Shown: one piece after another, positions 1 to 58,178 of the stretch
Layout: each line of letters opens with the position of its first letter
How positions within the stretch are numbered: position 1 is the stretch's first letter
Assembly (NCBI GenBank): GCA_030065635.1
Contig: JASJDJ010000031.1
Span: forward strand, 1 to 58,178
DNA: 58,178 nt
From: Xenococcaceae cyanobacterium MO_188.B32
GTDB lineage: Bacteria; Cyanobacteriota; Cyanobacteriia; Cyanobacteriales; Xenococcaceae
Direction of reading: 5' to 3'
Program-made: the position numbers and the translations under genes
The notes under the pieces: model-generated
The model's database searches: none
Seen by the model: the letters and a program-made list of their open reading frames with translations, nothing else
What the model was told of the DNA's origin: nothing

Positions 1-100
1 GAGGATTATCTACCGCATTTTGTAGATAGTTCAATTCTTTCTCGATTAAGTAACCAGCTACACTGGGTTTAAGGTAGTGAGTTACTCCCTCTGTAGAAGC

Positions 101-247
101 ATGAGCGCGGTCCGAAAACATTCTCGTTCAGTAGAATACAAAACTACTGGCTGGAAGTTATCAGACGATAGGAAATACATCACTTTTTCTGACAATCGCA
201 CAAAGAATAATTCTTCACGAATTCCTCATATCTCTTGCCTAAGTTAG
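101..247 (+). pseudogene. TnpB (IS605 OrfB) fragment
   Basis: A 48-codon open stretch encodes a segment around VEYKTTGWKLSDDRKYITF, which I recognise as typical of the region just before the RuvC-I motif in cyanobacterial TnpB proteins. Nothing before or after it continues the protein: the RuvC residues and zinc finger are absent, and a TAG follows. I read it as a relic of an IS200/IS605-type element lying beside the IscB locus. The assignment rests on recall of the family, not on an alignment. Confidence 0.5.
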
Positions 248-508
248 AGATAGAAGTTATCTATTCTGAGCTCAGGTGGATAGAGATAAATGTCAACACT
301 ACGCCAGCGTAGGATTTGGCAAACAACTGGTTCTCAACAAGCGGTGGTTGCCTCTCTAGTCAGAAAATTAAAACAGGAAATGGGAGGTCTACTGGTGCCT
401 GGAATCGACCGAAAGCTATGGGAAGAGCAAAGTCAAAAGGCGATCGCTTTACCTCTGTTGACAACTAATCCATCCTTAAGCAATTCATTGAAGTCAGGAA
501 TCTCGTAG
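248..508. other. Non-coding or unassigned stretch before the IscB element
   Basis: A 72-codon frame is open from 290 to 508 on the plus strand, but its product has no motif I recognise and no convincing ribosome binding site. The stretch ends where the hairpin at the IscB left end begins. I do not support a gene here. The last 16 or so bases before the hairpin are where an IscB guide segment would be expected. Confidence 0.3.
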
Positions 509-750
509 GAGCATCCACTCCCGTTTTCTAAACGGGAGCTTGTCAACCTAGTACCTGACCAGTCTTAGTTCTTATTCTAAGAACTACCTTTAACCCAAGA
601 GTTAATGTTCGTACCCTAGAATGCTTGCCAGTTCTAGGCTCTACAACCAAAAAGTTAAACAGGCTTATCGAGATTAAACCAGTGCTTTTTGAATAGTACC
701 GAGGTTAAAGATTGACGAGGCACACATAACCCAGAAATGGAGATGCAGAA
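509..750 (+). ncRNA. Putative omega-RNA (HEARO-type) and left end of the IscB element
   Basis: The roughly 240 bases directly before iscB contain no gene but several hairpins: CTCCCGTTT/AAACGGGAG at 518-538, a 9-bp stem around TAGTTCTTA/TAAGAACTA near 570-590, TTAAC/GTTAA near 590-605, and CCTAGAA/TTCTAGG near 613-637. In known IscB loci the guide RNA (omega-RNA, also described as HEARO RNA) occupies this position and strand, with the guide at its 5' end. The identity is inferred from position and structure. The exact 5' end and guide are not fixed by the sequence. Confidence 0.65.
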
Positions 751-2025
751 ATGCAAAACTATGTATTTATTATTGATACAAACAAACAACCATTAAATCC
801 AGTACCACCAGCAAGAGCGAGAGAATTATTGTCCAAGGGAAAAGCGTCTGTTTATCGTCGTTTTCCTTTTACCATAATTCTTAAGCAAGCTATAGACAAA
901 CCAACTCTTAAACAGTTAACAATCAAATTAGACCCAGGCTCGATTCAGACTGGTATAGCTCTATTGGATAATGACAAGGTTGTTTGGGTTGCAGAATTAG
1001 AACACAGAGGCAAACAAATCAAAAACGATTTAGAGTCTCGTCGTTCATTGCGTCGTAGTCGTAGAAGCAGAAAAACTCGGTATCGTCAACCAAGATTTCT
1101 AAATCGAAAACGAGAGGAAGGATGGTTAGCACCATCTTTACTTCATCGAGTTCGGGTGATTGAAACCTGGGTTAAACGTTTCATGCGTTATGCTCCGATT
1201 GAGAACTGCGTTATGGAGTTAGTTAAGTTTGATACTCCGCGTATCCAAAATCCGGAAATATCGGGAATCGAGTATCAGCAAGGAGAATTAGCTGGTTACG
1301 AAGTCAGAGAATACTTATTGGAAAAATGGGGTAGAAAATGCGCTTATTGCGATGCTACCGAAGTCCCATTACAAGTAGAACATATTATTCCCAAATCCAA
1401 AAATGGGTCAAATCGTATCAGCAACCTGACTTTGGCTTGCCAACCTTGTAACCAAAAAAAGTCTAATCAAGATATTCAAGACTTTTTGGCAGATAAACCG
1501 AGTTTATTATCTCGAATTCTCAAGCAAGCCAAACAACCATTAAAAGATGCTGCTGCTGTTAATTCTACTCGATGGAGACTTTACCAGACTTTAAAGCGAA
1601 TCTTGCCAACTACAACTGGAACAGGAGGACAAACTAAGTGGAATCGTTTGAGATTAAACCTTCCAAAACGACATTATATAGACGCTGCTGCTACAGGAGT
1701 AGTAGATACTTTGGTATTTCTAACTGACCAACCTTTAATAATAAAAGCCACTGGATGGGGCAATAGGCAGATGTGCGGTACTAATAAATGTGGTTTTCCT
1801 ATTCGCCATCGTTCCAATCAGAAGATTCACAAAGGATTCCAGACTGGGGATATTGTTAAAACAATAGTCACCAAAGGTAAAAAAATTGGCACTTATACAG
1901 GTCGTGTTCTAGTTCGTGCTTCTGGTAGTTTTGACATTTCAACAGCATCAGGACGAGTAGCTGGCATCAGTTACAAATACTGTTCTCATATACATAAAAA
2001 AGATGGATATCAATACAGCTATTAA
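751..2025 (+). CDS. iscB: IscB-family RNA-guided nuclease (RuvC + HNH)
   Basis: This is a 424-residue protein with the full IscB layout. An N-terminal PLMP-type domain (residues 12-44, here LNPV in place of PLMP) is followed by RuvC-I with Asp61 (KLDPGSIQTG). Next come an arginine-rich bridge helix (about 97-121), RuvC-II with Glu156 (VMELVKF), an HNH domain with Cys197/Cys200 and Cys230/Cys233 and the EH pair 210-211, and RuvC-III with Asp311 (HYIDAAATG). A C-terminal domain containing the GDIV and RASGSF motifs follows, as in the TAM-interacting region. IscB is the transposon-encoded ancestor of Cas9 and cuts DNA guided by the RNA encoded just upstream. All catalytic residues are present, so it is probably active. 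No TnpA partner is adjacent. Confidence 0.95.
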   Translation: MQNYVFIIDTNKQPLNPVPPARARELLSKGKASVYRRFPFTIILKQAIDKPTLKQLTIKLDPGSIQTGIALLDNDKVVWVAELEHRGKQIKNDLESRRSLRRSRRSRKTRYRQPRFLNRKREEGWLAPSLLHRVRVIETWVKRFMRYAPIENCVMELVKFDTPRIQNPEISGIEYQQGELAGYEVREYLLEKWGRKCAYCDATEVPLQVEHIIPKSKNGSNRISNLTLACQPCNQKKSNQDIQDFLADKPSLLSRILKQAKQPLKDAAAVNSTRWRLYQTLKRILPTTTGTGGQTKWNRLRLNLPKRHYIDAAATGVVDTLVFLTDQPLIIKATGWGNRQMCGTNKCGFPIRHRSNQKIHKGFQTGDIVKTIVTKGKKIGTYTGRVLVRASGSFDISTASGRVAGISYKYCSHIHKKDGYQYSY

Positions 2026-2110
2026 CTTGACGGGAAATAAATTTCCCGTGTCGAATTTCCTCCGTGGGCTAAAGCGACACGGCTTCCATTCTCCCGTGAG
2101 GTCATCGTGA
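2026..2110 (+). repeat. Hairpins at the right end of the IscB element
   Basis: Directly after the iscB stop lies a 9-bp hairpin (ACGGGAAAT/ATTTCCCGT, 2030-2049). It overlaps a second stem (CCGTGTCG/CGACACGG, 2046-2082). Subterminal hairpins of this sort are the sites recognised by Y1 transposases of the IS200/IS605 and ISC groups. They may also act as a terminator. The exact element end is not determined. Confidence 0.5.
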
Positions 2111-2153
2111 GTAAATTGAAAGATTAGATTCTGTTTCTTGAGGAAAGTTGAGG

Positions 2154-2585
2154 ATGACGACAATTTTTACCAAAATTATTCAAGGCAAAGTACCTGCTTC
2201 TTTCGTCTATCGAGATGACAAGGTATCAGCCTTTATGGACATTCAACCGATTAATCCAGGACACGTTCTCGTAATTCCCAATCGAGAAGTTGCTTCTCTA
2301 GCTGATTTAGATGAAGACACAGGAGCTCATCTGTTTCGTATCGGTCATCGAATTGCTAAAGCTCTGCGTAACAGTGGTGTAAAATGTGAAGGAGTCAACA
2401 TGTTTCTGGCTGACGGTCAAGCTGCCAAGCAAGATGTTTTTCACGTCCATCTACATGTCTTTCCTCGATTCAGAGGAGATAGTTTTAGATGGCAGTCTAG
2501 TCAAAATTACTCTAAATTGCCGAAAAGAGCGGAACTAGATGGGGCAGCAGAAGCAATTAAATTTGCTTTAGACAGTATAGAATAA
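2154..2585 (+). CDS. HIT family hydrolase
   Basis: This small histidine-triad protein (143 residues from the ATG at 2154) has the HVHLHVF triad near residue 100 and the family's N-terminal IFxKII and PxNPGHVLVIP segments. HIT proteins hydrolyse or transfer nucleotides bound to small molecules, for example dinucleoside polyphosphates or AMP-lysine. I prefer 2154 to the upstream TTG at 2148 because AGGAAAG at about 2141-2147 is well placed for it. The length is normal for the family. The precise substrate is unknown. Confidence 0.9.
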   Translation: MTTIFTKIIQGKVPASFVYRDDKVSAFMDIQPINPGHVLVIPNREVASLADLDEDTGAHLFRIGHRIAKALRNSGVKCEGVNMFLADGQAAKQDVFHVHLHVFPRFRGDSFRWQSSQNYSKLPKRAELDGAAEAIKFALDSIE

Positions 2586-2717
2586 CCGTATTTCTCACAA
2601 ATTGAGTTGAAAGCGTAATTTAAGCTTTTGAGGAGCGAGTTTTTTTCTCACAAGAGAAAAGTTCATTCAGAAGCAAGCATAACGTTATTGCTGACTTTAT
2701 TTTAATATTAATCTTCG

Positions 2718-4025
2718 TTGTTAAATAAACCCAAACCCCAACCAACTTTTGCTGTAATCGAGGCAGTGGCAGTTATTGTCGGCATTGTTGTGGGAGTAGG
2801 CATCTTTAAGACTCCTACTCTAGTCGCTGCCAATGTAAGCGGTGGGATTAGTTTTCTCTTGATTTGGCTTTTGGGTGGCTTAATTTCTCTCCTGGGAGCT
2901 TTATGCTACGGGGAACTAGCAACCTCCTATCCCCACCCTGGCGGAGAGTACCATTATCTGACACGCTCTTTTGGTAAAGAGATGGCTTTACTGTTTGCCT
3001 GGGCACGCTTGAGTGTGATGCAAACAGGTTCGATCGCGCTGTTGGCTTTTGTGTTTGGAGATTATGTGGTGCAGTTAGTTCCACTCGGCGATCGCGCTGC
3101 TGCTATTTATGCAGCTTTAGCAGTTATTGTCTTGACTGGGATTAATGCCCTCGGTATCCAGCTGAGTAAATGGCTTCAGAATTGGTTAACAGCAGCCAAA
3201 TTATTAGGTTTATTATTCATTTTCTGGACAGGGTTGGTCTTGACTTCATCTTCTACTCCTGCGGTATCTACCACTCCTAACTCTGAAGGCTCTTATGGTT
3301 CGGCTCTTATTTTCGTGCTACTCACTTACGGCGGTTGGAGCGAAGCTGCTTATCTTTCCGCAGAAATTCAAGACGTGAAACAGAATATGGTTAGAGTATT
3401 AGTGGGCAGTATCGGCGCGATCGCTTTAGTCTTTTTGCTGGTGAATTTTGCTTATCTCAAAGGTTTGGGTTTAAGCGCGATCGCTAATTCGCAAGCAGTA
3501 GCAGCAGATTTGATGCGTCAGGCTCTGGGAGAAGCGGGGGTGCAATTCATTAGTCTGCTGGTCGCCGTTTCAGCACTGGGGGCGATGCAGGGGACAATTT
3601 TTACTGGTGGGCGTACTAATTACGCGCTGGGACAGGACTGGAAGCTGTTTAGCTGGCTAGGACGCTGGGACGAACGCACTCAGACACCGCTTAATGCTTT
3701 ATTGATACAGGGAACGATTACTTTGGCCTTGATTTGGCTCGGCACTCTGACTCGCAGCGGTTTTGCCACAATGGTGGAATATACTGCACCAGTTTTTTGG
3801 TTCTTTTTATTGTTGACGACTCTGTCGCTTTTTGTCCTCCGTACCGTAGAACCAGAAGTTTCGCGCTCGTTCCGCGTTCCTCTTTATCCGCTTACGCCCT
3901 TACTTTTCTGTGCTACTTGCGTTTATATGCTGCAAGCAAGTTTAACTTATACTGGCATAGGAGCCTTAGTGGGAGTAGGAGTATTGTTAACGGGTGTTCC
4001 CTTGTTACTGCTGGTACGGCATTAG
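2718..4025 (+). CDS. APC-family amino acid permease
   Basis: A 435-residue membrane protein with about 12 hydrophobic segments. It begins with the APC signature region GIVVGVGIFKTP, where the glycine-rich unwound part of TM1 binds the substrate backbone. It probably imports or exchanges amino acids or related amines across the plasma membrane. The start is TTG; no better ATG lies upstream in frame, and an ATG start would remove part of TM1. It lies just upstream of the guanine deaminase gene on the same strand, about 100 bases away, so a link to nitrogen scavenging is possible but unproven. Confidence 0.85.
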   Translation: MLNKPKPQPTFAVIEAVAVIVGIVVGVGIFKTPTLVAANVSGGISFLLIWLLGGLISLLGALCYGELATSYPHPGGEYHYLTRSFGKEMALLFAWARLSVMQTGSIALLAFVFGDYVVQLVPLGDRAAAIYAALAVIVLTGINALGIQLSKWLQNWLTAAKLLGLLFIFWTGLVLTSSSTPAVSTTPNSEGSYGSALIFVLLTYGGWSEAAYLSAEIQDVKQNMVRVLVGSIGAIALVFLLVNFAYLKGLGLSAIANSQAVAADLMRQALGEAGVQFISLLVAVSALGAMQGTIFTGGRTNYALGQDWKLFSWLGRWDERTQTPLNALLIQGTITLALIWLGTLTRSGFATMVEYTAPVFWFFLLLTTLSLFVLRTVEPEVSRSFRVPLYPLTPLLFCATCVYMLQASLTYTGIGALVGVGVLLTGVPLLLLVRH

Positions 4026-4128
4026 GCGATCGCCTAAAATACGATCTAGAATTCTTGTTTCTTCAGTAATCTCTGACTCATAGTAAGAAAGTATTTATTA
4101 AAGTATTTATTATTTACCAAGCCCCATT

Positions 4129-4632
4129 ATGACCAAACAAGTCGATCGAGATGCTACCAGTAAATTAAACAGCAAGTTCATGAAAGAGGCGATCGTCTTA
4201 TCTCAAGAGAGCGTTCGCTCGGGAAAAGGTGGTCCATTTGGAGCAATCATCATCAAAGAGGGAAAAATTATTGCTCAAGGGCAGAATCAGGTAACTTCCA
4301 CCAACGATCCAACCGCCCATGCTGAAATCGTAGCTATCCGTGAAGCCTGTCGAATGTTAGAGACTTTTCAGTTGCCCGGATGCGAACTTTATACCAGCTG
4401 CGAACCTTGCCCCATGTGCCTTGGAGCCATTTACTGGGCGAGACTGGACAAAGTTTACTATGCCAATACAAAAGTGGATGCTGCCCAAATTGGATTTGAC
4501 GATCAGTTCATCTATGAGGAATTACAATTACCACTCGCTCAACGTCATCTGCCGATGATTCAAATGATGCCACAAGAAGCTGCGATCGCTTTTCAAGACT
4601 GGGTAGAGAAAACCGATAAAGTGGAATATTGA
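4129..4632 (+). CDS. guaD: Guanine deaminase (cytidine deaminase fold)
   Basis: A 167-residue zinc-dependent nucleobase deaminase. It has HAEIVAIREA (zinc His and catalytic Glu) and the zinc cysteines in TSCEPCPMCLGAIYWA. It also has a C-terminal AAQIGFDDQFIYEE segment, which closely matches the domain-swapped tail of Bacillus subtilis GuaD rather than TadA or cytidine deaminase. GuaD turns guanine into xanthine, the substrate of the xanthine dehydrogenase encoded farther along this window. The length is as expected. It stands alone on the plus strand, followed by a convergent gene. Confidence 0.9.
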   Translation: MTKQVDRDATSKLNSKFMKEAIVLSQESVRSGKGGPFGAIIIKEGKIIAQGQNQVTSTNDPTAHAEIVAIREACRMLETFQLPGCELYTSCEPCPMCLGAIYWARLDKVYYANTKVDAAQIGFDDQFIYEELQLPLAQRHLPMIQMMPQEAAIAFQDWVEKTDKVEY

Positions 4633-4660
4633 AGTTCTCTAACCGGCGCTTGTCGGTTGG

Positions 4661-5401
4661 TCACTTTTCAGAGGATATTTCTTCGGCAATTTCAGTTAAC
4701 AGTTTGGTTGCCAACTGTTTTTTCTCGGCAGTATTCATTTTTTTTAACTCATTGTTTTCATCAGCGTAAAGTACGAAACAGGAGATGTCGGAGTAGTTCC
4801 CCTTAAATCCGGGACTAACCGTTTCCACCAAGTACCAATCTGCAAATCCAGCTGAGGTTGTCCAAGAAGCTTTTTTAAAGACTTTCCAACCTTCAGCAAC
4901 TTGTTCAACTTGGGAACAAAGGGGATACCAAAAATGAGAACCCGTGGCCGGATCTGAATAGGAGAGTGTACCAATAAAAACATCTCTATCTAAACGCTGT
5001 AACAGTTGTTGTAATTCAGGGTTACTTTCAGCCCGTAAGAGAGCCAGTGTTGTTGCCAAAAGATGCATAATGTAACACATGGCAGTACTGGGACAACCAT
5101 AACGAGCAATAGTTTCCACCACCATTGCTGCACAGGTATGATTTTCTCCTAAACCTCTCCATTTTTTAGGAACAAGTAATCCTAGTAATCCTAAAGAGGC
5201 CAGCACTTCTATATTTTTACGGGGATAGATCCGATGGGCATCAAATTCTCTAGCATTAGGGCGCAGGATTGTAGTACATTTCTCCATGAGTTGGGCTTGT
5301 AATTCCTGTTGAGTCGGAGTTAACATCCACTGGGGATCAAAATCATGATCGAGTCCTCCAAATGATTCTGAATGCCAATTATTCTTGATATGCATCTTCA
5401 T
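4661..5401 (-). pseudogene. Truncated acyl-CoA dehydrogenase-like protein
   Basis: The first roughly 200 of 246 residues match the N-terminal helical and middle beta domains of acyl-CoA dehydrogenases, with LLGLLVPKKWRGLG, GTLSYSDPATGSHFW and a WTTSAG segment. The C-terminal four-helix domain, which supplies most of the FAD and active-site contacts, is missing. The last 40 or so residues are a lysine- and glutamate-rich tail that does not fit the family. Normal members have about 380 residues. It is most likely a 3'-truncated relic, although a shortened functional protein cannot be excluded. Confidence 0.6.
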
Positions 5402-5668
5402 TATTGCTGAGTAGATAGAACTTATGTTTTGATAGAATCATTGTAGATCGCGACTGAGAAGGTTCTTAAAGTTAAATATTTTATTTCAATCATGTTGCAA
5501 GAATTCAATGTCGATCGGTCTAATTACTTAGAGTTTGCCGCCATAGTTGCCAGATATGGCTTGGCAGTAAAATAGAGATAAAGGTTGTATGCTTTAGTTG
5601 AAAGCAACTTAAAAGGATAAAAATTAGCAACCTCCGGAGAATTTACTCTTACTAGCGTGGAGGAAAAA

Positions 5669-6301
5669 ATGACCGATCAACTTGGGAGAATCAAGGATAC
5701 AGTGGATGATGCTCGCTCTGGAAGGCTCATCTTTATTTCCCACTGCCTCCTCAATCAGAATGCTTGCGTGCGCGGTCTTGCCAGTCAACCAGCAGCTATC
5801 AGAGAACTAATTGACTTGCTACTGGATAACGACGTAGCGATCTATCAAATGCCTTGTCCCGAAGTGACCTACTATGGCTCGATGCGCTGGGGTCAAGTTA
5901 AGAAACAATATGCTAGCCCCATGTTCCGCAAACACTGTCGCAATATTGCTGAACAGATGTGCGATCAAGTCCAGACTTATCGGGATAATGGTCATGAGGT
6001 CATTGGCTTTGTCATGAGAGATGGCAGTCCAACCTGTGGCTTGCTGCGTTCTGCGGTTGAGGCAGATGACAATCAAGTCTGGGGTGGTATGGTCTGGAAT
6101 GCTAGTCCTCTACAACGCTTTGGTGAAACCAAGGGGGTATTTACTGAAGAACTGCAAGGGGAAGTAGAACGGCGTGGAATGAAGAATATTCTCTTTTTCA
6201 GCTTGCCTGAAGTTCCAGAAGCAGGTTCTTTCTCGGAGCGATTAACAGAAATCAAGAAGGTCATAACTAAGAAGTCTCAACAACAGTTAGCCAGTGTTTG
6301 A
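5669..6301 (+). CDS. TudS-related (DUF523-like) putative desulfidase
   Basis: About 210 residues with the three cysteine motifs of the TudS/DUF523 group: ISHCLLNQNACV near the N-terminus, MPCPE and GSPTCG. In TudS three cysteines hold a [4Fe-4S] cluster that removes sulfur from 2-thiouracil. The protein resembles the CD3072-type subgroup. I choose the ATG at 5669 because GGAGGAAA lies directly upstream, rather than the GTG at 5657. It sits 63 bases before the adenine-deaminase-like gene on the same strand, which suggests co-transcription and a role on thiolated nucleobases. That role is inference. Confidence 0.8.
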   Translation: MTDQLGRIKDTVDDARSGRLIFISHCLLNQNACVRGLASQPAAIRELIDLLLDNDVAIYQMPCPEVTYYGSMRWGQVKKQYASPMFRKHCRNIAEQMCDQVQTYRDNGHEVIGFVMRDGSPTCGLLRSAVEADDNQVWGGMVWNASPLQRFGETKGVFTEELQGEVERRGMKNILFFSLPEVPEAGSFSERLTEIKKVITKKSQQQLASV

Positions 6302-6364
6302 AGCCAGACAGCTAAAACTTACTGCCATTGTTAAGACTATTGCCTCGTGAGAGAGGAAAATATC

Positions 6365-8152
6365 ATGCTAAATTTGATTCAAACTGCGGTTTCCAGAGAA
6401 GACTTGGTTAGCGTAGCATTAGGGAAAAAAGATGCCGATATAGTAATCGAAAATGGACAACTCATCGATGTCTTTAGCGGTGAAATTCGTCCAGCAGATG
6501 TAGCCATCCAAGGAGAGCGCATTGCTTTCGTAGGAGAAGCTGACCATACCATTGGTGAAAAAACGCAGGTCATTGATGCTAAAGGACTTTTTCTGTCTCC
6601 TGGTTTAATGGATGCCCATGTTCATATCGAAGCCAGCATGGTTACGCCGACAGAGTTTGCTCGTGCCGTATTGCCTAGGGGAAATACCTCTGTCAACTGG
6701 GAAACACTCTGGACAGCTAATGTCTTAGGAGTCGAAGGTATAAAGCTCTTACTAGAAGAATGTAATCGGACTCCCTTAAAATTTTTTGCTACTGCTGCGG
6801 AAGGTGTTCCCTGTGCTTCTCCCGATCTGATCACTTCTGCCCAAGAGTTTTCTCTAGATGACCTGGGAAGGATGCTGGAATGGGAGCAAATTGTTGGTCT
6901 AGGAGAAGTAGTTTTATTCAATGAAGTCCTGAAAAACGACCCCAAAGTACACCAGCAAATTCAGCTTGCCCTCAAAAGAGGCAAAACCGTCGATGGCAGT
7001 TCTCCAGGGTTTAAGGGAAGAAATCTCAATGCTTATCTAGCAGCAGGTATTCAATCCGATCATGAGGCAATTACTCTAGATGAAGCCATGGAGAGAATCA
7101 GGCTAGGAATGCGTTTGGTAATTCGAGAAGGATCGAGTATGCGTAACTTGACTGAACTGATTAAGGCGATCGCAGAAAAGAAACTAAACTCCCGCCGTTG
7201 TTGCTTTTGTGTAGATGATAAAGATATTCGCGAAATAGCTCGAGAAGGATTAATTGATGATTTGGTTAGAAAAGCTATCAAAGCTGGCGTCGATCCTGTA
7301 GTTGCCATTCAAATGGCTTCTCTTAATCCAGCAGAATATTTCGGAGTCGATCGCGATCTTGGTGGGATTGCGCCAGGGAGAATAGCTGATATCCTGCTGA
7401 TTGACGATCTGGAAAATTTTTCAGTGCAAACGGTAATCGTCAATGGGAAAATTATTGCCCGACAGGGAAAATTAGTCACCGAAATACCACCTAGGACTTA
7501 TCCTCAGTGGATGGTAAACACTGTCAGGCTAAGAAGACCAGTTGCACCCGATGATTTTGTCTTTAAAACTGACAGAAAACGGGAAACCCAGGTTCATGTT
7601 CTGAAAGTATTTAGAGAACAAATTATCAGTGTTGAGGAAAGGGCAACCCTTACCGTCAAAAATGGGGAAATTTTGCCAGATATTACCCAAGATATCTTGA
7701 AAATATCAGTGATTGAAAGGCATGGTAAAACAACACCCAATATTGCCAAAGGATTTGTGAGAGGATTTGGTCTGAAGGAAGGAGCGATCGCGTCCAGTAT
7801 TTCTCCCGATATTCACCAGATTGTGGTGGTGGGAATCAATAATATTGATATGGCAAAAGCAGTAAATCGCTTAGTCGAACTTCAAGGAGGAATCGCGATC
7901 TGTAGCAACGGTGAAATCCTTGGGGAGTCATGTTTGCCTGTTGGGGGATTGATGTCTCAAGAACCTTACGAACGAGCGATCGATGATTTAGAGGTGTTGA
8001 GCAATGTAGCCAAAGAAATCGGCTGCGATCTACCATCTCCTTTCATGACACTTGCCTTTTCCGCTTGTCCAACCCTGACAGAGTTTAAACTCTCAGATAA
8101 GGGATTGATTGATATTTGTGCTGGTAAACTGGTTGCTCTGGAAGTCGAATAA
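6365..8152 (+). CDS. Adenine-deaminase-like amidohydrolase with altered metal site
   Basis: A 595-residue amidohydrolase with the layout of bacterial adenine deaminase (Ade), which makes hypoxanthine from adenine. Seen: HxH at His85/His87, GLGEVV (strand-4 Glu), SDHE (His233) and CVDDK (Asp284). Changed: the usual DPHE motif is ETLW at 113-116. The strand-5 His of DGHAPG is Ser212 (VDGSSPG). The usual GHIDHIVRKAI reads GLIDDLVRKAI. One metal ligand and nearby polar residues are therefore missing, although the fold and length are intact and there are no indels. The start at 6365 follows AGAGAGGA. It may act on a different substrate or have lost activity; the purine neighbours favour a nucleobase-related role. 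Confidence 0.8.
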   Translation: MLNLIQTAVSREDLVSVALGKKDADIVIENGQLIDVFSGEIRPADVAIQGERIAFVGEADHTIGEKTQVIDAKGLFLSPGLMDAHVHIEASMVTPTEFARAVLPRGNTSVNWETLWTANVLGVEGIKLLLEECNRTPLKFFATAAEGVPCASPDLITSAQEFSLDDLGRMLEWEQIVGLGEVVLFNEVLKNDPKVHQQIQLALKRGKTVDGSSPGFKGRNLNAYLAAGIQSDHEAITLDEAMERIRLGMRLVIREGSSMRNLTELIKAIAEKKLNSRRCCFCVDDKDIREIAREGLIDDLVRKAIKAGVDPVVAIQMASLNPAEYFGVDRDLGGIAPGRIADILLIDDLENFSVQTVIVNGKIIARQGKLVTEIPPRTYPQWMVNTVRLRRPVAPDDFVFKTDRKRETQVHVLKVFREQIISVEERATLTVKNGEILPDITQDILKISVIERHGKTTPNIAKGFVRGFGLKEGAIASSISPDIHQIVVVGINNIDMAKAVNRLVELQGGIAICSNGEILGESCLPVGGLMSQEPYERAIDDLEVLSNVAKEIGCDLPSPFMTLAFSACPTLTEFKLSDKGLIDICAGKLVALEVE

Positions 8153-8156
8153 TTAT

Positions 8157-9053
8157 TTACATTGCCCATCTACTTAAGTCAACACCAGTTGCTGGTTCTA
8201 TTATTTGTTCGAGAGTCATCCGTATTCGCACAGCCTTAACTCGAAAACCAAATTTCAATGTTTGTTGTAATGACTCCCCATCGCTGGTATTGACGGCAAG
8301 ATGGATCTGAGCAAAGTTCCCCTTGTAAGCGAGTTGCTCAATTGCGCTGAAGATTTTTGGTAACTGCTCTCGCTTCTCGTAGGGCATGGCGATAACTGAT
8401 ATTTCTAGCACTTTTTCAACAAACTCTTCTCTTTTTGGTTCGGTTCTGACCAGAGCAAAAGCCCAGGGTTGTGACTCCCCAAAAAATAGTATTTCTCCCC
8501 ACTGATACTTGCAGGCATTGCGAACTTCTGAAGCGTAGTCTAAGCCAGACCTAGCTTGTTGACTAATCTGACTGACAATTTTCAATGCCCTATCTCGATC
8601 GACCTGATGAGAGAAGGTGAATGGTATATATTCTCTCGGTTGTTCTGTTGTCTTAAAAAGTTCCAAAGTAGGACAGCATGGCAGGAAACCGAGGCGAACA
8701 TAAAGCCCAACATTATGGGGATTTTCTGCTGCTGTTGAGAGTCCAATCCTTTGACATCCAGAACTGCACAGAGATTGTATAGCTGTATTTATCAATGCCT
8801 TGCCAAAACCTCCTCCCTGCTGGTCAGGATGAACCCCAAGCACGCCTATCCAACCCAACTTTCCCCAGATTCGGGTAAAAACATAACCAACAAGATAGTT
8901 ATCGGGAGCAGTAGCAACAAAGCAACCTGTGGGGTTAAGGTCTAAACAAGCCTGTAGATGCCTATCAGTGCGTCGTGTGGTATTGAATGCCAACGCATCT
9001 AGTTCAGCGACTCGGGCTAGGTCATTCAAGGTCATTAGCCTTATAGATGACAT
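8157..9053 (-). CDS. Tandem GNAT-fold acetyltransferase
   Basis: About 298 residues from the ATG at 9053. The first half is a standard GNAT domain with the acetyl-CoA binding motif GVHPDQQGGGFGKAL and LYVRLGF. The second half has the shape of another, weaker GNAT domain without a clear pyrophosphate loop. The frame is open about 30 codons further upstream, but that extension runs into the preceding gene and has no family similarity. The acceptor substrate is unknown. It follows the EamA-like gene on the same strand with about a 29-base gap, at the end of the xdhC-containing run. Confidence 0.85.
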   Translation of the reverse strand: MSSIRLMTLNDLARVAELDALAFNTTRRTDRHLQACLDLNPTGCFVATAPDNYLVGYVFTRIWGKLGWIGVLGVHPDQQGGGFGKALINTAIQSLCSSGCQRIGLSTAAENPHNVGLYVRLGFLPCCPTLELFKTTEQPREYIPFTFSHQVDRDRALKIVSQISQQARSGLDYASEVRNACKYQWGEILFFGESQPWAFALVRTEPKREEFVEKVLEISVIAMPYEKREQLPKIFSAIEQLAYKGNFAQIHLAVNTSDGESLQQTLKFGFRVKAVRIRMTLEQIIEPATGVDLSRWAM

Positions 9054-9082
9054 AAAACAAACTCCATTACTTGGGTTAACTT

Positions 9083-9511
9083 TTAAGATTTTGTTGACCC
9101 AAAAAGCGAGACGGCAATTACAGCAAAAACAACAGCGATCCAATCTTTCGTGGATAGTTTTTCGTGAGAAATAAAAATTGCCAGTAAAATTGTGACTACA
9201 AAACCCAAACTGCGGATAGTTGTGGCAACGGAGACATCAATAAATTGCACGGCATAGTTAAAAGTCCAAACGCTTATAAAAAGGAACACTGCTAATAAAG
9301 CAGGCCAGAACAGATCCGTGTAAGTAAAAGGCTGTTGTTCTCGGAATAGAGACCAGATTAACATCGCGATAATTACACTGAATAGATACGAAAAGAAAGT
9401 TGTATTGGTTGCTCCTAAAACTTCAGTGCTTCGTTTGTACAGGTAATTACTAATACCCATAGTAATCATAGATACTAACGAGAATAAAAGTCCTTCATAG
9501 CTGCCTTTCAT
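9083..9511 (-). CDS. Small EamA/DMT-type membrane transporter
   Basis: A 142-residue protein with four or five hydrophobic segments and a LYKRSTEVLGA...FFSYLF pattern, ending in DWIAVVFAVIAVSLFG, typical of a single EamA domain. Half-size members work as dimers in drug/metabolite export. It lies between xdhC (56 bases upstream on the same strand) and the GNAT gene, so it may export or import a purine-related compound. That link is inference from position only. Confidence 0.8.
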   Translation of the reverse strand: MKGSYEGLLFSLVSMITMGISNYLYKRSTEVLGATNTTFFSYLFSVIIAMLIWSLFREQQPFTYTDLFWPALLAVFLFISVWTFNYAVQFIDVSVATTIRSLGFVVTILLAIFISHEKLSTKDWIAVVFAVIAVSLFGSTKS

Positions 9512-9567
9512 GGTTTGTTATTAATTTATTTATTTAGTAAAGATCGACCAAATTAATTGTATGTCAA

Positions 9568-10542
9568 TCAGAGTTTCCTTTCTTGCAGAATTTGAGCAGC
9601 TATAGAGATAGCAATCTCTTCTGGTGTGTGGCTACCAATAGGAAGTCCCACAGGCGCGTAGAGACGAGACAGTACATTTTCACTTATCCCTGCTTGTCGC
9701 AGTTGCTCGAAGATGGTAGCAATCTTGGCGTGACTCCCCATTACGCCGATGAAAGGAAAGGGAAACGAAGCAACTCCTAACAAAGCGCGGATATCCGAGG
9801 AAAAATCGGTTGTCATTACAACTACACAAGTCAGTTGAACAAAGGGAATCAAAGCACCTACTTCTCGATAATCTTCCACAATTTTGACAGACCGTGCATA
9901 GTTATTCTGAGTTAAAGTTGATACCTCACGCCTAGTATCAAATACCAGCACATTGTAATTCAATTGAGACATGACTCTCGATAGTGCCAAGGAACAATGT
10001 CCACCGCCGATAATGGCAATTCTCTGCCGATTGAGTAATTGCTCTTCGTATTTCCACCTTCCTGACTCTTGGATTAGCTGAATTTCTGGTTGGGCTAAAT
10101 TGACTGCTTTTTCTGCCACAGACATTCCCGATGAATCGATCGACAGAGAACCAGAAATGTCTCTTTCTATTAGAGAAATTACTTGTTCGATTATTTCTCT
10201 ATCTCTTGAGGGACGACATAAATAATAGAGATTAGTTTGGCTTCCAGAACAAATCATGCCCGACTTTTCACCAGAACCAGAAGTACGATGATATAGAGTC
10301 TGAATTTCTGGCTTGAAGTCTTCTCGTTGGAGAATTTCCTTGGCGCGATCGATCAGCTTGTATTCCATAATGCCACCGCCGATAGTGCCGTAAATTTCGC
10401 CAGTTTCAGCAACCCAGAGTTTTGCACCTGTCGTTCCTGGAGAGCCTTGAGTATGGTGAGCGACGAGGGCGAGAAATACTTTCCGATCTTCGGAGAGCTT
10501 TTGCAATAAGTTTGCCCAAAAATTGTTTTTTATTAAGCTCAT
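9568..10542 (-). CDS. xdhC: XdhC-family molybdenum cofactor chaperone
   Basis: A 324-residue XdhC/CoxI family protein. The N-terminal domain has [20 protein letters not shown] and TIGGGIMEY. The C-terminal Rossmann domain has [13 protein letters not shown] and the closing segment [26 protein letters not shown]. XdhC binds sulfurated Moco and loads it into the large subunit of xanthine dehydrogenase. The XdhB and XdhA genes lie 2-7 kb away on the same strand. Its start overlaps the hepT stop by 4 bases (ATGA), so it is probably co-translated with that toxin-antitoxin pair. Confidence 0.92.
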
Positions 10543-10886
10543 TTGTCTTCTTTGGGAAGCAATGGTTCTAACAAAGCAAGTAAATCGGGAATATCTTTAT
10601 CTGATGTTTTCCAAACTTCCTCTAAATCTACGTCATCGTATTCATGAATCAAATTATCTCGCATCCCTGCCATTAAAGACCAAGGAATTTCTGGATGTTG
10701 CTGGCGTAGTTCTTGAGAAAGTCGTTTCACTGCTTCGCCAATGAGCGGGAGTTGATACAAAATCGCCGATTGAGTCTTATCATCTTGGAGAAAAGTAGTT
10801 TTATCCAATTTTCCTTTAAACTTCAGAACTTGTTTAGCAGCCTTACAGATATCTAAAAGTGTTGCAATATCTCTATTACTTGACAT
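10539..10886 (-). CDS. hepT: HepT-like HEPN toxin (DUF86)
   Basis: A 115-residue all-helical HEPN protein with the catalytic RNase motif Rx4HxY visible as [11 protein letters not shown] near residue 80. HepT toxins are RNases neutralised when the partner MntA adds AMP to the tyrosine of this motif. The gene overlaps the end of mntA by 11 bases and the start of xdhC by 4 bases, all on the same strand. The length and key residues are intact. Confidence 0.88.
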
Positions 10887-11223
10887 AGATAATTTTTGCC
10901 GTTTCTAAGATTGCTCGACGACGAATCCAATTGTGGCTGCGCTCGATCGCTCTTTTACTTACTAGATCTACTTTACGCTTTAAAATATTAGCTAATTCTT
11001 GCTGCATTTGAACATGGTCAAATAAACTCCAATCAGCATCGGGGCTGAAAGTAACCAGAAGGTCAATATCGCTGTCAGGACGAAAGTCATCCCTGAGAAC
11101 CGAGCCAAATAATGCTAATTCACTAATCTTCCAGCGGTCAGCAAAGCTGCACCTTCGGTGAGCGCTAAAGTCTTTGATTTTATCTTCTGGTAGCTGAATT
11201 TGTAGACTGGGAATTTGAACCAC
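10876..11223 (-). CDS. mntA: MntA-like nucleotidyltransferase antitoxin
   Basis: A 115-residue minimal nucleotidyltransferase with [18 protein letters not shown], the GSx10DxD motif that binds metal and ATP. It is the antitoxin partner of HepT and AMPylates it. The start is GTG at 11223. Residues about 20-28 (SAHRRCSFA) look like an in-frame insertion. The DNA there matches a small dispersed repeat also found inside the xdhA gene, and the ordinary family sequence would run directly from DF into RWKI. Confidence 0.88.
11137..11166 (-). repeat. Small dispersed repeat inside mntA (copy A)
   Basis: Read on the minus strand, about 28 bases beginning GCGCTCACCGAAGGTGCAGC match the repeat at 15899-15930 with a few substitutions. 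It adds about nine residues to MntA without breaking the frame. Short palindrome-rich dispersed repeats of this kind are common in cyanobacterial genomes. Confidence 0.6.
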
Positions 11224-11365
11224 CTCGATCTAGAGGAATGACATGATCTACTGTGAACTTAACATACTGCCATTTTTCTGAGGCGTGGCAATACTCACAT
11301 AGATAGTTAGCACGTTGGCGTACTTGGTTTCGAGTGGCTTCATTGATATAGCGATTGGAAGACAA
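11180..11365 (-). pseudogene. HNH endonuclease N-terminal fragment
   Basis: Residues 9-45 (NQVRQRANYLCEYC to [15 protein letters not shown]) match the first half of a small HNH endonuclease of the type common in cyanobacteria, with the first CxxC and the DH of HNH. The second zinc CxxC and the final His are missing, because the frame runs into the start of mntA and stops. It is a 3'-truncated relic, probably cut by arrival of the MNT/HEPN module. The start would be TTG at 11365. Confidence 0.6.
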
Positions 11366-11430
11366 ATCTATAAACTAGGTTAGGTTTGAGCAATGCTTAA
11401 GCAGTTCTTTCACTGTAAGATAGAAAGAAC

Positions 11431-11655
11431 TTAAGTTAAGTAAAGATTGCGGACAGTGCGATTGACTAAGCTGAGATAATCGTCTAATTCTTCATAATTA
11501 TCTAATTCTTTTTCTTCTTCGTAATTCAGGGTAGATTCTTTTTGTTTACTCAACAAATTTTCAATGCGATTCTGTACCCTATCTGAAGCGCGAAAAATCG
11601 GGATTCCTTCTACTAACTCAAGACGAATAGAGCCTGTCTGTAAGCTATTATTGTA
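11431..11655 (-). pseudogene. 5'-truncated small conserved cyanobacterial protein
   Basis: On the minus strand an open frame ending at 11431 encodes about 70 residues. It contains LVEGIPIFRAS, a KQKESTLNYEEEKELD segment and DDYLSLVNRTVRNLYL, a pattern I recall from small hypothetical proteins of filamentous cyanobacteria that often sit beside HNH genes. No ATG, GTG or TTG precedes this part in frame, so the 5' end appears lost. The function is unknown. It lies just upstream of the HNH fragment on the same strand. Confidence 0.45.
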
Positions 11656-11724
11656 TCTGAAGCGAAACCCAACAACACCTATTTAGACTGCTTTTTAACT
11701 GTCGAATGAGCTAGGGTTACTTAC

Positions 11725-11967
11725 ATGAAGTTAGACCGTATCACCAGTAATCCCAATCGTATGAATGGGCAGCCCTGCATTCGCGATCTGCGCCTTCCAG
11801 TTCGTCGCGTGCTTGAATTGCTGGCAACTTACCCCGATCGCCAAGAACTGTTTCAAGAGTTTCCAGAACTGGAAGAGGAAGATATCCAGCAAGCCCTTAT
11901 TTTTGCCTCTTCCTACTTGGACGATCGCATTGTAGAACTGTCTCAAAGCGATGAAACTGCTGCTTGA
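11725..11967 (+). CDS. DUF433 protein (antitoxin-like)
   Basis: An 80-residue DUF433 protein with the family pattern ITSNPNRMNGQPCIRDLRLPVRRVLELLA and YPDLEEEDIQQAL-like helices (here FPELEEEDIQQALIFA). DUF433 proteins are predicted DNA-binding antitoxins paired with DUF5615 PIN-like toxins. The next gene starts inside its last codons, as expected for such a pair. The length is complete. Confidence 0.85.
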   Translation: MKLDRITSNPNRMNGQPCIRDLRLPVRRVLELLATYPDRQELFQEFPELEEEDIQQALIFASSYLDDRIVELSQSDETAA

Positions 11968-12388
11968 CCAGGGGTTGCCACGCTCTGCGACAACTTTGCG
12001 AAGCGAGGTTGGTATTGATACCGTTCACGTTGCTGAGATTGGTTTGTCGGCAGCAGATGATACAGATATCATTCAGAGAGCAAGAGATGATGAGCGTGTA
12101 GTTGTGACTCTTGATGCCGACTTCCATGCTTTATTGGCTTTGAGCGCAGCAACTTCTCCTTCGGTGAGAGCTAACAATAGACTAAGCTATTTCTTTGAGT
12201 TGATCTGTATACAACTCACACAAAACCCTCTCAGGTGTAAGGGGAGATGTAAAGGCAAACTCCATCTCAGGCTTAAAAGCTTTCATCGCCTGACGGATCG
12301 CAAAAAATACCCCAATCCCATACATAAATGGAGGTTCGCCCACAGCTTTCGAGCCATAGGGTGCAGGAGAATTACCGTCATTTTCTAA
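11951..12388 (+). pseudogene. DUF5615 PIN-like toxin, 3'-truncated
   Basis: The first 75 or so residues (MKLLLDQGLPRSA, VHVAEIGLSAADDTDI, VVVTLDADFHALLAL) match DUF5615, a PIN-like nuclease with acidic residues at LLLDQ and LDADF. After about base 12170 the family sequence stops, and the frame runs antisense through the 3' end of the convergent xdhB gene, giving a meaningless tail. The normal length is about 115 residues. The toxin is probably inactive, so the DUF433 partner is an orphan. Confidence 0.7.
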
Positions 12389-14455
12389 AAACTTAATGTC
12401 AATTATATCGGGCATGAAATAGATATCGGGAATTTTGTAATTTGCCAGATTATTAGATTTTAATTCTCCCTTTTCATTGAACTGTAAATCTTCAATAGTC
12501 ATCCAACCTAAACCTTGCGCTAGTCCCCCTTCTACCTGACCTCGATCGACCAATTCGTTGACCGATCGCCCTAAATCGTGGACAATTTTTACTGCATCTA
12601 TCTCATAAGTTCCCCGCAAACAATCGAGGGTAATTTCTACAATTGCCGTACCGCAGACATGATAAGCAAAGGGATGTCCTTTCTCCCGATCGCGATCGAA
12701 TCCCAGTCCAGGTGTGGCATAGAAAGCATGGGCAGAAAGATTAATACGGGCAAGATTAGCTGCTTTTGCTAAATGTTCCCAGGTTAAATCGGTTTCTTTT
12801 CCTGCATAAACAATTTTTTCCTTGGCGATCGCTATATTTTCCCCATCCTTTACCCCTAATTCTTTTGCTGCCAAAGCTATGAGGCGATCTAAAATTTGGA
12901 CGATCGCTCTTATGGTTGCATTGCCGTTCAAGTCAGTTGTCACACTAGCAGCACTAGCAGACATATTGGCGATGCGGGTGGTATTGGTACTCTCAATCTT
13001 GATGCGCTGTAACCTGATACCAAAAGCTTTAGCTGCGATCGCTGCAATTTTGGTACTTAAACCTTGCCCCATCTCCACTCCACCTGTAGTTACACTCACG
13101 CTGCCATCGGGATAGACATGAACCAAGGCACTGGCTTGATTTAGGAAGGTGGCAGTAAAAGAAATGCCAAAACAGATGGGCATCACAGCATAACCTTTCT
13201 TAGTTTCAAAATGACTGGCATTGTAATGGTTAATGCGATCGCGGATAGCTGTCAAGTTGTAAGTCTGTTCTGCTTCTAACCAAGTGCGACGCAGGCTGTC
13301 AGTTTGTATTTCTTGTCCATAGGGAAACCTATTTCCCGGTCGCAGGAGGTTTTTCTGTTGAATTTCCTCGCGAGGAATACCTAAAGTCTCGGCTACTTTA
13401 GCGATCGCACTTTCGATCACAAACATTGCCTGGGGTCCCCCAAAACCTCTCATCGCCGTATTTGGAGGCAGGTTAGTGCGACAGGAAACTCCAAAAATAC
13501 GGGTATTGGGGATAAAGTAAGCATTGGTGCTGTGAAATAAGGTTCTTTCTAGAACCGCCGTTGAGAGATCGGCATAAGCACCCGCATTTTGGTAGTGCTT
13601 GACTTCATAGGCGATAATCTTACCTTCATTAGTCACCCCAATCTTAAAATCGGAGGAGTAGGGATGGCGTTTTCCCGTCATTGTAAGATCTTCCGAACGA
13701 GATAAGACTAATTCCACTGGTTTTCGGAGATGCCAAGCTGCTAAAGCTGCCAGGGCAGCCCAGTGAGTTGCTTGCTCTTCTTTCCCGCCAAATCCACCTC
13801 CTAAGCGTTTAACATCTACTTCCACTGCATGACAGGGCAAACCTAACATCTGGGCAATGGTTTTCTGGGTGAGAGTAGGATTTTGGGTGGCTGAATAAAT
13901 CCGCAGGTTGTTTCCTTCTAGGGGAATGACCCGCGATCGTTGAGTTTCTAAATATAAATGTTCTTGTCCGCCAATTTTACAATTTCCCTCCACAATTAAG
14001 TCGCATTCTTCCCAGGCACTGTCTACATCTCCTAAAACGAAGGTTCTGGGCGTGCCAATAATTTGCCCTCGGCTGAAAGCATCTCGCGGATCGACAATAA
14101 TGGGAAGTTCCTCGACTTCTAGACGAATCAATTTTGTGGCTTTTTGGGCGATCGCTCTTGTATGACCCACAACTACAGCAATGGGTTGTCCGATATACTG
14201 CACCTCATCTTTTGCCAACAACGGACAATCCGCAATAATCGTTCCCCATTGGCTGCTTTCTGGAATGTCTTCTGTGGTAAAGACTGTCACAATTCCCTCT
14301 AGTGCTAGGGCATCTTTGATGTCTAAAGATATAATTTTGCCATGAGCCACAGGTGAGGCAAAGACGGCTGCATAGAGTATTTCTGCGGGAAGGGGCAGAT
14401 CGTCAACATATTCTGCTTCTCCCTTAACGTGATAGATAGCGTCAATTCGTTTCAT
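12182..14455 (-). CDS. xdhB: Xanthine dehydrogenase molybdopterin-binding subunit
   Basis: A 757-residue large subunit of the xanthine oxidase family. Visible motifs: GGGFGGKE (Moco binding), AMRGFGGPQ (substrate Arg region), EMGQGLSTKIAAIAAKAFGI, and GSKAVGEPPFMYGI with the catalytic Glu in GEPP near the C-terminus. It oxidises hypoxanthine or xanthine toward urate using electrons passed to the FeS/FAD subunit. The two subunit genes lie on the same strand but are split by a plus-strand Uma2 gene and a structured repeat, so they are probably transcribed separately. The length and motifs are intact. Confidence 0.92.
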   Translation of the reverse strand: MKRIDAIYHVKGEAEYVDDLPLPAEILYAAVFASPVAHGKIISLDIKDALALEGIVTVFTTEDIPESSQWGTIIADCPLLAKDEVQYIGQPIAVVVGHTRAIAQKATKLIRLEVEELPIIVDPRDAFSRGQIIGTPRTFVLGDVDSAWEECDLIVEGNCKIGGQEHLYLETQRSRVIPLEGNNLRIYSATQNPTLTQKTIAQMLGLPCHAVEVDVKRLGGGFGGKEEQATHWAALAALAAWHLRKPVELVLSRSEDLTMTGKRHPYSSDFKIGVTNEGKIIAYEVKHYQNAGAYADLSTAVLERTLFHSTNAYFIPNTRIFGVSCRTNLPPNTAMRGFGGPQAMFVIESAIAKVAETLGIPREEIQQKNLLRPGNRFPYGQEIQTDSLRRTWLEAEQTYNLTAIRDRINHYNASHFETKKGYAVMPICFGISFTATFLNQASALVHVYPDGSVSVTTGGVEMGQGLSTKIAAIAAKAFGIRLQRIKIESTNTTRIANMSASAASVTTDLNGNATIRAIVQILDRLIALAAKELGVKDGENIAIAKEKIVYAGKETDLTWEHLAKAANLARINLSAHAFYATPGLGFDRDREKGHPFAYHVCGTAIVEITLDCLRGTYEIDAVKIVHDLGRSVNELVDRGQVEGGLAQGLGWMTIEDLQFNEKGELKSNNLANYKIPDIYFMPDIIDIKFLENDGNSPAPYGSKAVGEPPFMYGIGVFFAIRQAMKAFKPEMEFAFTSPLTPERVLCELYTDQLKEIA

Positions 14456-14551
14456 ATAAATATCTCACTTTTAAAAATTATTGACAATGCTCTTAACTTT
14501 TTGTAAAAGTTACAATCAGAAATATTCCCAACCCATCTACCCCCAACGGTT

Positions 14552-15115
14552 ATGGTTCAAATTCCCAGCCAACTTCTAACCCTCGATGAATTTCTCAAAT
14601 TGCCAGAAACCAAACCTGCTAGCGAGTTCATCGATGGTCAAATTATTCAGAAACCCATGCCCCAAGGAAAACACAGCACGGTTCAAAGCGATCTTGTCGC
14701 AGCCATCAACACCCTTCTTAAACCTCAACATATTGCCCGTGCCTATTCTGAACTGCGTTGCACCTTTGGGGGCAGATCGATTATCCCCGATGTCACTGTC
14801 TTTATCTGGGAGCGTATCCCCCGCGACGAGAACGGCAAAGTTACCAACACCTTTACATTGGCTCCTGACTGGACGATTGAAATCCTCTCCCCCAATCAAA
14901 ATCAAACCAAAGTCGTCCGTAACATCCTCCACTGCCTCGCCCACGGTACTCAGATGGGCTGGTCGATCGACCCAGAAGAAGAACTGATCTTTGTTTATTT
15001 TGCCGATCGCACCCTCGCCATGTTTGAAGAAGTTAGCGCTCGCCTCCCCGTCCCCCCTTTTGCTGAAGCTTTCAGCCTCACTGTAGGTGAACTGTTTAGT
15101 TGGCTGAGGGAATAG
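14552..15115 (+). CDS. Uma2 family (DUF820) putative endonuclease
   Basis: 187 residues of the Uma2/DUF820 family, which has a PD-(D/E)XK nuclease fold. Seen: LTLDEFLKLPETKPASEFIDG, IIPDVTVF (Asp), DWTIEILSP (Glu) and the downstream basic region NQTKV. These genes are very numerous in cyanobacteria, and their role is not established. The gene is inserted between the two xanthine dehydrogenase subunit genes on the opposite strand. A structured element begins 9 bases after its stop codon. Confidence 0.85.
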   Translation: MVQIPSQLLTLDEFLKLPETKPASEFIDGQIIQKPMPQGKHSTVQSDLVAAINTLLKPQHIARAYSELRCTFGGRSIIPDVTVFIWERIPRDENGKVTNTFTLAPDWTIEILSPNQNQTKVVRNILHCLAHGTQMGWSIDPEEELIFVYFADRTLAMFEEVSARLPVPPFAEAFSLTVGELFSWLRE

Positions 15116-15124
15116 AACGAGTGA

Positions 15125-15439
15125 CTTCTCCCGACACTCATCCTATCAGATAGAGTGCGGGCTTCATCCCTCGCGAGATGAACCTTACTGCCCCAAGCCT
15201 CTTATCTAGATTATTGATTAGCTCAATAATCCCCGATAGATCGACTATTTGACAGTCAATTTCTTTCCCCGATAGACCATCGGTACTAACGTATTCGAGA
15301 ATACTAATACTCCTAATTACGTTTGGAATTTTACCAGCAGAACTACTCTGCTGAACCCATTTCCAAGTTTTCTAGGTGCTAATTGTATCAACTTACAGCA
15401 ATTTATAGCTAGATTTCAGATACATTAGTATTGTACAAC
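15125..15439 (+). mobile_element. HEARO/omega-RNA-like structured element, copy 1
   Basis: A 315-base non-coding element that is homologous over its length to 56615-56974. It begins directly after GTGA (15121-15124) with a hairpin. It shares the blocks CTCTTATCTAGAT, GGAATTTTACC, TCTAGGTGC and TTACAGCAATTT with copy 2. The terminal stem here is TGTATC/GATACA (15384-15389 with 15419-15424); copy 2 has different bases that still pair. Published HEARO elements are reported to insert after ATGA or GTGA, which fits. Alternatively the minus strand could be read as a TnpB-type right end (reRNA). No ORF is inside. Confidence 0.6.
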
Positions 15440-15609
15440 ACCCAAAACTATTGATATATAAAGATTTGATCGACATCAATCCAACTGTTTATTCCCAGTG
15501 CCAGCCTGACCTCTCATCCCGACGTTCGCCACTACATCCTTGGTGGCAGAACGCGGGACTTCTTAGTCGGAAGGTTAAATCGTTTAGATGAAGCAAGAGA
15601 GAGATCGGG

Positions 15610-17064
15610 TCAATTTGTTGCATAGAAGTCTTGTAGGCAGATAAATTCTGGAAACAGTTTGGTGAAATGGGCAATTAAGAGTTGACGGGCAAGAAGTCGC
15701 TTGTAACTAGCCGAACCGTGAATATCAGCGATCGGCGAGATTTCCCCTTGGAGGAGCGGCAAAGCCCCTGCGATCGCTTCTTGATTTACTCGTTTACCAA
15801 TCAAGTAATTACTGGTTTGTTTGAGAAATAGAGGAATAGGGGCGACTCCTCCCATAGAAATTGAGATTTCGCGAATGGTATCCCCTTCACAACGAATGGC
15901 GTTCGCCGAAGGCGCAGCTACGCTGAGCGCACTATTAACCGCAGCACAATCTAGATACTGACGTTTGGAGACTTTTTCAGAATTGAATTTTGTGGCGGAA
16001 GGAGGGATTGCAATAATAATCTCTGTCAAAATTTCGCCCGATTTCTTCGCTGTTTTCTTATAACCTTGGAAAAATTCCCTCAGAGGGACATTACGAATAT
16101 CATCTCCTGCTTGTAAAACCAGATCGGCATTTAAAGCCAACAGCATAACACTGATATCTCCGATGGGAGAAGCAGTAATAATATTCCCGCCCACAGTGGC
16201 ACGCTGGCGAATTGTATGGGATGCAATTCTCTGGATGTAAGTTTGAATATAAGGAATCAGCTCGATCATAGCCGAATGGTTAGCAAATTCGGCAAAAGTT
16301 GTCAGTGCGCCTATGTGAAGGCGATCGCCGTCAGTGCTAATGCCTTTCATTTGAGGAGATCGATTTAACAACCTTACCGTAGACTCTGCCAGGATATCCC
16401 CTTGCTGCACGTAAAGATCCGTTCCTCCAGCAATGACGAATTTAGGGGATACTTTGTCATTTTCTGATTCTAGAATTGACTGGGGTAACTGTTGCAAGCG
16501 ATCGGGAATATAGCGAAAATATTCAGGCACAATGCCTCGATCGATCCAAGTTTCTAGGTTATGAACTTCTCCATTACCAAGAGATTGCACTAACTTACTA
16601 CCAGCACGTTTAATCGCACCATAGCCCGTACAGCGACAGAGATTGTTATTGAGAGCAGTTTTAACCTCTGCTCGATCTATGTCTTTTTCACTAGCTAAAA
16701 GATATCCCGTCAGAGACATAACAATGCCAGGAGTACAAAAACCGCATTGGGTTGCGCCGTAATCTACCAATGCTTGCTGGATCGGAGAAAGCTGTTCTCG
16801 ATTTAATCCTTCGATGGTAACGAGATGTTTTCCTGATAATTCCCCCAGAGGTAGCAAACAGGAAAGGAAAGTTTTATAAACTAGTTTTTCGCCTTGTAAT
16901 TCTCCTAGCAGTACGGTACAAGCACCACATCCCCCTTCTTTACAACCTTCTTTAGTTCCCGTCAGTTTTTCTGATAAGCGCAAATAGTCTAGTACAGTAA
17001 CACCAGTCGGTTGAGAAGTGCAGACAGTGCGATCGTTGAGGATGAAGTGAATTTGATCGGTCAT
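15610..17064 (-). CDS. xdhA: Xanthine dehydrogenase FeS/FAD subunit
   Basis: A 484-residue small subunit with domains in the usual order. A plant-type [2Fe-2S] domain (CKEGGCGACTV, about residues 41-51) is followed by a second [2Fe-2S] domain (CGFCTPG and CRCTGYG, about 110-150). Next come the FAD-binding domain (VIAGGTDLYVQ, QRATVGGNIITASPIGD) and a CO-dehydrogenase flavoprotein C-terminal domain. It takes electrons from the Moco subunit and passes them to NAD+. Near residue 380 the segment SVAAPSANAIRCEGD contains a small dispersed DNA repeat that stays in frame. All cofactor cysteines are present. Confidence 0.92.
   Translation of the reverse strand: MTDQIHFILNDRTVCTSQPTGVTVLDYLRLSEKLTGTKEGCKEGGCGACTVLLGELQGEKLVYKTFLSCLLPLGELSGKHLVTIEGLNREQLSPIQQALVDYGATQCGFCTPGIVMSLTGYLLASEKDIDRAEVKTALNNNLCRCTGYGAIKRAGSKLVQSLGNGEVHNLETWIDRGIVPEYFRYIPDRLQQLPQSILESENDKVSPKFVIAGGTDLYVQQGDILAESTVRLLNRSPQMKGISTDGDRLHIGALTTFAEFANHSAMIELIPYIQTYIQRIASHTIRQRATVGGNIITASPIGDISVMLLALNADLVLQAGDDIRNVPLREFFQGYKKTAKKSGEILTEIIIAIPPSATKFNSEKVSKRQYLDCAAVNSALSVAAPSANAIRCEGDTIREISISMGGVAPIPLFLKQTSNYLIGKRVNQEAIAGALPLLQGEISPIADIHGSASYKRLLARQLLIAHFTKLFPEFICLQDFYATN
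15899..15930 (+). repeat. Small dispersed repeat inside xdhA (copy C)
   Basis: About 28 bases starting GCGTTCGCCGAAGGCGCAGC match the minus-strand repeat in mntA at 11137-11166. It lies in the FAD domain of xdhA and adds roughly eight residues in frame (around PSANAIR). It is probably tolerated in a surface loop. Confidence 0.6.
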
Positions 17065-17248
17065 GGATAAAGCGATCGAGCTTTAGTGCTTTTCTTAACT
17101 TACTCTTAACTATTATTTTCAATTAAGGGGAATGGCAGTAAAGCGAAAACTCAGTGAAAATTTACACAAGCAAGAGAAAATACTGGATTTTATTAAGTTT
17201 TGTGGAAATATTATTCTCGGTCTTTATTAGGCGATCGCACTAATGATG

Positions 17249-19407
<2,159 letters not shown>

Positions 19408-19426
<19 letters not shown>

Positions 19427-19911
19427 ATATCTCGCTCTACCAATAAGTTTTTAATCTGACTTAATGCCCGAGAAAGATTTTTTTCCCCAACAGATGAAAG
19501 GCGATCGCCTAATTGGAAATTTACTCCTGGCACTATTACCCACCAAGCTTGAGGACATTTTCCATAAAGAGCCTGAGTAAGACTGAGTATGGCTCTAGGA
19601 TCGCTGAAATGACTCCGAATTTCAGTTGAATTTAGTGGTTTTAAAGCCTGTAACTCGATAATTTTTGTCTCGGTAGCTTGGCAAGCGTCAACAAAAATAA
19701 CCAAATCTGCTCGGGCTAAATCCGCAGCTAGTTCTGGAGTTAATTGAGGTCGAGGAAGCGATCGCACTTTTGGTAAATGCCAACTCGCAACAATCTCAGC
19801 TACCCGCACGCCAATACTATCATCACTCCGCAAGCTATTGCCGTAACCTATGATTAAATTATCTGGCAGAAGTTCTCTTGGGCGATCTGCTATTGTTACC
19901 ATAAATCTCAA
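19408..19911 (-). CDS. Hydrogenase maturation protease (HoxW/HycI type)
   Basis: A 167-residue protease of the HycI/HupD/HoxW family, with [20 protein letters not shown] at the N-terminus (nickel-sensing acidic residues) and LVIFVDACQ. The family trims the C-terminus of the NiFe hydrogenase large subunit after nickel insertion. Its length is normal. The adjacent hypA and hypB genes are reduced to a chimera and no hydrogenase structural gene is in the window, so it may no longer be needed unless other copies exist elsewhere. Confidence 0.82.
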
Positions 19912-20117
19912 TTCCTCGTTTAACTTTTATCTCTTCGCATCTTGCAAGTAACTTATTGAAGCTTCTGAATCTGTTGTAGATTATGATGTTGAGGAACTTG
20001 TGAAGAAACTACTTATTTAGTTTGACCAGAGATTTTGCTATACACACCGAGAGCTTAGAATACTGATTCTCTCGTTGAGAATTTGATAACTCCGAACTCC
20101 GTACGCGTAAGCGCGGG

Positions 20118-20180
20118 CGACTCAAGCACGGGAACGGTGGGCTGAAATGTTCGAGGAAACCTCGAACATCGCCACCTCAA
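20118..20180 (+). mobile_element. Solo left end of a TnpB-type IS
   Basis: The stem ATGTTCGAGG/CCTCGAACAT (20147-20156 with 20160-20169) and the preceding GGGCTGAA match the left end of the TnpB element at 51048. There the stem is ATGTTTGAGG/CCTCAAACAT with the same 3-base loop. One base pair differs on both sides (C-G here, T-A there), so pairing is kept. No transposase gene accompanies it. It truncates the DUF2358 gene. Confidence 0.55.
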
Positions 20181-20391
20181 CAAGTTCCAGTCTTAATGTC
20201 CAAAAAATAATACGGTAGTTGAATTTACTTTTAAAAATACTAATAGGGTCTTGAAAATAGATGTCTTTGGTATAGATATCGTAAGAAAGATCGGTTTCAA
20301 ACAAGTGTGGAAGTTCAGCCCTAAGAGTCTCAATATTATTCTTTACCTGGGATGTATAGGCTCGATCGCTCAAATTTCTCCTCCTTATCAA
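20122..20391 (-). pseudogene. DUF2358 protein, 3'-truncated
   Basis: The first 65 or so residues (LRAELPHLFETDLSYDIYTKD, IYFQDPISIFKSKFNYRIIFWTLR) match DUF2358, a SnoaL-like protein conserved in cyanobacteria and plastids. After TLR the frame enters a hairpin-containing sequence resembling the left end of the TnpB element at 51048, giving a spurious tail. About half of the domain is lost. I see no downstream remainder of the gene, so the insertion was probably followed by deletion. Confidence 0.7.
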
Positions 20392-20447
20392 TCCTTAGAA
20401 AAAAACATATGTATGTACCCTAACAACTAATGACTAACAACTAACAA

Positions 20448-20999
20448 CTAATTACCCTCCAACTTATCCAACTCTGCCAAGATAGTATCTGTCTCCGCAT
20501 TGCTATCGGTAAAAGAGAACAAATGGCGAAAAGTAATTTTACCCTCGCGATCGATAATAAACTGAGCGGGTAGAGGTGCGCCGAGAGCTTGCCCTGCCCC
20601 ATAACGACGGAAGGTTTGGCAGTCTGGATCGTACAGGAAAGGATAGGGTAAATTGAGGTCTTCAACTACCTGTTGACTCTGTACTGGATCGGTGCTAGAA
20701 ATCATCAGTAATTCTGCACCTCGATCGCGAATTTCTGGATAACGTTCTCTCAAATCTTGGATATGAGGATAGCAAAAAGGACAAAATAGCTTTTCTGTAA
20801 AAATTCTCGTAAATGCCAATACTATAGGTTGTTTACCTCTATAATCTGAAAGCTGCACTTTCTCATTACTACCTACTTGAGGCAAACTAAAATCTGGTGC
20901 AGTTGTACCCACTTTTGGTACTTGGAAAGGAGGTAAAGGAACAAAATTGCTAGCAAAGCGACGGTTGAACAGTCCTGTATTTTTATTGATACTTTCCAT
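20448..20999 (-). CDS. Peroxiredoxin-like AhpC/TSA protein
   Basis: A thioredoxin-fold protein of about 183 residues from the ATG at 20999; an upstream ATG at 21029 would add ten. It has VGTTAPDFSLPQVG, FTRIFTEKLFCPFCYPHI (the CPFC pair) and ELLMISSTDPVQSQQ, then GAPLPAQFIIDREGKI. The cysteine pair sits where AhpC/TSA or BCP-type proteins have the peroxidatic Cys, although the normal PxxxTxxC context is altered to TEKLFCPFC. It probably reduces peroxides or acts as a thiol oxidoreductase. Confidence 0.82.
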   Translation of the reverse strand: MESINKNTGLFNRRFASNFVPLPPFQVPKVGTTAPDFSLPQVGSNEKVQLSDYRGKQPIVLAFTRIFTEKLFCPFCYPHIQDLRERYPEIRDRGAELLMISSTDPVQSQQVVEDLNLPYPFLYDPDCQTFRRYGAGQALGAPLPAQFIIDREGKITFRHLFSFTDSNAETDTILAELDKLEGN

Positions 21000-21098
21000 G
21001 AATACACTTTCTGGTTCATTCAAGAACATTTTAGTTAAAATTTGTTGAAAAAATCATAACTCTGAACTCCGAACTCCGAACTCACCGTATTTCAGTTT

Positions 21099-21617
21099 AT
21101 GCCTTCAGGTAAGACTCACGATCGCATTACTCTTTGGATTCTCCCTTGGATTGTTGGCGGGACTCTTATTTTAACTAGGGATGGTGAATTAACTCTAGTT
21201 GTTGCTGGTGCTTTTCTCTTTAGCGGGTTGATGTTTGGTCCAGATTTAGATATTTATTCAATTCAGTTCAAACGTTGGGGAGTATTGCGCTATTTTTGGC
21301 TGCCTTATCAAAAGCTGTTCCGCCATCGGAGTTTTTTTTCCCATGGGTTAATTATTGGCACAGTAATTAGATTATTTTATTTATCAGGTATTTTGTCTAT
21401 TTTAGCGATTTTGTTGGTAGCGATCGCGCAATTGATTTTCGGCTTTGACTGGAATTGGCAAATTTTTACTCTCAATAGTTTTAGTTTAATTAAACAAAAA
21501 TATCCTCAAGAAGCGATCGCTCTTTTTTGTGGTTTAGAGTTAGGTGCAATGAGTCATTCTCTTAGCGATTGGCTAGGTTCAATGTATAAACGCCGACAGA
21601 AGAAGAAAAAGTCTTAA
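21099..21617 (+). CDS. DUF2227 putative metal-binding membrane protein
   Basis: 172 residues of the DUF2227 family. Conserved histidine and aspartate motifs are visible: SGKTHDRITLW at the start, MFGPDLDIYS, RHRSFFSHG, and SHSLSDWLGS near the C-terminus. Between them lie two or three hydrophobic segments. The histidine/aspartate pattern resembles LexA-binding or phospholipase-C-like membrane metalloproteins, but no function has been assigned. It stands alone, divergent from the peroxiredoxin gene. Confidence 0.8.
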   Translation: MPSGKTHDRITLWILPWIVGGTLILTRDGELTLVVAGAFLFSGLMFGPDLDIYSIQFKRWGVLRYFWLPYQKLFRHRSFFSHGLIIGTVIRLFYLSGILSILAILLVAIAQLIFGFDWNWQIFTLNSFSLIKQKYPQEAIALFCGLELGAMSHSLSDWLGSMYKRRQKKKKS

Positions 21618-21636
21618 TTAGTTCGGAATTCGTAGC

Positions 21637-21654
21637 GACGTTCCATGGAACGTC
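21637..21654. repeat. 18-bp perfect palindrome
   Basis: GACGTTCCATGGAACGTC lies between the convergent DUF2227 and EI24 genes. It is a perfect inverted repeat without a T-run and is flanked by CGTAGC and CGTAC. Palindromic cores of this type are dispersed in many cyanobacterial genomes. It may serve as a weak bidirectional terminator. Confidence 0.5.
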
Positions 21655-21681
21655 CGTACTGGAGTTTTACCAAATAATTAA

Positions 21682-22497
21682 TTATCTTTTCCCTGAATAT
21701 TTAGGTAAAATGCGATCGCAAAAAAAGAGAGTTCCTGAAGCGACACAAAGAGGAATAGTAAATAGATTTAGTAAAGGGATACTAATTAAACCCAAACAAA
21801 CAATACCAAAGCTAGCACTAGCAGGTAAACTACGGAATACTATTTTTAATTTTTGACGAAAAGGTAGCCTTCTTCTTTCTAGAGGGGCATCCAAAAAATC
21901 GAGACAAGTTATCGTAGTGGCAAGAGCAAGAGAGCCGATAGTCGAACCTAAAGTCCCTATTCCCACCACAAAATTGAGCAAAAATAAGGGAATTCCTACT
22001 GTAGTTATTAAAACTAATTTTTTGAGTTCAAATAAAATTGCTCGTCCAATATCTCTAAAAATACTTACCTCAATAATTTCTACTTTACCCGTACAGACTT
22101 TTTCTAATTGTTCTGATAATTGTCCATACCAAGGCGCGCCTAATAATACACCAAATTGAGTCAGTAAAAAGCCTGTAGCAATTAACAGCACTACAATTAG
22201 TAGCAAGCGCAAAATAAAAGATAACCCTACCGTTGTATATTCTAGAAAACTCAGCCAAGCAGGAAGATTAGCAATAACATTATCTAGCCAACGAGAGATA
22301 TCTAGGGTTAAATCTTCCACTAGATTGAACCCAAATAATAACAGTCCGCTGTAAAGAGCGATCGCGACAACTGAATTAACTAAAATCGGTATAGCTATAT
22401 ATTGCCACAGTCTAGGGTTACGACCAAAAGTTGCTAATGCTCTAAAAGGATAAGTCGCTCCTGTAATTAAACCGAAACCACTAAGAATACGCAGCAT
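21682..22497 (-). CDS. EI24/CysZ-type membrane protein
   Basis: 271 residues with four or more hydrophobic segments and an EI24-like start, GFGLITGATYPFRALATFGRNPRLWQYI, then PILVNSVVAIALYSGLLLFGFN. The family includes CysZ sulfate permeases and cyanobacterial proteins of unknown role. The first third is duplicated at 23183-23464 on the same strand, with a Uma2 gene between. Confidence 0.8.
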   Translation of the reverse strand: MLRILSGFGLITGATYPFRALATFGRNPRLWQYIAIPILVNSVVAIALYSGLLLFGFNLVEDLTLDISRWLDNVIANLPAWLSFLEYTTVGLSFILRLLLIVVLLIATGFLLTQFGVLLGAPWYGQLSEQLEKVCTGKVEIIEVSIFRDIGRAILFELKKLVLITTVGIPLFLLNFVVGIGTLGSTIGSLALATTITCLDFLDAPLERRRLPFRQKLKIVFRSLPASASFGIVCLGLISIPLLNLFTIPLCVASGTLFFCDRILPKYSGKR

Positions 22498-22555
22498 AAA
22501 TTCTGTTTTTATGATGTCTAATTAAAATTAAGTTAGCCACCAGCTAATTCATGTC

Positions 22556-23140
22556 ATGATACTCCAAGTTAACCATCAATTGACCTTGCAAGAGTTTTTA
22601 AATCTTCCCACTGGGGAGGGGGATATTACCTACGAACTCGTTGACGGACAAGCAATTCCCAAAATGTCACCCAAAAAATTTCATTCGACACTTACTCGCG
22701 CCCTTCTTTTTTTAATTTACGAATGGTGTGAAGATAAAGGAGAAGTATGCCCAGAATGGTCAATTATACTAACTCGTAACGGACGTGATTGGGTACCTAC
22801 ACCAGATTTACTTTACATCTCTTATGAACGTTTATCAAAAGACTGGAATGAAAATGAAGCTTGTCCAGTTCCGCCAGATTTAGCGATTGAAATTATTTCA
22901 CCTGGGCAAACCTTTGGGCAAATGACGGGTAAGGCACGAGATTATTTAGATGCTGGAGTATTGCGGGTTTGGGTAGTAGATAGCAAAGCCAGAAGCATCA
23001 CGGTTTTTTATCCAGATGCAGCACCGAAGACTTATATGGGTGATGGGATAATTACAGATTCGTTGTTTGAGGGGTTAGAGTTTACAGTTGAAGCAGTGTT
23101 TCAAAAAGCGAAAATTCCAGTAAAAGATGGTTTGTTGTAG
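22556..23140 (+). CDS. Uma2 family (DUF820) putative endonuclease
   Basis: 194 residues with LTLQEFLNLP, VPTPDLLYIS (Asp), DLAIEIISPGQTFGQMTGKARDYLDAGVLRVWVVD (Glu and Lys of the PD-(D/E)XK core) and VDSKARSITVFYP. It is full length. It is divergently transcribed from the EI24 gene with a 58-base gap and is followed by a partial second EI24 copy. The biological role of this abundant family is unresolved. Confidence 0.85.
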   Translation: MILQVNHQLTLQEFLNLPTGEGDITYELVDGQAIPKMSPKKFHSTLTRALLFLIYEWCEDKGEVCPEWSIILTRNGRDWVPTPDLLYISYERLSKDWNENEACPVPPDLAIEIISPGQTFGQMTGKARDYLDAGVLRVWVVDSKARSITVFYPDAAPKTYMGDGIITDSLFEGLEFTVEAVFQKAKIPVKDGLL

Positions 23141-23182
23141 GGTGCTGCCAAAGCATAAACCTTTCTATCTTAAGCGCAAAAA

Positions 23183-23464
23183 CTAAGCTAAAACTACAGT
23201 TGAATAAGCCAAAAAACTCAGCCAAGCAGGAAGATTAGCAATAACATTATCTAGCCAACGAGAGACATCTAGAGTTAGATTTTCAACTATATTGAATCCA
23301 AAAAATAATAGTCCGCTATAAAGTGCGATCGCCACAACTAAATTAACTAAAATCGGTATGGCTATATATTTCCACAGTCTAGGATTACGTCTAAAAGTTG
23401 CCAATGCCCGCAAGGGATAAGTTGCTCCTGTAATTAAACCAAAACCACTAAGGATACGCAGCAT
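23183..23464 (-). pseudogene. Partial duplicate of the EI24 gene (N-terminal third)
   Basis: 93 residues almost identical to the start of the EI24 protein at 21682-22497 (LRILSGFGLITGATYPLRALATF, then SGLLFFGFNIVENLTLDVSRWLD). It stops after AWLSFLAYSTVVLA. The similarity also covers a few bases upstream of the start codon. The remaining two thirds of the gene are missing. It is a truncated tandem copy separated from the parent by the Uma2 gene and is probably not functional. Confidence 0.8.
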
Positions 23465-23523
23465 AAATTCTGTTTTTAAGCTAGGTCTAATATAATAATT
23501 GCCATCTTGAATTATCTTTCATT

Positions 23524-24879
23524 ATGAACCCAGACCCTATGTTAATAGACGAAATTTACAATGCTTTCGCTCCTTTTGACCCTCTGAAACCAGGCGATCC
23601 CGCTTATGTAGAGTGTGGAGAAGTACGGGGAGATAGCAATATTAAGCAGGATTTGGGTAAGAATATTGTACGAGCTAAATTTCCTACCTGTCGATTGTAT
23701 GCAGGTCATCGTGGTGCGGGTAAATCGACGGAATTACTAAGATTAAAACAGTATTTATAAGCTCATAATTGTTTTGTAGTCTATTTTAGTGCGGATGAAG
23801 AAGATATTGATTCGGAAGATACACAATATACTGATATCTTGTTAGCCTGTACCAGACATCTACTAAAAAAATTAAAAGACAATAACCCCGATCCTATTCT
23901 CCATTGGTTAGAAGACCGCTGGGAAGATTTAAAAGAATTAGCATTAACTCCTCCAAAAGTTGAAAATGTTAGTGTAGAGGCTGCTGTAACTACTTTTGCC
24001 AAAATCACTGCTAATCTAAGGGCTGTACCTAGTCAAAGAGCCAAGATTCGAGAGTTAGTTAATCCTCATACTATTACGTTACTTAAAGCATTAAACGAAT
24101 TTATTGATACGGCACAAAATAAATTACCGTTAGGTAAAATTAAACTAGTGATTATTGCTGATAGTTTAGACCGTATCACTCCTACCATCCAAGAAGATGG
24201 GCGTACTAATCACGATCGAATTTTTATCGATCGAAGTCAACAATTAAAAGGTTTAGATTGTCATGTAGTCTATACTGTACCGATTTCTTTGCTTTATTCT
24301 AGTCGGGCAAATGATTTGTATGATAATTATGGAGATACTACCATTTTGCCGATGATTATGGTTCAGCAACCTGATGGTAGTCCTTATCAACCAGGATTAG
24401 ATAAACTGAAAGAAATTATTAGTAAAAGAATCAAAATAATTAATCCAAACCTTAATTTAGAAACAGATATTTTTGAAGACAAAACTATTTTAGAAAGATT
24501 GTGTGCCATGAGTGGTGGTCATGTCAGACAATTAATGCAGTTGATTCAAGAGTCTATTAATAATATTGATGATTTACCTATAACAGCCAAGGCTGCACGA
24601 CGTTCCATTACTAAATTAAGAGACGTTTATCGTCGTACCATTGAAGAATCGCAATGGTCTATCCTAGCAAAAGTAGCTAAGTCTAAAAAGTTAGAAAACA
24701 GTGACGATTATCGTAATTTATTATTTAATCGTTGTATTCTAGAATATGTTTATCTCGATGAACAAAGTGAACTAAACTCTTGGTGTGATGTCCACCCTTT
24801 AATTAAAGATATTTCTAAGTTTAGGCAAATTTATCAGCAAAGTCAGCAGCAAGAAAGTAGTGAAGCAACGAATAACTAA
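23524..24879 (+). pseudogene. P-loop NTPase with one in-frame stop codon
   Basis: A single reading frame runs from ATG 23524 to TAA 24879 (about 451 codons) and is broken only by TAA at 23758-23760. Before it: FAPFDPLKPGDPAYV and Walker A GHRGAGKST (about residues 60-68). After it the same frame continues with CFVVYFSADEEDI, then KIKLVIIADSLDRIT (Walker B), QLKGLDCHVVYTVPISLLYS and SGGHVRQLMQLIQES (sensor-like). The stop falls between LKQYL and AHNCF, where a single base change (for example GAA or CAA to TAA) would explain it. It overlaps the TPR gene by 20 bases. It is a recent pseudogene, a readthrough product, or a sequencing error. Confidence 0.75.
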
Positions 24880-26941
24880 TTGGAAACAAGAGCTAAATTC
24901 AGAAGCATTAGAAGAATATCAGTTTTTACGTCGTTCTCTGCAAAGAAATGATGGCTTTGGTTTGTTTTTTGTGCAATGTTCTCCAGCAATAGGCGAAAAT
25001 ATTATCACTGAAATAAAACAAGATATTAGTCAAAAAAAAATTGAAGTATTAAGGTTAACCGAATCTATTGATAGTCTCTACAATATTATTATTGAGTTAC
25101 CAAACAAAGAAAGTATAGATATATTATTTATTTCTGGTTTAGAACATTCTCTTTATCAATACGAAGATAAGACTTTTGGTAATAGCGATAATCGAGATAT
25201 TTATCTTACTAGTAAAGAACGCTACTCTCAAAGTTGGCGAGGTATACCCAGATTTTTAGGCTATTTGAACTTACAAAGAGACCGTTTTCGCGAAGATTTT
25301 GATATTTCTTTTGTCTTTCTTTTACCTTCTTTTGGTATAGATTATTTTATTAAACGGGCTCCTGATTTTTTCGACTGGCGTTCTGGTTTATTTAAGTTTG
25401 TTCCCAGAAAAGATAATTTAACTGATGTAGACTTTAATAGTATTTTTCAGGCAAATAGCAAACAATCTATTCATGACTTATTAGAACTACAGGCATTAAC
25501 TAAAGAATTAGACTTAAGTGATAATGAGCAAGCTAATGTAGCTTATAAACAATTTCTATTGTCCATGAAGTGTGAAAGATATGAAGCTGCAATTACTTAT
25601 GTAGATCTTTGGTTGAACTATGAAGAAGATGATAGCTTAGCTTGGTATGGTCGTGGTATTGCTTTAGGGAAATTAGGCAGATACGAAGAAGCGGTGGCTT
25701 CCTACGATAAAGCGCTCGCACTTAAACCAGATGATGATTCAGCTTGGCATAACCGTGGTATTGCTTTAGGGAAATTAGGCAGATACGAAGAAGCGGTGGC
25801 TTCCTACGATAAAGCGCTCGCACTTAAACCAGATGATGATTCAGCTTGGTATGGTCGTGGTATTGCTTTAGGGAAATTAGGCAGATACGAAGAAGCGGTG
25901 GCTTCCTACGATAAAGCGCTCGCACTTAAACCAGATGATGATTCAGCTTGGCATAACCGTGGTATTGCTTTGGGTAATTTAGGCAGGTATGAAGAGGCGG
26001 TTGCCTCCTACGATAAAGCGCTCGAACTTAAACCAGATGATGATTCAGCTTGGAATAACCGTGGTGTTGCTTTGGGTAATTTAGGTAGATACGAAGAAGC
26101 GGTTGCCTCCTACGATAAAGCGCTCGAACTTAAACCAGATGATGATTCAGCTTGGTATAACCGTGGTTGGGCTTTAGGGAAATTAGGTAGATACGAAGAA
26201 GCGGTGGCTTCCTACGATAAAGCGCTCGCACTTAAACCAGATTATGATTCAGCTTGGAATAACCGTGGTGTTGCTTTGGGTAATTTAGGTAGATACGAAG
26301 AAGCGGTTGCCTCCTACGATAAAGCGCTCGAACTTAAACCAGATGATGATTCAGCTTGGTATAACCGTGGTCTTACTTTAGGGAATTTAGGCAGGTATGA
26401 AGAAGCAGTTGCCTCCTACGATAAAGCGCTCGAACTTAAACCAGATTATGATTCAGCTTGGTATGATCGTGGTCTTGCTTTAGGGAATTTAGGCAGGTAT
26501 GAAGAAGCAGTTGCCTCCTACGATAAAGCGCTCGAACTTAAACCAGATAAGGATTCAGCTTGGTATAACCGTGGTATTGCTTTAGGAAATTTAGGCAGAT
26601 ACGAAGAAGCAGTAGCCTCCTACGATAAGGCGCTCGCCATTAAACCAGATAATTATTCAGCTTGGTATGATCGTGGTATTGCTTTAGGAAATTTAGGCAG
26701 ATACGAAGAAGCAGTAGCTTCCTACGATAAGGCGCTCGAACTTAAACCAGATGATGATTTAGCTTGGTATAATCGAGCCTGCTGTTTTGCTCTACAAAAT
26801 CAAATACCATCAGCTATTGAAAGTTTAGCCAAAGCGATTTCTCTTAACAAAAAATATCAAGAGATAGCTAAAACCAATGCTGATTTCGACAAAATTAGAA
26901 AAGATACTCGATTTCAATCTCTTATTAACTCTCCAAAATAA
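24860..26941 (+). CDS. TPR protein with N-terminal degenerate NTPase-like domain
   Basis: 693 residues starting at GTG 24860, inside the end of the NTPase gene. Residues 1-215 form a P-loop-like fold without a proper Walker A (VQCSPAIGENIITEI at that position). A Walker-B-like DILFISGLEHSL is present, and the domain ends in APDFFDWRSGLFKF. From about 250 come eleven nearly identical 34-residue TPR units (consensus start SAWYNRG, then GRYEEAVASYDKALELKPD) and one degenerate unit. I recall this N-terminal domain from many cyanobacterial TPR proteins without assigned function. It is translationally coupled to the catalytic NTPase, which suggests a two-component NTPase/pseudo-NTPase complex. Confidence 0.85.
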   Translation: MKQRITNWKQELNSEALEEYQFLRRSLQRNDGFGLFFVQCSPAIGENIITEIKQDISQKKIEVLRLTESIDSLYNIIIELPNKESIDILFISGLEHSLYQYEDKTFGNSDNRDIYLTSKERYSQSWRGIPRFLGYLNLQRDRFREDFDISFVFLLPSFGIDYFIKRAPDFFDWRSGLFKFVPRKDNLTDVDFNSIFQANSKQSIHDLLELQALTKELDLSDNEQANVAYKQFLLSMKCERYEAAITYVDLWLNYEEDDSLAWYGRGIALGKLGRYEEAVASYDKALALKPDDDSAWHNRGIALGKLGRYEEAVASYDKALALKPDDDSAWYGRGIALGKLGRYEEAVASYDKALALKPDDDSAWHNRGIALGNLGRYEEAVASYDKALELKPDDDSAWNNRGVALGNLGRYEEAVASYDKALELKPDDDSAWYNRGWALGKLGRYEEAVASYDKALALKPDYDSAWNNRGVALGNLGRYEEAVASYDKALELKPDDDSAWYNRGLTLGNLGRYEEAVASYDKALELKPDYDSAWYDRGLALGNLGRYEEAVASYDKALELKPDKDSAWYNRGIALGNLGRYEEAVASYDKALAIKPDNYSAWYDRGIALGNLGRYEEAVASYDKALELKPDDDLAWYNRACCFALQNQIPSAIESLAKAISLNKKYQEIAKTNADFDKIRKDTRFQSLINSPK
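25629..26770 (+). repeat. 102-bp tandem repeats encoding TPR units
   Basis: Eleven in-phase units of 102 bases, each with the block GAAGCGGT(G/T)GC(T/C)TCCTACGA and starting near SAW codons. They are almost identical in DNA, not only in protein, with variation mainly at the HN/YG/YN/NN positions and at K/N after LG. Such arrays expand and contract by recombination, and their copy number in an assembly is unreliable. Confidence 0.9.
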
Positions 26942-26958
26942 ATCACTCGATCGTGTAA

Positions 26959-26978
26959 GGGCGATTCGCGAATCGCCC
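26959..26978. repeat. 20-bp perfect palindrome after the TPR gene
   Basis: GGGCGATTCGCGAATCGCCC lies 18 bases beyond the TPR gene stop, before the convergent C39-like gene. It is a perfect inverted repeat, embedded in GTAAGGGCG and CGCCCCTAC. It resembles a common dispersed palindrome of cyanobacteria and could act as a bidirectional terminator. Confidence 0.5.
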
Positions 26979-27011
26979 CTACTAGCAAATAACAATCAAC
27001 AATCTTAATAA

Positions 27012-27875
27012 CTAACTATTAACCAATATTGCCTCTCCTAACCAATAGTTTTCCATAGAAGCAAAAGTTTTAACTTGAATTCCAAACAAAGGATTACCAA
27101 TAACTACTAATTGCTCGTCAGGATCGATTAATAGTAAAGCAACGGCATGAGAAAATTTATGACCATTTCTCGGATTTTTTTCTTTGACGTGTAGTAAAGC
27201 AAATTTATTTAATTCAGCCAAATCTTTTAAAGATAAATTATGTTCATACTCTGGTTGCAATCCTAACTTTTTCATTGCTTTAATTTCCGCTAGAGTAGTC
27301 GTCCCAAAACGATTGGTTTTAGTTAGTTGGACTACTTCTCTTTCAGTTGAATTAGGACTTTTTTGGCTATAACGACCTAAAGTAGCAATACTAGAAGGAG
27401 CACAAGTATAAGACGTAGTCTGCCAAACAACTCCATCAATAATTTTGGGAGTACCCAGAAGAGGATCTACTGGGCGTAAAAAGATTAATAAGATACTCAA
27501 AGCACAAGCGATCGCTCCTAAAGAAATTATTAACTGATAAATTCTTTGGGGAGAACGTTTGCCCGATAATTCTAATAGTAATATTAGTCCGCAGGTAAAA
27601 CAGCCAAAACCAATAAGAATTTGATGAAAATAACCAGCAAAATATAACAAAATTATAGATGGAAAAACTTTTGGCAGTAATGGCGCAAGATCGAACTTAT
27701 CTATAATCAGTAAAAAAACGATAATCAAACCGATCCCAGAAACAATCCAAATTAAAGGTTTTTGATGATTTTCTAGGGCATTATCTGCGGTTATCCCTTT
27801 AGTGGCTAAGAACTTTCCGCTAAAAGTACCTGCCATAAAAGCACTAATGCTAATAAAAATTAATTCAAGCATCAA
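27012..27875 (-). CDS. Membrane-anchored C39-like cysteine peptidase
   Basis: 287 residues. The N-terminal 130 or so contain four to five hydrophobic segments. The C-terminal part has the papain-like C39 pattern: TTSYTCAPSSIATLGRY with a candidate nucleophilic Cys, FSHAVALLLID with the His, and VVIGNPLFG following. C39 peptidases cut double-glycine leader peptides, usually as part of bacteriocin exporters. This one has no ABC module and may process or degrade peptides at the membrane. The substrate is unknown. Confidence 0.72.
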   Translation of the reverse strand: MMLELIFISISAFMAGTFSGKFLATKGITADNALENHQKPLIWIVSGIGLIIVFLLIIDKFDLAPLLPKVFPSIILLYFAGYFHQILIGFGCFTCGLILLLELSGKRSPQRIYQLIISLGAIACALSILLIFLRPVDPLLGTPKIIDGVVWQTTSYTCAPSSIATLGRYSQKSPNSTEREVVQLTKTNRFGTTTLAEIKAMKKLGLQPEYEHNLSLKDLAELNKFALLHVKEKNPRNGHKFSHAVALLLIDPDEQLVVIGNPLFGIQVKTFASMENYWLGEAILVNS

Positions 27876-28144
27876 TAATATTAATTACTTTATTTTAAGC
27901 TAATGCTTCTATTATGGAAAAGAGCTATTACGGTTGAGTGCGATCGGGCGAAGCCTGGCACTGCGCGAGACTTTCAGTAGTCGCTGTCGCGATCGCAGTA
28001 ATTCCAACTTTGGTAACTTTATAGAACAAATTTCAGTAAATTTACGTATCGAAAAGAAAGTTACTGAAATATTCTACATCAGTAATAATGTTAGCCTGGT
28101 CAGAAAGTATTATTTAAAAGAGCTTAACACCGATCGTCTTCAAT

Positions 28145-29020
28145 ATGGACTTACTGAAATCTCTTCCTATCGGACTGTATTTAGAACAACCTGTAACTTG
28201 GCTACATAAACTCGATCCTAGAGTCAAACTAGCTTGGTTAATGACTTTTTTAGTAGTTCATATGTTAGCTAATCCCTACTGGCGGTTGAGTATGGTAGCT
28301 ATTTTGTTTCTTCTGACTATTTCCGCCAAAATTCCTCTCAGGGTGTGGCGACAACAAATGGGCTGGCTAATTACTTTGTCGGTTTTTGTGTTTATTTTTG
28401 CTTGTTTTGCTCCCGATGGTTATGGGTTAGATTATCAACCTCGACTTCCTGACAGTGGCTTAGATTTACCACCAGCTAGTTCTTATCAGTATGTTTTACT
28501 CGATAAAGGCAGGTTTACTGTTACTCGTCGTTCTCTAGATTTAGCCGTTCGGATGAGTACCCTCATTTTTACCCTGATTTACAGTACTAATCTTTATCTT
28601 TTAACTACTGCCCCAGAAGAAATTACCGCAGGATTAGAAGATTTAATGAAGCCTCTGCGCTATTTTAAATTGCCCATCACAGAAATTGCTTTAACTTTAA
28701 CTCTATCGTTGCGTTTTATTCCCCTAGTCTTAGAAGAAGTACAAAATTTAGTACGTTCTATCAGAACAAGAGCGATCGATTGGAAAAAACTGGGTATTCG
28801 TCGTAGCTTACAAGTATGGTTATTAGTCGCAGAAAAATTACTAGAAAATCTCTTGAGAAGAGCAGAGCAAATCGCTATAGCTATGGATGTCAGGGGTTTT
28901 ACTGGCGCAAATGAGCATAAAGTTCAATGGCATCAATTGCGTCTTCGTTGGCGAGATTGGCTAGCTTTGGCAATTCTCATTCCTTTTTGGTTGGCTCGTA
29001 TCTACATCGGAAGTGCTTAG
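28145..29020 (+). CDS. EcfT/CbiQ-type transporter membrane subunit
   Basis: 291 residues with an N-terminal LDPRVKLAWLMTFLVVHMLANPY segment, several membrane spans and the two coupling motifs near RSIRTRAIDW and AMDVRGFTGANEH, which contact the ATPases. It is the transmembrane coupling protein of energy-coupling-factor transporters, which import vitamins or metals. No ATPase or substrate-binding subunit is adjacent, as is common for shared ECF modules. The start ATG at 28145 fits the family length. Confidence 0.88.
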   Translation: MDLLKSLPIGLYLEQPVTWLHKLDPRVKLAWLMTFLVVHMLANPYWRLSMVAILFLLTISAKIPLRVWRQQMGWLITLSVFVFIFACFAPDGYGLDYQPRLPDSGLDLPPASSYQYVLLDKGRFTVTRRSLDLAVRMSTLIFTLIYSTNLYLLTTAPEEITAGLEDLMKPLRYFKLPITEIALTLTLSLRFIPLVLEEVQNLVRSIRTRAIDWKKLGIRRSLQVWLLVAEKLLENLLRRAEQIAIAMDVRGFTGANEHKVQWHQLRLRWRDWLALAILIPFWLARIYIGSA

Positions 29021-29043
29021 TATTAATTTAATTTTGCATTATA

Positions 29044-29100
29044 AATACAAAACTAAACGTAAACCATTGTCAATTTCTTCTTGTATCTCTAAAGATAAAG
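29044..29100 (-). pseudogene. Possible 3' remnant of a MazF-type toxin
   Basis: On the minus strand, in the frame shifted by one from the antitoxin, about 20 codons read SLSLEIQEEIDNGLRLVLYL and then stop. This resembles the last helix of MazF-family toxins (pattern LxxEVxxGLRxxLxL). The rest of the toxin is absent, so a deletion has joined the antitoxin end to the toxin end. The match is short and based on recall. Confidence 0.35.
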
Positions 29101-29322
29101 ATGTAATGATTTTGACTGCATTTGCATAATCTCACTATCTAAAGAAGATGATTGATTTTCATAAACTGAATTTAAGGCTTCCGTAATATCTTGTTTATCT
29201 CTGTTTTTAATAAAACTTTCTAATGCTCTAGCATAAAGTTCACTGCGGGATATTCCTAGTCTTTTAGCTATATTTTCTGCTGTATAAAAGAGTGGATCGG
29301 GAATAGAAATAGCGGTTTTCAT
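29089..29322 (-). CDS. Ribbon-helix-helix antitoxin (MazE-like)
   Basis: 77 residues with an RHH start, MKTAISIPDPLFYTAENIA, then RLGISRSELYARALESFI, the usual form of cyanobacterial antitoxins paired with MazF/PemK toxins. The C-terminal tail NSSLDSEIMQMQ-like region (here SSSLDSEIMQMQSKSL) would bind the toxin. The last residues HLYL come from a fusion with the remains of the toxin gene, so the antitoxin looks slightly altered at its end and probably lacks its partner. Confidence 0.75.
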   Translation of the reverse strand: MKTAISIPDPLFYTAENIAKRLGISRSELYARALESFIKNRDKQDITEALNSVYENQSSSLDSEIMQMQSKSLHLYL

Positions 29323-29493
29323 CGTTCTACTGAATAGAATAATATATTGATGAATATAGTATAACTACAGTTATACCAATGATTTCTTGGGCGTTTCGGT
29401 TTCCTACTTTAGATCGGCAACGCCACTTCTCGAAAGCGTTCTACCATAGCGAAGTACTTTGCGATCGCTCGATCGATGTTTTAGAGATAAAGT

Positions 29494-29610
29494 CTACTTA
29501 TCTTGCTTGTCCATGGCTGATATTCCCCCAAATAACATCCATAAACCAGCGATCGCGATCGACAATGCTAAAACAGCTACGATTAAATCGAGGGAATTAG
29601 TATCAACCAT
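29494..29610 (-). CDS. 38-residue single-pass membrane protein
   Basis: From the ATG at 29610, preceded by TTGGAGAAC about 7 bases upstream, a 38-residue protein is encoded. It has a short polar start (MVDTNSLDL), one hydrophobic helix (LIVAVLALSIAIAGLWMLFGG) and a charged tail, DKQDK. The open frame extends further upstream but without family-like sequence. Small single-helix proteins are often subunits of photosynthetic or respiratory complexes in cyanobacteria. I do not recognise this one. Confidence 0.45.
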   Translation of the reverse strand: MVDTNSLDLIVAVLALSIAIAGLWMLFGGISAMDKQDK

Positions 29611-29670
29611 TTGTGTTCTCCAAGAATATCTATAACAATATACTAAGTAAGTTCCCAGCTCAATTAGACC

Positions 29671-29913
29671 GTGTTTAGAGTTATTACCCCCAAATTTGAC
29701 CAACAGTATTCTCGCTGGACTGATGCTCTTGAGTCAGCTAAGTCTCTAATACCTCAATGTAAAAGTTTGTTAGAGGATATCCGCATTTACGATGGAGAGG
29801 AAATTATTTGGGTTTACAGTCGCTCCCATAAATATCCTCAATATATTGGTGCAGGAACATACAATAGATTGGCTAATCTGTTCATTCAAGAGACATTAGA
29901 AGAAGAGCAATAA
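29671..29913 (+). CDS. Conserved cyanobacterial hypothetical protein (80 aa)
   Basis: 80 residues starting at GTG 29671. The pattern FRVITPKFDQQYSRW and ALESAKSLIPQCKSLLEDIRIYDGEEIIWVYSRSHKYPQYIGAG matches a small protein I recall as conserved across cyanobacteria. No catalytic motif is evident, and it is rich in tyrosine and tryptophan. It is divergent from the 38-residue membrane protein. Its function is unknown. Confidence 0.65.
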   Translation: MFRVITPKFDQQYSRWTDALESAKSLIPQCKSLLEDIRIYDGEEIIWVYSRSHKYPQYIGAGTYNRLANLFIQETLEEEQ

Positions 29914-30038
29914 ATCAGTTATCAGTAAACAGTCATCAGTTATCAGTATCAACTTATGAGATATATCTCAATCAACAATTAACCATTAACAATTAACACA
30001 AACCAGGATATTAATTTTATCGGCTAAGAGCTAAAAAC

Positions 30039-30073
30039 TGGAATCTCCGCCCCTAAAGGGCGAAGAGATTCAA
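30039..30073 (+). mobile_element. Solo IS200/IS605-type right-end hairpin
   Basis: GGAATCTCCGCCC, loop, GGGCGAAGAGATTCAA forms a bulged stem. It resembles the right end of the TnpB element at 52398-52432 (GGAATCTCGCTCC ... GGAGGTCAA), including the terminal TCAA. No transposase accompanies it. It is probably a fossil end or a minimal element. Confidence 0.4.
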
Positions 30074-30098
30074 CGTAATTAAACAAAAGTTACTACAA

Positions 30099-32690
30099 TT
30101 ATTCTCCCAACCAGACCCGAACATCGATCGCCAGTTTTTGTCCTAATTTAAGCAGAGGACGAATTTGGGATAAGTCCCAACGGCAACTAGTTGCCGAATT
30201 ATCATCGAAGCACTCGGGTATAATTTTTTGATGTAGGCAACGGAAATAAACTTCTTGAGCGCGATCGAGGAATAAACCCAAATTCAATTGATAACCAAGC
30301 TCGATAATAGTTTCTAATCTTTTAACGTCTTGTTCTAAGGTGTGGGGATCGCCATCATATAAAATTCGCCACAGCAAACGCAAAATAATTTGTTCCAGGG
30401 TTTTCTTGCCTTCGGGGATATTTAGTTGACATTTTAAATGAGTGGCTTCGGCAGCGATCCCCTTAAGTTCGGTTAAATGATTATCTATTTCTTCCGAGTC
30501 TTCGATCGATTTTTCTAAAGCCGAAATAGATAATAAGCAACGATGGGATAGAGCTATTTCGGCTGCTACCTGCAATTCTTGAGGTACAGGCATTTCTTCC
30601 CGCTGAAAAGCAGCTAAAATACTGTAATTTTCTCGATAAACTTGAGTATAAAGCTGGTCTAAACGCTTTTTCGTTTTAGCAGTCAATTGCTGCATAATAC
30701 GATGTCTTTCTTCGGCAAATAGATGTTGCAAACTGAAAGAGCGATCGCTCAATAGCTTATTCATTGCCATAATGGTTTGAGCAGCACTAGCTTGTTCGAG
30801 GGTAGCAAACAACTGCTGTTTTACTTCCGTGTAAGCCAGACGACCGCTAAAAGGCTGAATACAACAATGGAAATCCCAACCACCTAGATGTAAGACGGCA
30901 AACACAAAATGCTGAGATTCCCAAGTAATTTCTGAAGTCAAACGGACTTGTCCTACTGCTAGAGTAAGTACTCCTAACTGTTGTTTTTGATAATCTAGTC
31001 TTTCGGCTGCGTAACAATAAACTCTTTCTCGTTGAGGATAATTGGTAAAGAGGGAACTAATGCCATAGTGAGCAGCTACCTGATGAAAACTAATTTGTGC
31101 GGGAGCTACTAACTGATGATACACTTCTGCACCATGACCGAATACATCTACATTACTGGGAGCTTTAGCTAATAGTTTGATAAATTCTTTTTGCCAGTGT
31201 ATTCCTGCCACTTCTCCTGCTAATTCTAAAGCGCGAACAGCATAACGGAGAATTTGTACCCCTTCTGGACGAGAAATTTCTTCAAAAAACCAACCGCAGC
31301 TAGTGTACATCAACAGAGTATGACGCTGCATTTCTAATAGTCGCAAAGCATCTATTTTTTCTGCTTGAGTTAGTTCACGGCATTGATGAATGGTAAAGAA
31401 ATGTTGTACTTTGTCTGGAGAGCGGTCGCGAATAACTTGGATATATTCTTCTCTTGCTTGCCAGGGATCGCGAAATAATTTGCTGGCTTCGTCTACATAG
31501 ACATCGATAAGTTTATCTCTCAACCAGTCGAGAGCATCTCTCAGGGGTCTGCGCCATTGCTGATTCCAGGTGCCACCACCACCACAACCACAATCTTCCT
31601 GCCAGCGATCGACACCATGAGAACAACTCCAAGCTGTAACTGGCTTGAGGACTACTTCCCAAGTTGGTTGAGCGAGACTGAGATAATGAGCGTAATTAGT
31701 AACCGTCCAACCTCGATGGGGAAATTCCTGGGTAAAGACATAAGCCAGACATTTCTCTGTACCTCCCCGGTGATGACCAAAAGTTTCTCCATCAGTAGCT
31801 ACATTGATTAATTGAGACTTACGGTTATCTCCTTTTACAGCTTGACCGATCCTGGCAATAAAGTTGTCTCCAGTTTTAAGAATATCGCTAAAACCCATAT
31901 CGCGAGAAATAGGGCCATCATAGAAAAAGATATCGATATAACGACCATCTTCGATAAAACAACGATAGGGACGGGTGGGATCGATTTGATTGCCACCTAC
32001 TTCATGCCATTCTGGTTGTGGGTCTTTTTCTGTAGGTAGAGGGCGACATCTTTCTGCTTGAGAAGGAGCCAGGATAATAAAGCGGATATTTTCATCAATT
32101 AAAGCTTTTAAGGTAGGGTAATCTACGGCAGTTTCTGCTAGCCACATTCCTTCTGGCTCTCTGTGGAAGCGATAACGAAAATCTGCTTTACCCCAACGAA
32201 TTTGGGTATATTTGTCTCTTTCGTTGGCTAAGGGCAGAATAATATGATTATATACTTGAGCGATCGCGTTACCATGGCCATTCAGTCTTTCACAACTTTT
32301 TCGATCTGCTTCAATAATGCGCTGATAGACTTCGGGATCGTATTTTTCTAACCACGACATCAAAGTTGCACCAATATTAAAACTAAGATATTCAAAGTTA
32401 TTGACGATCCCAATTAATTCTTCACGGTGATTGAGAATTCTGGCAAAAGCATTAGGCCGATAACATTCGTAATGGATGCGTTCATTCCAATCATGGTAGG
32501 GATGAGCACTTGGTTGACGCTCGATGGTATCTAAATAAGGATTTTCTCGTGGCGGTTGGTAAAAGTGACCGTGAATAGTTACATATACACCATTAGCAGT
32601 TTTTAACGGGTGAGTTTCATTATTTTCTACAACCTTAGAAGATTGGATAGTTACAGACTTGTTTGTCAGATTTTGGGCAATAGTTGTCAT
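30099..32690 (-). CDS. DUF3536 glycoside hydrolase family 57-like enzyme
   Basis: An 863-residue protein with the GH57 opening YVTIHGHFYQPPRENPYLDTIE and a long central GH57 barrel (FGHHRGGTEKCLAYVF, WSCSHGVDRWQEDCGC). A C-terminal DUF3536 domain follows. GH57 enzymes are retaining alpha-amylases, branching enzymes or related glucan enzymes. The cyanobacterial DUF3536 type is assumed to act on storage glucan, but its reaction is not firmly known. The length is normal. The gene is monocistronic, with long AT-rich flanks. Confidence 0.88.
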   Translation of the reverse strand: MTTIAQNLTNKSVTIQSSKVVENNETHPLKTANGVYVTIHGHFYQPPRENPYLDTIERQPSAHPYHDWNERIHYECYRPNAFARILNHREELIGIVNNFEYLSFNIGATLMSWLEKYDPEVYQRIIEADRKSCERLNGHGNAIAQVYNHIILPLANERDKYTQIRWGKADFRYRFHREPEGMWLAETAVDYPTLKALIDENIRFIILAPSQAERCRPLPTEKDPQPEWHEVGGNQIDPTRPYRCFIEDGRYIDIFFYDGPISRDMGFSDILKTGDNFIARIGQAVKGDNRKSQLINVATDGETFGHHRGGTEKCLAYVFTQEFPHRGWTVTNYAHYLSLAQPTWEVVLKPVTAWSCSHGVDRWQEDCGCGGGGTWNQQWRRPLRDALDWLRDKLIDVYVDEASKLFRDPWQAREEYIQVIRDRSPDKVQHFFTIHQCRELTQAEKIDALRLLEMQRHTLLMYTSCGWFFEEISRPEGVQILRYAVRALELAGEVAGIHWQKEFIKLLAKAPSNVDVFGHGAEVYHQLVAPAQISFHQVAAHYGISSLFTNYPQRERVYCYAAERLDYQKQQLGVLTLAVGQVRLTSEITWESQHFVFAVLHLGGWDFHCCIQPFSGRLAYTEVKQQLFATLEQASAAQTIMAMNKLLSDRSFSLQHLFAEERHRIMQQLTAKTKKRLDQLYTQVYRENYSILAAFQREEMPVPQELQVAAEIALSHRCLLSISALEKSIEDSEEIDNHLTELKGIAAEATHLKCQLNIPEGKKTLEQIILRLLWRILYDGDPHTLEQDVKRLETIIELGYQLNLGLFLDRAQEVYFRCLHQKIIPECFDDNSATSCRWDLSQIRPLLKLGQKLAIDVRVWLGE

Positions 32691-32985
32691 AAGTATAAAT
32701 GCTTAATACTATTAGCTTAATTTGTGAGTAAATAGGAATGTGGCGAAATTACTTTCTTATTTAAGCTTAAGTTTTACTTAATTAGAATAATATTTTAGTT
32801 ATTTTAATAAGTTCTTTATTTTAATTATTATTCTTGTAAAAAGAATCTATCTTTAGTTAAACAAAGTTAACACCAAACCGAAGAAAGTTGGTAAATTTCG
32901 GGAAAATTACTCTAACCTAAGTATGGTGATTGTAATACAGATTATTTGTATGATTAGTTTTAATCACTAGTATCCTTGGTGGGAA

Positions 32986-33987
32986 ATGTTCTCGTTTTAC
33001 ATTAGTAAATCCTTTGGCTTGTCTTGGTTACAAAAAAAGCTGATAGGAATTCAACAGCTAAATTCTACTGGTATAGGGTTAGTCTCAATTTTTCTAGCTT
33101 TATTGTTTTTATCTTTTACAGCTATTTTTCTCAAATTGGGTGAAACAGAAATTAGCCCTAATGCCATAATTTTTAATCGTCTCTGGATTGCCACCTTAAT
33201 TTTAGGGTTGTCTCAAGAAACTAGTAAACTAGGACAATCATCTTCAAATTATATTAATAAAAAAATTGATGAAGGTAATTTAGCAACTTATACTAATCGA
33301 GAACGTTGGTTACTATTATTAGTTGTAGTTAGCTCTACTGCCTCTGTTGTTTTTTGGGCTTGGTCTCTAACACAAACTAGTGTAGCTAACTCTACTGTAT
33401 TGCGTAATTTAACTCCTCTATTTACTAGCTTATGTGGCTGGTTAATTTTCAACCAAAAGTTCGATCGTCAATTTTGTTGGGGGATGTTAATAGCAATAGT
33501 CGGAGCAATTGCGATCGGTAGTAACGATTTACAAGTAAGTTCTGACAATTTTCTGGGAGATGCTACAGCTTTATTTTCAGCTTTACTTTATGCCATCTAT
33601 CTTTTGGCAAGCGAACAGTTAAGATTATATAAAAGTACCACTACTATTTTGTTCTGGCGTTGCGCTTTGGGTACTTTATTGGTGTTACCTGTTGCCTGGT
33701 TAACAGACGGTTCTCTTTTTCCTTCTTCTTACTTGGGTTGGCTAGTCGTTATTGCTTTGGCAGTTGTTTGTCAGGTTTGCGGACAGGGTTTACTCATTTA
33801 CAGTCTCGATCGATTTTCATCTAGTTTTGTAGCACTTTTCTTACTTCTCACTCCTATTAATACAGCTATTTTAGCCTGGCTGATTTTTGCTGAAAGTCTT
33901 AGTTGGCTGAATGCGATCGCTTTTGTGTTAGTTTTATTTGGTATCTATCTATCTCAATCTAGTTCATCTGTTCAAAAAAGTAACTAG
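32986..33987 (+). CDS. EamA family (DMT) transporter, ten-helix type
   Basis: 333 residues with ten predicted membrane spans arranged as two EamA repeats. The first has LFLSFTAIFLKLGETEISPNAIIFNRLW and SVVFWAWSLTQTSVANSTVLRNLTPLFTSL; the second has DATALFSALLYAIYLLASEQL and LLLTPINTAILAWLIFAESL. These proteins export metabolites such as amino acids. A short charged loop (about 87-105) separates the first spans. The substrate cannot be told from sequence. Confidence 0.88.
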   Translation: MFSFYISKSFGLSWLQKKLIGIQQLNSTGIGLVSIFLALLFLSFTAIFLKLGETEISPNAIIFNRLWIATLILGLSQETSKLGQSSSNYINKKIDEGNLATYTNRERWLLLLVVVSSTASVVFWAWSLTQTSVANSTVLRNLTPLFTSLCGWLIFNQKFDRQFCWGMLIAIVGAIAIGSNDLQVSSDNFLGDATALFSALLYAIYLLASEQLRLYKSTTTILFWRCALGTLLVLPVAWLTDGSLFPSSYLGWLVVIALAVVCQVCGQGLLIYSLDRFSSSFVALFLLLTPINTAILAWLIFAESLSWLNAIAFVLVLFGIYLSQSSSSVQKSN

Positions 33988-34214
33988 TGATTGGTGACTG
34001 GGCAAAAGATGACGCTTGCATTTCTTAATTCCTAATCCTCAAATCAGTAGAAACCTCTAGTATTTTTACTATCTAGTTTGGGTATATTATTCATAGATTT
34101 TGCTAAAATTCAAGGCGGGATCGTGCTCGATCGATAGTGAGTAAAGTGATATTAAATCTGTTTGCACGAGTAGCGTCTGAAAATTTTAGTTCTATGGTGT
34201 AATGAATAGACCTA

Positions 34215-36212
34215 ATGACCTTAGTTTCTACTAAAATTATTGTTCCTCAACACATAGAATACTTTATTGTCGATCGAGATTTAGTTATTTTTGAATATTC
34301 CCAAGCTATATCTCGTTTTTTTTCGCCCGAGCGAAGATTAAGTCGAGGTCAAGATGTTCGGGAATTTTTACCAGAATTAAGTAACCATGAACCGATAATT
34401 AATAAAATTCTGGAAGGAGAAAAAAAGCATTTTTCTGTACCAAAAATAAATATTTGTTCTCAAGTAGATCGATTTGTTAGTTCTGTTTCATTATCTTCTT
34501 TTTCTCAACTTTATTTTATTATTCATTTGGCTCATTATCCTTTCAATAATGATAATTATCTAATTATTTTTTTGGAAGAAATTACTACTCATAGTGCTTG
34601 GATGCAATCTTGGAATGATAAATTTAAAGAATATAGTTTATTACATGATTCGAGTCTGCTTTCTAACCAATTAGCACAGTCTATTTATTTTTATGAGCGT
34701 GTTTTTGCTTCTATGGCAGAAGCTTTAATTATTACTAGCGATACAGGTGTCGTCCAACGAGTTAATCAATCTACAGTTAATTTACTCGGTTATAGTCAAG
34801 AAGAGTTAGTCGATCGATCTATTAATAAGATTATTGCCGATCCCAATTTTCTTTTATCAGAAATTCAGCAATATTTATTGACTCAAGGAGAATTAATTAA
34901 AAATCTTGAGGTTATTTGTCAAACCAGACAAGGCTTGACTAAAATTATATCTTTTAGTTGTTCGCGAATAAAGATAGAAAAAAATGATAATAATAAATTA
35001 ATTTATCTCGGTCGAGATATAACTAATCTCAAACGTTATCAACAGCGTCAAAACGTACAATCTTCTATTAGTAAAATATTAGCTAACTCTCAAGATTTTG
35101 CTAAAGCTGGCTCTAAGTTACTTCAAATAATATGTGAAAATTTAGATTTGGTGGTAGGGGAAATCTGGATAAGCTCGACTAAAAATACGAGCCAACAAAA
35201 ACTAAAATGTGAAATAGTTTGGACTAAAAATCCTTTTAAAGTTGACAAACTGATTGCTATTACCAAAAAAAACAACTATGGACTAGAAGAAGATATTGTT
35301 GGTGATATTTGGTTGAATAATTCTTTTTTTTGGTATGAAAATTCTTCACGAAAATCAAAATATTTGCGTCAAAATGTAGCTCTAGAAGTAGGTTTGTCAG
35401 GAGGTTTTGGTTTCCCCATACAAGGAGAAGATAGAATTTTAGCTGTGATGAACTTTTTTTTTCAAAAAGAAAAAAAAATCGATGAAGATTTAGTGGATTT
35501 GATGCTAATTATTGCCAATCAAATCGGTCAATTTATTCAACGAAAAAAAGCAGAAACAGCATTAAGATATCAGCAGGAAGAAAGTGAAAATTTACTTCTT
35601 AATATTTTACCTAAAATGGTTGCCGAACAACTAAAAAAACAAAATAGGACTATTGCCGATCATTTTGATTCTGTTACAATTTTATTTGCCGATCTGGTTA
35701 ATTTTACTAACTTATTTGCTCAATTACCTCCCATTGAAATTGTAGAAATTCTCAACGAAATTTTTTCAGAATTTGACCGTATTAGTACTAAATATGGACT
35801 GGAAAAAATTAAAATTATTGGAGATGCTTACATGGTAGTGGGTGGATTACCCCAACAACGGGACGATCATGCCGAAGCGATCGCGGAAATGGCATTAGAT
35901 ATGCAACGAGCGATCGCCCAATTCAATTCAGAAACAGATAAAACTTTAAGTATTCGGATTGGCATCAATACAGGGGCGGTAGTAGCAGGAGTAATTGGTA
36001 CTAAAAAGTTTTCTTACGATTTATGGGGAGATGCGGTTAATATTGCCTATCGTATGGAATCTCATGGGGTACCCGATCGTATTCAGGTTACTGCTTCTAC
36101 TTATGAATTACTAAAAGATAAGTATATTTTGCAACCAAGAGGAGACATCGATGTTAAGGGCAAAGGAAGAATGCCCACCTACTTTTTGGTGGGTAGAGTG
36201 AAAGGATGTTGA
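34215..36212 (+). CDS. PAS-GAF class III adenylate cyclase
   Basis: 665 residues. An N-terminal region (about 1-150) is followed by a PAS domain (MAEALIITSDTGVVQRVNQS, about 170-275), a GAF-like domain (about 290-440), a coiled linker, and a class III cyclase domain (about 485-655). The catalytic domain shows the metal Asp in ILFADLVNFT, the metal Asp in KIIGDAYM, the adenine-selecting Lys in GLEKIKIIGD and Asp in SYDLWGDAVN, and the transition-state Arg in NIAYRMESHG. It should make cAMP in response to a signal sensed by the N-terminal domains. The residues favour ATP over GTP. Confidence 0.9.
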   Translation: MTLVSTKIIVPQHIEYFIVDRDLVIFEYSQAISRFFSPERRLSRGQDVREFLPELSNHEPIINKILEGEKKHFSVPKINICSQVDRFVSSVSLSSFSQLYFIIHLAHYPFNNDNYLIIFLEEITTHSAWMQSWNDKFKEYSLLHDSSLLSNQLAQSIYFYERVFASMAEALIITSDTGVVQRVNQSTVNLLGYSQEELVDRSINKIIADPNFLLSEIQQYLLTQGELIKNLEVICQTRQGLTKIISFSCSRIKIEKNDNNKLIYLGRDITNLKRYQQRQNVQSSISKILANSQDFAKAGSKLLQIICENLDLVVGEIWISSTKNTSQQKLKCEIVWTKNPFKVDKLIAITKKNNYGLEEDIVGDIWLNNSFFWYENSSRKSKYLRQNVALEVGLSGGFGFPIQGEDRILAVMNFFFQKEKKIDEDLVDLMLIIANQIGQFIQRKKAETALRYQQEESENLLLNILPKMVAEQLKKQNRTIADHFDSVTILFADLVNFTNLFAQLPPIEIVEILNEIFSEFDRISTKYGLEKIKIIGDAYMVVGGLPQQRDDHAEAIAEMALDMQRAIAQFNSETDKTLSIRIGINTGAVVAGVIGTKKFSYDLWGDAVNIAYRMESHGVPDRIQVTASTYELLKDKYILQPRGDIDVKGKGRMPTYFLVGRVKGC

Positions 36213-36579
36213 CAAGCCCTATGGTATATACCTTTCAATCAAATAAGTAACCCTATTTTACCATTATTCCTTACTTATTATTTAGTTTTGTAGTAAGCTT
36301 TTTCATAGAACATTTAACATCGAGCGGTTGTTTGGATTTGATAGGTTTCAATTAGGTGTCCTAAACAACAAAGCTTTCAACTACCACAAGCCGAGCGATG
36401 ATTTCTAGACAGTAGTGAGTCGAGGTTTTTTAAATCAATTTTGACTATACTAATTTTATGTGTATTTACAAAAGTAAATAAAACTTTATGTTGTCAACTA
36501 AGTCGATCGATCGCTAAGTCTGACAGCTAGTAATTATTTTCATCATTTACTAATTTGCCGTCAACAAATTTTCAAGTCT
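36213..36579. other. Intergenic stretch without a recognisable gene
   Basis: These 367 AT-rich bases separate the cyclase and methyltransferase genes, both on the plus strand. I see no ORF worth reporting, no tRNA and no strong hairpin with a T-run. They probably hold the promoter and leader of the methyltransferase gene. Confidence 0.4.
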
Positions 36580-37671
36580 ATGCAATCTACACCAAGTATT
36601 GACCAATTTGTACCCGAGTCTTTAACCAAATTTGCCTATCAAACCTTTCAAGAAGGTAAAAAAGTCTTTGGAGTTGCCCATAAAACCATCAGCGATCGTC
36701 TAACTGATATGGTTGTGCCTGAAAGAAAAGATAAAGTTAAATCTCTTACTCCAGAAACTATAAACAAACTACAGCAAAGACTATCTGATCTCGAAGAAGC
36801 TGACTGGCAAGATGCTCAAAAAGGAGTATATCCAGCTAGTTTATTATTTGACAATCCTTGGTCGGATTTTTTTCGCTATTATCCCGAAGTCTGGTTAGAT
36901 TTGACTCAAATTTGGCAACGCGCACAAAACAAAGAGTATCAAAAATTTGACTCGACAATAGACAAAGAAGGTTATCCCGCTTACTATTTGCAAAACTTCC
37001 ATTATCAGACAGACGGCTATCTCAGCGAGATGTCTGCCAATCTCTATGACTTGCAAGTAGAAATTCTGTTTAACGGGACAGCAGATGCCATGCGTCGTAG
37101 AATTCTTGCTCCTCTAAAGCGAAAATTAGCAGCATTTACCGATGTTACTGCTCAACAAATGCGTGTCCTCGATGTTGCTTGTGGTACTGGACGTACCCTT
37201 AGAATGATTCGGGCTAGCTTACCCAAAGCATCCTTGTTTGGCACAGATTTATCTCCTGCATATCTGCGTAAAGCTAATCAACTACTCTCAGAAATTCCTG
37301 GGGAACTACCCCAACTCCTCCAAGCAAATGCAGAAGAATTACCTTACTTAGATAATTATTTCCATGGTATTACTTCTGTCTTTTTATTCCACGAACTGCC
37401 AGCAGAAGCTCGTCAAAGAGTAATAGAAGAATGCTTCCGTATTTTGCAACCAGGAGGAACATTTGTTATTTGCGATTCTATGCAATCGATCGACTCTCCT
37501 GAATTTCAGGACATGATGGATAACTTCCCCATTTTATTCCACGAACCCTACTACAGACATTACACTACTGACCATATCAGCGATCGCTTGGACAAAGCAG
37601 GATTTGTGGACATTGAAATCCAAAATCATTTCTTCAGCAAATACTGGGTTGCCCGCAAACCAATAAATTAA
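36580..37671 (+). CDS. Class I SAM-dependent methyltransferase
   Basis: 363 residues. A helical N-terminal region of about 200 residues, found in a cyanobacterial subgroup, is followed by a Rossmann methyltransferase domain. The latter has the SAM motif VLDVACGTGRTLRMI, the motif II acidic residue in LFGTDLSPAYL, and RILQPGGTFVICDS. It resembles UbiE/Methyltransf_11 enzymes. The substrate is unknown. The length is complete and the start ATG is well placed. Confidence 0.85.
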   Translation: MQSTPSIDQFVPESLTKFAYQTFQEGKKVFGVAHKTISDRLTDMVVPERKDKVKSLTPETINKLQQRLSDLEEADWQDAQKGVYPASLLFDNPWSDFFRYYPEVWLDLTQIWQRAQNKEYQKFDSTIDKEGYPAYYLQNFHYQTDGYLSEMSANLYDLQVEILFNGTADAMRRRILAPLKRKLAAFTDVTAQQMRVLDVACGTGRTLRMIRASLPKASLFGTDLSPAYLRKANQLLSEIPGELPQLLQANAEELPYLDNYFHGITSVFLFHELPAEARQRVIEECFRILQPGGTFVICDSMQSIDSPEFQDMMDNFPILFHEPYYRHYTTDHISDRLDKAGFVDIEIQNHFFSKYWVARKPIN

Positions 37672-37701
37672 GTAATAATAAAACCCGCAACTGAACCGTG
37701 A

Positions 37702-37785
37702 TGGAACGGATACTCCTACCTCACGAAGTAGGTAGGGAGTACTTCATGCTCATCCCACGCCTCAATAACGTGGGATTTTGCTTTA
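37702..37785 (+). mobile_element. Truncated HEARO-like 5' module (third copy)
   Basis: It follows GTGA (37698-37701), starts with a hairpin (CTCCTACCT ... AGGTAGGGAG) and has CTTCATGCTCATCCCACGCCT. This parallels the first 80 or so bases of the elements at 15125 and 56615 (hairpin, then CTT, then CCCCACGCCT in copy 2). A further stem ATCCCACG/CGTGGGAT follows. The rest of the element is absent. The match is partial and judged by eye. Confidence 0.4.
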
Positions 37786-37866
37786 ATTATCGAGTGACTC
37801 AAAAAGTATTATTTGATACAGAAAATATGATATATTTATGATATAAGGAATAAGGAGAAAAGAGAA

Positions 37867-38064
37867 ATGTCTATTCAAGCACAAGCTCGTTCTTTGTTCA
37901 TACGTCATCACAAAATGGTAGTAAACCGTGAAAAATCGATGTTAGCACGTACTGCTGCCGAAATTGGTGTCGATGTAGATCCTAAATATCACAGCCATAT
38001 CCAAGGTAAGACTATCAACAGTTTTAATGCTATTTACGACCGCTCCCATGCAGCTATGAGCTAA
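37867..38064 (+). CDS. Small conserved basic protein (65 aa)
   Basis: 65 residues with an excellent ribosome binding site (AAGGAGAAAAGAGAA before the ATG). The sequence MSIQAQARSLFIRHHKMVVNREKSMLARTAAEIGVDVD is basic and helical and ends in YDRSHAAMS. I do not recognise a named family; it resembles small unannotated proteins of cyanobacteria. It has no membrane segment and no cysteine pairs. Confidence 0.6.
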   Translation: MSIQAQARSLFIRHHKMVVNREKSMLARTAAEIGVDVDPKYHSHIQGKTINSFNAIYDRSHAAMS

Positions 38065-38297
38065 GAGCTTAATCAAGCTCGAAGACAATTAAATAAACTT
38101 TAAGCCAATGAAAATTGATTGTGCGTTTATGCGCTGCATACTACTAGTCTGTCAAGATTGATTTGATGGATGCGAGAAAAGTTTGGAGTTTGGAGTTGGG
38201 AATTCGGAGTTCGCAGGAGCGAAAATTTAACCCTCATTTCTAACTTGACAAAGTACTAGGGGTACAGCGCAAGCTTACCCGATAATTAAGCGCGGGA

Positions 38298-38630
38298 TTA
38301 ACTTGGCGGTGTGGGAGGCTGTGGACGCTCTTGTTTTTGAATATATTCAACAATCACTCCAAATTCTGCCCCACGCGAAACAGATTTCAAGCCATAACTA
38401 CTAGACCAAAAATAAGGTTTCCAAAAGTATTTACTTAAATAATCTGAATATTCTTTTCTAATTAATCTAGAGCTTACTGTCTTTAAGTTAGCAATTAATT
38501 GAGATAAATTGAGCGATGGATGAGCCTCAAATAAGAGGTGGATGTGGTCTGTCTCCCCAGAAAACTCAATCATACTGCATCGCCATTTGCTTAGTGTATC
38601 TCTAAAGATAGATTCCATTCTTTGGAGCAT
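38298..38630 (-). pseudogene. tnpA: IS200/IS605 TnpA (Y1 transposase), 5'-truncated
   Basis: 110 residues matching the C-terminal three quarters of Y1 HUH transposases. The HUH motif is GETDHIHLLFEAHPS, with LSQLIANLKTVSSRLIRKEY, FWKPYFWSSSYG and the catalytic Tyr region VIVEYIQKQ. The usual first 25-30 residues (HxVYxxxYHLVFxTKYR type) are missing, so the protein is probably inactive. An imperfect palindrome, CTCCTAAAT/ATTTAGGAG, lies just upstream at about 38648-38675. Confidence 0.75.
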
Positions 38631-38684
38631 TGGTTCTTTGAGCCACTCTCCTAAATCCGCTTCGCTAAATTTAGGAGATTCAGG

Positions 38685-38909
38685 CTAGGAGTTAACATTA
38701 GCTTGTAGCCCTTCTTGACTTATCTGGCTAATATTTCCTAGCTTCAAGTCGAACTGCTCTGAGGAGATACGAACATATTTTACTGGGGAATCTAAACCAT
38801 GTTTAATGACTGGATTAAGCCAATTAATAATGAGATTAATTTTTAGCTTTCCCCAAACTAATTGGTTGTCTTTAAAGCGAATACCTTGTTTGTTAGTTTT
38901 CCCTTCCAA
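38685..38909 (-). pseudogene. TnpB-like fragment
   Basis: 74 residues. The first 47 (GKTNKQGIRFKDNQLVWGKL, then INLIINWLNP and SPVKYVRI) resemble the beta-rich region before RuvC-I in TnpB/IS1341-type proteins. The remainder is unrelated, and no RuvC or zinc motifs follow. It abuts the truncated tnpA, so the two are probably the wreck of one IS605-type element. Assigned by recall, hence moderate confidence. Confidence 0.45.
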
Positions 38910-38920
38910 AGAACCTTAGC

Positions 38921-39415
38921 TTACTCCTTAATTAGATATTCTTTCTCTAATTTGGCTTTTGCTATACGCTCGTTAGCCTTTTCGATAAAATCAGCACCAC
39001 GCTTTTTAATTTGTTTGGCATAGGATTGTGCTTCATCGTACAAGCCATCAACAATTACATGATGCTCTCCGTCATCGTTTGCTTTTAATGCTTTTTTTGT
39101 CCAAGATATATACTCGGAAGTTAGCCTTTGCAAATCCCGTTCTTCTTGGGATTGACGACTCCAGCCATCTAATGAGTCCAATTTCTCGCAAGTTTTAGTT
39201 TTGTGCCAGAGATAAAATGGAGTACCATCTTTTAATGGAGTAGATTTAGCAATCTCTTCTGAAAGTGCCAAAGTAGTTGGATTTTTAGTAGAACTATCTT
39301 TCAACCCTAGTTCAACTAAAGCCTTTCCTACCGCTATGGCACTTTTGCCATAAATAAGACCTATTTCCTTTTGGTTTTTCCAAGTTGCTTTGAACTTGTT
39401 TTTTGATTTACCCAT
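38921..39415 (-). CDS. Hypothetical basic protein (164 aa)
   Basis: From the ATG at 39415 the product starts MGKSKNKFKATWKNQKEIG and contains GLIYGKSAIAVGKALVELGL, a possible helix-turn-helix. The middle is charged, and a long C-terminal helix follows (about 115-160: YDEAQSYAKQIKKRGADFI and then lysine-rich). No family is recognised. An upstream ATG at 39448 would add 11 residues. It lies beside IS relics, which suggests accessory DNA. Confidence 0.5.
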   Translation of the reverse strand: MGKSKNKFKATWKNQKEIGLIYGKSAIAVGKALVELGLKDSSTKNPTTLALSEEIAKSTPLKDGTPFYLWHKTKTCEKLDSLDGWSRQSQEERDLQRLTSEYISWTKKALKANDDGEHHVIVDGLYDEAQSYAKQIKKRGADFIEKANERIAKAKLEKEYLIKE

Positions 39416-39448
39416 CGCAATTACTGTTTGTAATTTATGTTGATTCAA

Positions 39449-39868
39449 TTACAACACATTTTTAACGTTGCCAGGGAGTTCTTCTGGCGGGACAAACTAC
39501 CATAATGCCCCCTACCCCTCGCCTAGGTGGTTTCTGGGGAGACTTTGAGAGATATTTAAATGAGAAACTTTTGATAATGGTTTGATTTGCGAGATTTATC
39601 TGATGTTTATTCGACCCCTGACTATCAGTAAAACTGTTTAAGCGGTTGTGCCAAGGACTTTCACCTTATCAAAATTAAGTCATAGCATCTAGTTTCGTCT
39701 GTCAAAATTTTACTACATTTAGCTACAAATAAATATAAATTTATTGAATGTTTATCATACCAATTCTTAAAAATAGCAAGAGAGATATAACAGTTTTAAC
39801 TAATTAGCAGCAAACTCGAAAACATAGGAAGAATCTCAATTCCCAATCCCTACTAACGATAAATGCTA
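39449..39868. other. Intergenic stretch with a GC-rich hairpin patch
   Basis: 420 bases without a credible gene between the hypothetical gene and the end of cobN. Bases 39470-39560 are unusually G+C rich and contain GCCAG/CTGGC and CCCC/GGGG pairings, on the upstream side of the gene at 39415. They could be a structured leader or a small RNA; I could not match them to a known riboswitch. The rest is AT-rich and featureless. Confidence 0.35.
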
Positions 39869-42800
39869 TTAACTACTAACTGATTCAATAACTCCCTCTG
39901 CTTGATTAACAATATTTCTCAACTCTTCTAATATTTCTTCACTAACATCTTTCCACATTTCTCTTTGATTTGCCTCCAACAATCTTTCTGCCATATCTCT
40001 TAATGCCCAAGGATTTTTCTCTTGGATAAATTGCTGTACTTTTTCATCTAAAACATAAGCTTTGGCTAATCCTTCATACATATGATCTTCGACACATTTA
40101 GTAGTAGCATCATAAGCAAATAAATAGTCTACTGTGGCTGCCATTTCAAAGGCTCCTTTGTAGCCGTGACGCATTACTCCTTCAATCCATTTAGGATTAA
40201 TAACGCGGGAACGATATACCCTAGCAATTTCTTCAGTTAATTTCCTCACTCTCGGATTAGTAGGAACAGAATTATCACCAAAATAAACCTCAGGATTTTT
40301 CCCAGTCAAAGAACGTACCGCAGCAGTCATTCCTCCTTGGAATTGATAATAGTCATCCGAGTCTAATAAATCGTGTTCGCGGTTATCTTGATTGTGCAGG
40401 ACTATTTGTAGTTGTTTCAATCTTTGCTCGAAAGATTCGGCTGCCCAATGCCCTTTACCATCTGCATCGTAAGCGTAACTACTCCAATTGAGATAGGCAC
40501 GGGCTAAATCTTCATCACTTTGCCAATTTTGTCCTTCGATTAAACCCTGTAAACCAGCACCATAAGCACCAGGCTTAGAACCAAATAAGCGGTAACTAGC
40601 TCTTGAGTGGGCTTGCTCTAAAGTTAATCCTTGTTGTTGCCAAAATTCCGTTTCTGTTTTAACTCGATCGCGCAGCGGATTAATTTGGGCATCTTCTTCT
40701 AATTCCGCGATCGATTTAGTCATTTTACTGATAAGATGGAGTAAATTGGGGAAAGAGTCGCGAAAAAAACCCGACACCCTTACCGTAACATCGACACGGG
40801 GTCGTCCAAGCACGGCAGCAGAAAGTATTTCAAAATCCACAACCCTGCGAGATAACCCATCCCAAACAGGCTGAATTCCCATCAATGCCATAACCTGAGC
40901 CACATCATCACCGCCAGTACGCATAGTAGAAGTACCCCAAATAGAAATGGCTAGGGTCTGAGGATATTCACCATGTTCTTGGGTATAGCGTTCAACCAAA
41001 GCTTCTGCTGCCTTGCGTCCCACATCCCAAGCCGTTTCTGTCGGGATAGCACGAATATCTACCGAGTAAAAATTACGCCCCGTAGGTAACACTTCTGGTC
41101 TTCCTCTTGTAGGTGCGCCAGATGCACCACTAGGAATATATTTACCATCTAATGCCTTAACCAGATTATCTATCTCTTGCTCTGTCGCTTTTAGAGAAGG
41201 CAAAAGTTGCTTATCTATCCACTGTAATTGTTTATAAGTATTCGGAAAAGAGTTTTCATCTAATATCTGCGTTAATCCGTGTTTATCTGCGGACAAAGTT
41301 TCACCAATCAAATCCTCCACCAATTCCGATGCCATTTGTTCCAGCAATTCGATCGCATCCCCTTTATTTTTAGCCTTTTGCAATATCTCCCCTATCTCCC
41401 CCATCTCCCCAACATCTCCATCTTTATCTACTATCAATGGATCGAAATCCCAACTCAAATCCTTAGCCAGAGCCTGAGTGATACCCAGACGATTTATACT
41501 AGGAGAACGAGCGATCGCGACTATTAAATCTCTTAATTGTTCTCCTTGAGGACATTTACCGAAGATATGTAAACCATCACGAATTTGAGCTTCTTTTAGT
41601 TCGCAGAGATAACCATCAGCAACAGTAAGAAATTGAGCAATAGATTGAGCATCTGGTTTATCTATCCCTAAATCTCGATCGAGATGTTCTTGTCGAACAA
41701 GCTGAGTAATACGTTCGCTAATTACTTTTAAGCGAGATGGATCTAAAGTTTGGGCTTCGTAATATTCATCGATTAATGCTTCTAGTTTCTCCAAACCACC
41801 GTATAATTCTGCACGGGTTAGAGGGGGAGTCAAATGATCGATAATAACCGCCTGGGAACGTCTTTTGGCTTGAGAACCTTCTCCCGGATCGTTAACAATA
41901 AAAGGGTAAATATTGGGAATAGTTTGTAGGGCAATTTCAGGATAGCAATTTTTAGATAAGGCAATGCTTTTTCCCGGTAACCATTCTAAATTACCATGTT
42001 TACCCACATGAATAATTGCCTGTACTTTAAATCTTTCTCGTAGCCAATAATAATAAGCTAAGTATTCGTGAGTTGGTTCCAAATCTGGGGCGTGATAGTT
42101 TAAAGAAGGATCGCGATCGTATCCTCTTGATGGTTGTATGCCTATAAATATGTTTCCTAATTGAATACCAGGGATAGGAATTAGTAAATTCTCCCCATCT
42201 CCCCTATCTCCCCCATCTCCCCTGTCTCCCCATCTGTCTATTATTTTTTGTTGTACTTTCTCTGGTAAAGTTTGAAAATATTGTTGATATTCTTCTACAG
42301 ATAAAGATTGATAGACAGGACGAATTGATTGACTTTCTAAATCGTTGGTAATACCCGTAGTTAAACGTTTGATTAATTCATCTGCTGTGGTGGGGATATT
42401 TTCAACACAATAACCAGCCTGTTGCAAAGCTTGTAAAATTTCCAGACAGCTAGTAGGGGTATCTAAACCAACTCCGTTAGCAATTCTGCCATCTTTGTTA
42501 GGATAATTAGCTAAGATTAAAGCTATTTTTCTTTCGGATAAAGGGGTTTGTTTTAGTTTGACCCAATTACTCGCTAAGTCGGCAACAAAATTAACTCGAT
42601 CGCTATCTGGTTCGTAAATTACTACATCTGTCTCTAATTTTTTATTCCAAGTTTGGCTGGATTTAAAAGAAATTGCCCTAGTAATAATTCTGCCATCTAC
42701 CTCTGGAAGAGCAACATTCATTGCTACATCTTTGGGCGTTAATCCTAGTAAACTATCTTGCCATTGAGTTTTTGTCCCTCCACTCAAAATAACTTGTAGA

Positions 42801-43666
42801 ACTGGTATATCTAACTTTTGCCATAATTTTACTTGTTCTTCTCGACCAATTTTTGCCAGAGAAAAACTTGTAGTGTTAAGAATTAGTTGAATTTGCTCTT
42901 GTTGACAAATTTTTGATAATTCGATTTGAATCTCTTCTTCTCGTAAGGAAGACAAAAATAAAGGGATTGGATCTATACTTTTTTTTAAAAATGCTTGACA
43001 AATAGCCTCAATTGGTAAAGTATTTCCTGCTAAATAGTGAGAGCGATAGAAGAGAATTCCTATTTTGGTTGTTGATAGTTGCGTGTTAGTTATTGCTTGT
43101 ATATTTTGTCGATTTGACCATGAATAAAAGCCGATGCGAGGAACAACTATAGGTGGTTTGGGATTATATTTTGTCTGGAGAACAAAATCGGCAACAAATT
43201 TTAGTGCATTAGTGTAGTTTTTTACACCTCCTTCAATAAAGTAATGCCACAATTGATTAACTGCTGTTAAGGAAATTGTAGAATGACTAATTAAGTCTAA
43301 ATCCAGACGGTCATCTCCTGGTAAAATAAATAAGGCTGCACTTGTATCTTTTACTATTTCTTTTACTATTTCTAAACCATAAGACCAATAAGTACTGCCA
43401 CCTAATAAACGTAAAATAATTATTTTTGCTTTTGAGATTACCGTTTCTACATAATTATCGATACTTAATTGTTGTTGTAAGTTAAGTAAATTTACAACTC
43501 GTATCTCAGGAAAACTATTGGGTAAATAAGTTACAGATTTAGCTATAATCTGGATTTCTGTATCTGCGGCAGTAATAAATACAATTGGTGCCGGGTTTTG
43601 ATTAATAATAATAACTCCTTCAGTTGCCCAATTCCAACCTCCAGGTGTAGCAGCCAGTCTGTGCAT
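39869..43666 (-). CDS. cobN: Cobaltochelatase subunit CobN
   Basis: A 1265-residue CobN/BchH superfamily protein. It has the segment IIHVGKHGNLEWLPGKSIAL, then YPFIVNDPGEGSQAKRRSQAVIIDHL, and the late block IWGTSTMRTGGDDVAQVMALMG and FEMAATVDYLFAYDAT. CobN is the large subunit that inserts cobalt into the corrin ring in the aerobic B12 pathway. Several cyanobacteria use it with ChlI/ChlD. The N-terminal start MHRLAATPGGWN is typical. A low-complexity stretch near residue 480 (GDRGDGGDRGDGE) is encoded by short CCCCATCTC-type repeats. No cobalamin riboswitch fits in the 106-base gap upstream. Confidence 0.93.
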   Translation of the reverse strand: MHRLAATPGGWNWATEGVIIINQNPAPIVFITAADTEIQIIAKSVTYLPNSFPEIRVVNLLNLQQQLSIDNYVETVISKAKIIILRLLGGSTYWSYGLEIVKEIVKDTSAALFILPGDDRLDLDLISHSTISLTAVNQLWHYFIEGGVKNYTNALKFVADFVLQTKYNPKPPIVVPRIGFYSWSNRQNIQAITNTQLSTTKIGILFYRSHYLAGNTLPIEAICQAFLKKSIDPIPLFLSSLREEEIQIELSKICQQEQIQLILNTTSFSLAKIGREEQVKLWQKLDIPVLQVILSGGTKTQWQDSLLGLTPKDVAMNVALPEVDGRIITRAISFKSSQTWNKKLETDVVIYEPDSDRVNFVADLASNWVKLKQTPLSERKIALILANYPNKDGRIANGVGLDTPTSCLEILQALQQAGYCVENIPTTADELIKRLTTGITNDLESQSIRPVYQSLSVEEYQQYFQTLPEKVQQKIIDRWGDRGDGGDRGDGENLLIPIPGIQLGNIFIGIQPSRGYDRDPSLNYHAPDLEPTHEYLAYYYWLRERFKVQAIIHVGKHGNLEWLPGKSIALSKNCYPEIALQTIPNIYPFIVNDPGEGSQAKRRSQAVIIDHLTPPLTRAELYGGLEKLEALIDEYYEAQTLDPSRLKVISERITQLVRQEHLDRDLGIDKPDAQSIAQFLTVADGYLCELKEAQIRDGLHIFGKCPQGEQLRDLIVAIARSPSINRLGITQALAKDLSWDFDPLIVDKDGDVGEMGEIGEILQKAKNKGDAIELLEQMASELVEDLIGETLSADKHGLTQILDENSFPNTYKQLQWIDKQLLPSLKATEQEIDNLVKALDGKYIPSGASGAPTRGRPEVLPTGRNFYSVDIRAIPTETAWDVGRKAAEALVERYTQEHGEYPQTLAISIWGTSTMRTGGDDVAQVMALMGIQPVWDGLSRRVVDFEILSAAVLGRPRVDVTVRVSGFFRDSFPNLLHLISKMTKSIAELEEDAQINPLRDRVKTETEFWQQQGLTLEQAHSRASYRLFGSKPGAYGAGLQGLIEGQNWQSDEDLARAYLNWSSYAYDADGKGHWAAESFEQRLKQLQIVLHNQDNREHDLLDSDDYYQFQGGMTAAVRSLTGKNPEVYFGDNSVPTNPRVRKLTEEIARVYRSRVINPKWIEGVMRHGYKGAFEMAATVDYLFAYDATTKCVEDHMYEGLAKAYVLDEKVQQFIQEKNPWALRDMAERLLEANQREMWKDVSEEILEELRNIVNQAEGVIESVSS

Positions 43667-43772
43667 AATTAATGTCTAATCTTGAGAAATAATTACAGTT
43701 TAGATTTCCAGGCTCAAAGTAAGCGATCCTAGATTTAGGCAGCTTATTGCTGTTTTCTATTAACTCGGGATC

Positions 43773-46055
43773 ATGTCCAATCCTTCATCCTTAATCTTAA
43801 AACGAACTGTGTCCAGCGAAACTTTTACAGAGCTTCGTCGTTTATGGTCAGCAACGGCAAATTTAACTGGACAAGAAGTTTTATTGGTTACAGAAGTATC
43901 TTTGCCCAAGTCAAAAAAAGTTAAAGCAATCAATTCTCAAGAAGAGGGAGAACCAGAAAAATTTAGTATTTTAGTTGGTTCTATGTTTCATGCCTTATTA
44001 ATAGGAAAGCGCGAGCAAAAAAATCCTAATTATCAAATTCAAATTAGTTTTGACACTGAAGTTGTTAAGGATTATTTGACCGAGCTAAGTCAGCAAGATA
44101 ATAATTATTATAAGTTAGATGAAAATTTACAGCACTATCTATCAACTAAACTACCTAATAATTTAGGTTATCTCAATCAGTTTATTCAAAAAATAATTAA
44201 TATACTTACGCAACAAGAAAACAGTCAGTATCATTTACCTTTAGTTGCCGAACCTCTCAAAAATATTTTGCATTATCAAGCAGAACAACAAAGAATTTTA
44301 AATCAAGTCAAAATTCAGATCGATCGACATTTGGATTTATTAGAAATCGTCCAAATGACCATCGAGCAGGTACGCAGCCTCTTAGAATTAGATAGATTAG
44401 TAATTTATCAAATGGATGTTCGGCTCGAGTCAACAAACTTTGATAATATATCTACCAAATTAATCGATACTGTTACTTATGAATCGAGGGCTGCCGAGGA
44501 TATTCCTTCTATCTTATATTTTCACGATGAGACTTGTTTTAGTCGCTCGACTAAATGTCGAGATAAATATCGTCAAGGGTCTAGTTTAGCTGTTAATGAT
44601 ATAGAACAGTATCCCGAATTTTCTTCTTGCTTAAAATCTTTAATGAGAAGGCTGCAAATTCGAGCTAAATTAGTTACACCTATTTTAGTGCAAAACGAAT
44701 TATGGGGATTTATTATTGCTCATCAATGCTTTGCCCCCCGTCAATGGAATAATACCCAAATTAAATTTATGGGTCAGATTGCTGAATATTTAGCGATCGC
44801 CATTTATCAAAATCAATCTTATCAACAATTACAAAAACAAAAAGAGCAATTAGAAGAACAAGTAAAAACCAGAGCGCAGCAACTAAAAGATGCTCTAATT
44901 GCAGCCCAAGCTGCTAATCAATCAAAACACGAATTCATAGGTAATATGAGCCATGAATTGAGGACACCCCTTACCTGTGTAATTGGTTTATCGGGAACTT
45001 TACTACATTGGTCATTAGCAGCCGAGCGTCTTGCTCTTCCTCTCGAAAAGCAACAAAAATATTTGAAAACTATTCACGATAGTGGCAAGCATTTATTATC
45101 TTTAATTAATAATATTATTGAATTTTCCGAAGTAGAATCGGGAAAATTTCTCTTAAATATTACTGAATTTTCCTTACAGGATTTAGCTCGATCGGTTTTA
45201 CAAATTGTTCGGGAAGAAGCACATAAACAACAAATTAACCTAAATTTATATTTTCAGGTCAACCCGAAAGAAGATAAATTTTGTGCAGATCGACAAAGAC
45301 TACAAGAAATCCTCATTAATCTTCTCAGTAATGGAATTAAATTTACTCCTGCTGGGGGTAAAACTACTCTGAGAATTTGGAGAGAAAATCATCAAGTTAT
45401 CTTTGAAGTAGAAGATACAGGTATTGGTATTTCCCAACAACAATTACCCCTACTTTTTGAAACTTTTCAGCAGTTAGAACATCCTCTCCAACGTAATTAT
45501 GGTGGTACGGGATTGGGTTTGGCTTTAACCAAACAATTGATCGAGCTTCATGGCGGTACAATTGAGGTAGAATCAGCAGTCGGTCAGGGTTCTATTTTCA
45601 CTGTTTGCTTACCTAGTCAAACTATAATTAAGCCAAAATCCGAACAGGAAATAAATTATACTCAAGAAGCTTTAAATGATAAAAAAACTATTATTTTAGT
45701 TTCTCAACAGGAAGAAAATTCTACCATAATCTGTCAATTACTTACCGCAGCAGAATATCAAGTAGTTTGGCTTATCGACCCTTCTACAGCAATTGACCAA
45801 ATTCAGTTATTAGAACCACAATTAGTAATTTTGGATCGAGATTTATCAGAGCTAGATATAATTAATGTCAGTCAAAAATTGCAAAAGCTAAAATTAGCAA
45901 AAGCAATTAAATTAATTCTATTTTCTTTTCAAATAACTGAAAAAGAGTGGCAATATTTTTCATCAATTGGCATAGATGATTATTTACTCCAATCAATGCA
46001 TCCAAATAATTTGCTAGAAAAAATTGACACCATGATTAAACAAGAAGCTTATTGA
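43773..46055 (+). CDS. GAF sensor histidine kinase with degenerate receiver
   Basis: 760 residues. N-terminal region about 1-180; GAF domain about 185-355; coiled coil about 355-385; HisKA with HELRTPLTCVIG; HATPase with INLLSNGIKFTPAGG (N box), EDTGIGIS (G1) and YGGTGLGLALTKQLIELHGG (G2). A C-terminal receiver-like domain keeps the central Asp (VILDRDL) but lacks the usual acidic pair. The GAF has HDETCFSRSTKCRDKYRQGSS and later SSCLKSLMRRLQIRAKLVTPIL. This resembles phytochrome/CBCR GAF domains, with a Cys at the usual bilin site but Leu instead of the following His. It is a possible light or redox sensor and is divergent from cobN. Confidence 0.85.
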   Translation: MSNPSSLILKRTVSSETFTELRRLWSATANLTGQEVLLVTEVSLPKSKKVKAINSQEEGEPEKFSILVGSMFHALLIGKREQKNPNYQIQISFDTEVVKDYLTELSQQDNNYYKLDENLQHYLSTKLPNNLGYLNQFIQKIINILTQQENSQYHLPLVAEPLKNILHYQAEQQRILNQVKIQIDRHLDLLEIVQMTIEQVRSLLELDRLVIYQMDVRLESTNFDNISTKLIDTVTYESRAAEDIPSILYFHDETCFSRSTKCRDKYRQGSSLAVNDIEQYPEFSSCLKSLMRRLQIRAKLVTPILVQNELWGFIIAHQCFAPRQWNNTQIKFMGQIAEYLAIAIYQNQSYQQLQKQKEQLEEQVKTRAQQLKDALIAAQAANQSKHEFIGNMSHELRTPLTCVIGLSGTLLHWSLAAERLALPLEKQQKYLKTIHDSGKHLLSLINNIIEFSEVESGKFLLNITEFSLQDLARSVLQIVREEAHKQQINLNLYFQVNPKEDKFCADRQRLQEILINLLSNGIKFTPAGGKTTLRIWRENHQVIFEVEDTGIGISQQQLPLLFETFQQLEHPLQRNYGGTGLGLALTKQLIELHGGTIEVESAVGQGSIFTVCLPSQTIIKPKSEQEINYTQEALNDKKTIILVSQQEENSTIICQLLTAAEYQVVWLIDPSTAIDQIQLLEPQLVILDRDLSELDIINVSQKLQKLKLAKAIKLILFSFQITEKEWQYFSSIGIDDYLLQSMHPNNLLEKIDTMIKQEAY

Positions 46056-46191
46056 TAATAAATGTAGTTAACGGTAGACTTTCTCAGTTCATACCTCCTC
46101 TATCCTCTCCCTAACTTAATGAAAATATAAATTTTCTGGGAAAATCAGCGTTCAGAATAGTTGTGGGTAATAGTTACAGGTTAAATGAAAT

Positions 46192-48159
46192 ATGTCACAA
46201 GTAACCATAGAATCAATCCTGCAAGAAGAACGCTTATTTAATCCTCCTGCCGAATTGGCTCAGAATGCTGATATCAAAACCCCCGAACAATATCAGGAAT
46301 TGTATCAAAAAGCAGCAGCCGATCCAGCCAAATTTTGGGCGGAATTAGCCGAACAAGAATTACATTGGTTTCAAAAATGGGATAAAGTTTTAGATTGGCA
46401 ACCACCCTTTGCTAAGTGGTTTGTCAATGGCAAAATTAATATTTCCTACAACTGTCTCGATCGACATCTTACTACCTGGCGCAAAAATAAAGCAGCTTTA
46501 ATTTGGGAAGGAGAACCAGGAGACTCTCGTACTCTAACCTACGCTCAGTTGCATCGAGAAGTATGCCAGATGGCAAATGTAATAAAAGAGTTAGGAGTCA
46601 AAAAAGGCGATCGCGTAGGTATTTATATGCCCATGATACCTGAAGCTGCGATCGCCATGTTAGCTTGTGCCAGAATTGGTGCGCCTCATAGTGTAGTTTT
46701 TGGTGGTTTTAGTGCCGAAGCCCTCAAAGCCCGCTTACTAGATGCAGAAGCTAAACTAGTTATTACGGCAGATGGTGGTTTTCGTAAAGATAAAATTGTC
46801 CCCCTCAAAGATGCAGTAGATCGAGCGATCGCCGATAATAGTGTACCCAGTGTAGAAAATGTACTGGTAGTACAACGCACCAAGCAAGATATACATATGG
46901 AAACAGGCAGAGATCATTGGTGGCACGATTTACAGCCCAAAGCTTCTGCTAATTGTCCTGCCGAACCGATGGACAGTGAAGACTTACTGTTTATTCTCTA
47001 CACTAGTGGTACTACTGGCAAACCTAAAGGCGTAGTACATACAACAGGCGGTTATAATCTTTACACTCATATGACCACTAAATGGACATTCGATCTCAAA
47101 GATACCGATGTCTACTGGTGTACAGCCGATGTGGGTTGGATTACAGGACATAGTTATATAGTCTATGGTCCTCTTTCTAACGGTGCAACTAGCTTAATGT
47201 ACGAAGGTGCGCCCCGTGCTTCTAACCCTGGTTGTTTTTGGGATGTAGTGGAAAAATACGGCGTGACTATTTTCTATACTGCACCCACTGCTATCCGCGC
47301 TTTTATTAAAATGGGCGACAAACACCCCCTAGCCCGCGATCTTTCCTCTCTGCGTATTTTAGGAACTGTGGGCGAACCCATTAATCCCGAAGCCTGGATG
47401 TGGTATCACAAGGTTATTGGTGGAGAAAAGTGCCCCATCGTAGATACCTGGTGGCAAACAGAAACAGGAGGATTTATGATTACTCCTCTACCTGGGGCAA
47501 CTGCTACTAAACCCGGTTCGGCTACTTTTCCCTTCCCTGGTATTATCGCCGATATTGTCGATTTAGAAGGAAATCCTGTAGGTACGAATGAGGGGGGATA
47601 TTTAGTGATTAAACATCCTTGGCCTAGTATGATGCGGACAGTATATAAAAATGATGAACGCTTCCGTCGCACTTATTGGGAACATATTCCCCCTAAAAAT
47701 GGGCAATATCTCTATTTTGCTGGAGATGGAGCCAGAAAAGACGAAGATGGCTATTTTTGGGTAATGGGACGTGTCGATGATGTGATGAATATTTCGGGAC
47801 ACCGTTTAGGCACTATGGAAGTAGAATCTGCATTAGTTTCTCATCCGGCTGTAGCCGAAGCTGCCGTAGTTTCTCGCCCCGATGAAGTAAAGGGAGAAGA
47901 TGTCTATGCTTTTGTCATTTTAGAAGGTACTCAGGAAGCTAGTGAAAAACTAAAAGCAGAACTCAAACAACACGTAGTAAATGAAATAGGTGCGATCGCA
48001 CGCCCAGGGGAAATCCGTTTTACCGATGCTTTACCAAAAACTCGTTCTGGTAAGATTATCCGTCGTTTTTTGCGAAATTTGGCAGCAGGAGAGGAATTAG
48101 TAGGGGATATCTCCACAATGGAAGACTTAAGCGTCTTAGATAAGTTGCGGGAAGGTTAA
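46192..48159 (+). CDS. acs: Acetyl-CoA synthetase
   Basis: 655 residues, the full length of AMP-forming acetyl-CoA synthetase. It has the P-loop-like [19 protein letters not shown], the acetate-pocket [25 protein letters not shown] and the regulatory lysine motif [11 protein letters not shown] near the C-terminus, where acetylation normally turns the enzyme off. It activates acetate to acetyl-CoA in the cytoplasm. The last 169 coding bases and about 80 following bases are duplicated at 54172-54425. Confidence 0.96.
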
Positions 48160-48242
48160 TTGTTGTTTATATGGGATGGGTATATGCCCATCCTAACTTT
48201 TGGCTACTGCTATGTTATATCTTGCAAAGCTTCATTGACTAT
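47991..48242 (+). repeat. Direct repeat copy 1 (acs 3' end plus flank)
   Basis: About 252 bases nearly identical to 54172-54425 in the same orientation. The shared segment opens at the HIP1-containing TGCGATCGCACGCCCAGG. It covers the end of acs, the terminator-like hairpin and the last codons of the convergent brnA gene, and ends at CTTCATTGACTAT. It is the parental copy, because acs is intact here. Confidence 0.9.
48173..48193. terminator. Bidirectional hairpin between acs and brnA
   Basis: GGATGGG, a short loop, then CCCATCC lie between two convergent stop codons and are followed by TAACTTTTGG. The same hairpin is preserved in the duplicate at about 54354-54375. It probably terminates acs and brnA transcripts. 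The T-run is weak. Confidence 0.5.
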
Positions 48243-48488
48243 CTTCTCACTTACTCCTCTCCGTTTTAAGCTTTCGATAAATGCGGATAAATTATCCCCT
48301 TCTAATCGTTCTAAATCTTCTCGTAAACCCTGACCAATGTAAGCTCTAATTAAGGGTTGATAACCAGAAAATCCCAATAAAGGGGCAATTCGTTTCAAAT
48401 CTTCAATAACATCCTCTGGTATTCTAATAGTCACTGTACTCATCGGACGATTTTTATTCAGTCTTTTTTTTAAAGTTTCACTCTTCAT
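48210..48488 (-). CDS. brnA: BrnA-like antitoxin
   Basis: 92 residues from the ATG at 48488. It begins MKSETLKKRLNKNRPMSTVTIRIPEDVIEDLKRIAPLLGFSGYQPLIRAYIGQGL, a ribbon-helix-helix pattern found in antitoxins paired with BrnT. It overlaps the end of the toxin gene by 11 bases. The last ten codons are included in the 250-bp direct repeat. The pair probably represses its own promoter upstream of brnT. Confidence 0.8.
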   Translation of the reverse strand: MKSETLKKRLNKNRPMSTVTIRIPEDVIEDLKRIAPLLGFSGYQPLIRAYIGQGLREDLERLEGDNLSAFIESLKRRGVSEKIVNEALQDIT

Positions 48489-48774
48489 ACTGTTGTCTCT
48501 CCATACGAGTTGCTTTACGAGCCGAAATAATCCGAATTCGATCGCCTTCGATTTCCATGTGAACGACAAAAAGCAAGTTCCATTTTCTATCTAAGCCAAT
48601 TACAGCGTCTCGCTTCTCATGATTACGACTAGCATCAATGACTATCAAAAAAGGGTCAAAGAATGCCTCTGCTGCTTGCTGAAAAGTCACTCCATCATGC
48701 TTGATTGGATTATTACGAGCTTTATCTTCGTTCCAGACAAAGGTTATACCATTAAGCACCCAATATATATCCAT
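48478..48774 (-). CDS. brnT: BrnT-like toxin
   Basis: 98 residues with the BrnT pattern FVWNEDKARNNPIKHDGVTFQQAAEAFFDP, then RDAVIGLDRKWNLLFVVHME and RIRIISARKATRMERQQYEE. BrnT is a RelE-fold ribonuclease. Its length is normal and the key Lys/Arg/His-rich C-terminal motif ISARKATRxE is intact. It forms a convergent operon with brnA, facing acs. Confidence 0.88.
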   Translation of the reverse strand: MDIYWVLNGITFVWNEDKARNNPIKHDGVTFQQAAEAFFDPFLIVIDASRNHEKRDAVIGLDRKWNLLFVVHMEIEGDRIRIISARKATRMERQQYEE

Positions 48775-48973
48775 ATTGGTTAGTTTAAAAAAACGTATTT
48801 ACATTGTCAATACAACTAATGATAATCTGAGAATCTTGATTAAGATGCGATCGCTGTTTGGGGCTTTTTGACTATTTTGGGTGAGCCAATTTTGAAAGAG
48901 AAATTAATTTATCTCTATTCATAACTGGGTAATAGCTAAGATTAGGAAATGCGATCGCGTTTTGAGAATTGAT

Positions 48974-50918
48974 ATGATTGATTTGTTAACTGCTTGGGGA
49001 GTTACCAGTGCTGCGGGATTAATCTTTAAACCAATTCTTCAAGATTTATATGAGGAACTAAAAGAGCTAACCAAAGATGCAACGAAAGACTGGGTTAAGG
49101 ATTTCTTTAAAGAAAGATTATCCGAGGGTTCTTCAGCAGGTTATGAAAGATTATTGAGTCGAATTCATCGAGAGCCTTTAGATATTGCAGCAGGGAAGGC
49201 AATCAAAGGGTTTCTCGAAATAGTACAGGATTGTTTAGATGATGCCGATCTAGACAATAATGCGATCGCAGAATATACTGATCCCATTAAACAATTACTC
49301 AAAAATCAATCAAAATGAACTAGAGAAGCGATTTGAACGAGGTGAAGCCAGGGTTTTGTTTGATGGTTTAGATGAAGTTTTCGATCTTGAGCAAAGAGAT
49401 ACTGTCATTGCTCAGATCCATGACTTTACGGAAGATTATCCTAAGGTAAAAGTGATTGTTACTTCTAGAATTATTGGTTACAAACCCCAACAACTCAAAG
49501 ATGCCGAGTTTAATCACTTCATGTTGCAGGATTTAGAACCAGAACAAATCGAGGACTTTTTGCAAAAATGGCATAATTTAACTTATGACGAAGCTACTGA
49601 AAGCCAGAAGAAACAAGATCGTCAACAACGCATTACCAAAGCGATTAAAGAATCCCAGGCAATTCAACAGTTAGCAGTTAACCCTCTGTTGCTAACCATG
49701 ATGGCTATTCTCAATCGCAATCAAGATTTACCAAGAGACAGGGCAAAACTCTACGAACGTTCATCAGAACTATTACTTTATCAATGGGATGTAGAACAAA
49801 AACTACTAGAAGATTCTGAACTAAAAGCCGTAGATATTGATCATGAAGGCAAACAGGCGATGTTGCGGGATGTGGCACACTTTATGCAAGCCACAGAAAA
49901 AGGATTAGCAGGTAACTTAATTAGCAAGCGAGATTTAAAACAAGTATTAATCGATTATCTCACAACTATTGATATTAACGTTTCTCAAGTCCGAAAAGTT
50001 GCTCGCTTGATGATCGATCAGTTACGTACTCGCAATTTTATTCTCTGCGACATCGGCTCAAATTATTACGCTTTCGTCCATCGGACTTTTTTAGAATATT
50101 TCTGTGCTTGGTCGTATATTTGGCAGTTTAAAGAAACCCAGACCTTATCTATTGAAGATATTAAAACTAATGTTTTTGAAGAACATTGGCGTGACGAATC
50201 TTGGCATGAAGTACTGCGATTAATAGCAGGAATGTTAGAACCAAAATTTGTTGGGGAAATTATTGAATATTTGATGGAACAGGATGGAAAGTCGGTTAAT
50301 TTTGCTAATTTATTTTTGGCGGCAGATTGTTTAGTGGAAGTAAGGAATTCATCTGCTTTAGCAAATGAGTCTAAGTCACTATTAGATAGTTTTAAAGAAA
50401 TTCTAAGGGGTGACGATATAGCTGGACACATAAAATCTAAATCAGCTTTATTGATTGCTAATAATGCTAATAGGTTCCAACCTGATTCTGAAGTTATAGA
50501 CCTACTCTACCAAAATGGTTATAGGCGTGAATTGGCAATAATTTCACTAAATAATGCAGAAGCATTATCAACCTTAAAAAAATGTGTTGAACCAATAAAT
50601 AAACCCAATATTTCATATAGAGGAGATCGCTTTAGCAGATTACGTACTAAAATCAGGGATGATCAAGCTCTTATCTCCTCATTGCAACATTTAAATATCC
50701 CCGTCAGAACTAATGCTGAGGTTAGAGGTGGTCTTAACAATAAGAGAGCTGATATTGTTGCTGTACTACAAGGAAATTGTGATATTGGTTGGACGCGTTC
50801 CTCAGATGGAACTTTCGAGCTAATTGCAGATTTATCGGGTCTAAGAAAGACTTACAATCAGACTGAATTGATGAGTATGATTTATATAATTTATAGTATA
50901 AAGAGCTCAATCATATAA
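48974..50918 (+). pseudogene. NACHT NTPase remnant lacking the P-loop, fused to a DUF1257 piece
   Basis: The first frame (48974-49318) encodes an N-terminal helical domain seen in cyanobacterial NACHT proteins (LTAWGVTSAAGLIFKPILQDLYEELKE). It ends after QLLKNQSK. From about 49305 the next frame continues with ELEKRFERGEARVLFDGLDEV (Walker B), VIVTSRIIGY and NPLLLTMMAILNRN, then winged-helix and helical parts to about 50620. The roughly 100 residues that should carry Walker A are missing at the junction, and the frame shifts. The end is a DUF1257-like segment. NACHT proteins of this class are NLR-like immune or signalling proteins; this one cannot bind ATP normally. Confidence 0.75.
50625..50890 (+). 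pseudogene. DUF1257 (Ycf35-like) fragment in the NACHT frame
   Basis: RFSRLRTKIRDDQALISSL, then TNAEVRGG, ADIVAVLQGNCDIGWTRSSDG and FELIADLSGL match the DUF1257/Ycf35 family of cyanobacteria and plastids (usual start MSHFSxLxTKIxD). An SD-like AGAGGAGA (50618-50625) stands right before it, but the expected ATG and first residues are gone, so the piece is now in frame with the NACHT remnant. Its C-terminal third is also missing. The family function is unknown. Confidence 0.6.
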
Positions 50919-51047
50919 ACAAACTAGGTGATACTTTAAAATATTCCCGCAGTGCTTTAGCCTGTGCCTTGCTAATCGATCGCTTGCCATTCACTACTTC
51001 AGATACCACACCACTCGAACCAATTACTCCTACTAAATCTGCTTGAC
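50911..51047 (-). pseudogene. higA: HigA antitoxin, 3' part (after the IS)
   Basis: Minus-strand codons from QADLVGVIGSSGVVSEVVNGKRSISKAQAKALREYFKVSPSLFI to the stop form the DNA-binding HTH half of a HigA-type antitoxin. The 5' half lies at 52433-52694. Joining 52433 to 51047 restores one 133-codon frame reading LMEASGTRQADLVG across the joint. The TnpB element at 51048-52432 splits the gene. Confidence 0.88.
51043..51047 (+). other. TTGAC target/TAM motif at the left boundary of the TnpB IS
   Basis: TTGAC directly precedes the deduced first base of the element (51048). IS200/IS605 elements insert 3' of short motifs of the TTGAT/TTGAC/TTAC type, and the same motif serves as the TAM of the encoded TnpB. 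The position is fixed independently by restoration of higA. Confidence 0.7.
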
Positions 51048-51201
51048 CCTCGTGAACATGGGTGCAAGCCCCGACGGACGGCTGAAATGTTTGAGGTTTC
51101 CTCAAACATCGCGTCCTTCCCTAAAGGGCGACCTCAAAACTTCACAAATTAGATACAGAATCTTTAATTAGTATAGCTTTTAGCCATTGTAAAATAGTTG
51201 C

Positions 51202-52398
51202 ATGAAAGCTAGATACAACTACCGCATTTATCCGAGATCTTCTCAAATTGAACCCTTAGCCAAAGCTTTTGGGTGCGCCAGAGTCGTGTGGAACGATGCA
51301 TTATGGGTGTATCAAAAAGCTAATAAAGAAGGGCTACCAATGCCCAAAGATGTAGATAAACAAGTTATTACTCAAGCCAAAAAAACACCAGATAGAGCTT
51401 GGTTATCTGAAGTATCTAATATTGTTTTGCAGCAGTCTTTTAGAGATTTGCAAACAGCTTGGAACAATTATTTTTCTAGCCTCAAAGGAAAAAGAAAAGG
51501 AAAAACTGTAGGGAAACCTAAGTTTAAAAAGAAACAATCTAGACAAGCAATTAGGTTTAGAAAAGGTGGTTTTAAGGTTCATTCTCAATCAGTAAAACTT
51601 GCCAAAATTGGTCATGTGCCAATGGTGGTATCTCGACCTTTACCTAGTGAACCATCAAGTGTAACTATTATCAAAGATTGCTCTGGGAGATACTTTGCTT
51701 CTTTTGTAGTGGAAGTTGCTCAACCAATTCCTCCAGCAACTGATAACAGTATTGGAATAGACTTGGGATTAACTCATTTTGCTATTTTAAGTTCGGGAGA
51801 AAAAATTGAGAATCCAAGGCTACATAAAAAGATGCTGCGGAAAATCAAAAAAGCCAATAGAAGATTATCTAAGGCAAAAAAAGATTCTAACCGTAGAAAA
51901 AGGCGTAAGCTAAAACTGGCTAAACTTCATGCCAAGGTCAAAGACCAAAGAACAGATTTTCTTCATAAGTTAACTACTCGCTTGGTGCGTGAAAACCAAA
52001 CGCTGGCAGTAGAAAACTTAAACGTAGCTGGTTTAATCAAAAACCGTAAATTGAGTCGTGGGATAGCTGATGCTGGATGGGCTAAATTCAAGACCATGTT
52101 AGCTGCTAAGTGCGATAAATACGGTCGAAACCTAGCCATAGTAGATAGATGGTTTGCCAGTTCCCAAATCTGCTCTTGTTGTGGGCAGTCTGGAGGCAAA
52201 AAGGAATTAGATGTTCGTGAATGGGAATGCTTGTTTTGCAATACTATCCACGACAGAGACGTTAACGCAGCTATCAATCTCAGAGACGCGGGTGGGCTAT
52301 CCGAGTCTTTAAACGGACGTGGGAGCAAGTGTAAGACTACAGTAGTAGCAGTTTGTGATGAGCCGTCAACCACCTATGAGCAACTTAGTTTGTTCTAG
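51202..52398 (+). CDS. tnpB: TnpB RNA-guided nuclease
   Basis: A 398-residue full-length TnpB. The helix-turn-helix-like N-terminus (YRIYPRSSQIEPLAKAFGCARVVWN) is followed by RuvC-I Asp187 (SIGIDLGLTHFAIL), RuvC-II Glu271 (LAVENLNVAG), a zinc finger (CSCCGQ and CLFC) and RuvC-III DRDVNAAINL (351-360). TnpB cuts DNA next to its TAM, guided by the reRNA from the right end of the IS, and so helps retain the element at the donor site. All catalytic and zinc residues are present. A lysine-rich loop follows the Asp. Confidence 0.95.
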   Translation: MKARYNYRIYPRSSQIEPLAKAFGCARVVWNDALWVYQKANKEGLPMPKDVDKQVITQAKKTPDRAWLSEVSNIVLQQSFRDLQTAWNNYFSSLKGKRKGKTVGKPKFKKKQSRQAIRFRKGGFKVHSQSVKLAKIGHVPMVVSRPLPSEPSSVTIIKDCSGRYFASFVVEVAQPIPPATDNSIGIDLGLTHFAILSSGEKIENPRLHKKMLRKIKKANRRLSKAKKDSNRRKRRKLKLAKLHAKVKDQRTDFLHKLTTRLVRENQTLAVENLNVAGLIKNRKLSRGIADAGWAKFKTMLAAKCDKYGRNLAIVDRWFASSQICSCCGQSGGKKELDVREWECLFCNTIHDRDVNAAINLRDAGGLSESLNGRGSKCKTTVVAVCDEPSTTYEQLSLF

Positions 52399-52432
52399 GA
52401 ATCTCGCTCCTTTAGGTGCGAGAGGAGGTCAA
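52290..52432 (+). ncRNA. Putative reRNA (omega-RNA) overlapping the tnpB 3' end
   Basis: In TnpB elements the guide RNA scaffold comprises the tnpB 3' end and the right IS end, and continues into flanking DNA as the guide. Here the scaffold would end with the hairpin CTCGCTCCTTTAGGTGCGAG and GGAGGTCAA at 52432. The 5' boundary given is approximate and inferred from the family. Confidence 0.5.
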
Positions 52433-52694
52433 GAGTACCACTAGCTTCCATTAAATGCTGGAGAATTTCATAGGGTGCAGATTCTTCCATAGGATAATTT
52501 TCTGTTTCGTAAGCCTCAATTAAAGTTACTATCAATTTGTGTAACGCTTTTTCTTCTGGAGTACGATTTTTAGCAAAGGTTAATTTTTCTGCTATTTTCA
52601 AAGCGCGATCGTATTCTTCTTCTGTTTCAATTACCTGGGGAATGTATTGACTTAATAAATTGGAATAAACAGTAGTATCAAAAGTAAGGGTCAT
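52433..52694 (-). pseudogene. higA: HigA antitoxin, 5' part (before the IS)
   Basis: The N-terminal 87 codons, MTLTFDTTVYSNLLSQYIPQ through RTPEEKALHKLIVTLIEAYE to LMEASGT, match the N-terminal domain of cyanobacterial HigA antitoxins. The present frame continues into the IS right end and stops at 52395. The remaining half is at 50911-51047. The antitoxin is therefore inactivated by the IS insertion. Its start overlaps the stop of the higB fragment by 2 bases. Confidence 0.88.
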
Positions 52695-52852
52695 TTTTCC
52701 ACCGCTTCAGCATCCCGATAAATTTCACGAACATCCTCTAAGTTTTGCCATTGTGACTTTTTTACTGTTGTATACCAGTGATTGATAGACTTAATAGCAT
52801 CTGGATATATTGCAGCATCAGCGCGAAGATTGCGAATTGAAATTAAATGCAT
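52691..52852 (-). pseudogene. higB: HigB toxin, 3'-truncated
   Basis: 53 residues, MHLISIRNLRADAAIYPDAI then INHWYTTVKKSQWQNLEDVREIYRDAEAVEK, match the first half of HigB RelE-type toxins (usual length about 95). The catalytic C-terminal part (NIGGNKYRLI region) is missing: the frame ends at TGA overlapping the higA start. A deletion has brought the toxin's middle next to higA. Loss of the toxin would have made the later antitoxin disruption harmless. Confidence 0.72.
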
Positions 52853-52978
52853 TTATATTTTCATAAAAATTAATCAGCCGTAAAGGTATTGAGTAGTTTC
52901 TCTATTCTCTCATTTTGAGAGTAAAACTGTAAACTGCGATCGCTCATGAGTAGTCATCTAATTCATAACAGCTATAAC

Positions 52979-53290
52979 CTAAACTACTGACTTCATCAAA
53001 CTCATTAGTTTCCGCTTGCGGGTATGAGTAATCATTAATTTAGTACGATAATCTGACCATTCTTGCTTTTTACCCGACTCAATATAAGCATCACGTGCTT
53101 TTTTGATCCACTCGACTGCTTCGTCATAATATTTCGCCTTACCTGCATCCATAATCGACTCAGCACGACGACAAGCATTACTAATTACCCAATCAGGATT
53201 AGTTGCGATCGCTGCATCCATTACTCTTTGAGTCAAGCCTTCATAATCATAGTAAAGCTTATCTACAACAGCGATCGCTTTATCAATCAA
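52979..53290 (-). pseudogene. C-terminal part of a SWIM zinc-finger protein
   Basis: 103 residues, IDKAIAVVDKLYYDYEGLTQRVMDAAI then PDWVISNACRRAESIMDAGKAKYYDEAVEWIKKAR and THTRKRKLMSLMKSV. This is the conserved C-terminus of long cyanobacterial SWIM-domain proteins. It is one frame off the upstream SWIM ORF; the codons LHEGLIDKAIAVV are continuous in this frame. It is therefore the 3' piece of the same broken gene. Confidence 0.7.
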
Positions 53291-54099
53291 TCCTTCATGT
53301 AAATAATTTCCGCTTCAGATATATCTGTTATATCTGCACTGAGGATTGTCTCGCACCAAACAGTATTTAATGCTTCAGCAACTTCACAGTATTCAACACC
53401 ATAATCATCTACTAAATCCCAGTTTTCGATGCAAGCTTCAGTAATAGCCGTTAGCATAGCAACTGCATTCCAAGTATCTCCCCGTTGGGTGTACATTTGA
53501 GCATCTTGGATTAAACTACAAATTTCTTCTGTAGCGATGTCTTCTTCTCCGCCATATTCATAGTGATTTACAGCATCTCTGAGAATATATCTGACTTGCG
53601 ATCTAATTCGATTGCCATCTACAGTAATCTGCCGTTGGGGTTTGCTTTCTTGAGATGAGGCAATGACAACAGGTGGCGCGACACGATCGGCAAAATGTTC
53701 AATATCATTGATTAATTCAGGCTTATCTGCTACTAACTCTTGAATTAAATTTTGTGTCTGAACTTCATTGAGGCGGTCTAAAATGGCTTCTAAACTAGGA
53801 CGTAGTTCAATTATTTCTGGTTCGTGCAAGCATACTAATAATGTTGCCACAATATGTTTACAGATGCCTCCATAATCATAGGGACAACTACAGTAAACTG
53901 TGCCTAATTCCTCTCCCTCAAAGCCAATACTAACTTGATAAGGTCGAATATCATTGCCTTCAACTTCTGCTGCGATCGCATTTCCCCGTTTAACTACTCT
54001 CCTAACATATCCATCGTGATAGTAAGCTTCTCCTCGTTGCCAAGATTGGCTACTGGCATAACGACGAATCATTTCCTGACTAAGTTGCGGAATAGACAT
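53287..54099 (-). pseudogene. SWIM zinc-finger protein, N-terminal part
   Basis: 270 residues. IRRYASSQSWQRGEAYYHDGYVRRVVKRGN leads into the SWIM finger CSCPYDYGGICKH (CxCx7CxH), then helical repeats. SWIM proteins bind DNA or proteins, and many are linked to SNF2 helicases or recombination. Full-length relatives, as I recall them, have 500 or more residues. Here the middle repeats are deleted and the frame shifts near YMKD at the end, with the true C-terminus in the next ORF. The finger itself is intact. Confidence 0.7.
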
Positions 54100-54148
54100 C
54101 GATTCTGTAAGCTAGTGTTTTGCTTTTTATCTTACAGCGATTGATTCA

Positions 54149-54340
54149 ATGCAATTAAATCCAGTTTTGATTGCGATCGCACGCCCAGGGGAAATCCGTT
54201 TTACTGATGCTTTACCAAAAACGCGCTCGGGTAAGATTATCCGTCGTTTTTTGCGAAATTTGGCAGCAGGAGAGGAATTAGTAGGGGATATCTCTACGAT
54301 GGAAGATTTGAGTGTATTAGATAAATTACGGGAAGGTTAA
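54149..54340 (+). pseudogene. acs 3' fragment
   Basis: A 63-codon frame. Apart from about eight leading codons it is identical in protein to the last 55 residues of acetyl-CoA synthetase ([21 protein letters not shown] included). It has no adenylation core and cannot function. It results from the partial duplication described for the direct repeat. Confidence 0.9.
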
Positions 54341-54425
54341 TCTTAATTTATTTGGGATGGGTATACTGCCCATCCTAACTTTTTGGCTACTGCTATACAA
54401 TGTCTTGCAAAGCTTCATTGACTAT
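54172..54425 (+). repeat. Direct repeat copy 2 (acs 3' end plus flank)
   Basis: About 254 bases nearly identical to 47991-48242, starting at the same HIP1 site and ending at CTTCATTGACTAT. It contains the acs codons from [14 protein letters not shown] to the stop, the terminator hairpin and the end of brnA. Base differences are mostly silent in the acs part, so the duplication is old enough to have diverged slightly or was under selection in one copy. Confidence 0.9.
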
Positions 54426-54536
54426 ATTATTATGTATTTTTCCCATGGGGATCATGCGATTAAAACATTGTGAGAGTTTATCAATCGCCCAAAATCTGTA
54501 AATTAAGAGGGTGTAAAGTGTTTGGGTTAATAATCT

Positions 54537-56614
54537 ATGACCAACAAAAAGAATTTAATCGTAGTGGGTAACGGTATGGTTGGTCATAAATTTCTAGAGT
54601 TGATGGTACAAAAAGATGTATCTCAGCAGTGGAATTTAGTTACCTTCTGCGAAGAACCCCGCGTAGCATACGATCGCGTTAACCTAAGTGGTTACTTTTC
54701 AGGCAAAACAGCAGCAGACTTAACTCTGGTTGAACCTGGGTATTATCAAGAAAATAATATTCAAATTCATATCGGCGATCGAGTTGTGGCGATCGACAGG
54801 GATAATAAAAAGGTGCGATCGGCTAATGGTGTGGAAATTGCTTATGACAAACTTGTCTTAGCTACAGGTTCGTCATTAACGAAGACTGTCTTACTAGCGA
54901 TCCTGATATATATGCGCTCGGCGAATGCGCTCTTTATAATAATCGCATCTTTGGTTTAGTTGCCCCTGGTTACACTATGGCAGAAGTAGCCAGCGACAAG
55001 CTAACTCAAGCAGGAGAGCAAACCTTTACTGGGGCAGATATGTCTACTAAACTCAAACTATTGGGAGTAGACGTGGCTAGTTTTGGAGATAACTTTGGTA
55101 GAACTCCTGGGGCAAAAGAATTAGCCTTTACCAATGCGATCGATGGTACTTATAAAAAGCTGGTAGTATCTAAAGATGGCAAGCTATTACTCGGTGGTAT
55201 TTTAATTGGCGATGCTTCGGCTTACGGTAATCTCCTGCAACTGGTACAGAATCGAATTACCCTCCCTCCCCACCCAGAGGATTTATTAGTTCCCCCTAGA
55301 GAAGGTGCAGCAGTACCTATGTTGGGTGTAGATAGTTTACCCGATACTGCCCAGATTTGTTCTTGTAACAACGTTTCTAAAGCCGAGCTCTGTACGGCGA
55401 TCGCTGATGGTGTAACAGATATTGGCGCACTCAAGAAATGTACTAAAGCGGGAACAGGTTGTGGTGGCTGTGTTCCTTTAGTTACCGACATTCTCAAAAC
55501 CGAACTCAAAAAAGCAGGGGTGGAAGTTAAAAACCATGTCTGCGAACACTTTGCTTATTCCCGTCAGGAACTATATCATCTGATCAGAGTTAACGAAATT
55601 AAAACCTTTGCTGATTTAATTAAACAATACGGCAAAGGTATGGGTTGTGAAATTTGTAAACCTGCCGTAGCCTCCATTTTAGCTTCTACCTGGAACGAAC
55701 ATATCTTAGAAACTCCTCATGTCGGGTTGCAAGATACTAACGATTACTACCTGGCAAATATCCAAAAAGATGGTACTTATTCGGTAATTCCCCGTGTACC
55801 AGGAGGTGAAATTACTCCCGAAAAACTAATTGTCTTGGGAGAAGTTGCTAAAGAATTTGGACTCTACACCAAAATTACTGGCGCACAACGAGTAGATTTA
55901 TTTGGTGCAAGGGTAGAACAATTACCAGCTATCTGGAAACTTCTAGTAGATGCTGGCTTTGAATCTGGTCATGCTTACGGTAAAGCTCTGCGTACGGTAA
56001 AATCTTGTGTGGGTAGTACTTGGTGTCGCTATGGGGTAGATGATTCGACTGGTTTAGCCATTGAACTAGAACAAAGATATCGAGGTTTGCGATCGCCACA
56101 CAAACTAAAATCTGCCGTATCTGGTTGTACCCGCGAATGTGCCGAGGCACAGGGTAAAGACTTTGGTATCATTGCCACGGAAAATGGCTGGAATCTATAT
56201 GTCTGTGGTAATGGTGGGATGAATCCCCGTCACGCGGTATTGCTCGCTACAGATATCGATAAGGAAACTCTGATTAAATACATAGACCGTTTCTTGATGT
56301 TCTATATCCGCACTGCTGATAAACTTCAGCGTACTTCTGTTTGGTTTAGCAAGCTGGAAGGTGGTTTAGATTATCTCAAGAGTGTAATTATCGATGATTC
56401 TCTGGGTATCTGTGATGAATTAGAGGAGCAAATGCAGCATTTAGTTGACACCTATCAGTGTGAATGGAAAGCCACCCTAGAAGATGAATCAAAACTACAA
56501 CGTTTCCGTCACTTCGTTAATAGCGATCGCCCAGATCCAACTCTAACTTATGTAGAAGAAAGGGGACAAAAACGCCCTGCTACACAAGCAGAAAAAGCCA
56601 GTCTAACAATGTGA
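54537..56614 (+). pseudogene. nirB: NAD(P)H nitrite reductase large subunit with internal deletion
   Basis: The first 113 or so codons (LIVVGNGMVGHKFLE, then YDRVNLSGYFSG and LVLATGSS) are the FAD-binding start of NirB. About 54879 the sequence jumps to INEDCLTSDPDIYALGECALYNN in another frame, which continues to 56614. That part holds ICSCNNVSKAEL and GCGGCVPLV (BFD-type [2Fe-2S]), the siroheme half-domain with CVGSTWCRYG, and the CTRECAEAQGKD and CGNGG cysteines. About 160 residues of the FAD/NAD domain are missing and the frame is broken. Relatives have about 830-850 residues. The stop TGA is part of the GTGA before the structured element. Confidence 0.85.
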
Positions 56615-56974
56615 CATCCTCCTGCGATAAATCGCAGGCTTCCTTACCTCGCGATAAGGCATTTCTACCCCACGCCTTTTATCTAGATACACAGCAGCTA
56701 CTATGTACCCCCGACAGATCGACTTGACAGACGATTTCTTTCCCTCAGAGTCCCTGAGTACTAGCGTATTAGAAATACTTATACATCTAATTGCGCTTGG
56801 AATTTTACCGATACAACCGCCGACCCTGCCCGAATTCAATTCGGGCAGGAAAGCGGCGGTGCATTCCGCACTTTTGTATCGAACCCCATATTCCAAATTG
56901 TCTAGGTGCGTTACTTTGTACGAGGTTACAGCAATTTCTAGCTAGATTTTACGTACAAAAGTATTATATAACGC
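56615..56974 (+). mobile_element. HEARO/omega-RNA-like structured element, copy 2
   Basis: A 360-base homologue of 15125-15439. It starts right after GTGA (56611-56614), whose TGA is the nirB stop. Its opening hairpin is CCTGCGATAAATCGCAGG. Its terminal stem TTTGTACG/CGTACAAA (56915-56922 with 56952-56959) encloses the conserved loop TTACAGCAATTTCTAGCTAG. The central stem GATACAA/TTGTATC replaces CAGCAGA/TCTGCTG of copy 1 and carries extra nested stems (CCGCCG, CTGCCCGAATT). No ORF of note is inside. The orientation is tentative, and the minus strand could instead be a TnpB-type right end. Confidence 0.6.
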
Positions 56975-57039
56975 TTAGAATCATTGCTATATGAAGATTT
57001 TGTATCAGGAGTGTAAACCCATGACCGATTATTTATCAT

Positions 57040-57090
57040 GTTCGCTCTCATCCCCCCGATAAATCGGGGGACTTTTCGCTCACGGAGTTA
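57040..57090 (+). mobile_element. Possible hairpin relic of the same element class
   Basis: CTCATCC followed by CCCCGATAAATCGGGG and CTTTTCGCTCACGGAG resembles the opening hairpin-then-CTT pattern of the structured elements (CATCC, stem, CTT). It is not preceded by GTGA and the rest is absent. It sits in the leader of nirD. Confidence 0.3.
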
Positions 57091-57140
57091 AATTGTAGGG
57101 GCAAGGTAATGTCTTGCCCACAGAGGAGTAATAAATCAAA

Positions 57141-57503
57141 ATGGTTCAAGCAGTTTCTAATCATGAGACAGTGACTCAATGGGTTACTGTATGTAAGTTA
57201 TCTGATATTAAACCCAATACGGGAGTCTGCGCCCTCTTGAATGACGAACAAGTGGCAATTTTCCGCGTCGGCGAAAGCGATCGCCTTTACGCTTTGAGTA
57301 ATTACGATCCTTTTAGTAAGGCTTATGTCTTATCCCGTGGTTTAGTCGGCGATCGTCAGGGAATTATCAAAGTTGCAGCACCAATCTACAAGCAAAATAT
57401 CAATCTGGAAACAGGGGAGTATCTCGACGAGCCCTCTATTAAAATTCCTACTTATTCTGTGCGGGTAGTTGATGGAGAAGTGCAATTGGCTACTATTGCT
57501 TAA
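57141..57503 (+). CDS. nirD: Nitrite reductase small subunit NirD
   Basis: A 120-residue Rieske-fold protein of the NirD type: VTQWVTVCKLSDIKPNTGVCALLNDEQVAIFRV, then YALSNYDPFSKAYVLSRGLVGD and IYKQNINLETGEYLD. As usual for NirD, the Rieske cysteine and histidine ligands are lost (NYDPF in place of CxH). It pairs with NirB in NAD(P)H-dependent nitrite reduction to ammonium. It follows nirB but is separated by a structured element and about 170 further bases. With nirB broken, it is probably without function here. Confidence 0.88.
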   Translation: MVQAVSNHETVTQWVTVCKLSDIKPNTGVCALLNDEQVAIFRVGESDRLYALSNYDPFSKAYVLSRGLVGDRQGIIKVAAPIYKQNINLETGEYLDEPSIKIPTYSVRVVDGEVQLATIA

Positions 57504-57726
57504 AATCATTTTATCTCGACCCTTACTTTTGAAGCTGAGACACGGTGAAGCGAATTCGCCGTGTACAATCAGCTTGTTGAGTTAATTGAGGATATGTAGC
57601 TTAAAAAACGGAAATTATTTATTAATTTTTAGTATTGTATGTAATTAGCTAGACTAATTAAGGCGATTATTTTTTTTACTACTCCAAAAATTTGATATGT
57701 GAATTATCAACTCAATTGCAGGAAAA

Positions 57727-58050
57727 TTGAAAATGCTAACTGAACCCCAAAAATTTGACGAAATTGTTGATAATATTCTTGCACTTCCTCAAAATTGGCA
57801 TGGTGCTGGTTCATTTGAGCGAGCAACCATAAAAGCTATAGTTCGACATTGTTCCTCGTTAAAAATAACTAATTCTCTGGAAACAGGCTCTGGTAAATCA
57901 ACCTTGATTTTTTCACATCTTAGTCCCAATCATAAGGTGTTTGCAAAAGATGATGGAGAAAGTATAACCAATGTTCTTGAGTCACCTTTATTTAATCATA
58001 AATCAGTTGAGTTTATTGAAGGACCGACCCAGCTAACTTTACCTCAATAG
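57727..58050 (+). pseudogene. SAM-methyltransferase-like gene, 3'-truncated
   Basis: 107 residues with DNILALPQNWHGAGSFERATIKAI, SLETGSGKSTLIFSHLSPNHKVFAKDDGES (nucleotide/SAM-binding loop) and VEFIEGPTQLTLPQ. Relatives are about 200 or more residues and continue with an acidic LVLIDGPHGYP motif, which is missing. The frame ends exactly at a sequence that looks like an IS66-type terminal repeat (58050 onward), so the gene was probably interrupted by insertion. Confidence 0.6.
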
Positions 58051-58178
58051 TAAGCGTTCAGGGGGGCAAAAAAGATAAAAAATAGTAAGGATTCAGGTAT
58101 AAGATTGGGGAATAAGAGAAGGCACAGAAAAATCATCATGACCAGCGATCGCTATCAAAGACTGCTCAAAAAAATCAA
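58050..58178 (+). mobile_element. Probable left end of an IS66-like element (partial)
   Basis: GTAAGCGTTCAGGGGGG begins at 58050. IS66-family terminal repeats characteristically start GTAAGCG, and the upstream methyltransferase frame is cut at this point. A start codon at 58138 opens a frame (MTSDRYQRLLKKI) that runs off the window, possibly the first transposase gene. Only 129 bases are visible, so family placement is tentative. Confidence 0.45.

Follow-up and report, generated by a model that had tools for sequence, protein, structure and literature searches.

What maintains two structured elements that lie far apart on one cyanobacterial contig, and on which strand should they be read? The question is raised by positions 15125-15439 and 56615-56974 of the window, by which we mean the whole stretch of 58,178 nucleotides from Xenococcaceae cyanobacterium MO_188.B32 that was analysed. 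An initial annotation took them for homologues with compensatory base changes, saw in them HEARO RNAs (the omega-RNAs of IscB) starting after GTGA, and considered a regulatory role. Here, we show that the two stretches are parts of two homologous structured elements with compensatory changes, hereafter E1 and E2. Read in the opposite direction, they apparently are dispersed, protein-less transposable elements of the IS200/IS605 type.

The fold and its strand

E1 and E2 are 72% identical over 293 aligned letters. The stems already singled out can be read in both: the shared 3' stem (P1) is GTATC/GATAC in E1 and GTACG/CGTAC in E2, and the central stem is CAGCAGA/TCTGCTG in the former and GATACAA/TTGTATC in the latter. 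Further copies were taken from 31 regions at first, and then from more. RNAalifold on a plain MAFFT alignment of 19 copies, E1 included, picked for having few insertions, gave 62 pairs, 36 of them with changes on both sides. The covariance model built from this alignment was used to align a larger set, made of 43 matches scoring 172 bits or more, taken from 42 chosen sources in 8 genomes, i.e. 42 distinct rows with E1 and E2 among them. Of 2545 cells, 96.1% pair, and 43 of the 62 pairs show changes on both sides, in an alignment fitted to the model, for which the 19-copy count (36/62) is the more neutral figure. The covariation score is 0.491, compared with 0.196 +/- 0.007 in shuffled alignments, none of which reached it in 500 trials, and with at most 0.093 when partners are slid. 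The homology with compensatory changes proposed from two sequences, and the selection on RNA structure read from it, are thus borne out over 42 copies.

Pairwise identity among the aligned copies has a median of 70%. Keeping 96% of the pairing at such divergence is not explained by selection on the ends only; a whole fold kept in this way is what one expects if the RNA, and not just the DNA ends, sustains the element. G-U pairs occupy 377 cells and A-C pairs 15 (109 and 5 in the 5' domain alone). This excess places the RNA on the minus strand and indicates selection on RNA rather than on single-stranded DNA alone. Selection thus acts on the RNA fold of both halves of the molecule. The predicted fold of the E1 RNA has -97.8 kcal/mol (z -4.83), that of its complement -74.3 (z -4.10). 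Rfam gave no match at E<=5 on 15000-15600 or 56500-57140, and Rfam 15 none at gathering score on 8 loci with copies of the types A, B and C described below.

A TnpB guide-RNA core and a second RNA domain

The full-RNA profile (305 nt) meets tnpB-bearing copies only from about 140 to 305. We scanned 31 tnpB-bearing loci with the covariance model. In these elements, aligned by fitting to the model, helices 6-11 covary and have 93-100% of their cells paired per helix; the match at L285 is limited to 180-247, and L278 is truncated on the 3' side. The core overlaps the 3' end of tnpB in these relatives. Helices 4-5 have no letters in 30 of the 31, the exception (L144) being coding sequence of the TnpB zinc ribbon forced into the model, and helices 1-3 give weak fits. 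Hence, the 3' half of the RNA (about 155 nt) is a TnpB omega/reRNA core. The 5' half (about 145 nt) occupies the place of tnpB and forms an RNA domain of its own, which covaries and is missing from the 31 tnpB-bearing elements. No homology of this domain to tnpB coding sequence was found when the 305-nt profile was compared with tnpB-bearing copies. Outside the 31 were the duplicates L268 and L283, C11 (L046) and C268 (L055), both with the core, and L275, L277 and L281. Matches to the core are weak (30 bits) in L281 and in L275, beside its TnpB; L277, whose match to tnpB does not include the C-terminal part, has no core match. The tnpB-less RNAs have a longer helix 9 than the tnpB-borne cores, and the two kinds of core may therefore not be fully interchangeable.

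E1 and E2 belong to type A, with 42 copies. In three tnpB-less copies of type B (C140, C210a, C185) the plan of P2 and P3 looks the same by eye. The seven of type C carry another 5' domain on the same core, with 27 pairs, 6 of them with changes on both sides; they are L041 (core damaged), L050, L236, L237, L244, L252 and L275, and the type also occurs in other cyanobacterial families. A pattern search for type C with 2 mismatches gave 33 of 243 genomes, many of these hits probably being due to chance.

The tnpB-bearing relatives also set the direction of the element. At L040, L046 and L055 the 5' block of the element as first delimited overlies the 3' end of a TnpB open reading frame (ORF) on the opposite strand. 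The element had therefore been read backwards: what was taken for its left border is where an IS200/IS605-type element has its right end. The GTGA thought to precede it lies inside it, as the complement of the right-end TCAC, and the guide would follow the RNA on its 3' side. The span 15125-15439 covers a part only, since the element continues for another 135 bp to a left-end hairpin and TTTAA. Along the minus strand, the order is TTTAA, the left-end hairpin (with a box GAAGT, GAATT or similar), an AT-rich block with a TATAAT-like box, the RNA of about 300 nt, GTCAC and the flank. The last helix of the RNA is the right-end hairpin, and past GTCAC the flanking DNA differs from copy to copy. The features of E1 are:

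15121-15574, minus strand: element E1, tnpB-less, IS200/IS605-type; left end 15574, right end 15121, with borders after TTTAA and after GTCAC, supported by the empty sites of two sister copies
15575-15579, minus strand: target or transposon-adjacent motif TTTAA, just outside the left end
15514-15565, minus strand: left-end hairpin with the guide box GAAGT at its foot, the final T of which corresponds to the final A of TTTAA (from sequence and from covariation of target base and guide box)
15430-15480, minus strand: promoter-like left-end block, conserved in copies, with -10-like TACAAT at 15430-15435 and no -35 seen
15118-15432, minus strand: structured RNA, covariance-model match 1-304 at 289.5 bits, E1 being among the 19 model-building sequences
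15287-15425, minus strand: 5' RNA domain, helices 1-5, in place of tnpB; P1 arms 15419-15423 and 15385-15389
15121-15286, minus strand: omega/reRNA core, helices 6-11, ending at the right-end GTCAC
15101-15120, minus strand: expected guide, i.e. flanking DNA directly 3' of the right end, from geometry and the guide rule in the parts of PMC8612924 and PMC10711439 used here

Those of its sister are:

56611-57087, minus strand: element E2
57088-57092, minus strand: TTTAA target motif outside the left end
56963-56968, minus strand: -10-like TATAAT; a full sigma70 promoter was not found
56608-56965, minus strand: structured RNA, covariance-model match 1-304 at 307.9 bits, E2 being outside the model-building set
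56762-56958, minus strand: 5' RNA domain, with a palindromic insert in the P3 loop
56611-56761, minus strand: omega/reRNA core
56591-56610, minus strand: expected guide, from geometry, antisense to the end of ORF 54977-56614

There is no ORF of at least 80 aa in E1, and two (97 and 80 aa) overlap E2; in a sample of copies, ORFs on the RNA strand reach a maximum length of 24 to 101 aa, depending on the copy. The terminal GTGA of E2 (56611-56614) supplies the TGA stop of ORF 54977-56614, which by its sequence we take to be nitrite-reductase-like.

One might still suppose, as was done initially, that E1 and E2 are plus-strand IscB omega-RNAs of the HEARO kind (RF02033), lying after GTGA and served by the IscB-like ORF at 751-2025. 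This reading draws on an IscB-like ORF and a true HEARO in the same window, and GTGA does precede the plus-strand start. HEARO is also, like the elements studied here, the mobile guide RNA of a system related to IS200/IS605, and HEARO copies without a nuclease ORF are known. Yet, the Rfam search, HEARO model included, has no match at E<=5 on either element, the balance of G-U and A-C puts the RNA on the minus strand, thus in the opposite orientation and with the guide at the other end, and the core is found at the 3' ends of tnpB and not before iscB. We therefore reject the HEARO identity, which seems next to impossible. The only gathering match in the window is the true HEARO at 493-730 (113 bits), which serves as a control for the negative results on E1 and E2. 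It is followed by the IscB-like ORF and by hairpin-like sequence, the whole, at 493-2110, probably being a separate and complete IscB element. On the plus strand, neither E1 nor E2 adjoins the start of an ORF as long as iscB. The idea of a guide-RNA element lacking a nuclease gene and plausibly served in trans holds for E1 and E2, but with a TnpB reRNA core the nuclease would not be IscB.

Ends, insertion sites and dispersal

In its own genome E2 matches 53 places, many of which are pieces of one copy. We searched for empty sites with 7 of 36 built junctions (joined flanks) against 27 genomes of the family, checking L171 and L193 at the level of the base. Matches crossing the junction were found elsewhere for L171, L193 and L034, and for L161 by 18 letters only; the junctions of L182, L204 and L205 had no crossing match in the 27 family genomes. 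The L171 site is empty in G004, and that of L193 in G026, G018 and a G006 paralogue. In these empty sites TTTAA runs directly into the sequence flanking the right end, with no duplication and no loss. Two sister copies were thus inserted precisely 3' of TTTAA without target duplication, and for E1 and E2 themselves the same is indicated by matching boundaries. The L193 site is also continuous in G008 and G009, but with CTTGA and CTTAA instead of TTTAA, and for the L171 site the alignment of G007 has a 9-letter gap beside the motif. Around E2, the aligned blocks are 32 bp apart in G022, which lacks the element, and 524 bp apart here, the junction not being defined to the base; G013 matches in a different arrangement.

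At the left end, TTAA was found by script in 35 of 42 type-A copies, with scripts that sought TTA-like motifs and hence lean that way. The other left ends are TTAC in L196, without flank in L169, doubtful in L173 and L158, not found in L194, and TTTAA by eye only in L206 and L177. The final bases of target motif and guide box covary: an A in the former goes with a T in the latter, a G with a C, and a T with an A in one clear and one ambiguous case. A guide-box pattern matched 27 of the 42 type-A copies (25 A-T, L196 C-T, L169 T-T) and missed 15. Outside type A, the pair is A-T in L039, L050, L038, L032, L243 and L249, and G-C in L049, L037:4519, L053, C71, C59 and the tnpA locus L219, with a second, less likely reading besides G-C in L219 and C59. 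It is T-A in L058, and ambiguous in L041, L042, L054, L059 and L036. The matches at L140 and L246 are probably not at the real left end, and none was found at L037:9937, L045, L138, L240, L239, L238, L247, L245 and L251. In IS608 and ISDra2, the TnpA of the IS200/IS605 family reads its ends through such pairing of target and guide box. The subterminal hairpin with a guide box complementary to the cleavage site, typical of this family, is thus seen here by base covariation, with exceptions, the pairing model itself being taken from general background.

A similar left end adjoins a Y1 TnpA gene at C120. The left-end block contains a -10-like box, with no -35. The window also holds a TnpB gene of another group:

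51135-52398, plus strand: TnpB gene (ORF 51202-52398), outside the clade of core-bearing TnpBs, with an upstream block 51135-51217 that resembles the elements' left-end block

This upstream block matches the elements' left-end block weakly (26.6 bits), and left ends may be common to different TnpB groups. The right end of this TnpB element is unmatched by the core profile. Within the same match the P1 loop has some likeness to the start of tnpB; this likeness is weak, and we do not take it as evidence that the 5' domain originated as fossil coding sequence.

In lacking a protein gene, and in having a left-end block in common with tnpB and tnpA neighbours and a right end in common with tnpB elements, E1 and E2 resemble the PATEs or MITEs of IS605, which have IS605 ends without full genes. 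They might then be such elements and nothing else, in which only the DNA ends matter, as substrates of TnpA, and the RNA in the interior is a functionless fossil of tnpB. Both ends do show TnpA-type features, and there is a published precedent: the part of PMC7290912 that we draw on describes a PATE-like element of Halanaerobium hydrogeniformans that retains its right end together with the terminal 58 nt of tnpB. However, covariation extends over the whole of the approximately 300 nt and takes in the 5' domain, for which no homology to tnpB was detected. The interior has been conserved as RNA at a median identity of 70%, and the G-U bias speaks for selection on RNA, not on single-stranded DNA alone. 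We consider the ends-only reading improbable.

It could also be that the RNA has been domesticated and, together with TnpB in active or dead form, controls genes next to it or antisense to it, e.g. the ORF ending at 56614. E2 abuts the 3' end of ORF 54977-56614 and its expected guide is antisense to that ORF. This is at odds with the variety of the listed copies, which differ in their flanks and hence in their guides, and with the sites empty in relatives. The regulatory role once read from the position 3' of genes finds no support in these dispersed insertions with different flanks, and domestication seems very improbable to us as an alternative to a dispersed mobile element.

Searching cyanobacterial genomes with a covariance model, as the initial annotation had proposed, revealed further homologues with paired substitutions. 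Among 291 genomes of the order, at least 134 have a match at E<=1e-4, and ten of the weaker ones that we inspected are tnpB-borne cores. Matches of at least 190 bits, i.e. with the full 5' domain and the core, occur in at least 10 of the 291 genomes, nine of the own family and one other. Up to 6 candidates per genome were scored in this survey, under stricter filters, and absences are accordingly soft. An exact-pattern scan (20 stretches) named carriers among Xenococcaceae, Prochloraceae and Pleurocapsales; Pleurocapsales cyanobacterium LEGE 06147 has the element at locus L172.

Proteins that may act in trans

E1 and E2 contain no Y1 TnpA. Its sole match in the window (38331-38645, minus strand, 96.8 bits) lies outside both, and 21 are found in the genome; the elements thus are non-autonomous derivatives. 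TnpB has 57 matches to its C-terminal domain (PF07282) in the genome, 54 of them over the curated cut-off. The 3' ends of eight TnpB loci of this genome, several of these loci being truncated, carry the same core; the window ORF 51202-52398 is not among the matches at E<=1e-60 in this genome. At this threshold TnpB is found in 14 of 14 genomes searched, which had been picked since tnpB-less copies were seen there. The four clade TnpBs of this genome that we tested have the HTH_OrfB, OrfB_IS605 and TNB domains. That of C233 matches solved TnpB chains (8bf8, E 6e-25, a structure of ISDra2 TnpB). The D/E/D motifs of RuvC are seen in the TnpBs of C36, C71 and C59, as well as in C233; the motif pattern missed one or two of them in the TnpBs of G020 and G001.

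We think it likely that E1 and E2 are mobile, tnpB-less guide-RNA elements that TnpB and TnpA serve in trans; the fold and the insertions are observed, and transcription, binding by TnpB and cleavage are inferred from these. Transcription would proceed from the left-end block past the right end and into the flank, giving the RNA a 3' guide identical to the sequence that TTTAA precedes in the empty site. TnpB made by related elements would bind this RNA in trans and cut the empty site, so that repair would copy the element back. TnpA, also in trans, would move it. The 5' domain might give protection, aid folding or make the RNA a better competitor for TnpB. The geometry of E1 and E2 agrees with the layout of guide and target in ISDra2 and IS200/605. 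In ISDra2, the flank beyond the right end provides the final ~16 nt of the reRNA, and cleavage by TnpB takes place beside the left-end motif (PMC8612924); in IS200/605, the guide begins with the nucleotide that flanks the element on the right (PMC10711439).

Some observations count against service in trans by TnpB and TnpA. There are copies with truncations or interruptions, and no sigma70 promoter was found in a scan of E2 only. G002 has two TnpB matches, both of them fragments, and the top match in G005 shares 47% identity with the query. C71 and C59, the TnpBs of this genome with a clear left end, have TTTAG, compared with the TTTAA of E1 and E2; tnpB elements of the TTTAA type are found in other genomes (L243, L249). 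These last observations bear on whether the RNA serves another nuclease than this tnpB clade, such as a distant TnpB or a Cas12-like protein fitted to the 5' domain. The different target motif of the two TnpBs of this genome, the presence in G002 of nothing but fragments of clade TnpBs, and the absence of the 5' domain and of the longer helix 9 from the cores of the 31 tnpB-bearing elements are in favour of such a nuclease. But the core is clearly of this clade, which has matches in each of the 14 genomes searched, and we regard another nuclease as unlikely. The TnpBs of related elements thus are our preferred partners.

How new are such elements? Non-autonomous IS605 elements and TnpB omega-RNAs are known; the part that would be new is an added 5' RNA domain on a copy without tnpB. 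Compared with the omega/reRNA of ISDra2-type elements, as given in the part of PMC8612924 consulted, E1 and E2 have the same core ending at the right end and overlapping the 3' end of tnpB in relatives, the guide at the flank and the target motif at the left end, but they lack tnpB and their RNA has about 300 rather than about 150 nt, owing to the extra covarying domain. In the portions of the literature that were searched we found no tnpB-less omega-RNA with an added 5' domain, which is no proof of its absence in print. There is a general analogy with Cas12 systems. Their tracrRNA is a structured RNA separated from its nuclease gene, whereas in E1 and E2 core and guide would be one molecule.

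One may go further and suggest that these are proteinless elements encoding a dedicated long guide RNA, in which tnpB was replaced by a 5' RNA domain that evolved to make the RNA an efficient parasite of the TnpB of other elements. At least two unrelated-looking 5' domains (A/B and C) stand on the same core, so the replacement may have recurred in cyanobacteria. We offer this proposal tentatively, as a possibility towards which we do not quite lean. If true, RNA-guided retention would be a public good exploited by protein-less elements, and guide RNA and nuclease would have been separated inside a transposon family, as they were on the way to CRISPR-Cas12. Action of TnpB in trans and the benefit of the added 5' domain become testable, and there would be natural long omega-RNA scaffolds for TnpB. 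The covariance model is itself of use, since it finds omega-RNA cores, E1, E2 and 8 scanned loci being without Rfam match.

Small, mostly palindromic inserts are found between or inside the RNA stems of E2 (56820-56880 of the window) and of L031, L032, L034, L154, L158 and L173. They look like other hairpin-repeat families, and the fold survives their presence.
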